A stretch of DNA of 64,000 nt from Halothiobacillus diazotrophicus (GTDB lineage: Bacteria > Pseudomonadota > Gammaproteobacteria > Halothiobacillales > Halothiobacillaceae): assembly GCF_001663815.1 (NCBI RefSeq), contig NZ_CP016027.1:434001-498000 (forward strand), given 5' to 3'. Made by a program: the position numbers and the translations under genes. Shown piece after piece: positions 1-64,000 of the stretch (positions are counted from its first letter, which is position 1; every line of letters starts with the position of its first letter). The notes under the pieces are model-generated. The model had not been told where the DNA came from. It searched no databases and saw only the letters and a program-made list of their open reading frames with translations.

Positions 1-422
1 ATCAACACGGTGTCACCGGTTTCATGCCCATAGCTGTCGTTGACGGCTTTGAATCCGTCCAGGTCAAGCAGCAGGAAAGCGCCGTATTCCTTGTGCCGGG
101 CGTTGCCGGCGATGGCTTTCGCCAGATCGCGCATGATGAGCCGACGGTTCGCCAGTTCCGTGAGCGGGTCCGTCAAGGCGAGATGGTTCAGACGCTTAAG
201 TGCCGAGTCGCGAGCGGTCGCGAATGGGCGAATGACCCAGAAATAGATCAGTACGGCGGAAACGAGGCCCAGCAGTACGGCGTCTAGGATGGCCGCAAGG
301 TAGGTGCCCTTCATGAACGGGGGGAGAGGTGCCATGCCGAACATCAGCATGATGCAGAACTCCGCGGTGGCAATGATGGCGACGATACGAAAGGTCACCT
401 GCCAAGTGTTCAGGCTCCTCAC
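1..422 (-). CDS. membrane diguanylate cyclase, 3' end outside window
   Basis: The visible part would make c-di-GMP from GTP. Reading leftward, two hydrophobic helices flank a short loop (GMAPLPPFMKGTY), then comes the start of a GGDEF domain: LALTDPLTELANRR, then LLLDLDGFKAVNDSYGHETGD, the usual nucleotide and metal-binding stretch. The GGDEF signature itself lies beyond position 1. The start is uncertain. The frame is open only up to a TGA at 450-452; GTG at 422 is the first start codon after it, and GTG at 398 is an alternative behind TGAGGAG (415-421) but with long spacing. A well-placed ATG at 494 behind GAGGA is in the same frame but separated by that TGA, so the 5' end may carry a mutation or sequencing error. 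GGDEF assignment is firm; the start is not. Confidence 0.8.
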   Translation of the reverse strand, partial: MRSLNTWQVTFRIVAIIATAEFCIMLMFGMAPLPPFMKGTYLAAILDAVLLGLVSAVLIYFWVIRPFATARDSALKRLNHLALTDPLTELANRRLIMRDLAKAIAGNARHKEYGAFLLLDLDGFKAVNDSYGHETGDTVL

Positions 423-1117
423 GGCAGGTGCAGTACCTGGCGTCGGGAATCAATGGGCTGGGTCATGTTGGTTACTCGAGGGCAGTGTTCTCATTCGGTC
501 CTCGTTGGTAAAACGATCGCCGTAGTTCAGTCTTGTCAGGCGACTGAAATAATGGGGTTTCTTTAATTTACAGTACACATCGGGTGAGAATTAGGCAAGT
601 CTAATTGGCTGATTCGGATTATCCTCGATTGTGCGTTGACCGGCAATCGAGCCGTTGAGTTCCCGATTCGATTAATAACCCTTTTGATTATAGGTTATTG
701 TCCCGGTAGCGGTAGCTAGAGGGGATCGGCGTGCACAGCGCAGGATCAGGAGTCGATACGGCAACAGGCCGCCGGCCGCTCCTATCCGGTAGACAATGGG
801 AAGGATGGGCTGAGGCCAGTGAGTTTTCTTGCATCGTGCACTGCCAGTGGTCATTGTGTGAAGGGATATAATCGGATTCAGCTACGAAATCGATTTCGTT
901 CGGGTATTAGGTTGTTAATTAATTAATAATAAATAATTAGCCGAGGTTCGTATGTAATCGACATAAAGATAATGGATTCTAATCCGGCACCATCACTTGG
1001 CGGACCGGATATGATCTCCGGATCGGTTTATGGACCGATTATCAGCGCCATGATCCGAGTTATATCATTCAGGTTCGCTTTGACGGCGGTTTGTCGAATG
1101 GGTCGGCAGGTTAGGAA
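423..1117. other. intergenic region, no gene supported
   Basis: About 700 bases lie between the 5' end of the partial cyclase and the 3' end of the YhiN-like gene. The short reading frames here lack family features. Positions 895-960 are AT-rich. A perfect 7-base inverted repeat AATAACC/GGTTATT (674-680 and 693-699, 12-base spacer) is the only clear symmetry; it has no T tract and could be an operator or chance. No tRNA or riboswitch was recognised. Confidence 0.5.
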
Positions 1118-2353
1118 TCAAACCGCCTGGCCGGCCACCCAGCCCGAGGACCAGGCCCATTGGAAGTTGTAACCGCCGAGCCAGCCGGTGACATCCACGA
1201 TTTCCCCCACGAAGTACAGACCGGACACGGCCTTGCTCTCCATGGTCTTGGAGGAAAGCGCGGCCGTATCGACCCCGCCCAGGGTCACTTCGGCCTTGGC
1301 ATAGCCCAGTGTGCCCGCAGGCATCAGCGTCCACTCGGTGAGGGCCTGCTGCATGGCGGCAATGTCCTTGTTGCCGTGTTCGGCCAGCGGTTTGGTCCAG
1401 CCCCGCGCGGCAGTCCATTCCTGGGCAAAGCGTTTGGGCCAGTAGCTAGCGAGCAGTGTGGCCAGGGTCGCCTTGCCGTGGCGATGTTCCTGAAGCCACG
1501 CAGGGACGTCGAGGTCCGGGAGCAGATCGAGACGGATCGGCTGTTTGCGATGGCCCGGTCGTTCGCTCTCGTAGTTCTGATTCTGCCAGTAGCTCGAAAT
1601 CTGCAGGATGGCCGGACCGGACAGACCGCGATGGGTGATGAGCAGGGATTCCCGGAAGCGGGCCTTTTGCCCGGGACACTGGCTGACGACGTCGATGGCC
1701 GTGCCGGCAAGTCCCTGAAGGGCGGTCAGCGTGTCGGGCGGCAAGGCAAGCGGCACCAGCGCCGGCTGAGGCGGGACGACGGGCAGGCCGAATTGCTCGG
1801 CGATGCGATAGCCGAACGGCGTAGCGCCCAGTTGCGGGATGGCCAGCCCGCCGGTGGCGATCACGAGGGATTGGCAGGTGAAGTGTCCCTGATCCGTGTG
1901 GACGGAAAAGCCGGATTCCGCCTGGTCTCGACCCTCAGCAATGCGCTGCACGGCGCGGGGCTGTGCCCAGCGTACCTGACCCAGATCGCACTCGGCCCGC
2001 AGCATGTCGATGATCTGTTTTGCTGAGTCGTCGCAGAACAGCTGACCGAGCGTCTTCTCGTGGTAGGCAATGCCGTAACGCGCCACGAGCTTGATGAAGT
2101 CGTGCTGGCTGAACCGGGCCAGGGCGGAGCGGACGAAGTGGGGATTGCGCGAGAGAAAGTTCTCGGGGCGGACGTCCCGATTGGTGAAGTTGCAACGACC
2201 GCCGCCGGAGATACGGATGCGCTCGCCGATCTTGGCGGCATGGTCGATCAGCAGGACGCGCCGACCGCGCTGACCGGCTTGGGCCGCACACATCATGCCG
2301 GCGGCACCGGCACCGATCACGATGACATCGAATTCGGCTTGAGCCATGGACAT
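1118..2353 (-). CDS. NAD(P)/FAD-dependent oxidoreductase, YhiN/HI0933 family
   Basis: A 411-residue flavoprotein of the HI0933/YhiN family, whose members bind FAD in a Rossmann fold; the physiological substrate is not settled for most of them. The N-terminus has the dinucleotide-binding motif VIVIGAGAAGMMCA (about residues 11-24), followed by the family hallmark RISGGGRCNFTN (47-58). A C-terminal FAD-contact segment VSGLYFVGEIVDVTGWLGGYNFQ is also typical. The length is normal for the family. It starts three bases after the rep stop, so it is probably the last gene of the purL-EamA-rep run. ATG 2347 is an alternative start two codons downstream. Confidence 0.87.
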   Translation of the reverse strand: MSMAQAEFDVIVIGAGAAGMMCAAQAGQRGRRVLLIDHAAKIGERIRISGGGRCNFTNRDVRPENFLSRNPHFVRSALARFSQHDFIKLVARYGIAYHEKTLGQLFCDDSAKQIIDMLRAECDLGQVRWAQPRAVQRIAEGRDQAESGFSVHTDQGHFTCQSLVIATGGLAIPQLGATPFGYRIAEQFGLPVVPPQPALVPLALPPDTLTALQGLAGTAIDVVSQCPGQKARFRESLLITHRGLSGPAILQISSYWQNQNYESERPGHRKQPIRLDLLPDLDVPAWLQEHRHGKATLATLLASYWPKRFAQEWTAARGWTKPLAEHGNKDIAAMQQALTEWTLMPAGTLGYAKAEVTLGGVDTAALSSKTMESKAVSGLYFVGEIVDVTGWLGGYNFQWAWSSGWVAGQAV

Positions 2354-2356
2354 CGC

Positions 2357-4393
2357 TCAGCTTTTGCCGAGCATCGCCCGGATGCTTTCCAGGTGTGCCC
2401 GGCCCTGGGCCTGGGTGACCGCCTTGGGCTGCTCGATGCCGACCCCCTGCCAGTTCAGCAGGTCGGCGGGGATTTCGTCGAGGAAGCGGCTGGGCACGGT
2501 GTTCAGCCATTCGCCATACCGCCGGCGGCGCTGGGTGAGGGTGAAGGTGAGGCTGATCTGGGCCCGGGTGATGCCCACGAAGCAGAGCCGGCGCTCCTCA
2601 TGAAGGCGGTCGTCGTCCACGCAGTCGCGATGCGGCAGGATTTCCTCCTCCATGCCGGCCATGAAGACGTGCTTGTATTCCAGCCCTTTCGCGGCGTGCA
2701 GGGTGAGCAGGGAGACGGCATTGCTGTCCTTCTCGCGGGTCTGCTGATCGAGGATGCCGAGCAGGGTCATGCGCTGGGCGAGGGCCGGCAGATCCATGAC
2801 TTCGCCGTTCTCGGCGCTGTCGGTGGCGATGCGTGTCAGCCAGTCCAGCCACTCGCTGAGGTTCTGCCAGCGCCGTTCGGCCGCCTTGGCGCTGGTTTCC
2901 TGTTCGTGCAGATAACCGAGATAGTCGATGTCGGCGAAGAGTTGCTGCAGCACGTTGACCGCATCGGTGCCCGGCTGTTCGCGGGTGGCGTCGAGCCAAC
3001 CGCAGAAGCGGTTGAGGCGGTGATAGGCCCGATCGTCCAACATCGTCTGCAGCCCGGCCGAACGCGCGGCCTGATAGAGGGAGCAACGGCGTTCGCGGGC
3101 ATAGCGACCGAGCTTCTCCACCGTGGTCGGGCCGATTTCCCGCCGGGGCGTGTTGATGACGCGGAGCAGGGCGGCATCGTCGTCCGGATTCACCAGAAGC
3201 TTCAGGTAGGCCATGGCGTCCTTGATCTCTGCCCGCTCGAAGAACGACTGCCCGCCGGTGAGGTTGTAGGGAATGCTGAGTTTGCGCAGGGCCTGCTCGA
3301 TGAGCCGGGCCTGATGGTTGCCGCGGAACAGCACGGCGAAATCGCGGTACTCGGTCTGGTTGCGGAAGTGCTGGTGCAGGATCTCGGTAGCGATGCGCTC
3401 GGCCTCGTCCTCGGCGGTGGCACAGACGATCACACGATGAGGTTCGCCGATGCCGATCTCGCTCCAGAGCCGTTTGGGCTGGGTGGTGGCGTCGTTGGCG
3501 ATGAGGTGGTTCGCCGCCTTGAGGATGCTGTTGACCGAGCGGTAGTTCTGTTCGAGCTTGAGGGTGGTCAGGTTCGGGAAGTCGGTCGCCAGGCGGGTGA
3601 GGTTTTCCGGCCGCGCGCCGCGCCAGGCATAGATGGACTGGTGATCGTCGCCCACCGCCGTGAAGGCGCCGAGCGATCCCGTGAGCAGGCGGACCAGTTC
3701 GTACTGGGTGGTGTTGGTGTCCTGGTATTCGTCGACCAGCAGGTAGCGGACGCGCTGCTGCCAGCGGTCGCGGACCTCGGGGTTCTCGCGCAGCAATTCG
3801 ACCGGGCGGCCGATCAGGTCGTCGAAATCAAGCGCATTGCAGGCCTGCAGCTGGTTCCGGTACTGATCGTAGAGCCGGGCCATGGCCTGCTGTTCCTCGT
3901 CGACGGCGCTGTTGAGCGCCGTACTCGGTGCCAACAGGTCGTTCTTCCACAAGGAGATCTGCCACTGGGCGGCCTTCGGATCGATGACGTCCTTGTACTC
4001 GCTGTGGTTGATGAGCGACTTGATGACGGCCAGGCTGTCCTCGGCATCGAGCACGGTGAAACCCGCCCGCAGCCCCATGGCCGCGAACTCGCGACGGATG
4101 AAGTTCAGGCCCAGGGTATGGAACGTGGAGATGTTCAGGCCGCGCCGCCGGTCAGCGGGCAGGAGCGCATCGGTGCGCTCGCGCATCTCCTTCGCTGCCT
4201 TGTTGGTGAAGGTGACGGCGAAGATGCCGCGCGCCGGGATACCCTGCCGTTCGATCAGGTAGACGATCTTCTCGGTGATGACGCGGGTTTTCCCCGAACC
4301 GGCGCCGGCAAGCACGAGCAGCGGACCGTCCAGATGGCGGACGGCGCGCGACTGTTCGGGATTCAGGCCATGAACACCGGTGAGTGCGCTCAT
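2357..4393 (-). CDS. rep: ATP-dependent DNA helicase Rep
   Basis: A superfamily 1A 3'-5' DNA helicase that in the known family clears replication-fork roadblocks. Seen from ATG 4393: Walker A AGAGSGKT (residues 29-36), motif Ia AVTFTNKAAKEMRER, Walker B VDEYQDTN, motif III VGDDHQSIYAWRGA, motif IV LEQNYRS, motif V TLHAAKGLEYKHVF and motif VI EERRLCFVGITRA. At about 678 residues it matches Rep rather than the longer UvrD. ATG 4393 is preferred because it overlaps the upstream stop as ATGA; ATG 4414 would add seven residues. Rep and UvrD are similar, and the start HGLNPEQSRAV resembles Rep. Confidence 0.92.
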   Translation of the reverse strand: MSALTGVHGLNPEQSRAVRHLDGPLLVLAGAGSGKTRVITEKIVYLIERQGIPARGIFAVTFTNKAAKEMRERTDALLPADRRRGLNISTFHTLGLNFIRREFAAMGLRAGFTVLDAEDSLAVIKSLINHSEYKDVIDPKAAQWQISLWKNDLLAPSTALNSAVDEEQQAMARLYDQYRNQLQACNALDFDDLIGRPVELLRENPEVRDRWQQRVRYLLVDEYQDTNTTQYELVRLLTGSLGAFTAVGDDHQSIYAWRGARPENLTRLATDFPNLTTLKLEQNYRSVNSILKAANHLIANDATTQPKRLWSEIGIGEPHRVIVCATAEDEAERIATEILHQHFRNQTEYRDFAVLFRGNHQARLIEQALRKLSIPYNLTGGQSFFERAEIKDAMAYLKLLVNPDDDAALLRVINTPRREIGPTTVEKLGRYARERRCSLYQAARSAGLQTMLDDRAYHRLNRFCGWLDATREQPGTDAVNVLQQLFADIDYLGYLHEQETSAKAAERRWQNLSEWLDWLTRIATDSAENGEVMDLPALAQRMTLLGILDQQTREKDSNAVSLLTLHAAKGLEYKHVFMAGMEEEILPHRDCVDDDRLHEERRLCFVGITRAQISLTFTLTQRRRRYGEWLNTVPSRFLDEIPADLLNWQGVGIEQPKAVTQAQGRAHLESIRAMLGKS

Positions 4394-5313
4394 GTCGCGG
4401 CCTGCGTGGTCCACATCGGCTGGCTCCGCGCTTCCAGCAGGGCAGCACTGAGAATCAGCAGACCGCCGATCCAGACATTCGCGGCGGGGTCCTCGTGGCC
4501 GATCAGGATGGCCGAACCGCTGGCCACCAGCAGTTCGAGGGTCATCAGGATGGCGGATCGCCCCGCCGGGAGACGCTGGACGGCGTATTGGGTGGCCAGC
4601 ATCGCGCCGAGCAGCAGCGTGCCGCCATACAGCGCGCTCTGGACGATGCCGGCCAAGGAAACATGGGCACCGGGTTCGGGGAGGACGAGGAGGAAGATCG
4701 CGCCGAACACCACCCCGCCGATCTGCATGACCGAGAGCTTGACCAGCATGGGTTCGTTCTGCAGATAGCGGAACAGCACGTTGGAGCCCGCGAGGGCCAG
4801 ACCGGCGATCAGGGCGGCCAGATCAGCGAACGAGAAGCCCCATTGGATGTCGGGACCCAGGATCATGGCCGCGCCGGCCAGGGCCAGGGCGACGGCGGCG
4901 ATCCGGATGCCGGTCAACGCTTCACCCAGGAACCAGTGACCGAACAGGACGCCCCAGGCGGGAATCAGGAAGAACAGCAGCATGGAACGCACGACGTCGC
5001 CATAGACCATGGAAATCGCGAAGCCGATGCCGGCCACGCCGCTGAGAAAGGCCAGCGGGACCAGCCAGCGCCAGGACAGGGGATGCTTGTCGGGATTCGG
5101 TCGCCAGGTGTTGAGTAGCCAGTCCAGCACCCAGGGCAGCACCATCAGGAACTGGGTGCCGTAGGCGATCACGGACAGCAGAATCGGCCCCATGCCCAAT
5201 TGGTCGATCGCCTTGAGCCAGATCCAGGTCAGGCCCCAGAGCGTCGACCCGGTCATCAGGACGAGCGTGGGCGGGACACGGCCGAGCAGGCCGGCCGAAG
5301 CAGGGGCCGTCAT
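4390..5313 (-). CDS. EamA/DMT-family inner-membrane transporter
   Basis: A 307-residue protein of the drug/metabolite transporter superfamily with about ten hydrophobic helices arranged as two EamA repeats. The second repeat begins near GFSFADLAALIAGLALAGSNVLFRYL. The repeat end ILMTLELLVASGSAILIGHEDP resembles the usual EamA sequence around its conserved Glu. The substrate cannot be read from the sequence; relatives export amino acids, purines or other metabolites. It starts six bases after the purL stop and overlaps rep by four bases (ATGA), so co-transcription and translational coupling are likely. Confidence 0.85.
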   Translation of the reverse strand: MTAPASAGLLGRVPPTLVLMTGSTLWGLTWIWLKAIDQLGMGPILLSVIAYGTQFLMVLPWVLDWLLNTWRPNPDKHPLSWRWLVPLAFLSGVAGIGFAISMVYGDVVRSMLLFFLIPAWGVLFGHWFLGEALTGIRIAAVALALAGAAMILGPDIQWGFSFADLAALIAGLALAGSNVLFRYLQNEPMLVKLSVMQIGGVVFGAIFLLVLPEPGAHVSLAGIVQSALYGGTLLLGAMLATQYAVQRLPAGRSAILMTLELLVASGSAILIGHEDPAANVWIGGLLILSAALLEARSQPMWTTQAAT

Positions 5314-5319
5314 GGGCGA

Positions 5320-8300
5320 TCAGCCGATCCAGCGGCGGGCATTGCGGAACAATCGCAGCCACGGACCCTCGGATGCTAGACGATCGCCGACCGCGTCGGA
5401 CCAGGTTTCCGGTGCCCAGGAGAACTGACTGCGGCGCCAGACGCGTTCCGGGTGCGGCATCATGATGTTGAATCGGCCATCGGGCGTGGTGAAGCCGGTC
5501 TGACCCCAGAGGGAGCCATTCGGATTGTCCGGGTACTGCTCGGTGGCGATGCCATTGCCGTCGACGTAGCGCAGGGTCGCGAAGGCCTGTTCGGCATGAA
5601 TCGGGTTGCGATAGTCCACCTTGCCCTCGCCGTGCGCCACGGTGATCGGGAGCAGGCTGCCTTCCATGCCCTGCAGGAAGATGGAGGGCGTGGGCAGGAT
5701 CTCGACCAGCGACAGACGTGCCTCGAACTGCTCGGAGGTATTGCGGCCGAAGCGGGGCCAGAATTCCGCACCGGGAATCAGATCGTGCAATTGCGACAGC
5801 ATCTGGCAGCCGTTGCAGACGCCGAGCGCGAAGGTGTCTTCGCGATGGAAGAAGGCGCTGAAGGCATCGAGGGTGCGCGGGTTGTAGCGGATCGCGTGGG
5901 CCCAGCCCGATCCGGCGCCCAGCACGTCGCCGTAGGAGAAACCGCCGCAGGCCGCCAGTCCCTGCATGGTCGACAGGTCGACCCGGCCGGCGAGCAGGTC
6001 GCTCATGTGGACGTCGACGGCCTGGAATCCCGCACGGTCGAAGGCGGCGGCCATCTCGACCTCACCGTTGACGCCCTGTTCGCGGAGGATGGCGATACGC
6101 GGTCGCTTGCCCGTGGCGATCATGGGGGCGGCCACGTCCGCGCGGACGTCGAAGGTGGCGCGCGCGGCGCTCAGGCCGCGGTTTTCGTCATCGGCCACGC
6201 GTTCGAAGGCGGACTGGGCGCAGTCGGGATTGTCGCGCAGGCTGGCCATGAGGTAGCTGGTTTTCGACCAGGTGGCGTGCAGGTCGCTGCGTCGGGCATT
6301 CAGTACCGACTTGCCCGCCCAGCGGATATCGACGGTATTGCCGGGCGTTGCCGTACCCAGGTCGTGGACGGCCTCGGCGAGTCCCGCCTGCGCGAACTGG
6401 TCGCGGACGAAGGCCAGATCTTCCTGTCGGACCTGAATGACGGCGCCCACTTCCTCGGCAAACAGGCTGCCGATGATGTCGCTGCCCAACGGATCGAGAT
6501 GGATGTCCAGGCCGCAATGGCCGGCGAAGGCCATTTCGAGCAGCGTGGCGATCAGGCCGCCGTCGCTCCGGTCGTGGTAGGCCAGAATGTGTCCGAGGGC
6601 GCTCAGGGTCTGGATGGTGTCGAAGAATGCCTTCAGCGGCTGCGGGGCGATATCCGGTACCGTCTGGCCGATATGGCCGTACACCTGGGCGAGCGCGGAA
6701 CCGCCGAGACGGTTCTTGCCGTGGCCGAGGTCGATCAGGAGGAGACGGGCATCCGGGGTCGGCTGCAGTTGCGGCGTCAGCACACGGTTGATGTCGGAGA
6801 CCGGTGCGAAGCCCGTGACGACGAGAGAGACCGGCGACACTACTTCCTTGGCGGCGCCGTGCTCGCTCCAGCGGGTCTTCATCGACAGGGAGTCCTTGCC
6901 GACGGGAATCGCGATATCCAGTGCCGGGCAGAATTCCATCCCCACGGTGTGAACCGTGGCGTACAGTGCGGCATCCTCGCCGGGATGACCGCACGCCGCC
7001 ATCCAGTTGGCCGACAGCTTGATGGCGGAAGTACCGTCGATCGGCGCGGCTGCGAGGTTGGTCAGCACCTCGGCGATGGCCATTCGGGCGGAGGCCGGGG
7101 CGTCCAGCACGGCGATGGGGGCACGTTCGCCCAGGGCCATGGCTTCGCCGGTGTCGTGGGTGAAATCCGTTGCGGTGACGGCACAGTCAGCAACCGGCAC
7201 CTGCCAGGGACCGACCATCTGATCCCGCGCCACGAGACCGCCGACGCTTCGGTCGCCGATGGTGATCAGGAAGCTCTTGTCGGCCACGGTAGGCAGGCTG
7301 AGCACGCGGGCGACGGCGTCGGTCACGTCGAGTTGTTCCGTGAGGAAGGCTTCGTACTTCGGTGCCCGTGTGCGGGCATCGCGATGCATCTTCGGCGGAT
7401 GTCCGAACAGCGTCGTCATCGGCAGATCGATGGGCCGATTGGTGAAATGCGGGTCGTCCACCACGAGCTGCTGCTTGCGCGTGGCCCGGCCCACCACGGA
7501 AAAGGGTGCGCGTTCGCGCTCGCAGAGGGCCGTGAATCGCGGCAGATCCTGCGGGCGGATCGCCAAGACATAGCGTTCCTGGGATTCGTTGCACCAGATG
7601 GCCAGGGGCGTCATGCCCGGCTCGTCGTTGGGGACGGCGCGCAAGTCGAATTCGCCGCCGAGTCCGGCATCGTTGATCAGCTCGGGGAACGCGTTGGACA
7701 GGCCGCCCGCACCCACGTCATGGATCGAGACGATCGGATTCTGATCGCCCAAGGCGATGCAGCGATCGATGACTTCCTGGGCACGCCGTTGCATTTCCGG
7801 GTTGGCGCGCTGGACCGAGGCGAAGTCCAGGGCTGCGGAACCGGTTCCGCTGGTCTGGGACGATGCCGCCCCGCCGCCTAGGCCAATCTGCATGGCGGGG
7901 CCGCCAAGGACGATCAGCAGGTCCCCGTCACTGATTGGGCGCTTTTCCACGAGATCAGGCCGAATCGCGCCCAGGCCGCCGGCGATCATGATCGGCTTGT
8001 GGTAGCCGTGGACTTGGCTCGGTTCGCCGTCGGTGCGGTTGGCGCCCAGCTCGAAGCTGCGGAAATAGCCCGCCAGTGCCGGCCGACCGAATTCGTTGTT
8101 GTAGGCCGCGGAGCCGATGGGACCGTCGAGCATGATGTCCAGTGCGGAGACGATCCGGTCGGGCTTGCCGATGTTCGACAGCTGTTCCCAGGGCTGCTCG
8201 TGGCCGGGAATACGCAGGTTCGAGACCGAGAAGCCGCACAGGCCGGCCTTGGGCTTGCCGCCCCGACCGGTCGCGCCCTCGTCACGGATTTCGCCGCCGG

Positions 8301-9255
8301 AGCCGGTGGCCGCGCCGGGATCGGGGGAAATGGCCGTGGGGTGGTTGTGGGTTTCGACCTTGATCAGGAAGTGGATGTCTTCGTCCTTGTGGGTGTAGGT
8401 ACCCACGTCGGGGTCTGCGGAAAACCGGCGTCCTGGCCAGCCGGAGATGACAGCGGCATTGTCCTTGTAGGCGCTGAGCGTGCCCTTGGGATTGTGACGA
8501 TGCGTGTTGCGGATCATTGCGAAGAGGCTGAGATCGTGGTCTTCGCCATCGATGGTCCAATCCGCATTGAAGATCTTGTGTCGGCAGTGCTCGGAATTTG
8601 CCTGCGCGAACATCATCAACTCGATGTCGTTCGGATTGCGACCCAGATCCCGATAGGCCTGAGCGAGGTAGGTGATTTCATCGGTGGAGAGCGCTAGTCC
8701 CAGTTCATGGTTGGCTTCATGAAGGGCAGTTTCACCCTGTTCCAGCAGGGGAACGGAGGCAAGTGGCGCCGGCGTGCTGTGTGCAAAGATGGCTTCGGCC
8801 TCGAGCCAGCTGGTGAATACCGCATCGGTCATCCGGTCATGCAGCAAAGCCGCCGTGGCTTCACGGGCTTCCGATTCCAGCAGGTGCAGGCCGGTGAGGG
8901 CATATTCGATACCCCGTTCGACGCGGACCACCTGTTCGATACCGCAGATACGGAGAATTTCGGTGGCCTTGCTCGACCACGGCGAACGGGTGCCCGGACG
9001 GGGCGTGACCAGCAGGCAGGCCGCCTCGTCGGGCCATTCCGCCAGGGGGCGGCCGTAGTTGAAGAGGTCGTGCAGCTGATGGGTCTCATGCTCGGTCAGC
9101 GTAGTGTCCGGCGCCAGATCGATGAAGTGGACGAATCGCGCCGATAGGGCAGTGATCTGCGGTGCAACCGCCTGAATGGCCTCAAGTTTTTTGGCCAGTC
9201 GGAATTCGGATAGGGCGGCGTTACCGAAAAAAATCTGCATGGTGAGATGACTCAT
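5320..9255 (-). CDS. purL: phosphoribosylformylglycinamidine synthase
   Basis: The large single-chain PurL of gammaproteobacteria (1311 residues), which converts FGAR, glutamine and ATP to FGAM in purine synthesis. The N-terminal region contains [20 protein letters not shown]. The synthetase core shows [24 protein letters not shown] and [15 protein letters not shown]. The ATP-binding glycine segment [10 protein letters not shown] is present. The C-terminal class I amidotransferase has [22 protein letters not shown], the nucleophile segment [14 protein letters not shown] and the His-Glu end [10 protein letters not shown]. All catalytic elements look intact. ATG 9240 (MQIFF) is a plausible alternative start; neither start has a strong Shine-Dalgarno sequence. 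It is the first gene of the leftward run. Confidence 0.97.
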
Positions 9256-9458
9256 TGTTCATGGGGATACGCGAAATCATGCCGTGACGGATCGCGCAGC
9301 GATCGTCGGGCGGCACATGTTGGGCCGTGATTGTACCACCGAGGCTGGAGACTGAGGGCTCTCGTCGCCACCCGGGCCGACTGTGCTGTCGGGAACGCAG
9401 TCGATCCGGATCGCCGGGGTGGCGCGCAGGGGGCGGGCCGCGGCGTTTGCGGTTACGG

Positions 9459-9821
9459 TCAGGCGGTTGTGTTCGTATACATGGGCCGATTTTCGGTCAG
9501 GCGGAGCCAGCCCTTCACGATGCGGTAGATGACCCAGATAGTGGTGGCGAGCAGGATGAAGTACCCCACGATAATCAGCAGAGTGAGTACACCGAGCACC
9601 GTCCAGAGCACACTGAACCAGAAGGTGCGGATCTGCCAGCGGAAGTGGGATTCGAGCCAGGTGCCCTGGACGTCCTCTTTCTTCACGTAATTGACGATGA
9701 TCGCCACGAGATAGGTGATGCCGAACAGAAACGAGGCGGCCTGCAGGGCATAGACCGCCGTGGTGATCGTTCGTGCCGATTTGAGTTGGTCGTCTTCGGA
9801 TTCGATGATGATTCGGGTCAT
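9459..9821 (-). CDS. small inner-membrane protein, DUF4870-like
   Basis: A 120-residue membrane protein. After a polar N-terminus (MTRIIIESEDDQLKSARTIT) there are three hydrophobic segments: AVYALQAASFLFGITYLVAIIV, a helix in RTFWFSVLWTVLGVLTLLIIVGYFILL and its extension ATTIWVIYRIVKGWL. The segment between them, WLESHFRWQIRTFW, is the signature seen in DUF4870-type proteins of proteobacteria. The function is unknown. ATG 9821 was chosen because GGGAAG lies upstream and the longer frame to 9941 has no family character. It diverges from the BLUF gene. A 15-base inverted repeat GATCGC-GCA-GCGATC lies downstream at 9290-9304 but lacks a T tract. Confidence 0.75.
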   Translation of the reverse strand: MTRIIIESEDDQLKSARTITTAVYALQAASFLFGITYLVAIIVNYVKKEDVQGTWLESHFRWQIRTFWFSVLWTVLGVLTLLIIVGYFILLATTIWVIYRIVKGWLRLTENRPMYTNTTA

Positions 9822-10055
9822 GTCGGGCGCTTCCCTGTTTATTGGCTTTGTGTGTTGTATTGAGGATCGAGTCCATTCTATCCCGGACACGTCATTTGCG
9901 GATGAACAGGCAGATCGTGCGCGGTGTTCGGACACCAGCAAGATCGGCCAAATGGCGGGTTTTCAGGACGTTTTCGTGCAGGCGTTAAAAAGTGTTCTAT
10001 AAGACATTCGATGGTTTAATCAAGACGCTTGGCGTCGCATGCGAGGAAAAAGGGA

Positions 10056-10481
10056 ATGCTGGTTCGACTGTTGTATGTCTCAAAGGTCTCGGGTCACGTC
10101 GGCCATGATGACGTGCGGATGATTCTGGCCGCCTCCCAGCGGAACAATGGTGCGCGGGGGGTATCTGGCCTGCTGATGTTCAATTCGGGACATTTCCTGC
10201 AATGGCTGGAGGGCGAGCGCCGCGCCGTCAGCGAGCGGTTTGCACGGATTCTGCAGGATGAGCGTCATACGGATGTCGTGATTGTCGACTTTGCCGAAGT
10301 CGAAGCGCGGCAATTCACGGATTGGCAGATGGGCTATCTGGGGGAGGGGAGTCTGAATCGGGATCTGTTCTACCGATTCAGTGCGACCGAGGTCTTCAAT
10401 CCCTATGCCCTGTCCGGGGCGTCGGCCGTCGCCTTGATGCTGGCGGCGCGGGAGCGCGCCCGACTACTGAAATCTGCCTGA
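10056..10481 (+). CDS. BLUF-domain blue-light photoreceptor
   Basis: A 141-residue protein made of a single BLUF domain, which binds FAD and rearranges its hydrogen bonding in blue light. The diagnostic residues are spaced as in AppA: Tyr7 (LLYVS), Asn31 (RNNGARGVSG), Gln49 (HFLQWLEG), Trp90 and Met92 (FTDWQMG). No output domain is fused, so it must signal to a separate partner, as short BLUF proteins do. The C-terminal 35 residues (NPYALSGASAVALMLAARERARLL) are probably the capping helices. ATG 10056 has a purine-rich ribosome site (GAGGAAAAAGGGA) directly upstream; the TTG at 10029 is less likely. It stands alone, converging on sufE. Confidence 0.9.
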   Translation: MLVRLLYVSKVSGHVGHDDVRMILAASQRNNGARGVSGLLMFNSGHFLQWLEGERRAVSERFARILQDERHTDVVIVDFAEVEARQFTDWQMGYLGEGSLNRDLFYRFSATEVFNPYALSGASAVALMLAARERARLLKSA

Positions 10482-10520
10482 GGCTCGGGACTGCCCGGGG
10501 TCAGGACAGGGTTGACGGAT

Positions 10521-10937
10521 TCAGTGCCCCGATTCCGCGGCGATGCTGCGAATCTTCTGGATCATGCCGACCAGCCCCGTCGCCCGATTGGCCGATAGGT
10601 GCGCCTTCAAGCCCAGGGTATCGAGCAATTCGGGGTCGGTGGCGAGAATGTCCTCGGCGGTCTGGCCGTTGTAGACGCGGAACAGCAGGGCGATGAGGCC
10701 CTTGACGATGGTGGCGTCGCTGGTGCCCTGCAGCATCAATCGGTCGCCATCCCAGGCATAGTCGAACCAGACCTGGGACTGGCAGCCGTGGAACTTGTGG
10801 GCGTCGTCCTGCTTGTCTGCAGGAAATGCCGGCAACTGCTTGCCCATGTCGATGATGTACTGGTACCGGTCGGTCCAGTCGTCGAAGAAGGCGAACTCCT
10901 CGTTGAGTTCGGCGATGGCGGCTTTGGGATCAGACAT
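10521..10937 (-). CDS. sufE: cysteine desulfuration protein SufE
   Basis: SufE accepts persulfide sulfur from SufS and passes it to the SufBCD scaffold. The 138-residue product has the SufE fold sequence: EEFAFFDDWTDRYQYIIDMGKQLP, the acceptor-cysteine segment KFHGCQSQVWF, and the C-terminal LGLKAHLSANRATGLVGMIQKIR. ATG 10937 overlaps the end of the A-type carrier gene by eight bases (ATGTCTGA). The longer frame to 11042 lies inside that gene and was discarded. It is the last gene of the SUF operon, converging on the BLUF gene. Confidence 0.93.
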   Translation of the reverse strand: MSDPKAAIAELNEEFAFFDDWTDRYQYIIDMGKQLPAFPADKQDDAHKFHGCQSQVWFDYAWDGDRLMLQGTSDATIVKGLIALLFRVYNGQTAEDILATDPELLDTLGLKAHLSANRATGLVGMIQKIRSIAAESGH

Positions 10938-11337
10938 GGGCGGGGCTCGTTTCCTTGACGGTGAAGCTCTCGCCACAGCCGCAGCTGTCGACGACGTTGG
11001 GGTTCTTGAATTGCAGCAGACGGGACAGGCCGTTGACGACATAGTCGAGGGTCGAACCCTTGAGCATCGGGAAGCTTTCCGCGTCGCAGATCAGGAACAG
11101 GCCATCGCAATCGAAGGCGTAATCGTCCTGCTCGATGTCCCTGGCGAAATCCATGACGTATCCGAATCCGGAGCAGCCGGATTTCTTGACACCGACACGT
11201 AGGCCCAGCGCAGAGGGTTCGTTCTTCATCAGGCCGCCGATGTGCGTGGCGGCGGCTTCCGTGAGGCTGAGCCGGTCGGCTTCGGGCAATGCCCGGGCGC
11301 GTTCGGCAGCTTGGTCGCGTGTTTCGTTACTCATCAT
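10930..11337 (-). CDS. sufA: A-type iron-sulfur carrier SufA/IscA/ErpA
   Basis: A 135-residue HesB/IscA-family protein that carries Fe-S clusters from the SUF scaffold to apoproteins. The three conserved cysteines are present: one in GVKKSGCSGFGY and two in the C-terminal DSCGCGESF. The N-terminus is about 20 residues longer than in compact IscA proteins (ERARALPEADRLSLTEAAATHIGGL). Position in the SUF operon favours the name SufA; sequence alone would not separate it from ErpA or IscA. ATG 11337 and 11334 are both possible starts. Confidence 0.9.
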   Translation of the reverse strand: MMSNETRDQAAERARALPEADRLSLTEAAATHIGGLMKNEPSALGLRVGVKKSGCSGFGYVMDFARDIEQDDYAFDCDGLFLICDAESFPMLKGSTLDYVVNGLSRLLQFKNPNVVDSCGCGESFTVKETSPAHV

Positions 11338-11368
11338 CTCTATCCCCCTGTATAGACAGGAATGCTGA

Positions 11369-11725
11369 TCAGGAATGTTGTTCGTCGCGCGGTTGGGCAG
11401 ATACGTAGATCTGGTCGCCTTCGATGCGGATGTCGTGGCAGCCGATGGGCTCGTAGGCCGGTGCGGAAAGCGCCTCGCCCGTGCGCAGGCAGAACTCGGC
11501 GTTGTGCCAGGGACAGGCGATCACGTCACCATCCAGTCGCGCCTCGCTGAGCGGTAATGCCTGGTGGCTGCATTCGTTGGTGACGGCCAGAATCACCCCA
11601 TCGGCATTGATCACGAGGATATCGCAATCGGGGCCGGATACGATGCGCCGTTCATCGGGGCCGAGTTCCCGTTGCGGGCATACCGGCAGCCAGTCGGTCG
11701 TGTTCAGTGTGTCTGTGTCAGTCAT
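11369..11725 (-). CDS. Rieske-type [2Fe-2S] ferredoxin in the SUF operon
   Basis: A 118-residue soluble Rieske protein. The cluster ligands are visible as CSHQ and CPWHNAEF, the C-x-H ... C-x-x-H pattern. The rest (DGVILAVTNECSHQALPLSEARLDGD, then GDQIYVSAQ) matches the small Rieske ferredoxins that resemble dioxygenase electron carriers. No oxygenase gene is near. It sits between sufT and sufA on the same strand, so a role as electron donor or redox partner in cluster assembly is a reasonable inference. Confidence 0.88.
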   Translation of the reverse strand: MTDTDTLNTTDWLPVCPQRELGPDERRIVSGPDCDILVINADGVILAVTNECSHQALPLSEARLDGDVIACPWHNAEFCLRTGEALSAPAYEPIGCHDIRIEGDQIYVSAQPRDEQHS

Positions 11726-11792
11726 GTCGTTCTAATCAGGTCCAATTCGGTCGGTACGTGTGACGATGGGGTAGCGATGAGAGCATCCGGTC

Positions 11793-12338
11793 TCAGTACA
11801 TCCCCGTGGCGAGTTTGGCTTCGTCGCTCATCATGTCCCGGTGCCAGGGCGGATCGAAGACGAGTTCGACGGCCGCTTCCTCGACGGTGGGAATCTGCAT
11901 GATCTGCAGATGGGCATCCGATGCGATGACGCCACCCATGCCGCAACCAGGCGCCGTAAGGGTCATGTGCACCGTTACGCGCCGCCCCGAAACCGGTAGG
12001 TGTTCGACCTTGACGTCGTAGACGAGGCCCAGTTCGACAATGTTGATCGGGATTTCCGGATCGAACACGCCGCGCAGTTGCTCCCAGACCATCTTTTCGA
12101 CATCGGCGTCCGAGGCGTCGGCCGGCAGCTCCGGTTTCGGCGGGGGCTCCTTGCCGAGGGCATCGGCATCCTTGCCTTCCACGCGCAGCAGATGGCCGCG
12201 CGCCTTGATGGTGAAGCTGCCCCCCAGGGCCTGCATGATTTCGACCGGCGTGTCCTTCGACGCCAGGACCTTCTGGCCGGAGGGCACCATCATGGCGACA
12301 CAGTCGCGGGTGAGATGAACGCGTTCAAGCGGTTCCAT
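11793..12338 (-). CDS. sufT: Fe-S assembly protein SufT (DUF59/MIP18 family)
   Basis: A 181-residue member of the DUF59/MIP18 family in the SufT form, which supports maturation of Fe-S proteins. The C-terminal MIP18 domain is clear: VWEQLRGVFDPEIPINIVELGLVYDV and MTLTAPGCGMGGVIASDAHLQIM, including the conserved Cys, then VVFDPPW-like VELVFDPPWHRDMMSDEAKLATG. The N-terminal 70 residues (MMVPSGQKVLASKDTPVEIMQALGGSFTI) form the extra domain of the long SufT proteins. It begins 9 bases after the sufS stop. Confidence 0.92.
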   Translation of the reverse strand: MEPLERVHLTRDCVAMMVPSGQKVLASKDTPVEIMQALGGSFTIKARGHLLRVEGKDADALGKEPPPKPELPADASDADVEKMVWEQLRGVFDPEIPINIVELGLVYDVKVEHLPVSGRRVTVHMTLTAPGCGMGGVIASDAHLQIMQIPTVEEAAVELVFDPPWHRDMMSDEAKLATGMY

Positions 12339-12347
12339 GGGGGTTCC

Positions 12348-13607
12348 TTAAGTGAGCATGGTTTGGGCGCGACGAACGGCGCGGGCCAGGGCCTCGACCT
12401 CGTCGAACGTATTGTAGAAACTGAAAGAGGCGCGCACCGTACCCGTAGAAACACCCAGCTGCTTCAGGATCGGCATGGCGCAGTGATGACCCGTGCGGAC
12501 GGCGATGCCCTGGGCATCGAGCAGGGTGCCGATGTCGTGGGGATGGACGCCATCCACCACGAAGGACACCACCGGAGCCTTGTCCCTGGCCTGACCGACA
12601 AAACGCAGGCCCGGGATCTCGCCCAACTGCTGCGTGGCCGCTGCCAACAGGGCCGACTCGTGCTCCGCCAGGGCCACATGATCGAGATCCGCCAGCCAGG
12701 AAAGTGCGGTGCCCAGAGCGATGGCGCCTTCGATATTGGGCGTGCCCGCTTCGAACTTGGCTGGCGGCGGTGCGAAAGTGACGGCATCGAAAGTGACGGT
12801 CTCGATCATGTCGCCGCCGCCATGGTAGGGCGGCAGTTCGTCCAGCCAGGGACGACGGGCGTAGAGCGCACCGACGCCGCTGGGACCGAAGGCCTTGTGG
12901 CCGGAGATCGCATAGAAGTCGCAGCCGATGGCCTGCACGTCCACCGGGCCGTGGGGCAGTCCCTGCGCACCGTCGATCAGCGTGGGGATACCGTGTTCCC
13001 GGGCAATCCGGCAGATCTTCTTGATCGGATTGATGGTGCCAAGGGCATTGGAGACGTGATTGACCGCAATCAGGCGCGTGCGTGCGGTGATCATCCGGGG
13101 CAGGACATCGAGATCGATTTCACCCGCCGGGGTGACCGGTATGACCTTGAGTACGGTACCGATGCGCGTACCGAGCAGGTGCCAGGGGACGATGTTGGCA
13201 TGATGTTCCAGCGCGGAGATGAGGATCTCGTCGCCGGCAACCAGCCGCTGGCCGAAGCTCGATGCGATGAGGTTGATGGCCTCGGTCACGCCGCGCACGA
13301 ATACGATTTCATCGGAATGCGCCGCATTCAGGCTGGATTGGATCTGGGCGCGTGACGCTTCGTACAGATCGGTTGCCCGACCGGAGAGCGTGTGCACGCC
13401 CCGATGGATATTGGCATTGTCGTGCCGGTAGAACCGGTTGACCGCCTCGATCACGATCTCGGGCTTCTGCGTGGTGGCCGCATTGTCGAGATAGACGAGC
13501 GGCTTGCCGTTGATCGTCTGGTGCAGCGCCGGAAACTGGGCGCGCAGGGCCGCAACATCGAAATCGTGTCGCGTGACGGGATCAGATGGCAGGGCGGTCG
13601 TGGACAT
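12348..13607 (-). CDS. sufS: cysteine desulfurase SufS
   Basis: A group II cysteine desulfurase (419 residues) that uses PLP to take sulfur from cysteine and hands it to SufE. Visible residues: PLP Schiff-base Lys238 in AISGHKAFGPSG, the cofactor-binding Asp212 in LIDGAQGLPHG, His136 in SALEHHANIVPW, and catalytic Cys376 in VRTGHHCAMP with the short loop of the SufS type. Length and N-terminal LRAQFPALHQTINGKPLVYLDNAATTQKP are typical. It lies 40 bases downstream of sufD. Confidence 0.96.
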   Translation of the reverse strand: MSTTALPSDPVTRHDFDVAALRAQFPALHQTINGKPLVYLDNAATTQKPEIVIEAVNRFYRHDNANIHRGVHTLSGRATDLYEASRAQIQSSLNAAHSDEIVFVRGVTEAINLIASSFGQRLVAGDEILISALEHHANIVPWHLLGTRIGTVLKVIPVTPAGEIDLDVLPRMITARTRLIAVNHVSNALGTINPIKKICRIAREHGIPTLIDGAQGLPHGPVDVQAIGCDFYAISGHKAFGPSGVGALYARRPWLDELPPYHGGGDMIETVTFDAVTFAPPPAKFEAGTPNIEGAIALGTALSWLADLDHVALAEHESALLAAATQQLGEIPGLRFVGQARDKAPVVSFVVDGVHPHDIGTLLDAQGIAVRTGHHCAMPILKQLGVSTGTVRASFSFYNTFDEVEALARAVRRAQTMLT

Positions 13608-13647
13608 CAGGCGTCTTCCTTACAGGTATCTTCTTTCAGGCTTGCTC

Positions 13648-14936
13648 TCAGGCGGGCAGCCGTTCGGTGCCGAGGCGACGGCTGACCTGTTCGGTCAGCC
13701 ATTCCACCAGGGCTGGGACGGGGGCCGCGTCGATGAGTTCCTGGGCGAAACCGACGATCAGCAGGTTGCGGGCCTGAGCGAAGGGAATGCCGCGACTCTG
13801 CAGATAGTACAGGGCCTCGGAGTCCAGGCGACCGACGGTGGCGCCGTGGCTGCATTTCACGTCGTCCGCGTAGATTTCCAGCTCCGGCTTGGTGTCGATT
13901 TCGGCCTGATCGGAGAGCAGCAGGTTGCGGCTGTCCTGGAAGGCGGCGATTTGCTGGGCGTCCTGTGCGACCAGGATCCGGCCTTTGAAGATGCCGCGGC
14001 CGGATTCATCGGCGATGGTGCGGTAATGTTCGCTGCTGGTGGTCTGCGGTGCGCCGTGGACGATGCGGGTGTGCGTGTCGAGCACCTGCTTGCCGCGCGG
14101 CATCATCAGGCCCAGCAGTTCGCAGTGGGCGCCGGTGTCGGTGATATCCACGTCGATTTCCCGGCGAACCAGCTGTCCGGCGAGTTGCAGGCTGAGGGCG
14201 TGATAGCGGGCATCGCGGGCCAGACGGACGAAATCCCGCGTGGTCAGCAGATGATGGTCGCCGTCCAGACCGAGGTTCAGGTGATGCAGCTGGCTGTTGG
14301 CGGCCTGATCGATCACGGTGATGCCATTGCGCCAGCAGAGTTGCGCGTTGATGCCCGAGACGGATTCGATCACCGTGGCTTGGGCGCTCACACCCAGGCG
14401 GACGAACACGCGGGTCTGGCTGTAAGCTTCCGCCTGGGTGCCTTCCAGCCAGCGGATGACGACCGGTCGGTCGATCACCGCGTTGGCCGCGACGTCGATC
14501 ACCACGCCCTGGGTGGCGCTGGCGGTGTTCAGGGCGAGCAGCGCATCGTTGGGGTTGCGGGCTTCGGGCGCGAAGGCGGCGGCACGCAGGGCTTCATCGC
14601 AGTTGGCCAGGGCGACCAGCTTGAGGCCGGCGGGCAGGTCGGTCGGCAAGCCCTGCAACTGGCCGTCGACGAAGGTGACGACGAGAGCATCAGGCAGGAT
14701 GGCGGCCAGGGGATTATCCGGCAGTGTCGCCACGGCGACAGCCGGTGTCGAGAAAGCCTGGCGGCCGAGGCTGCGCAGGTTGGTCCAGCGCCATTCCTCG
14801 TCACGCAGGGTCGGCAGGCCCCATTGGACGACTTGCTGGCGCGCGGCGTCCTGGGTGACTCCGGGGGCGGCGGCGCTGTCCGGTAGGGTTTGCGCCAGCC
14901 ACTCGGGCAGCGGGGTGCGTGCTTGAGGTTCCCGGT

Positions 14937-14940
<4 letters not shown>
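13648..14940 (-). CDS. sufD: Fe-S assembly scaffold subunit SufD
   Basis: A 430-residue SufB/SufD-family protein that forms the SufBC2D scaffold complex. The family core is present: DITDTGAHCELLGLMMPRGKQVLDTHTRIVH, SEHYRTIADESGRGIFKGRI, and the C-terminal DDVKCSHGATVGRLDSEALYYLQSRGI with the conserved Cys-x-His. Its start overlaps the sufC stop as ATGA, so the two should be translationally coupled. The stretch LVTFVDGQLQ and the variable N-terminal 150 residues are typical of SufD rather than SufB. Confidence 0.94.
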
Positions 14941-15692
<752 letters not shown>

Positions 15693-15713
15693 GAATTCAG
15701 CCTCCGATGAAAA

Positions 15714-17171
15714 TCAGCCCACGGACCCTTCGAGCGAGACGGCAAGCAGGGCCTGCGCCTCGACGGCGAATTCCATCGGCAGTTCGTTGAATACGTCCTT
15801 GCAGAACCCGTTGACGATCATGTTGGTGGCGTTCTCCTCGGAGATGCCGCGGGACTGCAGGTAGAAAATCTGGTCGTCGCTGATCTTCGAGGTGGTGGCC
15901 TCGTGCTCGACCTGGGCGCTTGAGTTCTTCACCTCGATATAGGGGAAGGTGTGCGCCCCGTTGCGATCGCCGATCAGCAGGGCGTCGCACTGGGTGAAGT
16001 TGCGGGCATCATCGGCGGATTTGGCGATGTGCACGAGACCGCGGTAGGCGTTCTGAGAACGACCGGCGGAAATGCTCTTGGAAACGATGGTGCTGCGCGT
16101 CCGTTTGCCCAGATGGATCATCTTCGTGCCGGAGTCCACCTGCTGGAAGTTGTTGCTCACCGCGACCGAATAGAATTCGCCGACCGAATCGTCGCCGCGC
16201 AGGATGCAGCTGGGGTACTTCCAGGTGATCGCCGAGCCGGCCTCGACCTGTGTCCAGGTGATTTTGGAACGGGCACCGCGCGCGTCACCGCGCTTGGTCA
16301 CGAAGTTGTAGATGCCCCCTTTGCCTTCCTCGTCGCCCGGGTACCAGTTCTGGACGGTGGAGTACTTGATGGTGGCATCGTCCAGCGCCACGAGTTCTAC
16401 CACGGCGGCATGGAGTTGGTTTTCGTCGCGCTGGGGCGCGGTGCAGCCTTCCAGATAGCTGACGTGCGCGCCTTCCTCGGCGACGATCAGGGTGCGTTCG
16501 AACTGTCCGGTGTTCATCGCGTTGATGCGGAAGTAGGTGGAAAGCTCCATGGGGCAGCGCACGCCCTTGGGAATGAACACGAACGAACCGTCGGAGAAGA
16601 CCGCGGAATTCAGGGCCGCATAGTAGTTGTCGCCCGGCGGCACGACCGACCCGAGGTATTTCTGGATCAGCTCGGGGTGCGTATGCACGGCTTCGGAGAA
16701 GGAGCAGAAGATCACGCCGACCTCGGCCAGCTTCTCGCGGAAGGTCGTGGTGACGGACACGCTGTCGAACACCGCATCGACGGCCACGCCGGCCAGCGCC
16801 GCGCGCTCGTGCAGGGGGATGCCGAGCTTCTCGTACATCTCCAGCAGTTTGGGGTCTACCTCGTCGAGGCTCTTCGGCCGGGCCGCGTCGATCTCTTCCT
16901 TGCTTTTGGGCGCGGCGTAGTAGGAGAGGGCCTGATAGTCGATGGGCGGGTAGTGGACATGCGCCCATTGCGGCTCGGCCATGGTCAGCCACTGCCGATA
17001 GGCCTTCAGGCGCCATTCCAGCAGGAACTCGGGTTCGTTCTTCTTGGCGGAAATCAGCCGGATGACGTCCTCGTTCAGACCGGGCGGGATGATCTCCTGC
17101 TCGATATCCGTCACGAAGCCGTATTTGTAGTCGCGCTGGACCAGTTGTTCGAGTTCTTGCTGTTCGCTCAT
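15714..17171 (-). CDS. sufB: Fe-S assembly scaffold subunit SufB
   Basis: The main scaffold subunit of the SUF system (485 residues), on which clusters are built. Characteristic stretches are [34 protein letters not shown] near the N-terminus, [33 protein letters not shown] in the centre, the Cys-containing [24 protein letters not shown], and the C-terminal [26 protein letters not shown]. It is the first structural gene after the Rrf2 regulator, 56 bases downstream. Confidence 0.97.
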
Positions 17172-17227
17172 GGTCGATTCACCTCGCGGGCGGCCGTGCC
17201 GCCAATGTCAATGCTGTAAGTGGTCCG

Positions 17228-17716
17228 TCAGGGCTTGCCCGAGGTTGTACGGGCGACGGGGGCCGATTTGGCGACGCCCGTCGAATCTCTCTTGAACCAG
17301 ATCGGTACCTGATGAACCGGTTCGGACAGGGTGGCCAGCGTGGTGCCGGTCAGCAGTTCGCGCACGCCCCGGTTGATGGTGTTCCAGTGGGGGCGGACGC
17401 TGCAATTCGCCTCGCGCTCGCAATCATGATCGGCGGTATAGCACTCGGTCATGGCAATCGGGCCGTCGATGGCCTCGACGATGTCGGCAATACTGATTTC
17501 ATCGGCGGCACGCGCCAGCCGATAGCCGCCGTGTCGCCCCTGTTGCGACGTCAACAGGCCGGACGCCGTCAGGGTCTTCAACAGCTTGCCGACCGTGGGC
17601 TGACTCAGGCCGGTCCGCTCGGCCAAGGCCCGCGCATTGCTCTGCGGGGTTTCTCCCCGGGCGAGTGTGGTCAGCAACACGATGGCGTAATCACTCATGC
17701 GACTAATCTTGAGCAT
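17228..17716 (-). CDS. Rrf2-family regulator of the SUF operon
   Basis: A 162-residue IscR/Rrf2-type winged-helix regulator of the SUF-associated group. The N-terminal helix-turn-helix reads ALAERTGLSQPTVGKLLKTLTASGLL, and the wing is GRHGGYRLARAADEIS. Cys92, Cys99 and Cys105 are spaced much like the [2Fe-2S] ligands of IscR, so cluster sensing is likely. A C-terminal tail of about 35 residues (KRDSTGVAKSAPVARTTSGKP) is polar and probably disordered. It is the promoter-proximal gene of the operon and a candidate autoregulator. The name sufR is avoided because it is also used for the unrelated cyanobacterial repressor. Confidence 0.92.
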   Translation of the reverse strand: MLKISRMSDYAIVLLTTLARGETPQSNARALAERTGLSQPTVGKLLKTLTASGLLTSQQGRHGGYRLARAADEISIADIVEAIDGPIAMTECYTADHDCEREANCSVRPHWNTINRGVRELLTGTTLATLSEPVHQVPIWFKRDSTGVAKSAPVARTTSGKP

Positions 17717-17742
17717 AGTGTCCCCTGCTAATCATGTTTTAA

Positions 17743-17770
17743 ATTGTACTAATCAAGTACGATATTGCAA
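17743..17770 (-). promoter_or_regulatory. putative SUF operon promoter and operator
   Basis: Reading leftward, -35 TTGCAA (17770-17765), a 16-base spacer and -10 TACAAT (17748-17743) precede the Rrf2 gene by about 26 bases. An inverted repeat GTAC-TTGATTA-GTAC (17746-17760) overlaps the -10 element and spacer, where a repressor would block polymerase. Its symmetry and AT-rich centre resemble sites bound by Rrf2/IscR proteins, so feedback control by the first gene product is inferred. Confidence 0.65.
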
Positions 17771-17773
17771 GAC

Positions 17774-17806
17774 AAAAAATCCCCGAGGTGACGTCGAGGA
17801 TTTTTA
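17774..17806 (-). terminator. rho-independent terminator after the GH64-like gene
   Basis: A 12-pair stem (AAAAATCCTCGA with TCGGGGATTTTT, one G-T pair) closes a 7-base loop and runs into a T tract. It is symmetric enough to work in both directions. It lies downstream of the GH64-like gene and just upstream of the SUF promoter, so it separates the two leftward units. Confidence 0.8.
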
Positions 17807-17877
17807 GGGCCGAAGTGGCGAGGTAATCAGCTTTTCAGGTGAATCCGATGAGCGGCGAATTCGTTTCCCTTCATGGG

Positions 17878-19341
17878 TCAGCTGAAGAATTTGCCCAGTG
17901 TCACCGTGATGGATTGCGTTCCGTTGATCTGAATGGATGGATTCTGATTGCAGACATCGTCGTAAGGGAAGCCGTAGGCGAGTCCATTGGTGCTGTACGC
18001 ATGGAACATCTGCGCCCAGGTATTCGAGACATCGCTTCCGGTCGCGGTCGGATAGTAGGTGCTGGGGGATGTGCAGACATTGTCATTGAGCAGATAACTC
18101 ATCACGCCGCGGTTGAAGGCGGCAGCAATCATTTTCTGCACGTTCTTCTGAGCGGCGGTGCCGGTGGCCAGGGAGTTTGCGCACTGCCAGACATCGAGCG
18201 TGGGGATTTGCGGCGTGGTGCCGCTGCCCAATGTGAAATCGGGCGCTGTCGTCGGGAAATCGGCCAGTGTCGGGAAATTCCCTTGATAGAAGGCGAGCAT
18301 GCCGGCGTAAGCGCCGGTGAGGGGGACATAGCCACTGTAATATCCTGTCGACGTGTCGTTGGTGACAAGCGGCGTGACTTCCCAGTTGCTGTACCACTTG
18401 TTCACGGCGCCATTGAAGTAGTTCTGGAGCGTCCCGGTGTAGCCGGTTTGCGCCGTCACCGTCTTGGGGGATACCGCGCGCAGATAGGTGATGCCGGCAG
18501 GGTAGGCTGCCGGTACGGACACTGGTTTGGCCAAGCCGGCAAAATTGCCGGTCAGACCATTGAACGTCGAGAGAATGTTCGCCCGAGACTGGTTCAGGGC
18601 GCCTTGTAATGTGCCGCCCGGTGTGCCATTGAGCGTCAGAGGGAAACCGAACTGGTCCACTTGCGTGGTGTTGCCATTGAAATTGCCCAGGCTATCGAAG
18701 GAAAACTCGATCCAGTCGAACACCGTCAACTGCCCGGGGTAGGCGTCCGGAACGGGGGCTGTGTATTTGGTGCTGTCGATGACCGTGAACGGCAGTTTCG
18801 GTATCCCGACAGAGATGTAAATACGCCCGCTGAATGCGGCCGTACCCGTGCCAAGTCCCGGTAGGTTGGTCGTGCTCAGGTTGGCCAGATCGATGACCGT
18901 CGGTGTCGTTCGGGAAAGCGGGATGCTGTAGTCCGCCCAGGCCAGAGGGTAATTCGCCGCTATGGCGGTGGCATCGGTGGTGGATAGCAGGTTGGAATCA
19001 GGGAATGTGCCAGCTGGCTGGGTATTATCCGCAGTTGTCATCAGATGCGGGACCCCTTGGGCATCCAGCCGGTACTGACTGCTGACCCCGCTCACTTTCA
19101 CCTCGCCGACGATATAGGCATAGACCTGCGCGCCAGCGGGTAAGTCGGTCGTGGACGCATCGATCGTCAACGGGATTTTGGCGGTTGGGTTCGTGCCGCC
19201 ACCGGTACTCCCGCCGCCAGTGCCCGCTCCACCACTACTGCTTCCGCCGGTACTACTGCCGCTACCACCACAGGCCGCAACCGCAACGGATGAGGCGACA
19301 ACGGTTATGAATGCGCGGCGTTTCTTGTCGAGTTCGTCCAT
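17878..19341 (-). CDS. predicted Tat-exported lipoprotein, GH64 beta-1,3-glucanase-like
   Basis: A 487-residue predicted envelope protein. The N-terminus has a twin-arginine motif KRRAFIT (Arg8, Arg9), a hydrophobic helix and a lipobox VAAC (Cys24), then a Gly/Ser-rich linker to about residue 50. The remainder follows glycoside hydrolase family 64: SGRIYISVGIPKLPF, FDWIEFSF, NTTQVDQFGFPL, TYLRAVSPKT, AAFNRGVMS, and near the end FHAYSTNGLAYGFPYDDV. Glu212 and Asp229 align with the two acidic catalytic residues described for the Streptomyces matensis enzyme. Family members cut beta-1,3-glucan to short oligosaccharides. Activity and anchoring here are inferred. It has its own terminator and no polysaccharide-use genes beside it. 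Confidence 0.77.
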   Translation of the reverse strand: MDELDKKRRAFITVVASSVAVAACGGSGSSTGGSSSGGAGTGGGSTGGGTNPTAKIPLTIDASTTDLPAGAQVYAYIVGEVKVSGVSSQYRLDAQGVPHLMTTADNTQPAGTFPDSNLLSTTDATAIAANYPLAWADYSIPLSRTTPTVIDLANLSTTNLPGLGTGTAAFSGRIYISVGIPKLPFTVIDSTKYTAPVPDAYPGQLTVFDWIEFSFDSLGNFNGNTTQVDQFGFPLTLNGTPGGTLQGALNQSRANILSTFNGLTGNFAGLAKPVSVPAAYPAGITYLRAVSPKTVTAQTGYTGTLQNYFNGAVNKWYSNWEVTPLVTNDTSTGYYSGYVPLTGAYAGMLAFYQGNFPTLADFPTTAPDFTLGSGTTPQIPTLDVWQCANSLATGTAAQKNVQKMIAAAFNRGVMSYLLNDNVCTSPSTYYPTATGSDVSNTWAQMFHAYSTNGLAYGFPYDDVCNQNPSIQINGTQSITVTLGKFFS

Positions 19342-19612
19342 GCTGTCTCCTTGCTGCTTTGGTTGGTGTTGTTCTTATGTTCGTTTTGTGTGCTTGTCGT
19401 TGGACGCACTCGGACATCCTAATCGAATTCATATCGAATTAGCCCGTGTACAACCAAAATAAGTAGCGAGCAGAAATTCGTCCTTGTATGTCGTTTCCAG
19501 ATGCGCGGTATGCGCTTTTCGAACGTATCGGATGTCCGTTGGGGAAGGCCATGAATTTTCGATGATTTGTATTGCTGGACATTGTCGTGCCAGCCTTTTG
19601 TCGATTTTTTTA

Positions 19613-19639
19613 TTGACAGTCGCGCGGATGATCTATAAA
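19613..19639 (+). promoter_or_regulatory. tRNA-Met promoter
   Basis: TTGACA (19613-19618) and TATAAA (19634-19639) are separated by 15 bases and lie 18 bases before the mature tRNA. The following stretch TTGCGCGCC is GC-rich, a discriminator typical of stable-RNA promoters under stringent control. Confidence 0.75.
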
Positions 19640-19657
19640 TTGCGCGCCTCATCGAAT

Positions 19658-19734
19658 GGCTATATAGCTCAGTTGGTTAGAGCACAGCACTCATAATGCT
19701 GGGGTCGGTGGTTCGAGTCCACCTATAGCCACCA
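19658..19734 (+). tRNA. tRNA-Met (CAT), elongator type
   Basis: A 77-base cloverleaf including encoded CCA. The acceptor stem is GGCTATA with TATAGCC, the D arm GCTCAGTTGGTTAGAGC, the anticodon stem CAGCA/TGCTG with loop CTCATAA (anticodon CAT), and the T arm GGTGG-TTCGAGT-CCACC. The paired first base and the close match to the known elongator methionine tRNA (GGCTAnnTAGCTCAGTTGG) argue against initiator or tRNA-Ile2. Confidence 0.96.
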
Positions 19735-19745
19735 CAAATTCCCTG

Positions 19746-19777
19746 AAACCCGTAACGCGTGTCGTTGCGGGTTTTTT
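19746..19777 (+). terminator. terminator after tRNA-Met
   Basis: Stem AAACCCGTAAC (19746-19756) pairs with GTTGCGGGTTT (19764-19774, one G-T pair) and continues into a T run. It begins 11 bases after the tRNA. Confidence 0.85.
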
Positions 19778-19842
19778 CTTGCCGCAAAGGGTTGTCGTGA
19801 TCTGTCCCTGAACCGGAGTTGATACCTTGCGTCGCGTGTTGA

Positions 19843-21294
19843 TCAGTGCTTGGTCCGGGACTTGATGGCCAGGACTGCCTGATTCCGGAGCGTTCTCAGG
19901 CTGTTCACATTGCCGCCATGCAGCAGATTGTTCCTTCCTTCGAGATAGAAGAGACCGAATGGTGCCCGGTTGATGTAGAGCGGAAGGACCTGGGCCATAT
20001 CGGCGCTTCCGCCGAATTGCCATTCCAGAATGTCATCCGTGGGCATGGCTGGCCGGGCGATGACACGATCTTCCGCGGCAAGAAATGCCTGGGCTACCCG
20101 GCTGTTCTCTTTTAGCGGAATGGTCATCCGCGCGCGTGCCCGGCCAAACCCCGGACCCTCGCCGATTTTCGGGGTGAGTTGCCAGTTATTGCGGTCAAGC
20201 ATGTAGAGGGCGGCCATGTTGAGGTCCAGGCCGGTCGTCATTGACTTGAGGATGGTGGTGAAAATATCCCCCAATTCATAGTCACTCATCAGTTTGGCCG
20301 TGACTTCTTCGATACACAGCGTCAGAACTTCCGAGCGTTGATCGGCCGCATCATTCGTTCCCATCGTATCGATGGGTAACGGATCGTCCTTCTCCATGCT
20401 CATGCGTTGCAGAAAAGCCGGTTTACCTTGTGTCAGCGTAAGCATGGACTCGTATTCGAGAATATGGGCCCGGGCATCGTTGGCCGCCTCCTGATACATT
20501 TTCAGGTCGATGCTGGCAGCCTGCGCCAGTCGATCCGTTTCCTGCTGCATCTGGGTGAACGAGGTGGCATTGGCCATGATGGCCGCCGTCTCGTTGGCCA
20601 GCCGGCCGATGGCCTGGGCCTTGGCCGTGGGGTTGAGGTTGGTGAGTCGGCCTGACGTCGGGGTCGTCGAGAGAAAACGTCGAGCGGACTCGGGGAGCCC
20701 CCATTTCTGACAGACTTCCCGGGCCAGTGCTGCGGGTAGTATGCCGGTGACGGATTGTATGGCGGTAGATTCGTCCATCCCGTTCACGTTTCGCGCGTTC
20801 TCGATGTCGGGCAGAGCTTCCGGGGCATGGCGATAAATCAGCAGAACGCCAAAATCCTGAAAAAGTGCGCTTAGGAAAATCTCTTCGATGGAAAAACCGC
20901 CGAGGTGTCGCGCGAGGTTCTTGGCGAGAAATGCCTGATACAGGGCCTGAAGAAACCGGCTCTGAAGCAGTTTGCCATGTTGCTTGCATTCGATCTGTTC
21001 GAAGAGGGACATGGCGAGCGCGGCCATTCGCACCTCTTCGAAGCCCAGTAGTGATACGGCACGCGATACGGTCGTGACCTGGCCACCCAGATGGCGGTAT
21101 TCGACGGCATTGGCCAGCCGCAGTATTCGATGAGTCAGTGCGGGATCCCGCAGGATGAGTTCGACCAGGTCGGCAGCCGATGCGAGATCGTTCTCGATGA
21201 CCCGATAGGCCTCCTGAACGGTTTTAGCGAAGGCAGGGAAGTCGGGACTCGCGGCGATACGCTTGAGGATTGTCTGATGGAAGTCGTCTTTCAA
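19843..21294 (-). CDS. HDOD-GAF signalling protein
   Basis: A 483-residue cytoplasmic protein. Residues about 15-215 form an HDOD domain (FPAFAKTVQEAYRVIEND, LVELILRDPALTHRILRLANAVEY, VSRAVSLLGFEEVRMAALAMSLF), related to HD phosphohydrolases but lacking their metal-binding HD pair. A helical linker follows, then a GAF-like domain (about 320-480: LCIEEVTAKLMSDYELGDIFTTILKSMTTGLDLNMAALYML, ending in APFGLFYLEGRN). HDOD-GAF proteins act in chemotaxis, c-di-GMP or stress signalling through protein contacts; the partner here is unknown. It converges on tRNA-Met and its terminator. Confidence 0.87.
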   Translation of the reverse strand: MKDDFHQTILKRIAASPDFPAFAKTVQEAYRVIENDLASAADLVELILRDPALTHRILRLANAVEYRHLGGQVTTVSRAVSLLGFEEVRMAALAMSLFEQIECKQHGKLLQSRFLQALYQAFLAKNLARHLGGFSIEEIFLSALFQDFGVLLIYRHAPEALPDIENARNVNGMDESTAIQSVTGILPAALAREVCQKWGLPESARRFLSTTPTSGRLTNLNPTAKAQAIGRLANETAAIMANATSFTQMQQETDRLAQAASIDLKMYQEAANDARAHILEYESMLTLTQGKPAFLQRMSMEKDDPLPIDTMGTNDAADQRSEVLTLCIEEVTAKLMSDYELGDIFTTILKSMTTGLDLNMAALYMLDRNNWQLTPKIGEGPGFGRARARMTIPLKENSRVAQAFLAAEDRVIARPAMPTDDILEWQFGGSADMAQVLPLYINRAPFGLFYLEGRNNLLHGGNVNSLRTLRNQAVLAIKSRTKH

Positions 21295-21450
21295 TGTTTT
21301 GCTAGCTGAAGTGATGTATCTGACGGCTAATCTAGCATGAATCCCATGGGCTGCTTCCTGTTCGCGGCGATACCGGCGTTATGGGGTGAGCGTGCCGAGA
21401 CACAGACCGCCAGGGGCTTGTTGTTTATCGTCAAGGTCGAAGGGATCGTA

Positions 21451-21479
21451 GAAATACATTATATTTAGTATGGTATTTC
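21451..21479. repeat. inverted repeat upstream of the host-attachment gene
   Basis: GAAATAC (21451-21457) and GTATTTC (21473-21479) form a perfect 7-base inverted repeat around an AT-rich 15-base core (ATTATATTTAGTATG). It lies about 30 bases before the start codon, where a promoter -10 or operator is expected. No clear -35 element is visible. Confidence 0.45.
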
Positions 21480-21508
21480 CGTGTTCTCTTTCATCGGGGG
21501 ATTTGAAA

Positions 21509-21988
21509 ATGAGAAGTTGGATGATCGTCGCTGATGCTGCACGTGCGCGCATTTTTCGTATCGAGCGACAGCCGGAAATCGACCGATCGGTAGTTCAGAA
21601 ACCCATGCATCCAGGGATGCGGGAAGTTCTGGTGGAACTCGAGGAGTTCTGGCATCCCGTCGCTCGTCAACATGCCAGCGAATTCGCGTCTGACGCACCG
21701 GGTTTTTCGAGCGTGGCCGGCATGCAGAGTAAATTTGGCATGGACGAAAAGACATCGCCAAAGGAGCAGGAAGAAATCCGCTTTGCGCATCAGTTGAATC
21801 AGGTGCTTCTGGCTCATGTTGGCAACTATGATGAACTGTATCTCGTCGCGCCACCGCATTTTCTGGGGCTGCTGCGTGATCAATTGGATGAACAGGTGCA
21901 GCAAAAGGTGACGCAGCAAATCGACAAGGATCTGTCCCGCCTCGATAAGGAAGAGATACAGGCCCATTTATTGAAATCGAATGAATAA
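21509..21988 (+). CDS. host-attachment (AtsE-like) family protein
   Basis: A 159-residue protein of the family annotated as required for attachment to host cells (PF10116). The signature start is WMIVADAARARIFRIE; the C-terminal third has AHQLNQVLLAHVGNYDELYLVAPPHFLGLLRDQLDEQVQQKV, which in relatives forms an eRF1-like fold. The family name comes from a plant-root attachment phenotype in Agrobacterium; the biochemical role is not known, and free-living bacteria often carry it. ATG 21509 has GGGGGA upstream; the longer frame from 21470 has no ribosome site. It is a single-gene unit. Confidence 0.87.
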   Translation: MRSWMIVADAARARIFRIERQPEIDRSVVQKPMHPGMREVLVELEEFWHPVARQHASEFASDAPGFSSVAGMQSKFGMDEKTSPKEQEEIRFAHQLNQVLLAHVGNYDELYLVAPPHFLGLLRDQLDEQVQQKVTQQIDKDLSRLDKEEIQAHLLKSNE

Positions 21989-22297
21989 ATTGCCCTCGTA
22001 TGGTGGGCTTAAGATCTTCCTTAATTAGAGTTTTCTTAATTTCCATCAAATTTGTTAGCACGCTAACTGCATGGTTTATAACTTTTATTTATCATCCGCT
22101 CTGATTCCGTATTTCCTTGACGAGCGTCTTAACTTTAAGTAACTCTATAGGCGTTCGTCTGTTTTAACTTGTGTTTCAATTAACGCTGAAACTCGGGGTG
22201 CTTACGAACCTGCCGCGTTTTTTGTCGGCTATATTCAGGTTTCTGTCCATTAGGTCGCTCATTTCGGCCGAAATCTCCACGAAGGGGATGACGAAAT
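21989..22297. other. intergenic region upstream of the chemotaxis operon
   Basis: An AT-rich 309-base gap that must hold the operon promoter. A palindrome GTTAGC-AC-GCTAAC lies at 22054-22067. No convincing sigma-28 flagellar promoter (TAAA ... GCCGATAA) was found here. AAGGGGATG just before 22298 provides the ribosome site of the first gene. Confidence 0.5.
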
Positions 22298-23539
22298 ATG
22301 ACAAAAGAAAGTAATTCCCCGACTAATCGTAAGCCATTGGCGATACCTCGGCGAACCGATATTCTCCTGCGCGCTACTATTATTATTCCTATTGTTTTGG
22401 GTGCTATGGGCATCGTTCTGGTCGGTAATGCCTCAGCCTTTTCACTGTCTGTCGCGGGGGTTGTTTCTTTAGTGGCGGGTGGTTTCGGTTATTTCTCCTA
22501 TCGTCGGATCTTGGGCGACGGGTCTCGGGAGAGCGCCAAAGGGGCTGCTGCGGATGCAGACACGCTGCCGATGCCGTCGGCGGTGCCCCGAACGGATAAC
22601 CTGAGTACGTTTTGTGTGGCGGTTCTCCCTGTTTGGTCCAGCCAGATCCTGATGGCGCGCGATCACACCGAGCACGCTATTACCGCTTTGACCAACCGTT
22701 TCTCGGATCTCTCCCGACGTATTGCCAACGCGACTTCCGATGATGCGTCCGGTGGGAAGAGCGACATGGTCTCCCTGCTCGTCAACAGCGAGGAGGAACT
22801 CAGCAGCACGATTGCTTCCATGCGTTCCGCGCTCAGTGAAAAGGCGCGCTTGCTCGATGAGATGAGTGCGCTGTCGAACGTCACCGAAGAGCTCAAGACC
22901 ATGGCCGAAAACGTCGGAGGAATAGCCCGTCAGACCAACTTGCTGGCGTTGAACGCCGCAATTGAAGCCGCACGCGCCGGCGAACACGGTCGCGGTTTCG
23001 CCGTTGTGGCTATGGAGGTTCGAAAACTGTCCAGTCTCTCCGGTGAGACGGGGGAGCAGATCGCCGAGACGATTTCCTCGGTCAATGCCGCGATCGCCAC
23101 CACGCTGGATGTTTCGAGCAAGCTCGCCGATCGGGATGCCCAGATGCTGCAGGAATTCGAGCAGCTGATTGGCAGCATCATGACGCGCTTGCACACGGCC
23201 TCCGAGGAGGTTTCGGCGTCCGCCGAAGCGATGCGTCACGAAAGCCAGATCGTCGGTGCCGAGATCGGTGATGTGTTGGTGGCGCTCCAGTTCCAGGACC
23301 GGGTAAGCCAGGTGATGAATCACGTCTGCAACGACATGAGTCGCCTGGTAGCGCGCCTGGAGGAGCGGATCGACATCATGAAAAGTGCTAACCAACGGCT
23401 CGAGCCGATCGATGTTTCCGTCTGGCTCGAGGAATTGGCTCAGACCTACACCATGCCCGAACAACATGCGATTCATGGCGATACGGATCCGAAGAAAACA
23501 TCCGGAACCCCGTCCGGATCGGAAATCACCTTTTTCTAG
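22298..23539 (+). CDS. methyl-accepting chemotaxis protein without periplasmic sensor
   Basis: A 413-residue chemoreceptor. Two adjacent hydrophobic helices (about 25-45 and 48-68) with almost no loop anchor it, so there is no periplasmic ligand domain and no obvious HAMP. The cytoplasmic coiled coil has the conserved tip [20 protein letters not shown] (around residue 210) and [22 protein letters not shown], the site that contacts CheA and CheW. The C-terminal part contains [14 protein letters not shown], common in short receptors of this type. The C-terminus SEITFF does not fit the CheR-tether pentapeptide consensus. It is the first gene of the chemotaxis operon. Confidence 0.9.
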
Positions 23540-23562
23540 AAACCGACAGCTAAGGAAATCTC

Positions 23563-23931
23563 ATGGCAAAGACGATTTTGATTGTTGATGACTCAACTTC
23601 ACTGCGCCAGGTGGTCAGCATCGCCCTCAAGGGGGCGGGATACGACACCATTGAAGCGTGTGACGGCAAGGACGCACTCGGCAAGCTCGATGGCCGGAAA
23701 ATCCATCTCGTCATCAGCGATGTGAACATGCCCAACATGGATGGGATCACTTTCGTGAAGGAGATGAAGAATATCCCCAGTTACAAGTTTACTCCCGTGA
23801 TCATGCTGACCACGGAAGCAGGGGCTGACAAGAAGGCTGAGGGACAGGCCGCCGGCGCCAAGGCTTGGGTTGTGAAGCCATTCCAGCCGGAACAGATGAT
23901 CGCGGCGGTCTCCAAGCTCGTCCTGCCTTGA
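23563..23931 (+). CDS. cheY: chemotaxis response regulator CheY
   Basis: A 122-residue single receiver domain. Acidic residues are present in ILIVDDSTSLRQVV, the phospho-acceptor Asp in HLVISDVNMPNMDGI, the conserved Thr in VIMLTTEAG and the Lys in AWVVKPFQPEQM. No output domain is attached, so it fits a CheY that carries the signal from CheA to the motor or acts as a phosphate sink. The gene lies 23 bases after the receptor gene and 16 before the STAS gene. Confidence 0.93.
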   Translation: MAKTILIVDDSTSLRQVVSIALKGAGYDTIEACDGKDALGKLDGRKIHLVISDVNMPNMDGITFVKEMKNIPSYKFTPVIMLTTEAGADKKAEGQAAGAKAWVVKPFQPEQMIAAVSKLVLP

Positions 23932-23947
23932 GGCGGAGACCTGGGCC

Positions 23948-24262
23948 ATGAACATCCGGCATGACCAGCATGAGGACCTCGGCAATGTCTGGCTGGAGGG
24001 CGAGTTGACCATTTATCACGTCGACGTGGTCAAACAGTCCCTGCTTGATTTTCTCGATTCGAGCTCGACGTTGAACGTGTATTTGGATCAGGTCTCGGAA
24101 ATCGATACGGCAGGCATGCAGGTGCTGATCGCGGTGAAACAGGAGGCGGCGCGGCTCGACAAGCGGTTGATTCTCATGGAACACAGTGCTTGCGTGCTTG
24201 AGATGATCGAATTATTTGGCCTGACAGGCTTTTTTGGCGATCCGGTTCTGCTTAAGTCGTAA
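23948..24262 (+). CDS. STAS-domain protein of the chemotaxis operon
   Basis: A 104-residue single STAS domain. The strand-helix core reads NVWLEGELTIYHVDVVKQSLLDFL, then LDQVSEIDTAGMQVLIAVKQEA, in which Thr replaces the Ser that anti-anti-sigma proteins use as phosphorylation site (Thr can serve too). The C-terminus VLEMIELFGLTGFF is typical. Stand-alone STAS proteins next to cheA and cheY occur in several gammaproteobacterial chemotaxis operons; their role is not firmly known. It ends 22 bases before cheA. Confidence 0.85.
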   Translation: MNIRHDQHEDLGNVWLEGELTIYHVDVVKQSLLDFLDSSSTLNVYLDQVSEIDTAGMQVLIAVKQEAARLDKRLILMEHSACVLEMIELFGLTGFFGDPVLLKS

Positions 24263-24284
24263 CAACACGGTCTGGGAACGCGCT

Positions 24285-26471
24285 ATGAATCTGGATGACG
24301 CACTGAAGACCTTCATCATCGAGAGCTACGAACTACTCGACCAGATGGAAGAAACCTTGCTCGACATGGAGCAAAGCGGGGCCGACGTTGAATCGATCCA
24401 TGCACTTTTTCGCGCGGCGCATACGATCAAGGGTTCTGCGGGACTATTCGGGCTGAATGACATCGTTCAATTCACTCATGTGGCGGAAAGCGTCCTTGAT
24501 CGGGTGAGAAATGCCGAAATACCGCTGACCCCCGAGCTGGCGGCGCTCCTGCTTGAAGCAGGGGATCATATTCGTGCGATGGTGGACTTCACTGCCGAGG
24601 GTGAGGCTATTCCGGCGGCAACACTGAGCACCGGCCAAGCGATCGTCGTTCGGCTTAACGGTTACCTTCAGGCGCAAAGCAAGGATTTGTCCGTGTCCGA
24701 GCCACCGGTGCAGAAATCCGGCCATACGCTTCACAAGCTGAATGATGGGCCCAGACTGGACACGGAACACTGGCATATCTCGTTACGGTTCGGACCCGAT
24801 GTCTATCGCAACGGCTTGGATCCCGCGGCATTCATCCGCTACCTCGGCACCCTGGGTACGGTGCAGGGTATTTTTCCCATTCTGGACAAGATTCCCGAGG
24901 CGTCGACAATGGACCCGGAGACCTGTTACCTCGGGTTTGAAATCGCTTATCGGAGCGAAGCCGACAAGGAAGCCATCGAGGGGGTTTTCGAGTTCGTTCG
25001 TGAAGACTGCGCGCTGCGCATCCTGCCGCCGCATAGCAAGATCGCCGAGTATCTGGCTCTGATCCATGATCTGCCGGAAGAAGATATGCGCTTGGGTGAA
25101 ATCCTCATCGAATGCGGCACCCTGACGGCGAATGAGCTCGAACAGGTATTGACCCGTCAGGGTGAGATTGAAGCCGTTCCCAAAAAGCCGATTGGCGAGG
25201 TACTTGTCGAAGAGCAGATCGTACAGCCGGCCGTCGTTGATGCCGCCTTGGAAAAACAGCGACAGGTCAAGGACAGCAAGTCCGGCGATACCGGCATGGT
25301 TCGTGTGGATGCCGGCAAGCTCGATCAGCTGATCAATCTTGTCGGAGAACTGATCATTGCAGGGGCGGGGGCCAATCTCATTGCTCAGCGATCCGGCGTC
25401 GACACCCTGTACGAAGCAACCACCACCATGTCCCGACTGGTCGAGGAAATTCGCAATTCCGCACTGAATCTGCGCATGGTCCAGATCGGGGCGACATTCA
25501 GCCGTTTTCAGCGCGTTGTCCGCGACGTGTCGCACGAGCTGGGCAAGGACATCCGGCTCGATATCACCGGCGGTGAGACCGAACTGGACAAGACGGTGGT
25601 GGAGAAAATCGGTGATCCTCTGACCCATCTGGTCCGAAACTCGATGGATCACGGCATCGAGCCTGCCGAAATCCGCGTTGCGCGCGGTAAACCGGCCCAC
25701 GGCACCTTGCGACTGAACGCCCATCATGACTCAGGGGGCATTGTCATCGAGGTTTCCGATGATGGCGGTGGCCTCAATCGCGACAAGATTCTGGCCAAGG
25801 CGATTGACCGGGGGCTCGTCAAGCCGGATAACAACCTGACCGACAAGGAAATATTCAACCTCATTTTCGAGCCTGGATTCTCGACGGCAGACAAGGTCAA
25901 CAATCTTTCCGGTCGCGGGGTCGGCATGGACGTGGTACGGAAGAATATTACGGCTTTAAGAGGCACCATCGAGCTCGACAGTTCGCCCGGGCAGGGAATG
26001 ATTGTCAGTATCCGATTACCGCTGACGCTCGCCATCATCGATGGGTTTTTGATCGAGGTCGGTGAATATTCCTACGTCATTCCCCTGGAGATGGTCGTCG
26101 AGTGCGTGGAATTGTCGGAGCGCGATCGAATGGCGCTTGACGAGCGTAGCTACCTCAATCTACGGGGTGAGGTATTGCCCCTCATCAACCTGCGCGAACA
26201 TTTCTCGGTCCGGCATGCGATCAGTCGGCGTTCCAACATCGTGGTCGTGCAGCATGCGGACCATAAGGCCGGCTTGGTCGTGGACGCTTTGCTTGGCGAG
26301 TTCCAGACGGTCATCAAGCCGCTTGGCAAGATATTCAGCGGTTTCAGAGGCGTGAGTGGTTCGACGATCCTGGGATCGGGCGAAGTGGCGCTGATACTCG
26401 ACGTGGCTGAGCTGATCCAGCGAGAAATCGGTAAGGAGCAGCGACGTCGATTGACGAGCGAAGTGCAGTGA
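24285..26471 (+). CDS. cheA: chemotaxis histidine kinase CheA
   Basis: A 728-residue CheA, the kinase phosphorylating CheY and CheB. Domains: P1/HPt about 1-110 with phospho-His46 (AAHTIKGSAGLF); a P2-like region about 160-250 (HWHISLRFGPDVYRNG, LGTVQGIFPILDKIP); an unusual tandem segment 269-325; P3 dimerisation about 338-400 (VDAGKLDQLINLVGEL); P4 kinase about 405-580 with LVRNSMDHGIE, SDDGGGLN, FEPGFSTA and GRGVGMDVV; P5/CheW-like about 583-715 (VIPLEMVVECVEL, GLVVDALLGEFQTVIKPL). ATG 24285 was chosen because the longer frame begins inside the STAS gene. All catalytic motifs look intact. Confidence 0.96.
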   Translation: MNLDDALKTFIIESYELLDQMEETLLDMEQSGADVESIHALFRAAHTIKGSAGLFGLNDIVQFTHVAESVLDRVRNAEIPLTPELAALLLEAGDHIRAMVDFTAEGEAIPAATLSTGQAIVVRLNGYLQAQSKDLSVSEPPVQKSGHTLHKLNDGPRLDTEHWHISLRFGPDVYRNGLDPAAFIRYLGTLGTVQGIFPILDKIPEASTMDPETCYLGFEIAYRSEADKEAIEGVFEFVREDCALRILPPHSKIAEYLALIHDLPEEDMRLGEILIECGTLTANELEQVLTRQGEIEAVPKKPIGEVLVEEQIVQPAVVDAALEKQRQVKDSKSGDTGMVRVDAGKLDQLINLVGELIIAGAGANLIAQRSGVDTLYEATTTMSRLVEEIRNSALNLRMVQIGATFSRFQRVVRDVSHELGKDIRLDITGGETELDKTVVEKIGDPLTHLVRNSMDHGIEPAEIRVARGKPAHGTLRLNAHHDSGGIVIEVSDDGGGLNRDKILAKAIDRGLVKPDNNLTDKEIFNLIFEPGFSTADKVNNLSGRGVGMDVVRKNITALRGTIELDSSPGQGMIVSIRLPLTLAIIDGFLIEVGEYSYVIPLEMVVECVELSERDRMALDERSYLNLRGEVLPLINLREHFSVRHAISRRSNIVVVQHADHKAGLVVDALLGEFQTVIKPLGKIFSGFRGVSGSTILGSGEVALILDVAELIQREIGKEQRRRLTSEVQ
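25089..25259 (+). other. MshEN-like tandem segment inside CheA
   Basis: Residues 269-292 of CheA begin RLGEILIECGTL and end in Leu-x-x-Gln. They match every conserved position of the 24-residue MshEN motif (RLGxxLVxxGxI, then spaced Leu, Leu and final Gln) that binds c-di-GMP in MshE-type ATPases. Residues 302-325 (PIGEVLVEEQIV ... ALEKQ) are a second, degenerate copy lacking Arg and the second Gly. The linker is 9 residues; the canonical one is shorter. Binding is inferred from the motif only. Confidence 0.6.
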
Positions 26472-26576
26472 ACGGGTGGGTGAGGTTTGCGGCCAGTGGG
26501 ACGCGTCCCGGTCGAAAGCCCCATTATGGTTGAGCGAAGCCAGTCTGGTTGGATAACGAAATTCAAGGAGTTATCG

Positions 26577-28226
26577 ATGTTTAAGCATATGAAAATAGGC
26601 GTTCGCCTGGGACTGGGGTTTAGTCTGATGGTCATTTTGCTGCTGGCGATGATCGGTATCGGTCTCAACGGTATGAATACCGTCAAGCAGAATCAGGACG
26701 AAATCGTCAATGTGAACGATGCAAAACTGGTTGAGGCGGAGAAAATGACAGCCTCCGTACGCACCATTGCGACGGCGGTTCGCAATATCGTTCTGTTGAC
26801 CAATCCGGCTGAGATGCAGGATGAGGTGCGGCGTATTCAGACCCAGCGTGCAGCGTACGATGAGGCGCTGGCCAAACTGACGGAAATGACCACGTCACAT
26901 GCCGGCAAGGAGCGTCTGTCGAAGATCGTCGAGTACCGCGCGGCCACCACGCCGTGGGTCGACAAGGTGATCCAGTTCGGCTTGGTGAACAATATCGCCG
27001 ATGCGACCAAAACCTTGATGGAGCAGGTGCGACCGGCACAGACCAAATGGTTGAACGCCCTGCATGAAACCATCGAAGAACAACAGCGACTCAATGATGC
27101 CGCGGTGGTCGCCTCGACGCATTCCTACGATCGCGCCCGTCTTCTGATGCTGATCGTGGGGGGGCTTGCCCTGCTGGTGGCATTCATCGTGGCGTTCTGG
27201 ATTACGCTGAGCATCACCCGGCCGCTCCATGTTGCGGTTTCCGTTGCTAACGCCTTGGCCGAGGGCGATCTGACTGGACGGATCGACGTCGTGACGCATG
27301 ACGAAACGGGTGCCTTGCTTCAGTCCATGCAAAACATGGTCGAGAAACTCTCCCGGATCATCAGCGAGGTACGTGGGGGCGCCAATGCCTTGTCTTCTGC
27401 CGCGGAGGAAGTGAGTGCCACGGCGCAGAGTCTTTCCCAGGCATCCAGCGAGCAGGCGGCTTCGGTTGAGCAAACCAGTGCCTCCATGGAGCAGATGTCC
27501 GCCAGTATCGACCAGAACACCGAGAATGCTCGGGTTACCGAGGGCATCGCTGCCAAGGCGGCCAGCGATGCCGTCGATGGTGGCAAGGCGGTTGGTGATA
27601 CGGTGTCTGCCATGAAGACCATCGCCGAAAAGATCGGCATCATCGACGACATCGCTTATCAGACGAACATGCTCGCGCTGAACGCGGCGATCGAGGCGGC
27701 CCGTGCCGGCGAGCATGGCAAGGGATTCGCCGTGGTTGCAGCGGAAGTGCGCAAGTTGGCGGAACGCAGTCAGGTGGCTGCACAGGAGATCGGCGAGGTG
27801 GCCAAGGGCAGCGTCAGCGTGGCCGAACGGGCGGGGCGTCTGCTGGATGAAATGGTGCCGAACATCAACAAGACTTCCGATCTGGTTCAGGAAATCGCGG
27901 CGGCATCAGCCGAGCAGTCCAGTGCTGCAGGTCAGGTCAATACGGCCATGATCCAACTCAGCCAGACGACGCAGCAGAATGCGAGTGCCTCAGAGGAACT
28001 TGCCGCAACGGCTGAGGAGATGAGCGGTCAGGCGGAACAGTTGCAATCATTGGTTGCCTTTTTCTCCGTGAACGAAGCAGGTGGCTCCCCGCGTGCCAAG
28101 CCCGCCGCCTCGTCCGTCAGCAAGACGAAGCGAGAAACGCCGACAACTCAGTCGGGGGGCGGCGGCAGTCGGGCGCCACGTTCACAGGATTCTTCGGTCT
28201 CTAGAGAAGATTTCGTGAGTTTTTAG
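26577..28226 (+). CDS. methyl-accepting chemotaxis protein, four-helix-bundle sensor
   Basis: A 549-residue transmembrane chemoreceptor. TM1 is about residues 12-33 ([17 protein letters not shown]), followed by a periplasmic 4HB_MCP-type helical sensor (about 34-188) and TM2 ([22 protein letters not shown]). A HAMP domain follows ([24 protein letters not shown]). The signalling hairpin has [20 protein letters not shown] at its tip. The last residues, DFVSF, fit the x-[HFYW]-x-x-[HFYW] pentapeptide that tethers CheR or CheB/CheD after a flexible Ser/Thr-rich linker. ATG 26577 follows AAGGAG by six bases, which rules out the longer frame. The ligand cannot be predicted. Confidence 0.93.
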
Positions 28227-28237
28227 GGAGGCATGTC

Positions 28238-28777
28238 ATGGGGGCGTTGACTACAACCGGCGCGGCATCGGCTAAGACGCTTGTCGTTTCCACGGGGGAC
28301 AGGCCAGAAACCCAGCAGTACCTGACCTTCATGCTCTCTGGTGAGGTGTATGCCATAGGCATTCTGGCCGTGCGGGAAATCATCGAGTTCGGACAGTTGA
28401 CCGAAGTGCCCAACATGCCGGACTTCATCCGGGGGGTAATCAACCTCCGGGGTGCCGTGGTACCCGTGGTCGACCTTTCCGTTCGTTTCGGCAAGGGGGA
28501 AACGGCCGTTTCCCGACGTACCTGCATCGTGATCAACGAGATCGAGAATGACGGTGAGACACAGACCATCGGCGTGATGGTCGATGCCGTCAATGAGGTG
28601 CTGGAAATTCCTGCCAGCGAGATCGAAATGCCGCCGACATTCGGTGCGAAGATTCGCTCTGATTTCATCGAGGGCATGGGGAAGGTCGAAGGCAAGTTCG
28701 TCATTCTACTGAATGTGGACCGGGTACTCTCCGTTGATGAAATGAGCGAACTCGTGGCGGCCAGGTCCCAACGATGA
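28238..28777 (+). CDS. cheW: chemotaxis coupling protein CheW
   Basis: A 179-residue CheW that links receptors to CheA. After a polar 25-residue extension, the core shows QYLTFMLSGEVYAIGILAVREIIEFGQLTEVPNMPDFIRG, INLRGAVVPVVDLSVRFG, and GVMVDAVNEVLEIPASEIEMPP. Receptor-contact residues around NLRG are conserved. It begins 11 bases after the receptor gene with a GGGAGG ribosome site, and its stop overlaps a small downstream ORF as ATGA. Confidence 0.95.
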   Translation: MGALTTTGAASAKTLVVSTGDRPETQQYLTFMLSGEVYAIGILAVREIIEFGQLTEVPNMPDFIRGVINLRGAVVPVVDLSVRFGKGETAVSRRTCIVINEIENDGETQTIGVMVDAVNEVLEIPASEIEMPPTFGAKIRSDFIEGMGKVEGKFVILLNVDRVLSVDEMSELVAARSQR

Positions 28778-28917
28778 ATGGATGGGCCGTCAAGACGACG
28801 CGCGGGGTTTTCATTGGTCTTCCGGATGATCTGCGCCGAAAGAATCCGCGGATTGAATTGGCTGGCGATGCAAAAAATGCGACAGGGCGCGACCGTGTCC
28901 CTCGTCGCAGGCTTTAG
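28774..28917 (+). CDS. hypothetical 47-residue ORF between cheW and cheR
   Basis: An open frame starting at the ATG that overlaps the cheW stop (ATGA) and ending at TAG 28915-28917, 17 bases before cheR. The product begins MNGWAVKTTRGVFIGL and ends in an Arg-rich RDRVPRRRL; no family was recognised. The overlap suggests coupled translation, but there is no independent evidence of expression, and the stretch may only be a spacer. Confidence 0.35.
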   Translation: MNGWAVKTTRGVFIGLPDDLRRKNPRIELAGDAKNATGRDRVPRRRL

Positions 28918-28934
28918 TGCGGCGGTAAGGGATC

Positions 28935-29747
28935 ATGGACGGCAGAACGCCGGTGCTCTCGGACAAGGAGTTCCATCAGTTTCAGGCGCTGATTTACAGG
29001 ATTGCCGGAATCACCCTGTCGGACGCGAAGAAGTCCCTGGTGAGCGGTCGGTTGATGAAACATGTGGTACATCGGGAGCTGGACAGCTTTGGCGCCTATT
29101 TTCAGCTGCTGATGCAGGACAAATCGGAATTGCAGGTTGCCGTCGACGCGCTGACCACCAATGAAACCTTCTTTTTCCGCGAACCGAAGCATCTGGAGTT
29201 TTTACGGGATAGCATTTTGCCCAATGTGGTCAGCACGCGACCCTTTCGGGTCTGGAGTGCTGCGAGCTCCTCGGGGGAGGAGGCCTTTTCGATCGCCATG
29301 ATCCTTGCTGATGGTCTGGGCGATCGTCCCTGGGAGGTCATGGGTTCGGACATCAGTCAACGCATGCTGGAGAAGGCGCGTCAGGGGCATTATTCCTTTG
29401 AGCGGGTGGAGGGGATTCCAAAGACCTACCTGAAACGCTTCTGCCTGAAGGGTGTCCGGTCACAGGAGGGTACGTTCATGATGGGCGATACCTTGCGCTC
29501 ACGTGTCAGCTTTCGATACATCAATCTGAAGGATACCTTGCCGCAAATTGGCATCTTCGACGTGATTTTCATTCGGAATGTCATGATCTATTTTGATCTT
29601 GAGGTCAAGAAGGCGGTCCTTCAGCGCCTGTTGCCGTTGCTCCGCCCCGGTGGCTATCTGTTTGTCAGTCATTCCGAAAGCCTGACCGGTTTTCATGGCC
29701 CGCTGAAAGCGGTTCGTCCTTCAATATACCGTTTACCCGATGACTGA
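28935..29747 (+). CDS. cheR: chemotaxis methyltransferase CheR
   Basis: A 270-residue CheR that methylates receptor glutamates with S-adenosylmethionine. The N-terminal helical domain (FHQFQALIYRIAGITLSDAKKSLVSGRL) is followed by the catalytic domain: TTNETFFFREPKHLEFL, the SAM-binding VWSAASSSGEEAFSIAMIL, the Asp in VMGSDISQRMLEKA, and FDVIFIRNVMIYFD. The end GGYLFVSHSESLTG is typical. It overlaps cheD by eight bases. No TPR extension is present. Confidence 0.96.
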   Translation: MDGRTPVLSDKEFHQFQALIYRIAGITLSDAKKSLVSGRLMKHVVHRELDSFGAYFQLLMQDKSELQVAVDALTTNETFFFREPKHLEFLRDSILPNVVSTRPFRVWSAASSSGEEAFSIAMILADGLGDRPWEVMGSDISQRMLEKARQGHYSFERVEGIPKTYLKRFCLKGVRSQEGTFMMGDTLRSRVSFRYINLKDTLPQIGIFDVIFIRNVMIYFDLEVKKAVLQRLLPLLRPGGYLFVSHSESLTGFHGPLKAVRPSIYRLPDD

Positions 29748-30231
29748 TTCACACGAGTACCTGGAGGTGTTTCTGAAGCCGGGCGACGTGTATTTCGCCA
29801 CCCGCAAGACCCGGATCCGCACGGTTCTGGGTTCTTGCGTCTCCCTGACCGTCTGGCATCCCCTGCTGAAGATGGGCGGGATGTGCCACTTCATGCTTCC
29901 GGAGCGGATTCATGAAGAAACGTCGCCGCAGGCCGATGGTCGCTATGCAGGGGAGGCCATGGCGCTGTTGCTTGCGGACATGCGGCAACTCAAGCGAGAT
30001 CCCGGAGAATTTCAGGTACGCTTGTTCGGTGGTGCCAATATGTTTCCGGCAATTTATTATGAGACGGAATTCGACACCATCGGTGCCCGAAACGTCCGTG
30101 CTGGACGCCTTTTGATCGCACAATACGGTATGAGCGCGGTTTCGGAAGACGTCGCGGGTACGGCGTATCGACATCTGGTGTTCGATGTGTGGAGTGGGGA
30201 GGTCTTGCTGTGTGCCAAGCCTCAAAAATGA
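29740..30231 (+). CDS. cheD: chemoreceptor glutamine deamidase CheD
   Basis: A 163-residue CheD, which deamidates receptor glutamines and can interact with CheC where present. Catalytic residues are visible: Cys in TVLGSCVSLTVW and His in GGMCHFMLPER. RLFGGANMFP is also a family signature. It starts inside the end of cheR, indicating translational coupling. Confidence 0.95.
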   Translation: MTDSHEYLEVFLKPGDVYFATRKTRIRTVLGSCVSLTVWHPLLKMGGMCHFMLPERIHEETSPQADGRYAGEAMALLLADMRQLKRDPGEFQVRLFGGANMFPAIYYETEFDTIGARNVRAGRLLIAQYGMSAVSEDVAGTAYRHLVFDVWSGEVLLCAKPQK

Positions 30232-30375
30232 CGCCGGGCAATGCCTGCCTGTTCGTGCCGCGCAGTGCGATATCACGGCGTGCGTCCGACGGCCGAGCGG
30301 GTTGCGCCCACCGCCGGCATGTCTATCTCGACCATGGCCAGTGGTTCGTCGGCAGTAATCGTCAAGGAGTGTGTC

Positions 30376-31437
30376 TTGACCCGAATTAAGGTGTTGATCG
30401 TGGATGATTCCGCGGTTGTCCGGCAGGTGCTTTCGACGACCTTGGCGCAGGATGCGGCCATCGAGGTCATCGATGTTGCGGCCGATCCGCTCTTCGCCAT
30501 GCAGAAGATGGCGAAGCAATGGCCCGATGTCATCGTGCTGGATATCGAGATGCCCCGTATGGACGGCATCACTTTCCTCAGAAAAATCATGACGGAAAGA
30601 CCGACACCCGTCGTGATTTGCTCCACCTTGACGGAAAAGGGTGCCGAAACCACGATGCAGGCACTGTCCGCGGGCGCGGTCGGTATCGTCGCCAAACCCA
30701 AGGTCGGTCTTAAGCAATACCTTCAGGATGCTTCCGACGATCTTGCCAGTGCGGTGAAGGCGGCGGCGCGCGCCAATCCGAAACGATTGAAACCGGTGCA
30801 TTCGCCCATCGTGTCGGCGCCAAAGCTCACGGCCGACGCTGTGTTGGCACCGGGACCGGCCATGATGCAAACCACCGATTTTGTGGTGGCGATCGGCACC
30901 TCGACAGGGGGAACTCAGGCATTGGAAGTTGTTCTGACGGCGTTGCCGCGCACCTGTCCCGGCATCGTCGTCGTTCAGCATATGCCCGAGAAATTCACCG
31001 AAGCGTTCGCAAAGCGACTGAATGGCTTGTGCCAAATGGACGTCGCCGAGGCGCGCCACGGCGATCGGGTTTTGCCGGGCCGCGTCCTGATCGCGCCGGG
31101 AGGGCGCCACATGCTGCTCAAGCGCAGTGGTGCGCAATATCATGTCGAAATCGTCGATGGTCCGCCGGTCAGTCGGCATCGACCCTCCGTGGATGTCCTC
31201 TTCCGTTCCGTCGCAAAATTCGCGGGCAAGAATGCGCTGGGTATCATCATGACGGGCATGGGCGATGACGGTGCGCGCGGTCTCAAGGAGATGCACGACG
31301 CCCAAGCGCGGACACTGGCGCAGGACGAAGACAGCTGCGTGGTTTATGGCATGCCCAAGGAGGCTGTGAAGCTGGGCGCTGTGGATCGGGTTCTTCCGTT
31401 GAACGACATTCCGGGGGCGATCATGACCAGTCGCTGA
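30376..31437 (+). CDS. cheB: chemotaxis methylesterase CheB
   Basis: A 353-residue receptor methylesterase/deamidase controlled by phosphorylation. The receiver domain has [16 protein letters not shown], phospho-Asp in [14 protein letters not shown] and Lys in GIVAKPK. After a linker, the esterase domain shows the catalytic Ser in [11 protein letters not shown], His in [15 protein letters not shown] and Asp in [13 protein letters not shown]. The start is taken as TTG 30376, six bases after a perfect AAGGAG; the longer frame to 30241 has no such site and its extra residues look unlike CheB. It is the last chemotaxis gene. Confidence 0.93.
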
Positions 31438-31552
31438 TGGGGTTGATTCATTCCATGTGTCGCAAGCTCAGGCGTTGTCCGCGTATCGAGACGACCCGAA
31501 TCCCAAGCCCGGAAGCACTTTTCTGTACGATGATTTTCGAATCGACGGGTTC

Positions 31553-31581
31553 TTGACCTGCCGATAAGGCGAAGCTAGAAT
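31553..31581 (+). promoter_or_regulatory. tRNA-Val promoter
   Basis: TTGACC (31553-31558) and TAGAAT (31576-31581) with an ideal 17-base spacer, followed by a GC-rich discriminator GCGCACC, 13 bases before the tRNA. Confidence 0.8.
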
Positions 31582-31594
31582 GCGCACCTCGTTT

Positions 31595-31669
31595 AGTCGC
31601 GTAGCTCAGTGGTAGAGCATCACCTTGACATGGTGGTGGTCGGTGGTTCGATCCCACTCGCGACTACCA
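31595..31669 (+). tRNA. tRNA-Val (GAC)
   Basis: A 75-base cloverleaf with encoded CCA. Acceptor stem AGTCGCG/CGCGACT, short D arm GCTCAGTGGTAGAGC, anticodon stem TCACC/GGTGG with loop TTGACAT (anticodon GAC), T arm GGTGG-TTCGATC-CCACT. Confidence 0.95.
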
Positions 31670-31708
31670 GAACAACATTTCATGGCTAACCCGCCCTGGA
31701 TAAAACAG

Positions 31709-31747
31709 AAACCCCGCCGGTTGCGATGACACCTGCGGGGTTTTTGT
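31709..31747 (+). terminator. terminator after tRNA-Val
   Basis: Stem AAACCCCGC (31709-31717) pairs with GCGGGGTTT (31735-31743) and is followed by T-rich sequence. It lies 40 bases after the tRNA. Confidence 0.85.
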
Positions 31748-31793
31748 TTTTTCGGCTCTATTTCTCGGGTTCGCCGCCCTTGGCGTTATTTCA

Positions 31794-31849
31794 ATGACGC
31801 CACAGGGATGACGCCACAGGGATGACACCACAGGGATGACACCACAGGG
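31794..31849. repeat. four tandem copies of a 14-base unit
   Basis: The unit ATGAC(G/A)CCACAGGG occurs four times without spacing: two copies with G, then two with A at the sixth base. It lies 26 bases beyond the 3' end of the ModE-type regulator gene. The unit is not a multiple of three and no gene crosses it. Confidence 0.95.
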
Positions 31850-31875
31850 CTACCCGGTAGTCTCCCCGACCGCGG

Positions 31876-32925
31876 TCAGTGGAATATTTCCTCGAAGGCG
31901 ACCAGCGCGCCCGACTGGCTGCCATCGTAACCGGGGAGGGTGTTGACCGCGGTCCGGAACGCTTCCTCCTGCATGATTTCCCGGGCGAGCTTGATGATCG
32001 CGTGCGGCAGGTTCGACGTCTTGCAGGCGAAAAAATAATTTTCCTTCGCGAGAGGAATGAAATCGAGATCGAAACGCCGGGCTGCGGTTTCGACGCCGAA
32101 GCCGATGTCCGCCATCTTGCTGGCGACAAAGGCGGCTATGGCCGCATGCGTAAATTCTGCGTGGTCGTAATCGGGAATGTCCCGAGGATCGATGTTCGCC
32201 TTGGCGAGCAGTAACTCCAGCAGCATTTTCGTTCCCGACCCTTCTTGTCGATTGATGAAGCGCACGTCATTGCGGGTCAGGTCCGCAAGACCTTCGATCT
32301 GCTTCGGGTTGCCCTTCGCAATGAACAACCCCTGGGTTCGGTAGGCCAGGTGGATCAGGCTGTGCTCTTTCGGATCCAGCCATTTCAGACAGGATTTCGT
32401 GGCCATCTCGAATTCTCCCACCGGTACGTGAAATCCGGCGAGATCGCATTCCCCGCGTGCCAGGGCCGTCACCGCTTCAAGCCGGTTTCGGTAGTTGATC
32501 TCAACGGGCACGTCGTCCGTATTCAGTCGTTTGATCAACTGTTCCACAGCGAATCCGTGGGAAGCCGTGATGCGTAATGCAGCCGGGGCACTGCTCAGGA
32601 TCGACTCCAGCTCGGATGCAAAACTTTCCAGAATCGGGGTGAGTCGCGCCGTGATGCGCTTATCCGCCCAGATCAGTTTTTCCGCGAGGGGTGTCAGTGT
32701 CGTGCCCTTGCCGCGCGATTTTTCGAGCAGGGGCGCGGAGAACACCTGTTCAAAGCTACGCAGCAGTCCCCAGGCATGCCGGTAGGACAGATTTGCCTGC
32801 GCTGCCGCGCTGCCGATATTGCCGAGATCACGGATGGACGAGAGCAGCTGCAGCAGAAGGGCCAGCGATACTTCCTCCCCATCTCGTCTTTTGAGACGCC
32901 ATTGGGGCTGTATTTCAATGCTCAT
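31876..32925 (-). CDS. ModE/LysR-type regulator of formate dehydrogenase
   Basis: A 349-residue regulator. The N-terminal winged helix is of the ModE/LysR kind (LLQLLSSIRDLGNIGSAAAQANLSYRHAWGLLRSFEQVFSAPLLEKSRGKGTTLTPLAEKLI). The C-terminal 230 residues form a periplasmic-binding-protein-like domain (LRITASHGFAVEQLIKRL, NRQEGSGTKMLLELLL, HAAIAAFVASKMADIGFGVETAA) like those tied to molybdate or tungstate. It diverges from the fds operon, as does fdsR in Cupriavidus necator, so control of formate dehydrogenase in response to a small ligand is inferred. ATG 32925 is preferred; ATG 32940 would add five residues. Confidence 0.83.
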   Translation of the reverse strand: MSIEIQPQWRLKRRDGEEVSLALLLQLLSSIRDLGNIGSAAAQANLSYRHAWGLLRSFEQVFSAPLLEKSRGKGTTLTPLAEKLIWADKRITARLTPILESFASELESILSSAPAALRITASHGFAVEQLIKRLNTDDVPVEINYRNRLEAVTALARGECDLAGFHVPVGEFEMATKSCLKWLDPKEHSLIHLAYRTQGLFIAKGNPKQIEGLADLTRNDVRFINRQEGSGTKMLLELLLAKANIDPRDIPDYDHAEFTHAAIAAFVASKMADIGFGVETAARRFDLDFIPLAKENYFFACKTSNLPHAIIKLAREIMQEEAFRTAVNTLPGYDGSQSGALVAFEEIFH

Positions 32926-33102
32926 ATATGCAAAAAGCAACCTATTGAGGGGGTGTAAACGCTGTGATAGTTTGCCACCGAACCTGTAATCAAGCAGTAA
33001 TAAAACTGCATTGAGCCATGATAAAGCGAATGCATATGCAAAGAATTACATATTATGCGCTGATGCGGTCACGGGATCGGCAAGCGAGCGTTGGAGAGAA
33101 AC
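32926..33102. promoter_or_regulatory. divergent control region of the regulator and fds operon
   Basis: The gap between the two divergent genes contains a perfect 10-base palindrome TGCATATGCA (33031-33040). Its half, extended as ATATGCAAA (33034-33042), recurs as ATATGCAAA at 32926-32934 beside the regulator start. Two copies about 108 bases apart would suit one regulator acting on both promoters. GGAGAG at 33093-33098 is the fdsG ribosome site. No clean -35/-10 pair was assigned. Confidence 0.5.
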
Positions 33103-33561
33103 ATGAGTCCTGAAACCATCCATCGGCAGGTCGCCGACATCATCGATCAGCATCGCCAGAAGCCGGGTGCACTCTTGCCGATCCTTCATGCCATACAGGA
33201 CACATTGGGTTTCGTACCTCCTGAGTCTGTCTTTCAGATTGCCCTTGCCCTGAATCGATCACGCGCCGAAGTCCATGGCGTGATCACCTTCTATCATCAC
33301 TTCCGCACCACACCGCCTGCCGATCACGTCATCCAGGTCTGCCGAGCAGAAGCCTGCCAGAGCATGGGGAGCGATCAGCTTGTCGATCATGTGTCCCGCC
33401 GGGTTGCGACCTGTCGTGCCGGACAATTCGACGTGCATCCCGTTTATTGCCTTGGTCTATGTGCTTCGGCGCCTGCAATGATGATCGACGATACATTGCA
33501 TGCTCGGGTCTCACCGCAAAAGTTCGATCAGTTGGTCGATCGACTGGAGGCACATTCATGA
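33103..33561 (+). CDS. fdsG: formate dehydrogenase gamma subunit (NuoE-like)
   Basis: The small [2Fe-2S] subunit of soluble NAD-dependent molybdenum formate dehydrogenase (152 residues), related to NuoE. Cluster ligands are Cys80 and Cys85 (VCRAEACQSMG) and Cys116 and Cys120 (YCLGLCASAPAMMI). The N-terminal LLPILHAIQDTLGFVPPESV is typical. ATG 33103 follows GGAGAG. Its stop overlaps the next start (ATGA). Confidence 0.93.
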   Translation: MSPETIHRQVADIIDQHRQKPGALLPILHAIQDTLGFVPPESVFQIALALNRSRAEVHGVITFYHHFRTTPPADHVIQVCRAEACQSMGSDQLVDHVSRRVATCRAGQFDVHPVYCLGLCASAPAMMIDDTLHARVSPQKFDQLVDRLEAHS

Positions 33562-35141
33562 GTCGCCAGCCGAATTATCGGGTATTCGTGCCCAGGGATT
33601 CAGCCGCACTGGCGTTGGGCGCGGATGCCGTCGCCCAAGCGGTGCGCAGCGAAGCGCTGCAACGCGGTATCGACGTGACGCTGGTGCGCAATGGTTCACG
33701 CGGACTGTTCTGGCTGGAGCCCCTCGTCGAGGTGCAAACGCCCCAGGGGCGTATTGCCTATGGTCCCGTGGAGGCCAAGGATGTGCCGGGACTATTCGAT
33801 GCCGGATTTCTGCAGGGTGGGATGCACCCCCGCTCCTTGGGGCTGACGGAAGAGATCGCGTATCTCAAACGACAGGAACGCCTGACCTTTGCCCGTGTCG
33901 GGATCATCGATCCGCTTTCTCTGAGTGATTATGTTGCCCACGAAGGTTACGAGGGTTTACGCCAGGCACTGACCCTGCCGGCTGACGAGATCGTGCATGC
34001 GGTCACCGAGTCGGGTCTTCGCGGTCGTGGCGGGGCGGCATTTCCGACCGGCATCAAGTGGAAGACAGTGCTCGATACCCCCGCTGCGCAGAAGTACATC
34101 GCCTGCAATGCAGACGAGGGAGATTCAGGCACGTTCGCTGACCGCATGATCATGGAAGGCGATCCCTTCGTCCTCATCGAGGGCATGACCATAGCCGGAC
34201 TGGCCGTCGGCGCCACGCAGGGGTATATCTATGTGCGTTCGGAGTATCCGCTGGCGATTGAAATCCTGAATGCGGCCATCGATCGCGCCCGCGCTGCCGG
34301 GTATCTCGGTTCGGATATCCTGGGTTCCGGCAAGGTGTTCGAACTGGAAGTGCGTAAGGCGGCTGGGGCTTATGTGTGCGGTGAGGAAACCGCGATGCTG
34401 GAAAGTATCGAAGGCAAGCGGGGCATCGTACGTTCCAAGCCGCCTTTGCCGGCCATCACCGGCCTGTTCGGTAAGCCCACCGTCATCAACAACGTGATTT
34501 CCCTGGCGAGCGTGCCGATCATCCTGGCCAAGGGTTCTGGCTTCTACCGGGATTTCGGCATGGGACGTTCCCGCGGGACCCTGCCATTCCAGCTTGCCGG
34601 CAATATCCGCCGGGGCGGTCTGATCGAGAAGGCGTTCGGGGTCACCTTGCGCGAACTGATGTTCGATTTCGGCGGCGGTTCGATCACAGGCCGCCCGATC
34701 AAGGCAGCGCAAGTGGGCGGCCCCCTCGGCACATATCTTCCCGAATCCCAATGGGATACGCCGCTGGATTACGAGGCCTACTCGGCCATGGGGGCCGTGG
34801 TCGGTCACGGCGGCATCGTGGTGCACGACGACACGGCGGATCTGGCGAAATTGGCCCGTTACGCCATGCAGTTCTGCGCCATCGAATCCTGCGGCAAGTG
34901 TACGCCGTGCCGGATCGGCGCCACCCGGGGCGTCGAGGTGATGGACAAGATCATCGCCGATGAGGACCGACCCGCGCAGATCGCCCTGCTGCGCGATCTC
35001 TGCGACACCATGCTGCACGGCTCCATGTGCGCGATGGGCGGCATGACCCCGTTCCCTGTGCTCTCCGCACTGGATCATTTCCCCGAGGATTTTTCGCAGT
35101 CGCTCGCCGAAGAAACGGCTGCAGGAGTACATCATGTTTGA
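33558..35141 (+). CDS. fdsB: formate dehydrogenase beta subunit (NuoF-like)
   Basis: The NAD- and FMN-binding subunit (527 residues), passing electrons from the Fds iron-sulfur chain to NAD. An N-terminal thioredoxin-like region is followed by the NuoF core: GLRGRGGAAFPTGIKWKTV (NADH site), CNADEGDSGTFADRMIMEGDPF (FMN site), EYPLAIEILNAAIDRA, GAYVCGEETAMLESIEGKRG, and the [4Fe-4S] ligands ESCGKCTPCRIG with a further Cys near LRDLCDTM. ATGA overlap with fdsG and an eight-base overlap with fdsA show tight coupling. The frame upstream of 33558 belongs to fdsG. Confidence 0.95.
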   Translation: MSRQPNYRVFVPRDSAALALGADAVAQAVRSEALQRGIDVTLVRNGSRGLFWLEPLVEVQTPQGRIAYGPVEAKDVPGLFDAGFLQGGMHPRSLGLTEEIAYLKRQERLTFARVGIIDPLSLSDYVAHEGYEGLRQALTLPADEIVHAVTESGLRGRGGAAFPTGIKWKTVLDTPAAQKYIACNADEGDSGTFADRMIMEGDPFVLIEGMTIAGLAVGATQGYIYVRSEYPLAIEILNAAIDRARAAGYLGSDILGSGKVFELEVRKAAGAYVCGEETAMLESIEGKRGIVRSKPPLPAITGLFGKPTVINNVISLASVPIILAKGSGFYRDFGMGRSRGTLPFQLAGNIRRGGLIEKAFGVTLRELMFDFGGGSITGRPIKAAQVGGPLGTYLPESQWDTPLDYEAYSAMGAVVGHGGIVVHDDTADLAKLARYAMQFCAIESCGKCTPCRIGATRGVEVMDKIIADEDRPAQIALLRDLCDTMLHGSMCAMGGMTPFPVLSALDHFPEDFSQSLAEETAAGVHHV

Positions 35142-38052
35142 CCAGTCCAGCGAATACCCCGTCATGGAAAGTGGCTTCACGGAGCGTGATTTCGGTACGC
35201 CCGCCCGCCAATCCGACCAGATGGTCACCCTGGAGATCGATGGCCGGGAAGTCACCGTTCCGGCGGGGACGTCCGTCATGCGCGCGGCGGCAGAAGGCGG
35301 GGTGAACGTGCCCAAGCTCTGCGCGACCGATAGCCTCGAACCCTTCGGTTCCTGTCGCTTGTGTCTCGTCGAGATCGAGGGGCGTCGCGGTTATCCCGCT
35401 TCCTGCACGACGCCCGTCGCGGCCGGCATGAAGGTCCGGACCCAGAGCCCCAAGCTGCAGGAACTGCGCAAGGGCGTGATGGAGCTGTATATCTCCGACC
35501 ATCCCCTGGACTGCCTGACCTGCCCGGCCAATGGCGATTGCGAATTGCAGGACATGGCTGGCGTGACCGGTCTGCGCGTGGTTCGTTACGGCTATGACGG
35601 CCAGAACCATTTGAATAGCGCGAAGGACGAGTCCAATCCCTATTTCACCTACGACGCGAGCAAGTGCATCGTCTGCAACCGCTGCGTTCGCGCCTGCGAG
35701 GAAACCCAGGGGACGTTTGCGCTGACGATTTCCGGTCGGGGCTTCGATTCGCGGGTTTCTCCGGGGCAGGATGAACCCTTCATGGATTCCGAATGCGTTT
35801 CCTGCGGCGCCTGCGTTCAGGCCTGTCCGACGGCCACCTTACAGGAAAAGTCCGTAATCGAACTTGGCCAGCCGGAACACAGCGTCGTGACCACCTGCGC
35901 CTACTGCGGGGTGGGCTGCGCCTTCAAGGCGGAGATGAAGGGCAGCGAAGTGGTGCGCATGGTGCCTTACAAGAACGGGCAGGCCAACGAGGGCCATTCC
36001 TGCGTCAAGGGGCGCTTCGCCTGGGGCTATGCCACGCACAAGGATCGCATCCTGAAGCCCATGATCCGTAGCAAGATCACGGATCCCTGGAAAGAAGTAA
36101 GCTGGGACGAGGCGCTGGATTACGCCGCATCCGAGTTCAAGCGCATCCAGAAGAAATATGGCCGCGATTCCATCGGCGGGATCGTTTCCTCGCGGTGTAC
36201 GAACGAGGAGGGCTATCTCGTGCAGAAACTCGTCCGCGCGGGCTTCGGCAACAACAATGTCGATACCTGCGCCCGGGTTTGTCATTCCCCGACGGGGTAC
36301 GGGCTCAAGCAGACGCTGGGCGAGTCGGCCGGTACCCAGACCTTCAAATCCGTCGAGCAGAGCGACGTCATCCTGGTGATCGGTGCGAATCCGACGGATG
36401 CCCATCCCGTGTTTGCCTCGCGGATGAAAAAGCGGTTGCGTGCAGGCGCCCGGCTGATCGTGATCGATCCGCGGGTGACGGAGCTCGTCCGTTCACCGCA
36501 TATCCAGGCCGATTATCACCTGCCGCTCAAGCCCGGTACCAACGTGGCGATGTTGTCCGCGCTGGCACACGTCATCGTGACCGAAGGGCTGTTGAACGAA
36601 GATTTCATCGCCGAGCGCTGCGAAGGCAAGGCCTTCGAGCAATGGCGCGATTTCGTGGCAAAGCCCGAGAATTCGCCGGAGGCCATGGCCGAGGTGACCG
36701 GCGTCGCACCCGAACTGGTGCGCGGCGCTGCCCGCCTGTATGCGACCGGCGGCAATGCGGCGATCTATTACGGGCTCGGTGTCACCGAGCACGCTCAGGG
36801 TTCGACGGCCGTCATGGCCATCGCCAACCTGGCCATGGCCACCGGCAACATCGGGCGGGAAGGCGTGGGTGTGAATCCCTTGCGCGGGCAGAACAACGTC
36901 CAGGGTTCCTGCGACATCGGTTCCTTCCCCCACGAGTTGCCGGGCTATCGCCATGTGTCCGACTCGACCACCCGACATCTGTTCGAATCCGCCTGGGGCG
37001 TATCGATCAATCCCGAGCCGGGCCTGCGCATTCCGAACATGTTCGATGCCGCCCTGGACGGCAGTTTCATGGGGCTGTACTGCCAGGGCGAGGATATCGT
37101 CCAGTCCGATCCGAATACGCAGCACGTCGCCGCGGCGCTGTCCGCGATGGAATGCATCGTGGTGCAGGATATTTTCATGAACGAAACGGCCATGTATGCG
37201 CACGTGCTGTTGCCGGGTTCCTCGTTCCTGGAAAAGGACGGCACCTTCACCAATGCCGAGCGGCGCATTTCCCGCGTGCGCAAGGTCATGGCTCCGCGCG
37301 CGGGTTATGCCGATTGGGAAGTCACGATCGAACTGGCCAAGCGTTTGGGCTACGAGATGAATTACAGCCATCCCTCAGAGATCATGGATGAGATCGCGCG
37401 CCTGACGCCGACCTTCCAGGGCGTGACCTATGCCAAGCTCGACAAGCTGGGCAGCATTCAATGGCCCTGCAACACGGAAGCCCCGGCCGGTACGCCGATC
37501 ATGCATGTGGATGAATTCGTGCGTGGCAAGGGCAAATTCATCATCACGCAATACGTGGCCACCGACGAGAAGGTTACCCGCAAGTTCCCGCTGATCCTGA
37601 CGACGGGGCGCATCCTGTCCCAGTACAACGTTGGCGCGCAGACCCGCCGCACCGAGAACGTGCACTGGCATGAGGCCGACGTGCTGGAAATCCATCCGCA
37701 TGACGCGCAGGAGCGCGGCATCCGCGACGGCGGTTGGGTCAATATCCAGAGCCGTGCCGGCGACACGGTACTGCGCGCCCAGATTTCCGAGCGCATGCAG
37801 CCGGGTGTGGTGTACACCACCTTCCACTTCCCCGAATCCGGGGCGAACGTGATCACCACGGACAACTCCGACTGGGCAACCAACTGCCCGGAGTACAAGG
37901 TTACTGCCGTCCAGGTCATGCCGGTGAACGAACCCTCGGAATGGCAGAAGAACTACAGTCGATTTACCGAGCTGCAGCATGCCTTGCTGGCGCAGGCTGC
38001 CGATTCGCCGGCTCACGAAAACGTCCCACAAGCCACCAAGTCTCTTGCCTGA
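35134..38052 (+). CDS. fdsA: formate dehydrogenase alpha subunit, Mo-bisMGD catalytic chain
   Basis: The 972-residue catalytic subunit that oxidises formate to CO2. The N-terminal NuoG-like part has a [2Fe-2S] site (Cys63, 74, 77, 91), a His-Cys3 site (His123, Cys127, 130, 136), and two ferredoxin-type [4Fe-4S] sites (Cys178, 181, 184, 188 and Cys221, 224, 227, 231). The DMSO-reductase-family part has a further cluster (Cys255, 258, 262, 290) and the molybdenum ligand Cys383 followed by His384 (ARVCHSPTGYG), so this is a Cys rather than selenocysteine enzyme. The C-terminal molybdopterin-binding domain includes TGRILSQYNVGAQTRR. All expected cofactor ligands are seen. Confidence 0.97.
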   Translation: MFDQSSEYPVMESGFTERDFGTPARQSDQMVTLEIDGREVTVPAGTSVMRAAAEGGVNVPKLCATDSLEPFGSCRLCLVEIEGRRGYPASCTTPVAAGMKVRTQSPKLQELRKGVMELYISDHPLDCLTCPANGDCELQDMAGVTGLRVVRYGYDGQNHLNSAKDESNPYFTYDASKCIVCNRCVRACEETQGTFALTISGRGFDSRVSPGQDEPFMDSECVSCGACVQACPTATLQEKSVIELGQPEHSVVTTCAYCGVGCAFKAEMKGSEVVRMVPYKNGQANEGHSCVKGRFAWGYATHKDRILKPMIRSKITDPWKEVSWDEALDYAASEFKRIQKKYGRDSIGGIVSSRCTNEEGYLVQKLVRAGFGNNNVDTCARVCHSPTGYGLKQTLGESAGTQTFKSVEQSDVILVIGANPTDAHPVFASRMKKRLRAGARLIVIDPRVTELVRSPHIQADYHLPLKPGTNVAMLSALAHVIVTEGLLNEDFIAERCEGKAFEQWRDFVAKPENSPEAMAEVTGVAPELVRGAARLYATGGNAAIYYGLGVTEHAQGSTAVMAIANLAMATGNIGREGVGVNPLRGQNNVQGSCDIGSFPHELPGYRHVSDSTTRHLFESAWGVSINPEPGLRIPNMFDAALDGSFMGLYCQGEDIVQSDPNTQHVAAALSAMECIVVQDIFMNETAMYAHVLLPGSSFLEKDGTFTNAERRISRVRKVMAPRAGYADWEVTIELAKRLGYEMNYSHPSEIMDEIARLTPTFQGVTYAKLDKLGSIQWPCNTEAPAGTPIMHVDEFVRGKGKFIITQYVATDEKVTRKFPLILTTGRILSQYNVGAQTRRTENVHWHEADVLEIHPHDAQERGIRDGGWVNIQSRAGDTVLRAQISERMQPGVVYTTFHFPESGANVITTDNSDWATNCPEYKVTAVQVMPVNEPSEWQKNYSRFTELQHALLAQAADSPAHENVPQATKSLA

Positions 38053-38062
38053 GGTACGGGAC

Positions 38063-38890
38063 ATGACCGAAATCCAAGCCAGCTGCACGCATACGGCGGC
38101 GATCGCGCGCTGGCGAGACGGTCACTGGGAACACGAAACGGATGAATTGGCTGTCGAGACGCCGGTCGCCCTGGTATTCAACGGGGTTTCCCATGCCGTC
38201 ATGCTGGCGACACCCAATCACCTGATCGATTTCGCCCGGGGATTTGCCTTGAGCGAAGGCATTGTGCCCACGGCGGCCGAGTTTTATTCGGCCATGGTGG
38301 CGTCTTCGCCGCAGGGACATGCCGTACATTGCACGATCAGTGATTCCGCCTTCGCTCAGTTGGGCGATCGTCGGCGGAATATGGCGGGCCGGACAGGGTG
38401 TGGCCTGTGCGGGGTGGAAACCCTGGATCAGGTGCTGCGTCCCTTGTCGAATACGCTTCAGGCGGGGGCGGATACTCCCTGGTTGGCAGTTTCGGCAATC
38501 CGTTCAGCCTTGTCGCAGCTAGCGCATCATCAACCTCTGAACGGAATCACCGGCGGCATGCATGCCGCCGCGTGGTGTGATCCCCGAGGTGATCTGGCGC
38601 TGGTCTGTGAGGATGTGGGCAGACATAATGCGCTGGACAAATTGATTGGTCGTATGGCTGCGTGCCGCAATACCTTCGATGATGGCTTTCTGCTCATCTC
38701 CAGCCGCGCCAGTGTCGAGATGATCCAGAAGGCCGCTACCGTGGGGATCCGAAATCTCGTTGCCATTTCGGCGCCGACGGCACTGGCGGTTGCCACGGCT
38801 GAAAAGGCGGGCATGACCCTGATCGCGTTCGCGCGCGGCGATCGCTTCGTGGGGTATACGCATCTTGAACGCATATTGACTGACGACTGA
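38063..38890 (+). CDS. fdhD: formate dehydrogenase sulfuration factor FdhD/FdsC
   Basis: A 275-residue FdhD-family protein, which transfers sulfur from a cysteine desulfurase to the molybdenum cofactor before insertion. The conserved GRTGCGLCGVETLDQV carries the two functional cysteines. ALVFNGVSHAVMLATPNHLIDFARGFALSEGI and EDVGRHNALDKLIG are family blocks. In fds operons this gene is called fdsC. ATG 38063 lies 10 bases after the fdsA stop; the longer frame begins inside fdsA. Confidence 0.95.
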   Translation: MTEIQASCTHTAAIARWRDGHWEHETDELAVETPVALVFNGVSHAVMLATPNHLIDFARGFALSEGIVPTAAEFYSAMVASSPQGHAVHCTISDSAFAQLGDRRRNMAGRTGCGLCGVETLDQVLRPLSNTLQAGADTPWLAVSAIRSALSQLAHHQPLNGITGGMHAAAWCDPRGDLALVCEDVGRHNALDKLIGRMAACRNTFDDGFLLISSRASVEMIQKAATVGIRNLVAISAPTALAVATAEKAGMTLIAFARGDRFVGYTHLERILTDD

Positions 38891-38914
38891 TTCAATCGGA
38901 GCAGACCTTCCAGC

Positions 38915-39148
38915 ATGGACAAACACAATCTCGTTCACATGGCCAACAAGATCGGCATATTTTTTGAGGCCATGCCCGATCCCATGGAGGCTCAGCAGGG
39001 CATCGCCGATCACCTGCGAAAGTTCTGGGAACCGCGCATGCGTCGTGAACTTCTGGCTTATCTTGATACGCAGTCAGGCGGTGAGCTGCGCTGCATCGTG
39101 ATTTCGGCCATCGAGGCCCACCGTAGCGAGCTTTTGCCCCGTCAATAA
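38915..39148 (+). CDS. fdsD: formate dehydrogenase delta subunit
   Basis: A 77-residue FdsD-family protein (LVHMANKIGIFFEAMPDP, GIADHLRKFWEPRMRRELLAYL) found with soluble NAD-dependent formate dehydrogenases; it helps assembly or stability of the enzyme. It ends the fds gene set and precedes the transporter by 104 bases. Confidence 0.93.
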   Translation: MDKHNLVHMANKIGIFFEAMPDPMEAQQGIADHLRKFWEPRMRRELLAYLDTQSGGELRCIVISAIEAHRSELLPRQ

Positions 39149-39252
39149 TCGTAATTAAAGGTTTATGCCGATACAGGCGGGGTCTGATCGGCATGGCGAC
39201 GCTGTATTAAAACAACCCCACCACCACCGAGAAATTAACAAGAGGAAGACGT

Positions 39253-40869
39253 ATGGCTGGAGTGCTGGACAAAGAAAGAACGATCGCCGGCGAGGGATTC
39301 AATCGCTGGCTCGTACCACCCGCCGCATTGGCAATTCATCTCTGTATCGGGATGGCCTATGGCTTTTCCGTCTTCTGGTTGCCCATGACCAAACTCGTCG
39401 ACGCCGCGTCGACGCAATGTACGGGCGGATCCTGGATGACCGCACTGTTCTCGACCCAATGCAATTGGACGGTTCCTCAGGTCAGCATGACTTTCACGCT
39501 GTTCATCTTCATGTTGGGCGTTGCGGCTGCGTTTTGGGGCGGTTGGCTCGAGCATGCGGGGCCCCGTAAATCCGGTTTCATCGCCGCTGCCTGCTGGGGC
39601 GGCGGGATGGCCCTCGGTGGTGTGGGCGTGATGACTCATCAACTCTGGCTGGTTTGGCTGGGTTGCGGGATCCTTGGGGGTATCGGTCAGGGGCTTGGTT
39701 ATATCACGCCGGTTTCCACCCTCATCAAGTGGTTTCCGGACCGACGCGGCATGGCGACCGGATTCGCCATCATGGGGTATGGGGGTGGCGCCATGATCGG
39801 AGCGCCCATCGCCGTGGCTCTGATGAATCACTATGGGGCGGGCAATGCCAGTGCCGGTGTCGCGTACACCCTGATGACCATGGGTCTGATCTATTTCGTG
39901 GTGATGTCTGCGGGTGCCTTCGGCTTCCGTACGGCACCGGCCGGCTGGACGCCGACCGGTTGGTCCCCGAGCGAGAAGCAAAGCAAGGCCATGATCACGG
40001 ATAATCACGTGCATCTCGACAAGGCCTGGCGGACTCCGCAGTTCTGGCTGATCTGGGGTGTATTGTGCTTGAACGTGAGCGCGGGTATCGGCGTAATCGG
40101 GATGGCCTCGCCGATGCTGCAGGACATTTTCGGACCGTTGCTGGTCGGTGCCACAAGCCATGAGACCGTGACTGCCGTCCAGAAGGCGGCCATCGTGGCA
40201 GCTGCTGCCGGTCTGGTGGGTCTGATCAGTCTCTTCAACAGCTTGGGCCGCCTGTTCTGGGCTTCCGTGTCCGACTGGATCGGACGCAAGAACACGTACT
40301 TCACGTTCTTCGTCCTCGGGATTGCCTTGTATTGCCTCATGCCGACGCTGGGCCACATGGGGGCCGCCGGTCTGTTCGTGATCGTGGTCTGCGTGATTCT
40401 CACCATGTATGGCGGTGGGTTTGCGACGGTGCCGGCCTATCTGGCGGATATCTTCGGTACGCAAATGGTCGGTGCCATCCACGGGCGCCTTCTGACCGCC
40501 TGGTCCGCAGCCGGCATCATCGGCCCCATGCTGATCGCCAACATCCGTCAGGCTCAGCTGGATGCGGGCGTGCCGAAGAATCTGGTGTACGACAACACCC
40601 TGTACATTCTGGCGGGCCTGCTGGTGCTGGGGTTCATCCTGAACCTGCTGATCAAGCCCGTGGATCCCAAGCATTTCATGACGCCCGATGAGTTGGCTGC
40701 CGAACAGGCCCTGACCGAGAAGGCAAGTCATAAGTCCGCGACGGCGGAAACTGCGGCGCGTGGGCCGTTTGGCATGACTGGCGTCCTTGCCTGGCTTGCC
40801 GTGGGTGTCCCATTCCTGATCGGTGTATGGTTTGCGCTGGTCAAGGCCAGCGTCCTCTTCTTCCATTGA
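39253..40869 (+). CDS. oxalate/formate antiporter-family MFS transporter
   Basis: A 538-residue membrane protein of the OFA group (OxlT-like) of the major facilitator superfamily. Twelve hydrophobic helices can be traced; IHLCIGMAYGFSVFWLPM, GGIGQGLGYITPVSTLIKWFPDRRGMATG and the mid-protein FNSLGRLFWASVSDWIGRKNTYF are family hallmarks. Loops of about 30 residues after TM1 (with two Cys) and a cytoplasmic stretch of about 45 residues before TM7 are present. No oxalate-degrading genes (frc, oxc) are near, and fdsD ends 104 bases upstream, so formate or a similar carboxylate is the likely cargo. GAGGA precedes the start. Confidence 0.87.
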   Translation: MAGVLDKERTIAGEGFNRWLVPPAALAIHLCIGMAYGFSVFWLPMTKLVDAASTQCTGGSWMTALFSTQCNWTVPQVSMTFTLFIFMLGVAAAFWGGWLEHAGPRKSGFIAAACWGGGMALGGVGVMTHQLWLVWLGCGILGGIGQGLGYITPVSTLIKWFPDRRGMATGFAIMGYGGGAMIGAPIAVALMNHYGAGNASAGVAYTLMTMGLIYFVVMSAGAFGFRTAPAGWTPTGWSPSEKQSKAMITDNHVHLDKAWRTPQFWLIWGVLCLNVSAGIGVIGMASPMLQDIFGPLLVGATSHETVTAVQKAAIVAAAAGLVGLISLFNSLGRLFWASVSDWIGRKNTYFTFFVLGIALYCLMPTLGHMGAAGLFVIVVCVILTMYGGGFATVPAYLADIFGTQMVGAIHGRLLTAWSAAGIIGPMLIANIRQAQLDAGVPKNLVYDNTLYILAGLLVLGFILNLLIKPVDPKHFMTPDELAAEQALTEKASHKSATAETAARGPFGMTGVLAWLAVGVPFLIGVWFALVKASVLFFH

Positions 40870-40936
40870 GCCGATCCCGCCCGTTCGAGTGCTAACCAAG
40901 ATGGCGTGAAGGCAACCTGGGTTGTCCGCCAATGAA

Positions 40937-40960
40937 AAAGCCCGCCGGATGGCGGGCTTT
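40937..40960. terminator. bidirectional terminator
   Basis: A perfect 10-base stem AAAGCCCGCC/GGCGGGCTTT with a GGAT loop. It lies between the converging transporter and S-formylglutathione hydrolase genes and could stop both. Confidence 0.85.
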
Positions 40961-41038
40961 CTGCTTGTGTCAGGAAAATTCGCGGTTCAGGTTCAATGAT
41001 GTCGGACTTCGGACCTGAACTTCCCGAAATTTAACGGA

Positions 41039-41884
41039 TCATTGATGATCACCGCCCAGGGCCTTGGCGTGGTAGGCGAGGTGATCGCCGATAAAGCTGG
41101 CAATGAAGTGGTAGCTGTGATCGTAGCCGTCCTGCATACGCAGGGTCAGGTCGCCACCGCGTGCCGCGTAGGCGGCCTGCAGATCCTGCGGATAAAGTTG
41201 TTCTGCGAGGAACTCGTCATCCGTCCCCTGATCGATCAACAGGGGGATCAAGTCACAGCCGGCCTTGACCAGTTCGGTCGCATCGTAGGTGTGCCAGGCT
41301 TGTCGATCATCGCCAAGATAGGTGCCGAAGCAGCCTTCGCCCCAGGGCGAGATGCTGGGATGGCTAATCGGTGCAAACGCCGATGCCGAGCGATAGGCAC
41401 CAGATTCCTTCAAGGCGCAGATCAGGGCGCCGTGTCCACCCATCGAGTGGCCGGTAATGGACTTGACGCCGGGCAATACCGGCAAGTTGGCCTCGATCAG
41501 GGCGGGCAATTCCGAAACCACGTAGTCGTACATGTGGTAGTGGGTCGACCAGGGGGCCTGGGTCGCGTTGACGTAGAAGCCTGCCCCCTTGCCCAGATCG
41601 TAGCGATCCGGTACGTCGGGTATGTCGTCCCCGCGGGGACTCGTGTCCGGCATGATCAGCGCCAGTCCCAGCTCGGCGGCATAACGTTGCGCACCGGCCT
41701 TGGTGCGCACGTTGTCGTCGGTACAGGTCAGGCCCGACAGCCAGTAGACGGCCGGCACCTTTTCCGTGGCGGCCTTCGGCGGCAGATAGACGGAAAAGGT
41801 CATGGTGCATTGGCAGGACGTTGACTCGTGCTGATACCGATTCAGCCAGCCGCCGAATTCCTTGATGCTTTCGATCTGTTTCAT
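41039..41884 (-). CDS. fghA: S-formylglutathione hydrolase
   Basis: A 281-residue esterase-D-type alpha/beta hydrolase that splits S-formylglutathione to formate and glutathione. The nucleophile Ser147 lies in ITGHSMGGHGALI; the oxyanion and substrate region is VYWLSGLTCTDDN, the acid is in LIDQGTDDEFL, and the catalytic His in GYDHSYHFIASFI. It lies 13 bases after the adhC stop, forming a two-gene formaldehyde detoxification operon whose product feeds the formate dehydrogenase across the terminator. Confidence 0.96.
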   Translation of the reverse strand: MKQIESIKEFGGWLNRYQHESTSCQCTMTFSVYLPPKAATEKVPAVYWLSGLTCTDDNVRTKAGAQRYAAELGLALIMPDTSPRGDDIPDVPDRYDLGKGAGFYVNATQAPWSTHYHMYDYVVSELPALIEANLPVLPGVKSITGHSMGGHGALICALKESGAYRSASAFAPISHPSISPWGEGCFGTYLGDDRQAWHTYDATELVKAGCDLIPLLIDQGTDDEFLAEQLYPQDLQAAYAARGGDLTLRMQDGYDHSYHFIASFIGDHLAYHAKALGGDHQ

Positions 41885-41897
41885 GGGGATACGCTCC

Positions 41898-43007
41898 TTA
41901 GAAAATGATGACGGAGCGGATGCTTTCGCCGCTGTGCATCAGATCGAAGGCGCGATTGATGTCTTCCAGACCCATGGTATGCGTGACCATTTTGTCGAGC
42001 TCGATTTCTCCGCTCATGTAGCGATCGACGTAACCGGGCAGTTCCGTACGACCCTTGACGCCGCCGAAGGCGCTGCCTTTCCAGGTTCGGCCCGTCACCA
42101 GCTGGAAGGGGCGGGTAGAGATTTCCTGGCCCGCGCCGGCCACGCCGATGACCGTGGAGACGCCCCAGCCCATGTGGGTGCATTCCAGGGCCTCGCGCAT
42201 CACGTGTACGTTGCCGATGCACTCGAAGGAGTAATCGACGCCACCCTTGGTCATCTCGACAATGGCTTCGGTCACCGAGCCGGTCAGCTTCTTCGGATTG
42301 ATGAAGTCCGTCGCGCCCAGGGCCTTGGCCATTTCCCATTTTGTGGGGTTGATATCCACGGCGATGATGCGGCCGGCCTTGGCCATGACCGCGCCCTGGA
42401 TGCACGACAGCCCGATGCCGCCCAGGCCGAATACGGCAACCGTCGAGCCGGGCTCGACCTTGGCGGTGTTCATCACGGCACCGATGCCGGTGGTCACGCC
42501 GCAACCGAGCAGGCAGACCTTGTCCAGCGGCGCGGCCTTGTTGATTTTCGCCAGGGCGATTTCCGGCACTACAGTGTATTCGGAGAAAGTGGAGCAGCCC
42601 ATGTAATGGTAGATGGGCTTTCCGTTCAGGGAAAAGCGCCGCGTCTTGTCCGGCATGAGTCCGGTCCAGACGGTGCCGGCGATGGACTGGCACAGGTTGG
42701 TCTTGGTGGAATGGCAGTATTCGCATTCACCGCATTCGGGAATATACAGCGGAATGACATGATCACCGGGCTTCAGATTCTTCACGCCGGGACCGCATTC
42801 GACGACCTCACAGCCACCCTCGTGCCCCAGCACCACCGGGAAAACGCCTTCGGGATCGTTGCCGGAAAGCGTGAAGGCGTCGGTGTGGCATACGCCGGAG
42901 GCAATGACCTTGAGCAGGACTTCCCCGTGTTTGGGGCCTTCGACATCAATGAGTTCGATGGACAGCGGCTTGTTGGCTTCCCACGCGACGGCGGCTTTGG
43001 ATTTCAT
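41898..43007 (-). CDS. frmA: S-(hydroxymethyl)glutathione dehydrogenase (class III ADH)
   Basis: A 369-residue zinc alcohol dehydrogenase that oxidises the formaldehyde-glutathione adduct with NAD. Zinc ligands: Cys in [12 protein letters not shown], His-Glu in [12 protein letters not shown], and the structural-zinc Cys cluster in [16 protein letters not shown]. The Rossmann glycines are in [15 protein letters not shown]. Class III features such as [17 protein letters not shown] are clear. A 10-base palindrome GTTACGTAAC directly abuts the ATG, and a larger palindrome lies about 50 bases upstream. Confidence 0.96.
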
Positions 43008-43331
43008 GTTACGTAACCTGTATATGTCATGAGGTGATTTGATTTTCAGAAGCTATTTATTCGCATGCGAATAAATGCCTGTTGGAGCCTAGATGCTTAA
43101 TCGGGATTATTCAATGCGGAAGATGCGGAACGAGAAATACAGCTGGGTGCGCATACTTAATCGATTCGTCTTCGTTCACCAAAGAGTGACAATTCGCTGA
43201 CCCGGATTCGTAAGCGTTCCCGTATGCTATGTATGGAGGTGTTGTTGTGATCCAGCACAAACCCAAACGACACATTCCGATCTAATCGCACGAATTTGAT
43301 TGTTTTCGACCATTGTCAGGTACTGCCCAAT
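43008..43331. other. intergenic region between frmA and the OpgC-like gene
   Basis: A divergent gap with two palindromes near frmA (described separately) and no gene. CTTAATCG occurs twice in it. No clear promoter was assigned to the OpgC-like gene. Confidence 0.5.
43055..43076. promoter_or_regulatory. perfect 22-base palindrome upstream of frmA
   Basis: ATTTATTCGCA is followed directly by its exact reverse complement, giving a gapless 22-base palindrome 48 bases before the frmA start. It lacks a T tract and loop, so it is more likely a dimer-binding operator than a terminator. The regulator is not encoded nearby; formaldehyde-responsive FrmR or LysR-type control is only a guess. Confidence 0.65.
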
Positions 43332-44492
43332 ATGATGATTACCGACGGCATCCGTCCCGCTTCGCCGTCCAAGCGCCTGGTTTTTCTCGATGTGCTCCGG
43401 GGATTCATGCTTGTCGGAATCACGCTGGGGCATTTCGGTGATACGTTCGTCTGGCTCGTCTGGCAACCCCTGGGTTACTTCAGCAACGCCGAGGGTTTCA
43501 TTTTGCTGTCCGGAACCGTGTTCGGGCTGGTGTACGCGCGGATCTACCACAGGTCGCCTCATGAGATGACCGAGAAGGCCGTAAGACGGGCCGGGCTCAT
43601 CTACCTGAATCACCTCGGACTTCTGGTGTTCGTGGCTGCGTTCACCTGGCTGACCTACGGGTGGTCCACCCAGTGGCACAGTCATGCCCTCTATCTCGAC
43701 CTAGCGCCCGTGAAGGGTTTTCTGCTGGGTATTTTGATGCTGTACCAGCCGCCACTACTCGATATTCTGCCCATGTATGCCCTGTTCGTACTGGTCGGTC
43801 CGCTTATCATCCGTCAGTTGATGGCCGGTCGATGGCGAGTGGTTCTGGCCGTCAGTTTTGTGGTCTGGGTTATTTTTGCCCACTTGCTCCTGGGGGGGAC
43901 CTGGCGTGAAACCTTGGCACAGCGCGTTGGCCTGGGTTTTCCCTATCAAACGGGTGAGTTCGATCCGCTTGTCTGGCAATTGCTCTTCTTTTCGGGATTG
44001 ATTCTCGGGCATCGGATGTTTGCCCACCCGGGTGCGTTGCGCCCCAAGCCCGTTTTGGTCGTGCTATCCCTGATGCTTGCGCTCTATTTCTTTGCCCTAC
44101 GGCACGATTATCTGCCGTTTCCGGGGTTCTGGCATGCGTCCTGGGTGGATCGGCACGATCTTGGCTTGATCCGTATGCTCAATATTGCCGCCCTGGTATA
44201 CCTCTTCTGGACCCTGGTGGTCGTCAGTCGGAATGTGGTTTGGTCCCGAGGCATGATCATGGTGCGGGACTTCTTCGCGGTGCTTGGTCGACACAGCCTG
44301 CCTGTATTCACGGCACACGTTGTATTGATCTACCTGACGATACCCGTGCAGCAGGCGGGATCCGACCCAATCCGCTATGCCGTGGGTATCAGTCTGATCG
44401 TCTTCCTGTACCTCATGGCCCGGGTTTTTGACGGGCGGGCGGCGCGGTTGCGCCGAGAGAAGGCAGGGCTGTCGCGCCCGCTGGGGCACTGA
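43332..44492 (+). CDS. OpgC-family membrane protein (putative acyltransferase)
   Basis: A 386-residue multi-pass protein of the OpgC_C family. About ten hydrophobic helices are seen. The start RLVFLDVLRGFMLVGITLGHFGD has the Arg-Gly and His positions of acyltransferase-3-like proteins, and EGFILLSGTVFGLVYARIY is an OpgC signature. OpgC adds succinyl groups to periplasmic glucans in known bacteria; no opgGH genes are visible here, so the substrate is open. The start is uncertain: ATG 43332 or 43335, neither with a strong ribosome site; TTG 43296 would extend it. Confidence 0.8.
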   Translation: MMITDGIRPASPSKRLVFLDVLRGFMLVGITLGHFGDTFVWLVWQPLGYFSNAEGFILLSGTVFGLVYARIYHRSPHEMTEKAVRRAGLIYLNHLGLLVFVAAFTWLTYGWSTQWHSHALYLDLAPVKGFLLGILMLYQPPLLDILPMYALFVLVGPLIIRQLMAGRWRVVLAVSFVVWVIFAHLLLGGTWRETLAQRVGLGFPYQTGEFDPLVWQLLFFSGLILGHRMFAHPGALRPKPVLVVLSLMLALYFFALRHDYLPFPGFWHASWVDRHDLGLIRMLNIAALVYLFWTLVVVSRNVVWSRGMIMVRDFFAVLGRHSLPVFTAHVVLIYLTIPVQQAGSDPIRYAVGISLIVFLYLMARVFDGRAARLRREKAGLSRPLGH

Positions 44493-44518
44493 TGCGTAGT
44501 TTCTACGGCGCGTCTGGA

Positions 44519-45064
44519 TTACTGGGGTTGGAGTAGGGTGGACGGGATCAGCGTGACGACGCTTGTCCCATCCGAAATCGAGACGTCGCCATCCTGTATC
44601 GTGCAGCTGATCCGCATGGTGCGTTGTATCATGCCGGCAAGTGCGATTGTCGCATCCTCATCCACGGCCCGGATGGTCAGGTTGGACAGTCGACGGAGGT
44701 CGCGCATCGATTTTTCCCACCAGATGTCCATCGTTCGTCCGCCATAGGCATAGACCAGTACATGCCGGGCGCGGCCCAGCGCCTTGCGTAGTCGGCGTTC
44801 ATCGGGCAGACCCAGTTCGACCCAGAGCTCAATCGCCCCCGTGAGGTCCTTTTTCCACAAGTCGGGTTCATCGTCCACGGAGAGGCCTCGGGTAAAACTC
44901 AGTTCGGGGTCCGCATTCAACGCGAAGGCGAGGATGCGGAGCATGAGGCGTTCATCCGTTTCGGACGGGTGACAGGCCAGCGTCAGGGCATGGCTGGCGT
45001 AGTAATGCCGATCCATGTCGGCGATGTCGATGTCTGCTTTGTAGATGGTGGCTTTCAATGCCAT
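44519..45064 (-). CDS. yaeQ: YaeQ family protein
   Basis: A 181-residue YaeQ protein (MALKATIYKADIDIADMDRHYY, HPSETDERLMLRILAFAL, LWVELGLPDERRLRKALGRA, VYAYGGRTMDIWW). The family is widespread in proteobacteria and has a PD-(D/E)xK nuclease-like fold, but its function is not established. It is a single gene, converging on the OpgC-like gene. Confidence 0.93.
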   Translation of the reverse strand: MALKATIYKADIDIADMDRHYYASHALTLACHPSETDERLMLRILAFALNADPELSFTRGLSVDDEPDLWKKDLTGAIELWVELGLPDERRLRKALGRARHVLVYAYGGRTMDIWWEKSMRDLRRLSNLTIRAVDEDATIALAGMIQRTMRISCTIQDGDVSISDGTSVVTLIPSTLLQPQ

Positions 45065-45139
45065 GGGTGGGTACTCAAACGCGGTTGCTGAACAAAGAAT
45101 CGCGCGAGCGTATCAGTTATGAGCCTCGAAAGGGATGAC

Positions 45140-46360
45140 CTATCGCGATCCGTGCGATCCGATGGCTGTCGGGTCGAATTCGGCAAGAAAGGCCGTGAAG
45201 TCGGACAGGTTCATGGGTTTTGCGATGAGGTAACCTTGGGCAATGTCGCAACCGACTCGCTTGAGCATGTCCCAGTCCTCTAAGGTTTCAACACCTTCCG
45301 CGACAATGGAGACACTCAACTTGTGGGCCATGTCGATGCAGGATTCGACCACGATCCGCGAAGATTCGTTTTCCGAAAGATCTTTGACAAAGGATTGATC
45401 GATCTTCAATTCGCTGAACGCCACGCGAGTCAATTGCTGCAGACTTGAGTACCCGGTCCCGTAATCGTCGATCGACAGGGCAAAGCCGTTCATGCAAAGG
45501 CGTGCCAGATTCTCCAACGCATGCAGCACGTCGGTGATGGCTGCCGACTCGGTGATTTCCAGAACGACGTGTTTGGGGTCAATCACTTGATCTCTGACGA
45601 TCTGGGTAATCCGGTCGGCCAATTCAGGGGCGTCCAGCGAAACCAGAGACAAATTGACCGAGATCGTAAACTCATGGCCCTGTCGCTGGAGGGATCGCCA
45701 CGCAATAGCTGATTTCCTGAGAATCTGAAAAGTCAGATCGTTGATCCCTCGATTGGCTTCAAGATGCGGTATGAATGCGTAGGGGGGGATGATGCCGTCC
45801 TGGGGGTGGTGCCACCGGGCGAGGACTGCGGCACCGACGATCTCACCGGAGGATAGTGACACTTTGGGCTGGAAATACGGCTCGAATTGATTCAGCGTTA
45901 TTCCAGTCTGTATTTCGGCCAGACTGTATGATTTCGCATTCTGGGGGGGCAACCACTTCGTTTCCGTATGCTCATGTTTGGCGAGCAGCTCATGAAGTTT
46001 GCTGGGGAGAATGGGCTTTTCAATCGAGCCAAGCAACTTGATGCCATACATTTTGGTCATTCTGCCGACCGATGCGAGCAGTTTGCCATCCAGGGCACTG
46101 GTGATGATGATGGCGATATCGTGACTTTCGATACTGAGATGGCGCAGGAACTCCATGCCGTCCATTTCCGGCATGTTGAGATCGCACAGAGCGATATCGA
46201 AAGGGCGCGCCTCGCCGCAACGGATGATGTCCAGCGCCATCCGGCCATTGGCCGTCTCCGTGATGGATTCCACGCCCAGTCCACGCACCATGGTCATCAC
46301 CATCTGTCGCTGAAAGTCGTCGTCTTCCACGATCAGCAGATTGAGATCATGGACATTCAC
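45140..46360 (-). CDS. response regulator with receiver and EAL domains (EAL motif altered)
   Basis: A 406-residue REC-EAL protein. The receiver (1-125) has LIVEDDDFQRQM, phospho-Asp60 (IALCDLNMPEMDG) and Lys in SIEKPILP. The EAL domain (about 150-395) retains ISVNLSLVSL, VLEITES, IDDYGTGYSSLQQL, LKIDQSFV, VAEGVET and AQGYLIAKPM, but the motif itself reads AVLARW, with Ala178 replacing the metal-binding Glu. Hydrolysis of c-di-GMP is therefore doubtful; binding may remain. It starts at GTG 46360 behind GGGG, overlapping the hybrid kinase gene by 14 bases, an arrangement like RocS/RocR in Pseudomonas. The longer frame to 46519 lies in the kinase gene. Confidence 0.88.
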   Translation of the reverse strand: MNVHDLNLLIVEDDDFQRQMVMTMVRGLGVESITETANGRMALDIIRCGEARPFDIALCDLNMPEMDGMEFLRHLSIESHDIAIIITSALDGKLLASVGRMTKMYGIKLLGSIEKPILPSKLHELLAKHEHTETKWLPPQNAKSYSLAEIQTGITLNQFEPYFQPKVSLSSGEIVGAAVLARWHHPQDGIIPPYAFIPHLEANRGINDLTFQILRKSAIAWRSLQRQGHEFTISVNLSLVSLDAPELADRITQIVRDQVIDPKHVVLEITESAAITDVLHALENLARLCMNGFALSIDDYGTGYSSLQQLTRVAFSELKIDQSFVKDLSENESSRIVVESCIDMAHKLSVSIVAEGVETLEDWDMLKRVGCDIAQGYLIAKPMNLSDFTAFLAEFDPTAIGSHGSR

Positions 46361-49300
46361 TGCTGATACCCCGTGGTTCCGCGTTTTGCTGAAGATACGC
46401 ATCGAACTGTTCGAGTGCCTGATGCAGGACCGGAATTTCCCTCCAGATAGCGCCCATGTTGGCGGATTTGGCCGTTGTTTCGATTGAGGCGCAGGCTGCG
46501 GCAAGCTCCGTGGCACCAACCATCCTGCTCGATCCTTTCATCCGATGGGCGATCTGGACGATTTCCCTCGAGTCTCCCAGTTCAGCGTAATCGAGTAAAG
46601 AACGCATATCCGCATGAATATGCAGATGAAAGTTATCTAGAACGGCGCGCTGATCGGCCGCCCCAGGCACAATCAGATTCAGAACGGCGTGGTCGATGGG
46701 CTCGGGTGTCTCCGTTTTATCTGGGATCATTAGATGGGGTGCCGCCGCCGCCCCCGTCGTGGGGACCTCGTCGATCAGCCATTTTTTCAGATGTTTCCGT
46801 AGTTGAGCGAGATCGACCGGTTTGACCAGCAAGTCATCCATGCCGGCGGCCTGGCAGCACTCAATTTCATCGCTCAGGGCATTGGCTGTCCAGGCCAGAA
46901 CTGGTGTTCGCATCAATCCGCCTTTTTGCTCGAATTGGCGAAGGCGTCGGGTGAAGGCGTAGCCATCCATTTCTGGCATGTGACAATCAGTGATGATCAG
47001 GTTAAATCGGCCGGTCTGCCACATATCCAGCGCAGTTGCCCCATTTTCGGCCGTATCGACGTGCACGCCGAGAAGCTTGAGTTGACTCGCCAACAATTCA
47101 CGATTGATCGGATGGTCGTCGACTGCGAGGATGCGCGGTGCGGCTATGCCATCCGTGTACAGCGGTTCGATGGCACTGCGCGCCACTTCCGGGTGCAGGG
47201 TTTCGAGCGTTGAAGGTGGCTCATTTGCGATGGGCAGCGTCAGGGTGACCCGGAAGGTGGATCCCTTACCCGGTTCACTGATCAGATCCACCGTCCCGCC
47301 CATCAGTTCAGCCAATCGGCGGCTGATCGACAATCCAAGACCGGTACCGCCGTACATGCGAGCAGTGTCGGCAGTAGCCTGACGATAACGCTGGAACAGG
47401 TGTGCCTGATTCTCCTTGCGGATACCGATACCCGTATCCTTCACGGAAAATCGGATGGTCTCCTGTTTATCCGCGTGTTCGATCCGTTCGGCAAACAGTT
47501 CGATTTCCCCATGCGGGGTGAACTTGATGGCGTTGCTGACAAAGTTGTTCAGCACCTGAGACAGTCGCAGGGGGTCCACGATATGTGCCGGCGCGATGTG
47601 TTCGTCCAGATGCTGCCACAGTATCAGGTTCTTCGTACTGGCCACTCGTGAGTATGTGTTGACGACGTCCAGCAACAGTTGGGCGAGAGATACCGGTTGC
47701 GGGACCAGTTGTAGTTTTCCTGCCTGAATTTTCGACCAGTCGAGGATGTCGCTGACGATGCGCAGCAGATTGCGACCGGATTCCCAGGCGATGTTGAGGG
47801 TGGATTTCTGTTGGTTGTCCAGCCTACTCAGCGACAGCAGCTCCAGCATGCCGAGCATCCCCGTAAGTGGTGTACGGATTTCGTGGCTCATGGTGGCCAT
47901 AAATGAATCCTTTGCCTGGTTGGCCAGTTCCGCGCGCTCCTTGGCCTCGATCAGAACTTGCTCGGCACGCTTGCGCGTCGTGATGTCCTGAATAATGCCT
48001 GTAAAGTAGCGATCCGTGCCAATGACCATTTCGCTGATGGAAAACGTCATGGGAAATTCGGTCGAGTCCTTGCGTCGGCCTACGTATTCCTGCTCGTTGT
48101 TACCGATCCGCACATCGTCCGGGGTGATCAGGTCGTTGGGTTTCATGTCGGGGTTGTCACCAACACGTCGTGCAATGAATTGCGACAGATTCTGTCCGAT
48201 CGCTTCCCGACTTGAATAGCCGAATATCCGTTCGGCTGCCGGATTGAAGGTTTCGATGATGCCTGCGCTATTCACCGTGATGATCCCATCGACAACCGTG
48301 TCCAGAATAGTGCTGATCCGAGTGGCGCTATGCTGGGCTTTCGTTTCCGCATTCGCGCGGGCAAGGATTTCACGGCGAATCCCCACGAACAAGAGTCCCA
48401 ATATGAGTGTGGCTACGGCAAGTGTTGCCAGCAGTGCGATCAGCGTGATCTGGCGCTTCTGCGTCATGGCCGCCTCCCGTTCGGACAGGAGATTCAACTC
48501 AACCCGATCCATATGGTTGGTGAGCTGGCGAATCCGACGCATCGTTTCATTGCCATCTTCATCGGCAATCGCCTTAGAAGCCGTGGGTAGTCCCTCGGAC
48601 TCGAAAATGGTCCGATGTCGTTCCAGAAGCCCGATCCTGTGATCGATCAGTGGCCAAAGTTCGGCAAGGTTGTGGGTTTGTTCTGAATGATCTGCAACCA
48701 GTTCTTCCAGTTTTTGCCGATCAACGTAGAGTTGGGTAATGTCAGACTGATACTGTGCCTTGTATTTCTGTTTGCCTGTCAGCAGATAGCTTCTTTGCCC
48801 CGATTCGATATCGGAAATGGCACCATATAGCTCGCCGAGTCTGGAACGGATGATTTGCGTGTAGCCGACCAGTTTGGCGGACTGTTCATAGGCGACGCCG
48901 GTGCGATACGTGAAGCCCCCCATCAGGACAAGCACAATGAAGGTGCCCAGAAAACTCGCGATAATCTTGAGCTCCATCGAGGTGCGCTGAATTCGATGAC
49001 TGGTCCATCCGGCCCGGATTATCCCCAGTCCGATCAGGATGAATGCAATTGCGGTATTTACGGCGACAGGCGGCAATACCCGGTCGGTGACCAGTTCGCT
49101 GGCGTTCCACAGATATCCGAGGAAGGAAATCATGCCGATGGCGATGACGGTGACGGCCGTGGTCCACATCAGGGGGCGCTGCGATCGCACTGGGAGCGTC
49201 AGGAGCGCAATTCCGGTCAGTGTGAACACGACAGTGCTATAGGGCGACATCCGTCCCGGGATACGGTTGAAAGCACTAGCAGTATCGCGAAACAGCAGTT

Positions 49301-49649
49301 CGTCGATCCCGAGCTGCCAGCCGAACAGGTACTCTCCGAGGGTTGCGAGCCCCAGGATCGTGACGCAGAGGGCGAGCGTTTGGCCGAGTCGGATGTGTCT
49401 GCGTGAAGGGGAATCATTGAGTAACCAGAGAGCCAGGGCAGATAGGATCAGACCGATGGCGGTATTCGCCTTCATTTCCACGGCGCCGGGCAGCACGCTT
49501 TTGAGGAGCGGGATGTCGAATGCCCATCCGTATAGAACGATGATTCCCAGCACAAGGGTGGTCATCGCGGCATAATTTGGGAAATTTTTGGGGCCAGCCT
49601 CGGATTTCATTAGCGCCGGTACCATCGTGGGTGGGTTGACGTTTTCCAC
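46347..49649 (-). CDS. BvgS-like hybrid sensor histidine kinase (CHASE3-PAS-HK-REC-HPt)
   Basis: An 1100-residue membrane hybrid kinase. Seven hydrophobic segments (about 28-248) are followed by a CHASE3-type periplasmic domain (about 252-398, SDIESGQRSYLLTGKQKY), another membrane helix (400-424), PAS (about 440-560, ending IIQDITTRKRAE), HisKA with His589 (MSHEIRTPLTGM), HATPase (NNFVSNAIKFTPHG, DTGIGIRKE, GGTGLGLSI), receiver with Asp888 (IITDCHMPEMDGY) and C-terminal HPt with His1035 (IAHRMKGSS). The complete His-Asp-His relay probably feeds the overlapping REC-EAL protein. The signal is unknown. Confidence 0.94.
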   Translation of the reverse strand: MENVNPPTMVPALMKSEAGPKNFPNYAAMTTLVLGIIVLYGWAFDIPLLKSVLPGAVEMKANTAIGLILSALALWLLNDSPSRRHIRLGQTLALCVTILGLATLGEYLFGWQLGIDELLFRDTASAFNRIPGRMSPYSTVVFTLTGIALLTLPVRSQRPLMWTTAVTVIAIGMISFLGYLWNASELVTDRVLPPVAVNTAIAFILIGLGIIRAGWTSHRIQRTSMELKIIASFLGTFIVLVLMGGFTYRTGVAYEQSAKLVGYTQIIRSRLGELYGAISDIESGQRSYLLTGKQKYKAQYQSDITQLYVDRQKLEELVADHSEQTHNLAELWPLIDHRIGLLERHRTIFESEGLPTASKAIADEDGNETMRRIRQLTNHMDRVELNLLSEREAAMTQKRQITLIALLATLAVATLILGLLFVGIRREILARANAETKAQHSATRISTILDTVVDGIITVNSAGIIETFNPAAERIFGYSSREAIGQNLSQFIARRVGDNPDMKPNDLITPDDVRIGNNEQEYVGRRKDSTEFPMTFSISEMVIGTDRYFTGIIQDITTRKRAEQVLIEAKERAELANQAKDSFMATMSHEIRTPLTGMLGMLELLSLSRLDNQQKSTLNIAWESGRNLLRIVSDILDWSKIQAGKLQLVPQPVSLAQLLLDVVNTYSRVASTKNLILWQHLDEHIAPAHIVDPLRLSQVLNNFVSNAIKFTPHGEIELFAERIEHADKQETIRFSVKDTGIGIRKENQAHLFQRYRQATADTARMYGGTGLGLSISRRLAELMGGTVDLISEPGKGSTFRVTLTLPIANEPPSTLETLHPEVARSAIEPLYTDGIAAPRILAVDDHPINRELLASQLKLLGVHVDTAENGATALDMWQTGRFNLIITDCHMPEMDGYAFTRRLRQFEQKGGLMRTPVLAWTANALSDEIECCQAAGMDDLLVKPVDLAQLRKHLKKWLIDEVPTTGAAAAPHLMIPDKTETPEPIDHAVLNLIVPGAADQRAVLDNFHLHIHADMRSLLDYAELGDSREIVQIAHRMKGSSRMVGATELAAACASIETTAKSANMGAIWREIPVLHQALEQFDAYLQQNAEPRGISSECP

Positions 49650-50196
49650 GGTGCTTCTTGTCTCTCCCTTGGCTGGTTTTTTGCCAATGTAATTCTTTTT
49701 ATTTCAGCCGAGTGGGTGTAATTAGCAGTGAAATGGATAGCGTTGCTTTATTTGAGCGAGTTCAATCGGAATAACTTACGTCAGTTACTCAATTATCTTA
49801 TTCTGGTTTCATGAAACAGATTAAGCAATGATATTCGTTGTGCTTATATAATAATATTCTTATGCTTGATCGCGGATTTCAGTGATTGACTCGGTCAGTC
49901 GTACGCTCAAAGTAGCGAGGAAATGAGGTCAGGTATTTACTGTAGATTATCTTAGACAACGGTAATACTGCCTTTGGTATATGCATGTACCATAGGCCGC
50001 AGCAGTCAAATGTCCTGTCTAAACCACAGGCAAGGTGACATTTTGCCAATTCATCCTAGCGGGATGTGTCATCATTCTGGGCTATGAACGTCTTGGCTTT
50101 TTTGCCAAGTGCAGGCATTCTTTCCGTACGTTCTCAAGTATGGATGTGAGATAGGGTTGCTCAAGATCATGCATCAAATGGACGATTTTCAATAAG
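49650..50196. other. intergenic region with palindromic elements, no gene
   Basis: A 547-base AT-rich gap between divergent genes. An imperfect 16-base palindrome GGTATATGCATGTACC (49976-49991, one mismatched pair) lies near its middle. Further right, CATCC-TAGCG-GGATG with flanking TGACA and TGTCA can fold as an interrupted hairpin. No known riboswitch, including the c-di-GMP classes, was recognised. It must contain the kinase promoter and that of the solute-binding protein gene. Confidence 0.5.
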
Positions 50197-51105
50197 ATGC
50201 CAGGCCTTGCTGCTCGCGGGTTGCTCGTTCTGGCCGCGCTGGCGTTGCTCGCAGGTTCATCATACCTCGGCTACCGCTTTGTATCTGACGTTTCTCAGGA
50301 TGAAATTCGTATCTCCTCGAATCCCTGGGTTGGATTCACACCGTTTATCTATGCCCAGGAGAAAGGCTGGCTGGACGACACACCGTTTCATTTCGTCTGG
50401 CAGGTGGATCTGACCGAGAACGTACGACTATTCGAACGGGGCTTTACTCAGGGGTTCACTGCCACGCAGTACGAGATGTTGCATGCCCAGGATCATGCCA
50501 AACTGAAGCCGGTATTTTTGATTGATCGTTCCGACGGTGCTGACGTCATCCTCTCGAACAGGACACTACCCGAGCTCAAGGTGATCAAACTGCCAATCAC
50601 CGTGTATCTGGAGCGGGGGTCTCTGCAATCCGATATCTTTCACGCCTTCACCCGTGAAAACCATTTGGATGGCGTTGATTTCGAATTGTTGAATGCGGCT
50701 CAGAAGTCCATGACCGAAATCCAGCCGGGTGACGCCCCCCTCATCCTGATTTCTTATGCGCCTTATGCGTCTCAAATCATGGAAAATGGTTTCAAAATCA
50801 TTGCTTCAACGCATACCCTGACGTCGTTCAATGTCATAGACGCACTTTTTGTCGACAAAGACATCATTTCGGCGGAACTGGACCAATTCCTGAAGCTGAA
50901 ACAAATTTACATCCGTGCCGTGCATGCGTTGCAACAGGATCCCGAAGCATACTATGAAACGATTCATGGATACCTAGAGGGGCAAACCTATGCGCAATTC
51001 ATGCAAAGTACGCGTGAGATCGAGTGGTTCGTTCAACCGCCCGGTAAGCTGATTTTGCAACAATTACGCGCCCAGGGGGTCGAGACGGATCAGTTATTGC
51101 CATGA
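50197..51105 (+). CDS. NMT1/SsuA-like periplasmic solute-binding protein
   Basis: A 302-residue binding protein. A hydrophobic N-terminus (LLVLAALALLAGSSYLGYRF) serves as signal or membrane anchor. The mature part follows the NMT1/THI5 and nitrate-taurine binding families: IRISSNPWVGFTPFIYAQEKGWLDD, then FERGFTQGFTATQYEML. No lipobox is seen. There are no permease or ATPase genes; instead the stop overlaps the next gene, a membrane GGDEF-EAL protein, by four bases. It is therefore probably a ligand sensor for that protein rather than a transport component, comparable in logic to NspS-MbaA of Vibrio cholerae. The ligand is unknown. Confidence 0.83.
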   Translation: MPGLAARGLLVLAALALLAGSSYLGYRFVSDVSQDEIRISSNPWVGFTPFIYAQEKGWLDDTPFHFVWQVDLTENVRLFERGFTQGFTATQYEMLHAQDHAKLKPVFLIDRSDGADVILSNRTLPELKVIKLPITVYLERGSLQSDIFHAFTRENHLDGVDFELLNAAQKSMTEIQPGDAPLILISYAPYASQIMENGFKIIASTHTLTSFNVIDALFVDKDIISAELDQFLKLKQIYIRAVHALQQDPEAYYETIHGYLEGQTYAQFMQSTREIEWFVQPPGKLILQQLRAQGVETDQLLP

Positions 51106-53600
51106 AGGTCCATCGACTTGCGTTGTTTGGTATTGGTTTCATCGGGGTGGTCATTATCGCTCTGTCCATGGCCTTCTATTACATAGAACGTATGGTAACG
51201 CTTAACGCGGTTGCCGATGGATTGAACCAGAACCTGTATTACGTAGAAAACGATCTCAAACGTGTTCTGCAGACCAATCGGTTTTCGGATATCCAGGAAA
51301 CGCTGGATCAGGCGGTTGGTGTAAACAAGTCACTCGCCGAGCTGTCTCTTTCCCTGGATGGACGCCATCTGACGTATTCCTCGTCCCGAGCCCGAATAGG
51401 TCAAGAGCTTCATGGTAATTACGTCTCTGTTGCACAGTTGTACAAGGGCATAGTCGAGTACAAGGATGCGTTGTTCAGGACATCATTGACCTATTACGAT
51501 GGCGAGCACAAAAAGCAGGCTTGGCTGTTCGCCGGCATCGATAAGGATTACGTATTCGGTCGCATGAATCAGGTTGCCATCATGTATGGCATCGGTTTGT
51601 TCATCGCATTGGCATTGATGAGCGGTCTTGTTTTCGAGCTTGTCCGTCGAGCCATTGTGATTCCCCTGGAGCACATGGCACATAAGGTCCGATCCGCATC
51701 GGTGAAGACCAAAGATTTTTTTATTCAAGAGTTCGCCGATCTCGATAGAACGTTGAGCGAAACATTCCTATCCCTGCATCAGCAACACAGCGACTTGAAG
51801 ACTGCCTACGAGAACGCGCGCTACCTTGATGGCATTTTGCGGACGATTGCGGACGTCAACCAGGTATTGATCACTGCCAAGACTGTGGATGAGTTGATGG
51901 TCAAGAGCACCGAGCGCTTGGCAAGCCACCCGGGTAATGCATTCTGCTGGATCGGACTTGCCCGACAAGGTGTCATTGAACTGAGTGCCTGTTCTAACGC
52001 AGATGCGACGATCGACCTCCAACCCCATCAGATTCTTGCCGTTCTTGATGCCGATGAGTCCCTTGATCCGGTGGTGAATGCGTTCCGTCTTGGTAAGGCA
52101 AAATTTGCCGAGCAACTTTCCGTTCCTGACGGGGAAGAAGAAATGCGGGCTATCTGGCGAACAATAGCCCAGCAAGCAGGCTACGGTGCGTTCGTCGCCT
52201 TGCCCCTTCGGCCCAGCGTGCATGAGGATCCGATCGGGGTCCTCGGACTGTATACGCATCGTGAGGCGGGTTTTGATCTCAAGGAAATCTCCATGCTGGA
52301 AGATCTTTCCGGCGATATCGCCTTCGCTATCCAGGCCTTTGAACGTCGGGTTCAGTTGGAACACCATCTGACGACGGACTCCAACACGGGTTTGCCCAAT
52401 CGTGTTGCCTTGATCGAGTATCTGAACCGCTCCTCCAGCGGACTGCTGGCCATCATCAATATCGACCGTTTCAGTGACATCAATGCCGTGTACGGCATCA
52501 CGATCGGTGACGCCTTGCTGGTTGCTTATGCCCAGTGGTTATTGCGGATGATTGCTCCGTTGAAAAACGTCACTCTGTACAAGTTGGGCGGAGACGAATT
52601 CGCACTCCTCCAGACCGATGCTCATCAGATCGAACCATTCCGAAAATTTCTGGATCACCTGGTCGTCGAAACGGCCCGGTCTTCGTTCACTCTCGCAGAT
52701 ATTGACGTCATCATGACGGTAAGTATCGGCATGGCGTATGTATCTGATCAGGGGTTGCCTCATGCGACCGCGGCATTGAAGCAGGCGAAAATGTCCCATC
52801 AGAGCGTTCGGATCTATGAAGGCGCATCATCGACTCAGGAGCAGGAGAACAACATTGCCTGGTACAAGCGCATCAAGCAGGCTATCGAGCAGTCGCGCAT
52901 TGTTCCTTATTACCAGCCCATCGTTGATAACAAGACGCGCAGGATCGTCAAATATGAGGCCCTGATGAGGTTGATCGAGACAGACGGACAGATCGTCAGT
53001 CCGTACGTTTTCCTGGAAATTGCCAAGAAAACCAAGTTGTACACGCATCTGACCCGCATGATGATCGATCAGGTCTTTAATGAACTGCAACGCTGCGCCT
53101 TACCGATCAGCGTCAATCTGTCCGCCGAGGATTTGTCGGATGACAAATTGGCCGATTATCTGGAACATCAGATTTCTCTGCGACAAATCGGGAGTCGACT
53201 GATTTTCGAAATTCTGGAGAGCGAGGGGATTCACAACTATGAATCCGTGCGGGCGTTCATCCTGCGCTTCAAGTCCTTGGGCTGTCAGTTCGCCATCGAC
53301 GATTTCGGGGCGGGATATTCCAACTTCGATCACCTGATCAAGTTGAATATGGACGTTTTGAAAATCGACGGCAGTCTCATACGCAATCTCCCGCATGATC
53401 GTAATACCCAGATTATCGTCAAGCATATCTGCGATTTCGCGCATGAAATGGGCGTGACCACCGTCGCTGAGTTCGTGACCAATGAGGCGATTTACAAGTG
53501 GGTCGTTCGTTTCGGTATCGATACCTCGCAGGGGTATTATTTCTATGAGCCGGCGGCTGACTTGCCTGTCCGCGATGAGATCGAGTCGTCGGCGCTTTAG
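51102..53600 (+). CDS. membrane GAF-GGDEF-EAL protein paired with the binding protein
   Basis: An 832-residue c-di-GMP enzyme. TM1 (5-27) and TM2 (158-180) bound a periplasmic sensor of about 130 residues. A cytoplasmic helical linker and a GAF domain (about 245-415) lead to GGDEF (about 420-575, signature LGGDEF at 495-500) and EAL (about 590-830, Glu619 in YEALMRL, SVNLSAEDL, IDDFGAGYSNFDHL, LKIDGSLI, VAEFVTNE). Both motif sets are intact, so net synthesis or hydrolysis cannot be told. ATGA overlap with the binding-protein gene implies coupled expression and probably a sensory complex at the periplasmic domain. Confidence 0.92.
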   Translation: MKVHRLALFGIGFIGVVIIALSMAFYYIERMVTLNAVADGLNQNLYYVENDLKRVLQTNRFSDIQETLDQAVGVNKSLAELSLSLDGRHLTYSSSRARIGQELHGNYVSVAQLYKGIVEYKDALFRTSLTYYDGEHKKQAWLFAGIDKDYVFGRMNQVAIMYGIGLFIALALMSGLVFELVRRAIVIPLEHMAHKVRSASVKTKDFFIQEFADLDRTLSETFLSLHQQHSDLKTAYENARYLDGILRTIADVNQVLITAKTVDELMVKSTERLASHPGNAFCWIGLARQGVIELSACSNADATIDLQPHQILAVLDADESLDPVVNAFRLGKAKFAEQLSVPDGEEEMRAIWRTIAQQAGYGAFVALPLRPSVHEDPIGVLGLYTHREAGFDLKEISMLEDLSGDIAFAIQAFERRVQLEHHLTTDSNTGLPNRVALIEYLNRSSSGLLAIINIDRFSDINAVYGITIGDALLVAYAQWLLRMIAPLKNVTLYKLGGDEFALLQTDAHQIEPFRKFLDHLVVETARSSFTLADIDVIMTVSIGMAYVSDQGLPHATAALKQAKMSHQSVRIYEGASSTQEQENNIAWYKRIKQAIEQSRIVPYYQPIVDNKTRRIVKYEALMRLIETDGQIVSPYVFLEIAKKTKLYTHLTRMMIDQVFNELQRCALPISVNLSAEDLSDDKLADYLEHQISLRQIGSRLIFEILESEGIHNYESVRAFILRFKSLGCQFAIDDFGAGYSNFDHLIKLNMDVLKIDGSLIRNLPHDRNTQIIVKHICDFAHEMGVTTVAEFVTNEAIYKWVVRFGIDTSQGYYFYEPAADLPVRDEIESSAL

Positions 53601-53919
53601 GTCTTCTCGATCTTCCCGATCTTGCATCTGTGCGCCCGCCCTGCCGGCCCGTTCGAGGATGGCGCGCGTAGACAATCGATTGGTACCTGTATTGCGGACT
53701 CAGGAGTGGATTCCTGGTTGAGGCGCCTCCATTGGGATCAACGAGTTGCTCGGATTTCTCACGAAGATCAGCTATTGTCCGATATAGGCGCTATTCGCAG
53801 AAAAATCAGTTTTGCGAACGTTCAAGTGTATTTCTGACGATTGGTCAGCGTCTTGCCGCTGTTCGGTATCCGGCGGCAATCCGAATACGTTTTGAGCGAT
53901 TGGACCAGGAGAGAGGGTG
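53601..53919. other. intergenic region, no gene supported
   Basis: About 320 bases between two same-strand signalling genes. The small frames here lack family features, and no clear terminator or promoter was found. AGGAGAGAGGGTG at its right end is the ribosome site of the next gene. Confidence 0.5.
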
Positions 53920-56900
53920 ATGGACAATACTCGATCGCGATTTGGCAACATCGTTCTGCAATCGGTGCTGGATGCGAGCCTCGATGCTGCAGTGATTATT
54001 GCAGAGGACGGCCGCATCCTTGAAGCGAATCGGACGGCGATCGCGCGCTACGGATACTCGCGGGATGAACTGCTCGGCATGAATGTGTCTCAGTTGAGTG
54101 CCGACGATCATCGCGATTTCGTGCGTCCCAAATTGCGTGAGCTGATGGCGCGTGGCGAGATATTCGAGTGGCAGCATCGCACCAAGAATGGTATCGAGAT
54201 ACCTGTCGAGATTTACGCACAACCGCTCGACCTGGAAGGGGAGACGGTCATCTTCTCGAATGTTCGAGATATTCGTCGTCGCAAGAAAATTCAGAATGAG
54301 TTGGCCGAGCAGAAGCATTTTCTGGAGCGCATACTCGATACGGAGCCCGGTACCGTCTATATTTTCGACCTGGAACGACAGCAAAACGTTTATGTCAATC
54401 GCCACTGGTTCGCCTTGTTCGGCTACACGCCCGAGGAAACACAGGATCTTGGTTCCTGGTTTCTCGCTCTGTTTCACCCAGACGATTTACCGAGAATCCG
54501 GCAGCATCACGAGGCTTGGCCGTATGCGACTAGCGATGAGGTGCGTCGCATTGAGTTTCGAGTGCGCAACAAATCCGGCGAATGGCTCTGGTTAAACGCC
54601 CGCGAAACGCCGTTTACCCGGAATGAAGACGGAGTCGTGACGCAGATCCTGGGTATCGCCCATGACATCACACCCCGCATACTCCTCGAGAATGAGCGCG
54701 AACTGTTCGTATCCCTGGCGAATAACAGCCAGGAGTTCATCGGTATCGCAGATCTGGAACTTCGCCCGGTTTATGCCAATCCCGCCGGTTTGAGCCTGAT
54801 CGGTTTACCCGATCTCGATGCGCTGAAAATGATTCGTATGCAGGACTTTTTCTTTACGGAAGATCAGCGATTCATTACCGAAGATTTTCTCCCTGCCGTG
54901 ATCCGAGAAGGCGGGCGGGAGGTCGAGATCCGGATGCGGCATTTCCAGACCGGGGCAGCGATCTGGGTACTCTACAACGTCTTCATGATTTACGACATGC
55001 ACGGTCAACCGGCGGGTCTTGCCATCCTGAGTCGCAATATCCACGAACGGAAACGCTGGGAGACGCTGCTTAAGGGGCAAACACAAATTTTGGAAATGAT
55101 CGCGAGTGGATTACCGCTCGCGGAAACGCTCGATCGATTGGTTCGACTGATCGAATCCCAGTCGCCCGGCATGTTGGGATCGATCCTGTTGCTTGATCCG
55201 GATGGGATCCATGTGCGTCATGGTGCGGCGCCGAGTTTGCCTGCGGCATTCACCAACGCGGTGGATGGCCAGCCGATTGGACCGGAGGCGGGTTCTTGCG
55301 GTACTGCGGCTTATCGCAAGGTGGCTGTCTATGTCGAGGACATCGCCACGGATCCCCTATGGGCGCAATATCGGGATGCGGCATTGCCTCATGGTTTGCA
55401 TGCCTGCTGGTCAACGCCGATCATCGACGGGCGCGATCGTGTACTCGGAACGTTCGCCATGTACTACCGGCAACCGGGTTTGCCGACGCCGGAGCATCTG
55501 GCCCTGATCGCCACCACGACGCACATTGCCCAGATCGCAATTAGCCGATACAACAGCGAATCCGAACTCCGATTGAATGAGGAGCGGCTCCGCTTGGCAC
55601 TCACGGTCGCCAATCAGGCCTGGTTCGATATCAACGTGCAGACCGGCGCTGCGATCGTCAGCGAAGACTATGCCGGGATGATCGGGTTCAGCAATGAAGA
55701 ATTCAAACCGTCTGTACCTGACTGGCTAGCCAATGTGCACCCTTCGGATCGGGCTCAGGTTGCCGAAGCTTTTCAACGTTGTATCGACACCGGCGGCCCC
55801 GTCTCCGTGGAGTATCGAAGACGTACCAAGATGGGCGATTGGCTTTGGATGCGGTCGATCGGAAAGATTGTGGCCCGAGATTCGTCAGGCAATGCCCTGA
55901 GAATGATTGGCATTTTCATGGATATTTCTCAGCAGAAACGTGCCGACGAAAAGATTCGACGGATGACGCAACTGTATGCAGCCTTGAGTCAATGCAATCA
56001 GGCCATTGTTCGATGTAACTCCGAAGAAGAGCTGTTCCCACAGATTTGTCGCGATGCGGTCGATTACGGTGGAATGACGTTGGCATGGATCGGGAAGCTC
56101 GATCCCATGGAGGCACGGGTGATTCCGGTGGCTGCTTACGGCAGTGGCCAGGCTTTTCTGCAAGGACTCGACGTGACAACCGATGGTCAGCTGGCGACGG
56201 GCAGAGGGCCGACCGGGATCGCGGTTCGGGAAAAGCGGCCTTACTGGTGTCAGGATTTTCGTAACGATCCCGCGCTGGCGCCCTGGCGGGATCGGGCGGC
56301 TGAATACGGGTGGCAATCCATGGCCTCCTTGCCGCTCTATCGGCGTGGGAATATCGTTGGCGCCTTGATCGTCTATTCCGATGCCTTGGCAACCTTCGAC
56401 GAACCGGCCCAGCGTCTGCTTGAAGAAATGGCCATGGATATCAGCTTTGCCCTGGATCGATTCGTTGGCGAACAGGAGCGCCGCCTTGCCGAGGAGGCAT
56501 TGCGCGTCAGTGAGCAGCATTTGCGAACGATTGTCGAAACCGAACCGGAATGCGTGAAGGTCGTTGGTCGGGATGGGGCGCTTATCGAGATGAACCAGGC
56601 CGGGCTCAGAATGCTGGAAGTCGATTCCATCGACGATGTCCGCGAACGCGGGCTGCTCGAATTCGTCGCGCCAGAGTATCGGGACGATTTCCTGGGATTG
56701 CATCAACGCGTGCTCGAGGGTGATTCCGGCACACTGGAGTTCGAAATCATCGGTGCCAAAGGGACGCGGCGCTGGTTGGGCACGCATGCCGCACCCATGC
56801 GCGATGCACAGGGTGGGGTGTCTGCGCTGCTGGGCATTACGCGAGACATCACCGAGCACAAGTCCGCCCGTGAGCAGATTCAGTATATGGCGAACTACGA

Positions 56901-58182
56901 TGCGCTGACCGGCTTGCCAAATCGGGTCAAGCTCTCGGAGCAGCTATCGTTCCTGATTTCCCTGATGCGCCGATCCCAGAGCAGTCTCGCTGTGCTGTTT
57001 CTCGATATTGATCGGTTCAAGGATATCAACGACACCCTGGGTCACAGCATCGGCGATGCGCTTCTGCTCGAAATAGCCACGCGACTGAGAAAAGTGCTTC
57101 GCGATGAAGACACGCCGTCGCGCATGGGGGGCGACGAGTTCATCCTGGTGCTGCCCGATTGCGACGCAGCGTGCGCGGCACGCGTGGCTCAGAAGCTCTT
57201 GCAGGTGATTGCGGTGCCCTTTCAGATCGAGCCCTATGATCTCGTCGTTTCCGCTTCCATTGGGATCGCAATATATCCCGAAGACGGAGAGGATCTCGAA
57301 TCGCTCTCCAAGAGCGCGGACACCGCGATGTATCGTGCCAAGCTCGAGGGGCGAAACTGTTACCGATTCTTCACCCCCGAATTGCAGTCTCAACTGTCCA
57401 GGAACATGCAACTGGCGACGGCGTTGCGTCACGCCGTGAACTATGGCGAGCTGTCCGTCTTCTATCAGCCTCAGATGTCCGTACAGACCAACTCGATCAT
57501 CGGCATGGAGGCACTGTTGCGTTGGCAGCACCCTGAATTCGGTGCCGTTTCGCCGGGAGAGTTCATTCCGATTGCCGAAAGCAGCGGCCTGATCATCCCG
57601 ATTGGGGAATGGGCATTGCGCACTGCGGCAAAACAGGCACGTGCATGGATGAACGCCGGTGTGTTCGATGGTGTGCTTGCGGTGAATCTATCCGCAGTCC
57701 AATTCCGCCATCCTGATCTACCGGATACGATTTCGCGAATTCTTCAGGAGTCAGGGTTGCCGCCGGATCGTCTGGAACTGGAACTGACCGAAGGGGCGAC
57801 CTTGCAGGACCCGGTGGGTGCCATCACTGTCATGGACCGGTTGCATGCGCAAGGCGTACGCATGTCGATCGACGATTTCGGGACGGGATATTCGTCGCTC
57901 AGCTATTTAAAGAAATTCAAACTGCACAAGTTGAAGATTGATCAATCGTTTGTTCGCGATATCACGACGGATCCGGAAGACCGCGCCATCGTCACAGCGA
58001 TTATCAATCTCGGTAAGAACCTGGGTCTGAAAATAATCGCAGAGGGCGTGGAAACGGAAGGGCAGCTCGGTTTCCTGCAGGGGCAGCATTGTGATGAAGT
58101 ACAGGGGTATTATTTCAGTAAGCCCCTTTCCGCGGCGGATTTCGAGCGCTATTCAAAAGCGTGTCATCGTGAAGGTCGATAA
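53920..58182 (+). CDS. soluble multi-PAS/GAF GGDEF-EAL protein, 1420 residues
   Basis: A very large cytoplasmic c-di-GMP protein without membrane helices. Approximate order: PAS 10-125, PAS 135-255, PAS 265-385, GAF 395-545, PAS 550-670, GAF 690-850, PAS 865-980, GGDEF 985-1155 (GGDEF at 1070-1074), EAL 1165-1415 (Glu1197 in MEALLRW). The EAL set AVNLSAVQFRHP, IDDFGTGYSSLSYLKKF, LKIDQSFVRDI, IAEGVETEGQ and QGYYFSKPL is complete. The many PAS and GAF domains suggest integration of redox, gas or small-ligand cues; no cofactor ligand was pinned down. ATG 53920 sits just after a purine-rich ribosome site; the GTG one codon earlier is less likely. Confidence 0.94.
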   Translation: MDNTRSRFGNIVLQSVLDASLDAAVIIAEDGRILEANRTAIARYGYSRDELLGMNVSQLSADDHRDFVRPKLRELMARGEIFEWQHRTKNGIEIPVEIYAQPLDLEGETVIFSNVRDIRRRKKIQNELAEQKHFLERILDTEPGTVYIFDLERQQNVYVNRHWFALFGYTPEETQDLGSWFLALFHPDDLPRIRQHHEAWPYATSDEVRRIEFRVRNKSGEWLWLNARETPFTRNEDGVVTQILGIAHDITPRILLENERELFVSLANNSQEFIGIADLELRPVYANPAGLSLIGLPDLDALKMIRMQDFFFTEDQRFITEDFLPAVIREGGREVEIRMRHFQTGAAIWVLYNVFMIYDMHGQPAGLAILSRNIHERKRWETLLKGQTQILEMIASGLPLAETLDRLVRLIESQSPGMLGSILLLDPDGIHVRHGAAPSLPAAFTNAVDGQPIGPEAGSCGTAAYRKVAVYVEDIATDPLWAQYRDAALPHGLHACWSTPIIDGRDRVLGTFAMYYRQPGLPTPEHLALIATTTHIAQIAISRYNSESELRLNEERLRLALTVANQAWFDINVQTGAAIVSEDYAGMIGFSNEEFKPSVPDWLANVHPSDRAQVAEAFQRCIDTGGPVSVEYRRRTKMGDWLWMRSIGKIVARDSSGNALRMIGIFMDISQQKRADEKIRRMTQLYAALSQCNQAIVRCNSEEELFPQICRDAVDYGGMTLAWIGKLDPMEARVIPVAAYGSGQAFLQGLDVTTDGQLATGRGPTGIAVREKRPYWCQDFRNDPALAPWRDRAAEYGWQSMASLPLYRRGNIVGALIVYSDALATFDEPAQRLLEEMAMDISFALDRFVGEQERRLAEEALRVSEQHLRTIVETEPECVKVVGRDGALIEMNQAGLRMLEVDSIDDVRERGLLEFVAPEYRDDFLGLHQRVLEGDSGTLEFEIIGAKGTRRWLGTHAAPMRDAQGGVSALLGITRDITEHKSAREQIQYMANYDALTGLPNRVKLSEQLSFLISLMRRSQSSLAVLFLDIDRFKDINDTLGHSIGDALLLEIATRLRKVLRDEDTPSRMGGDEFILVLPDCDAACAARVAQKLLQVIAVPFQIEPYDLVVSASIGIAIYPEDGEDLESLSKSADTAMYRAKLEGRNCYRFFTPELQSQLSRNMQLATALRHAVNYGELSVFYQPQMSVQTNSIIGMEALLRWQHPEFGAVSPGEFIPIAESSGLIIPIGEWALRTAAKQARAWMNAGVFDGVLAVNLSAVQFRHPDLPDTISRILQESGLPPDRLELELTEGATLQDPVGAITVMDRLHAQGVRMSIDDFGTGYSSLSYLKKFKLHKLKIDQSFVRDITTDPEDRAIVTAIINLGKNLGLKIIAEGVETEGQLGFLQGQHCDEVQGYYFSKPLSAADFERYSKACHREGR

Positions 58183-58326
58183 TATCCCTTCGTGGATTTC
58201 TATTTTCCTTCTTTCCCGTTTTATAGGTATTGCCGAGAGACAGATCACCGAAAAAAATACCCGTGCTATTAAATTTATGGTCTAGGCTTTTAAGCGTGGT
58301 TCATCAATTCTGCTCAGGGGGCATTT

Positions 58327-59994
58327 ATGAAAAACAATGGTCCGGTAACGCAACGGAATGTGACCTTTTCCGACGATGTTTTTTTGGTGTCTACGACCGA
58401 TCTAAAGGGTGTTATTACCTACGTCAATGATGACTTCATTGCCGTGAGCGGTTTTACCCGCGATGAGCTCGTTGGTAAAAGTCATAATGTCGTGCGTCAT
58501 CCGGATATGCCTGCTGCGGCCTTTGCTGATCTATGGCAAACACTGAAGAAAGGCGAATCCTGGCGTAATCTCGTCAAGAATCGCTGCAAGAATGGTGATC
58601 ATTATTGGGTCGACGCTTATGTCAGTCCCATATTCAAGGAACGGGAAATTATCGGCTACCAGTCGGTGAGAACGCGCCCGACGGATACGCAAATCCGCGA
58701 TGCGGAGAAACTGTTCAAGCAGTTGAATGCCGACCCATCGGCGACCATGCCAAAAAAGCGCGGCTTCCATGATTACTCGGCTTTGCTGCTGATCAATTTC
58801 GGAATGCTCTTTCTCATGGCGTTCCAGACCTTCAATCTGTATCTATTGTTCACCAGTCAAAGTCCGCTCGATGCCGAGCATCTCATTATGGGCGTCCTGG
58901 GCCTGTTCTGGCCGATACCCATGTATCTGATCGTCCGATCCTTGTTCAGACCCATCAAACATACCGCCGCGGAATTGAAGCGCATTGCCGCTGGGTATCT
59001 TCGCGATCGCATTGACGTTAAGGGTCGGAACGAAGTCGGCAGTATTGCGGAATCCACCAAATCCTTGCAGGCGCGTTTGATTACGGTGATCGGCGAATTC
59101 ACGGAGTCTTCAGTCACACTGTCCTCGGTGGCCGAGCAGCTGTCGAGCAGTAGCGAGCAGTCGGTCAGAGGGCTCGAACGCCAGACAAGCCAGACCGAGA
59201 TGGTCGCCGCAGCCATGAATCAGATGACCGCCACTGTCCAGGATGTGGCGCGGAATGCATCGCAAACGGCCGAGGCGGTGCACCAGGCTCAGAAGCAGAC
59301 AGCCGAGGGGCAGCAGGAATTGCAGCGCACGCATGCTGCGATCAACCAGCTGTCTGCGCGCCTGGATGGCACCGCCAAGGTGATCGACACCCTCCGAACC
59401 AAGGGCGATGCCATCGAGAACGTGGTGAAGCTGATCAGCGGCATTGCCGACCAGACCAATCTGCTGGCGTTGAACGCGGCGATCGAGGCGGCGCGTGCCG
59501 GCGAACATGGTCGCGGATTTGCCGTGGTAGCCGACGAGGTGCGCTCCCTGGCCGCCAAGACCCAATCCTCGACGATTGAAATCCGCGACATGATCGAACA
59601 GTTGCGCAGCGGGATCGTCGAGGCCGTGGACGTGGTCCAGCAGGGGCATAGCCAGATGGAGAACGTCAAGGAACGGGCGACGGCGACCGAGCAGGCGCTG
59701 GGGCAAATCAATACGGCGGTCCAGCATATCGGGGACATGAGCACGCAAATCGCCACAGCCACGGAAGAACAGAGCTTGGTGGCCGAGGAAATGAATCGCA
59801 ACATCACCGAGATCAGTAACCAGACGGAGACGGCCACGCGCCTGAGTCGGGACAATGCGGCGCTGGGAGATCAAATCGCCAAGCTATCCGAAGAGCTGCA
59901 ATATATCGTTGCCGCGTACAACTTGGGCATTGACGGCTCCAAGATATCGTCTCGACAGAACGCTCGTGGTCGGGGCAGTAAGGCGAACAATTGA
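58327..59994 (+). CDS. aer: Aer-like PAS chemoreceptor
   Basis: A 555-residue aerotaxis-type receptor. The N-terminal PAS domain (about 15-115: [65 protein letters not shown]) is the FAD-binding PAS of Aer. Two hydrophobic segments with a short loop (about 148-172 and 185-206) keep both ends in the cytoplasm. A HAMP-like stretch and the receptor coiled coil follow, with the tip [20 protein letters not shown]. It probably feeds the CheA encoded about 30 kb away. It stands alone between two c-di-GMP genes. Confidence 0.92.
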
Positions 59995-60033
59995 GCGTTT
60001 TGATAGAGGCAGGTCGGATGGGCACACGGTTGC

Positions 60034-63000
60034 CTAAATGCTTTTGTCCCTGATGCGCTCGATCAGGTAGCCGGTCAGCAAGGCGCTGGTTCCTGCATCC
60101 CCGGGGTTGTCGTGGATCAGCTTGTGCCACCGGGCTACCTCGCTATCCTGCAGGTCCTGATCGATCAGGAATTGGGTGAGTGGACATTCTGCCTCATCCA
60201 CGGGATGAACGTGGTGCTCGTGGTGAATGAACCACCAGTGATAGGTCAGCGCACCCAGAAAGGTATCGATCTTCTCGGGACGGATCGGTAGCTCGAATCC
60301 GCGGTACCAGGGTTCCAGATGTTTCGCGGTCATCGGGCGGGCAAGTGCGTATCCCTGCCCCTGTTGTGCGCCGAGGATGGCGGCCATTTCGAGCATCCCT
60401 TTGTCTTCCAGTCCCTCCACGACGACCACAAAATTGAGATCGCGCCCCATCTGTACGATGGACGAGATCAGTCCGATCGTCTGGATCGGCTTGTCCCGAA
60501 CCTGAATCAGCAGCCCCTGATCGATTTTGATTGTTTCGAAGGGAATGGACGACAACCGTTGCAGACTGCTGTATCCGGAGCCGAGATCGTCGATTGCCAG
60601 CTTGACACCTAAGTTCAGCAGTCGTTCGATGACCTCGTTTCTTTGCACGATATCCATGGACTGGGTTTCCAACAGCTCGAGTGTTAGCCGTTGCGGCGCG
60701 ATTCCGTATTTTTCCAGTGCCGTTCGGACCCAGTCCGGACTCTGGTTGTCCAATAGCGCGCAGGGCGGCAGATTGATGGACACATCGACGCTCATCCCTT
60801 GCTCGTCCCAGGATACGAGATGTGCGAGTGATGCTTCCAGACCGATGCAAAATAGCCGGTTCAATTCGGCTTCGCTCAGCAATGCCAGGAAGAAACTGGG
60901 CGGTACCGTTTGCGCTTCCTTCAGATTGAGCCGGGCAAGAGCTTCGACCTTGATCATCTGGCCGGTCCGAAGATCCACGATCGGTTGAACCAACATTTGC
61001 AGGCCGTTGTTGAAGAGGCGTTGACGTATTTTTTTTGCTTCCGCCTCCGGCACGATGGGGGGCCTGGTGCCAGAGCGCGCCCAAATCTGCTCCCATCGCT
61101 GCTTCATCCCGAAGGCGAATTGCTGCATCACCTGCGATTCGAACTGACTGGGGTAGGCACCCATCATCACGATCACCGCTTCGCATTGTCCCTGTTCGTT
61201 GATGATGGGCACGCTGAGGGCTGAGCGTGCGCGCTCGATGAGCGGTGATTCCCGCCACACCTGATAATGCGGATCCTGCGACAGCGAGGGGATCGAGTAG
61301 ATCTGTCTGCTTCGCCATGCCTGCGCGCAAATTGTCATGCCGCGTGGCGACGAGGGATCGACCACGGGCTCATGCCCCGGTCGGGCGTACAGTTCGGCAA
61401 CGGTTGATGCCAGAGGGCCTGCATGGGTCACGATGGTGAATGTGCCATCTGGTGCGAGTTGAACGAGCAAAGCGGCCTGAATGCCGGCTAGTGCCCCGAT
61501 CTGATTGATTTCCGCCGTGCTGCTTTCCTGCCACGATATCCCCTGGGGGGGCAGCGGGGCCGAGTTGAGACGAAAATAGGCGGTGAGAATCTGGTCCTCG
61601 ATGGCCAGTTCGACATGCAGATCGTCCTGGATACGGGTTTCGGCGGTGATGAGTAGCCGGTACCGCTCGCGAGCGGGTAGTAAAGCATGACTCAGGTGCT
61701 CGTTGAGTAGTCGACGGTATAGACTGATACCCTGCGTTAATAAGATTGGCCTGACCCCAACCAGGACATGGACCGTGCCGACGTGCCGCGCGTGTTCGAT
61801 GAGTCCCGCCTGGGACGTTTCGGGGTTCAGCAGGAATTGCAGATGATGGCGCTGACTCTGCATAAGTCCGGCCATTTCCTGATTGCTGAGTGTTTTGAGG
61901 ATCGCATTGGCTTGAGGATCCCGGGCAAGTTCCGAGTAGAAGGAATTGACGAATTGGCCGAGTACGCGCTCCAGATACGGTCGCGTTTTATGGAGCAGGG
62001 CAACCGCTTCCTCGCTGTAGGCGTCAAACTGTTTCTCAGATTCCGGCGGACCGGCGCGGTCGACGCCATGGCGCCACCACTGCTGCCGATCGTGTTTGTG
62101 CTCCTTGGCCTGGTACATGGCTGCATCGGCATGCCGTATCAGGCTGTCGCCATCCTTTGCATCGAAGGGAAAGAGGGCCACGCCGAGCGTCATGCCGACT
62201 TCGGCACGGGTGGTCTCGGAAAGGACGAACGGGTATTCAACGGCTTGGTGCAAGCGGTCCAGCGCCGCCTGCAACTGAGCCATGGTATTGCCCGATTCGA
62301 GGTTTTCGAGCACAACAATGAATTCGTCCCCGCCCAGCCGGACAAGGAAGTCCGTTTCGCGAATCAGGGACTGCATCCTTGCGGCCAACTGATTCAGGAG
62401 CTTGTCACCTGCCTCGTGCCCCCAGTTGTCATTGATGGGCTTGAAATCGTCGAGATCCAGCATGCCGACCGCCAGGATGGTATTTTGGCGATCGGCCCGG
62501 GCAATGGCTTTTGGTAGATATTCATCCAATGCCCGACGGTTGGGGAGGCGGGTCAGTGCGTCGTGCAAAGACTCGAAGAGAATCTGATCCTGAGCCTGCT
62601 GCTGCAGGGTGACGTCGACGATACTCCAAAGTATCCCCGGGTCTCCACTTGCCAGGGAAACCGGTGAACCCAGGATCTGCACGATGATGATGGTGCCGTC
62701 TTTCCTGCGGATATTTGCCGTTTCATGAATCCATGGCTGACCATGAAGCAAAGCTGCGTGCTGTGTCGCAAAACGTTCAAAAGCGTCATGATCGACGTGA
62801 AGCAGTGCCGTGCTTTTTCCGACGAGTTCATCGATGGGATAGCCGGTAATTTCGCTCAGTGAGGCATTAGCATCTTGAATGATCCTGTGTTCGTCGACCA
62901 GAAACAGTCCCGCGGCATTTTTTTCGAATAGCGCGCGTTGATAGTTCTGGGACTGCAGTAGCCTCCGTTCGAGTTGTCGCTCCCGGTTACGGGCGTCAAT

Positions 63001-64000
63001 CTGATCCAGACCGCGGGAAATGATGTGCGCCAATTCCCCGAGCAATTGTTGAACATCTTCGTCCCACACGTTTTCCTGTGCGTGATAGACACTGAATATC
63101 GCCCATATCTGTCCATTTCGGAAAATGGGGTGTGCCGCACAGGCGTGAAGACCGAAACGACAAGCACGTGCCTGCCAGGGTTTGGCGTAATTCGAGTCCT
63201 TGCAGGACTGGTAAAAGCGGGGTTTCTGATCGCGCCAGGCGAGTCCGACCGGATCTCCCTGCTGGTTGTGTTGCGGGTGGAGCGACACGGCGAGATCCTG
63301 GAGGTAGTCGACCGCGCCGAATGCAGCGATACATCGCAATAGTTCCCGTTTGTCCGGTGTGCCGACCCAGGCAAGTTTCAGGTGACCATATTGAATGGAA
63401 AGCCTGCATATCTCCTGGAGCAATACCCCGTCATCGTCTGTAGTGGCGATGATCTGGCTGACCTGCGCCGACATCGTGTTGAATTCGTTAAGTCGTTTGA
63501 GCCGCTGTGCGTCCCGTATGCGGTGCTGAAAAAGGACGACGATGCCTGCAGCGGCCAGGCCAAGCAGAAAAAGCGTGCCGATTTCCCAGGCCCAGCGGAG
63601 GGGCGCCTGAGCCATGTACAGCTCCATTGCTCTGTTTGCTGCCCAGTTGATTTGTATCTGTAGTGGGTAACCCGGTACATCGATCGGATCGGTCTGAACT
63701 TTTCCCGGGGTACCGTTGAACAACACGCGACCATCCTGCCACTCACCGAGGACGCTACGGTCCCGAAGGTCGATAACCGTGAATCGGAAGATCCGCGATA
63801 GTAATGGTTGTTCATCATGAAGCAGTCGATCCAGGTGATAGGGGGAACCGACAAAGAAGCGGGTCTTCCCATCCGAATCGGTCACCCTGAATCGCATGGG
63901 GAGTACATGCGCGTCCACTCTCTGGGCAAACGTGGCGCGCCCCAGTAGGAAATTCCTGTTTAGCCCGAGCGCCGTGAATTCGTCGCCGTTATTGATTGGT
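60034..64000 (-). CDS. GAF-PAS-GGDEF-globin-GAF-EAL protein, 5' end outside window
   Basis: A giant c-di-GMP protein whose frame is open to the window edge; numbering here is from GTG 63918. An extracytoplasmic region leads to one membrane helix (about 110-131), GAF (150-305), PAS (325-440), GGDEF (450-615, LGGDEF at 528-533), a sensor-globin segment (640-785), GAF (800-945) and EAL (960-1200, Glu992 in VEALARL; INLPP, IDDLGSGYSSL, IKIDQGL). The globin has GTVHVLVGV with His717 where globin-coupled sensors place the haem-binding His, suggesting oxygen or NO control. A His-rich C-terminal tail (1212-1294) follows. Internal placement of globin between GGDEF and EAL domains is notable. Confidence 0.88.
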   Translation of the reverse strand, partial: PINNGDEFTALGLNRNFLLGRATFAQRVDAHVLPMRFRVTDSDGKTRFFVGSPYHLDRLLHDEQPLLSRIFRFTVIDLRDRSVLGEWQDGRVLFNGTPGKVQTDPIDVPGYPLQIQINWAANRAMELYMAQAPLRWAWEIGTLFLLGLAAAGIVVLFQHRIRDAQRLKRLNEFNTMSAQVSQIIATTDDDGVLLQEICRLSIQYGHLKLAWVGTPDKRELLRCIAAFGAVDYLQDLAVSLHPQHNQQGDPVGLAWRDQKPRFYQSCKDSNYAKPWQARACRFGLHACAAHPIFRNGQIWAIFSVYHAQENVWDEDVQQLLGELAHIISRGLDQIDARNRERQLERRLLQSQNYQRALFEKNAAGLFLVDEHRIIQDANASLSEITGYPIDELVGKSTALLHVDHDAFERFATQHAALLHGQPWIHETANIRRKDGTIIIVQILGSPVSLASGDPGILWSIVDVTLQQQAQDQILFESLHDALTRLPNRRALDEYLPKAIARADRQNTILAVGMLDLDDFKPINDNWGHEAGDKLLNQLAARMQSLIRETDFLVRLGGDEFIVVLENLESGNTMAQLQAALDRLHQAVEYPFVLSETTRAEVGMTLGVALFPFDAKDGDSLIRHADAAMYQAKEHKHDRQQWWRHGVDRAGPPESEKQFDAYSEEAVALLHKTRPYLERVLGQFVNSFYSELARDPQANAILKTLSNQEMAGLMQSQRHHLQFLLNPETSQAGLIEHARHVGTVHVLVGVRPILLTQGISLYRRLLNEHLSHALLPARERYRLLITAETRIQDDLHVELAIEDQILTAYFRLNSAPLPPQGISWQESSTAEINQIGALAGIQAALLVQLAPDGTFTIVTHAGPLASTVAELYARPGHEPVVDPSSPRGMTICAQAWRSRQIYSIPSLSQDPHYQVWRESPLIERARSALSVPIINEQGQCEAVIVMMGAYPSQFESQVMQQFAFGMKQRWEQIWARSGTRPPIVPEAEAKKIRQRLFNNGLQMLVQPIVDLRTGQMIKVEALARLNLKEAQTVPPSFFLALLSEAELNRLFCIGLEASLAHLVSWDEQGMSVDVSINLPPCALLDNQSPDWVRTALEKYGIAPQRLTLELLETQSMDIVQRNEVIERLLNLGVKLAIDDLGSGYSSLQRLSSIPFETIKIDQGLLIQVRDKPIQTIGLISSIVQMGRDLNFVVVVEGLEDKGMLEMAAILGAQQGQGYALARPMTAKHLEPWYRGFELPIRPEKIDTFLGALTYHWWFIHHEHHVHPVDEAECPLTQFLIDQDLQDSEVARWHKLIHDNPGDAGTSALLTGYLIERIRDKSI

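Follow-up and report, generated by a model that had tools for sequence, protein, structure and literature searches.

A predicted c-di-GMP receptor domain of the MshEN_N type lies in the linker between the P2-like region and the P3 dimerization domain of the chemotaxis kinase CheA encoded in the window (i.e., the whole 64,000-nucleotide stretch of DNA analysed here). According to our best reading, this CheA is an accessory chemotaxis kinase of beta- and gammaproteobacteria. The proposal that residues ~265-336 correspond to an MshEN_N-type receptor bundle whose binding of c-di-GMP would gate kinase output is considered to have a slightly better than even chance of being correct. As to its parts, binding of c-di-GMP by this segment, predicted from sequence and modelled structure, is reasonably probable, and an effect of c-di-GMP on CheA kinase activity is possible at somewhat less than an even chance. 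The evidence presented below comprises a sequence match, a predicted fold, conservation at the positions that contact the ligand in MshE and the position of the segment in the linker, and points to a candidate c-di-GMP-binding site.

Domain organization of CheA

Pfam searches recognized Hpt (P1), P3, HATPase (P4) and CheW-like (P5) domains in this protein, encoded within a che operon, identifying it as a CheA (Table 1). The sequence of the first MshEN copy is RLGEILIECGTLTANELEQVLTRQ and that of the second is PIGEVLVEEQIVQPAVVDAALEKQ, as translated from the window. The positions corresponding to those contacting the ligand in MshE are Arg269, Leu270, Gly271, Leu285, Leu289, and Gln292 in copy 1 and Pro302 (rather than Arg), Ile303, Gly304, Val318, Leu322, and Gln325 in copy 2. 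The first-pass annotation had reported MshEN-type repeats inside CheA, and this observation was confirmed. Moreover, its coordinates proved exact, with residue 269 corresponding to base 25089 and residue 325 ending at base 25259 upon translation, and its placement of the segment between the P2-like region and P3 was found to be right on the basis of Pfam matches and an AlphaFold2 model of the full-length protein. The overall interpretation offered there, namely, that c-di-GMP could tune CheA directly, is partly supported.

Table 1. Features of the CheA-encoding region, in positions of the window and in residues of CheA.
Feature	Position	Strand	CheA residues	Basis and remarks
MCP-signalling-domain protein (short), first gene of cluster	22298..23539	+		Pfam, no other domain found
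CheY-type receiver	23563..23931	+		Pfam
STAS-domain protein	23948..24262	+		Pfam
cheA	24285..26471	+		Translation; 728 aa, ATG start at 24285
CheA P1 (Hpt)			7-94	Pfam
CheA P2-like region			~160-247	Pfam match only at E 0.1, on 200-aa piece
Helix linking P2-like region to MshEN_N bundle	25041..25070	+	253-262	AlphaFold2
CheA MshEN_N-type domain (predicted)			~265-336	
MshEN copy 1	25089..25160	+	269-292	NCBIfam NF053729, conservation; helices 270-277, 282-294 (AlphaFold2)
Spacer between MshEN copies, 9 residues	25161..25187	+		
MshEN copy 2	25188..25259	+	302-325	NF053729, conservation; helices 303-309, 315-336 (AlphaFold2)
CheA P3 dimerization domain	25296..25466	+	338-394	Pfam H-kinase_dim
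CheA P4			445-581	Pfam
CheA P5/CheW			587-713	Pfam
Membrane chemoreceptor, 4HB-HAMP-MCP signal	26577..28226	+		Pfam
CheW	28238..28777	+		Pfam
CheR	28935..29747	+		Pfam
CheD	29740..30231	+		Pfam
CheB	30241..31437	+		Pfam; start codon possibly further in

Sequence and profile comparisons

NF053729, the NCBIfam model for an MshE-related c-di-GMP motif, recognized a 113-residue CheA segment with 43.3 bits (E 2.3e-11; cut-off 38) and a 200-residue piece with 40.8 bits; the entire 728-residue protein, matched over two stretches, scored slightly below the cut-off of 38 (36.9 bits; E 2.3e-9). When the 2.9 Mb genome was searched in six frames with the same model, the two CheA copies were the top two matches (E 3.0e-4 and 4.7e-4; 45 bits together) and, with the third and last match being at E 0.6, the sole significant ones. 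NF053729 also matched each of 69 aligned CheA family segments at E ≤ 0.01. Finally, comparison of a CheA family profile with PDB sequences retrieved PilF (E 5.9e-18), PilB (3.1e-8 and 9.6e-8), and MshE (1.6e-6). By contrast, the Pfam MshEN model PF05157 gave no match to the window CheA listed at E up to 10 and, with E up to 0.01 allowed, matched none of the 69 family segments. PF05157 comprises 90 positions, as compared to the 53 residues of the two-copy unit, and this length suggests that the model may score low for a bundle lacking the C-terminal half. As such, the profile search proposed in the first-pass annotation returned significant matches to NF053729, PilF, PilB, and MshE, but not to the MshEN model of Pfam, and the complete lack of a significant match, named there as refuting, did not occur. 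The only Pfam MshEN match in the genome was to a PilB-type ATPase, the N-terminus of which is without an RLG motif. Thus, by both models, CheA contains the sole canonical-looking site in this genome.

Each CheA copy misses the published relaxed 24-residue pattern at one position, namely, Thr279 in copy 1 and Gln311 in copy 2. The earlier claim that copy 1 fits all conserved MshEN positions hence does not hold, since position 11 is Thr and is hydrophobic in the published motif. Both copies have Gly3 and Gln24. Arg, Lys, or Leu, as called for by the extended consensus at position 1, is present in copy 1 (Arg269) and not in copy 2 (Pro302). Copy 2 further retains the hydrophobic residues at positions 2, 17, and 21, and has Pro in place of Arg1 and Gln in place of the turn Gly10. 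Previously described as a degenerate repeat found nine residues further on, copy 2 indeed follows a 9-residue spacer and spans residues 302-325, yet its degeneracy at the contact positions is less marked than it seems, given that Gly3 and Gln24 are kept. In addition, copy 2 shows subthreshold resemblance to positions 39-76 of DUF4388 (PF14332; E 8.6e-5 on a 90-residue piece). At E 0.01, this model matches 14 of the 69 family segments, a hint of a possible relationship between the MshEN hairpin and a part of DUF4388.

Predicted fold of the segment

In the AlphaFold2 model of full-length CheA (mean pLDDT 88), a mixed alpha/beta P2-like region extends to residue ~247 and is followed by a helix (253-262), four helices, and P3 from residue 343. 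The 10-residue blocks covering residues 261-330 showed pLDDT values of 82-91 and the following block a value of 66. A model of the segment presented a mean pLDDT of 68, with values of 75-81 in the helices and 66 in the surroundings of the spacer. In both models, a four-helix bundle of two hairpins is predicted. Structure comparison placed c-di-GMP-bound Thermus PilF GSPII-B first (8PDK; Z 8.4, rmsd 1.4 over 57) and MshE with c-di-GMP second (5HTL; Z 8.0, rmsd 2.0 over 59), followed by PilB (Z 6.4 and 6.3), a PilF mutant (5.2), and unrelated structures (at most 4.1), with a Z of ~8 on a small helical bundle being not strong by itself. When Foldseek was used with the segment model, MshE with c-di-GMP ranked first, if weakly (E 3.0; probability 0.87), and no match was obtained at E ≤ 0.001. 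As such, the predicted fold is nearest that of MshEN_N, and the refuting outcome named in the first-pass annotation, a fold unlike MshEN, did not occur, with PilF GSPII-B and MshE on top and Foldseek being weak by itself.

Conservation among CheA relatives

When 274 genomes of the class were searched, at least 26 places in 19 genomes, besides the window's own, gave a match that begins at residues 1-6 of the query and extends across the domain; at one of these, L051, the motifs have decayed. A scan of named genomes, of which the best 80 of 588 loci were considered, covered beta- and gammaproteobacteria and unclassified relatives, with family members among these best 80 loci including Pseudomonas, Aeromonas, Shewanella, Methylobacter, Dechloromonas, Duganella, and Rubrivivax. 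The set of 104 CheAs used below combines the window CheA, 27 of a further set of 40 loci, and 76 of the 80 named loci (best 80 of 588), all of which keep both copies, and the conservation rates given are valid for domain keepers only. The segment alignment (A2) contains the window CheA and 68 of the 76 named sequences, and the full-length alignment (A3) contains the window CheA and 63 of the 80.

The 13 of 40 loci left out were L051, L058-L063, L065-L069, and L071. L051, L058, L059, and L063 apparently encode the same CheA type with the domain decayed or deleted; the other loci left out encode a CheA without the domain or a different CheA type. Among the named loci (best 80 of 588), the motifs are gone from four of the 80, i.e., L137, L139, L143, and L144. 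Since some relatives have thus lost the domain, it is not required for the kinase as such. The four named loci, from Rhodocyclaceae, Azonexus, and two Pseudomonas, encode the same CheA type and offer natural domain-loss comparisons.

Gly3 and Gln24 of both copies are all kept in 102 of the 104 CheAs. Considered individually, Gly271 and Gln325 are kept in all 104, and Leu289, Gln292, and Gly304 in 103 each. The survey of homologues suggested in the first-pass annotation accordingly found both repeats to be conserved in many CheAs. Position 1 is more variable: position 269 is Arg in 72 and Lys in 7 of the 104 sequences; at position 302, 58 sequences have Pro and 13 have Arg; and Arg, Lys, or Leu begins copy 1 in 85 and copy 2 in 27. 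The published relaxed pattern is satisfied by copy 1 in 43, by copy 2 in 22, and by both in 6 of the 104. In a non-redundant set of 95 CheAs (≤85% identity), conservation reaches 97% or more at 7 of the 48 motif positions, five of which are c-di-GMP contacts in MshE. As 12 of the 48 positions are contacts, this corresponds to a hypergeometric P of 0.007 (0.017 and 0.018 at looser cut-offs), in a test that assumes independent columns and employs sequences picked by likeness to a domain-containing query. The first-pass annotation had entertained the domain being an evolutionary relic. Because the residues at ligand-contact positions rank with the best conserved of the domain, this reading is disfavoured, and copy 2, as judged from the alignment, has the look of a half-site that is conserved rather than of a relic.

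The spacer between the copies varies from 5 to 25 residues across the 104 CheAs, with 11 being the commonest length and 5 occurring in 6 of them. The distance to P3 is far more uniform, with 22 residues separating Gln325 from position 348 in 92 of the 104.

A second CheA type, from a different part of the phylum (L066 and the L152-L171 set), presents two MshEN-like copies with almost no spacer. Twenty loci were picked among the matches listed, mostly the best, and 17 were used (L155, L160, and L164 being left out), of which 14 are of the short-spacer type, L169 and L170 are of the window's type, and L171 stands apart. When the end of copy 1 was read in those 14 (among the matches listed), it was truncated and without Gln in 9, kept Gln in 4, and presented Lys in 1, making loss of c-di-GMP binding in this second type likely on the basis of its sequences.

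Comparison with known MshEN systems and alternative explanations

In MshE, c-di-GMP is reported to be contacted through stacking by Arg1, clusters of Leu, the backbone NH of Gly3, and the side chains of Gln24; binding is abolished by mutation of Gly11 and weakened by mutation of Leu10, the isolated MshEN_N half binds with a KD of 0.35 uM, and the copies are separated by 5 residues (PMC5013675). In PilF GSPII-B, Lys and Leu replace both Arg and a KD of 6 nM is described, such that Arg1 is dispensable (PMC11731258). PilF GSPII-C, which deviates solely by a Pro opening copy 2, is described as binding about like MshE; this region contains three copies, with the binding pair unspecified in that description (PMC11731258), and is hence not a clean precedent for Pro302. 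Because GSPII-C, the main such precedent, has three copies, the confidence placed in binding and that placed in an effect on the kinase were each lowered by a small step. PilF GSPII-A, whose copy 2 begins with Ser and whose site is weakened in other respects too, is reported to show no measurable binding, and its rebuilding indicated that Gln24, Gly3, and residue 1 matter, with replacement of Leu by Ile costing ~2.4-fold (PMC12002112).

Like MshE and PilF GSPII (5HTL, 8PDK), CheA contains two 24-residue copies, each a helical hairpin, that together are predicted to form a four-helix bundle, and keeps Gly3 and Gln24 in both copies. As in GSPII-C as described, copy 2 of CheA opens with Pro, although GSPII-C has three copies and CheA two. 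Unlike MshE and PilF, CheA lacks the MshEN_C half, has Thr at position 11 of copy 1 and Gln at turn position 10 of copy 2, carries the domain in the linker of a histidine kinase rather than in an ATPase, and is passed over by PF05157; its spacer is of 9 residues (5-25 in the family), as opposed to the 5 reported for MshE. Fusion of an MshEN domain to a non-ATPase enzyme is also described for NfrB, a c-di-GMP-controlled Escherichia coli glycosyltransferase for which binding was measured and activation was deduced from mutants (PMC8669469). There, however, the domain is the C-terminal domain of a membrane glycosyltransferase. The NfrB model reaches the CheA segment across the two copies at E 3.3e-4, a score well short of the cut-off set for that model.

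The first-pass annotation had also allowed for a pure structural module, and three motif deviations in the window CheA (Pro302, Gln311, and Thr279) argue in this direction and against binding. Here, the segment would be an MshEN_N bundle descended from a c-di-GMP receptor that now serves, without binding ligand, as a rigid spacer or as a docking face for P1, P2, CheY, or a STAS protein. Consistent with this, Xanthomonas XpsE is reported to retain the fold without binding (PMC5013675), Ala321 and Lys324 are highly conserved though not contacts in MshE, and the short-spacer CheA type has lost the end of copy 1 together with its Gln in 9 of 14 cases (among the matches listed). The conserved Gly and Gln could likewise be structural residues, a point against the binding reading. 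However, Gly3 and Gln24 persist in each copy in 102 of 104 CheAs, unlike what is described for non-binding XpsE, in which Gly11, Gly40, and Gln61 are changed (PMC5013675), or for non-binding GSPII-A, in which both Gln are changed (PMC12002112). A purely structural role is thus considered the less expected outcome, with roughly a one-in-three standing.

The half-sites could instead be swapped between the protomers of the CheA dimer, with c-di-GMP tying the protomers together ahead of P3. CheA dimerizes via P3, the distance from the domain to P3 is constant in 92 of 104 CheAs, and spacers of up to 25 residues would permit such exchange; nonetheless, exchange is less likely given the MshE-like 5-residue spacers of 6 of the 104, and this arrangement is deemed improbable. 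Lastly, a chance likeness of amphipathic helices unrelated to MshEN, conceivable in that Leu- and Gln-containing short helical repeats are widespread and Pfam's MshEN gave no match, was rejected as highly improbable on the genome-wide E-values of both copies (3.0e-4 and 4.7e-4) and the profile matches to PilF, PilB, and MshE, and is further opposed by the pattern conserved in 104 CheAs.

Operon and genomic context

The operon, of GC content 0.545-0.589 (2-kb windows), encodes, in order, the MCP-like protein, CheY, the STAS protein, CheA, the receptor, CheW, CheR, CheD, and CheB. Among the named loci (best 80 of 588), a relative of the MCP-like protein is found on the same strand in 70 of 80, a CheY-type match in 72, and a STAS match in 62, with STAS directly preceding CheA in 61 of the 77 loci presenting any upstream match; CheW, CheR, CheD, and CheB occur together in 30 of the 80, where many contigs end early. 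The host genome contains two other CheA-type matches. With regard to a possible recent transfer, no match above 41% identity was obtained in nine genomes of the same genus, and a genome of the same family (G010) yielded one at 62% identity.

Enzymes of c-di-GMP metabolism are indeed encoded in the window, as was earlier claimed, including response-regulator-EAL, GAF-GGDEF-EAL, and protoglobin-GGDEF-EAL proteins and a further GGDEF at ~56890. Yet, as the host genome, rich in its c-di-GMP repertoire, contains at least 45 GGDEF matches in 2.9 Mb, the proximity of such enzymes to the che operon tells little. GGDEF matches were found in 22 of 22 genomes with such a CheA (16 to 74 each, among the matches listed), weak evidence given that the set consists of carriers of such a CheA. 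A GGDEF- or EAL-type match occurs in 10 of the 80 named loci (best 80 of 588), within at most ~6 kb per side and less on short contigs, using a response-regulator-EAL query that is also able to match plain receivers; neighbouring c-di-GMP genes were accordingly set aside as weak support for the c-di-GMP reading. Separately, positions 60037-63918 of the window (minus strand) encode a 1,294-residue GAF-PAS-GGDEF-protoglobin-EAL protein, which may act as a c-di-GMP enzyme sensing oxygen or gas.

Proposed mode of action and implications

That MshEN is associated with CheA is mentioned in a single phrase by Wang et al. 2016 (PMC5013675), which gives no sequence family, placement, conservation, or binding test for CheA. 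No functional study of an MshEN-containing CheA was found in the open-licence literature searched. As such, proteins of this kind have been known since 2016, and the conserved family, the placement of the domain, and the conservation of the half-sites appear to be undescribed in that literature. Other links between c-di-GMP and chemotaxis include MapZ, which acts on CheR1 (PMC12564702), the chemoreceptor Cbp1 (PMC6454048), CheY-like regulators tuned by c-di-GMP (PMC5677366), and the phosphodiesterase Pch, which is recruited by CheA (PMC10212136). These likewise couple the messenger to chemotaxis but, as described, none involves a receptor domain inside CheA. For context, a CheA3 of 588 residues, shorter than the 728-residue window CheA and encoded in a cluster with the gene order of P. 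aeruginosa che2, is reported not to control swimming and to affect swarming (PMC4912153).

In the favoured reading, that of a c-di-GMP-binding linker bundle, one c-di-GMP would be held by the two half-sites of the MshEN_N bundle. The first would consist of Arg269, Gly271, Leu285, Leu289, and Gln292, together with Ile303 of copy 2, and the second of Pro302, Gly304, Val318, Leu322, and Gln325, together with Leu270 of copy 1. Binding would stiffen the P2-P3 linker and so alter access of P1 and P2 to the P3-P4 core. Array output would then be set, whether upward or downward, by the cellular level of c-di-GMP in addition to the receptor signal.

Extended to the family, the conserved accessory CheA class is tentatively proposed, with rather less than even confidence, to be a c-di-GMP receptor, in which binding in the P2-P3 linker, possibly across the dimer, would gate the flow of phosphate through the whole receptor array, such that the motile-sessile switch would act directly on the kinase and not via CheR, receptors, or CheY. 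If this is true, c-di-GMP would become an input of such accessory chemosensory systems, and, at the level of the kinase, a single receptor array would couple sensing of the environment to the messenger that globally governs motile and sessile life. Given that the family is large, a binding result obtained with a fragment of ~90 residues would bear on many species.
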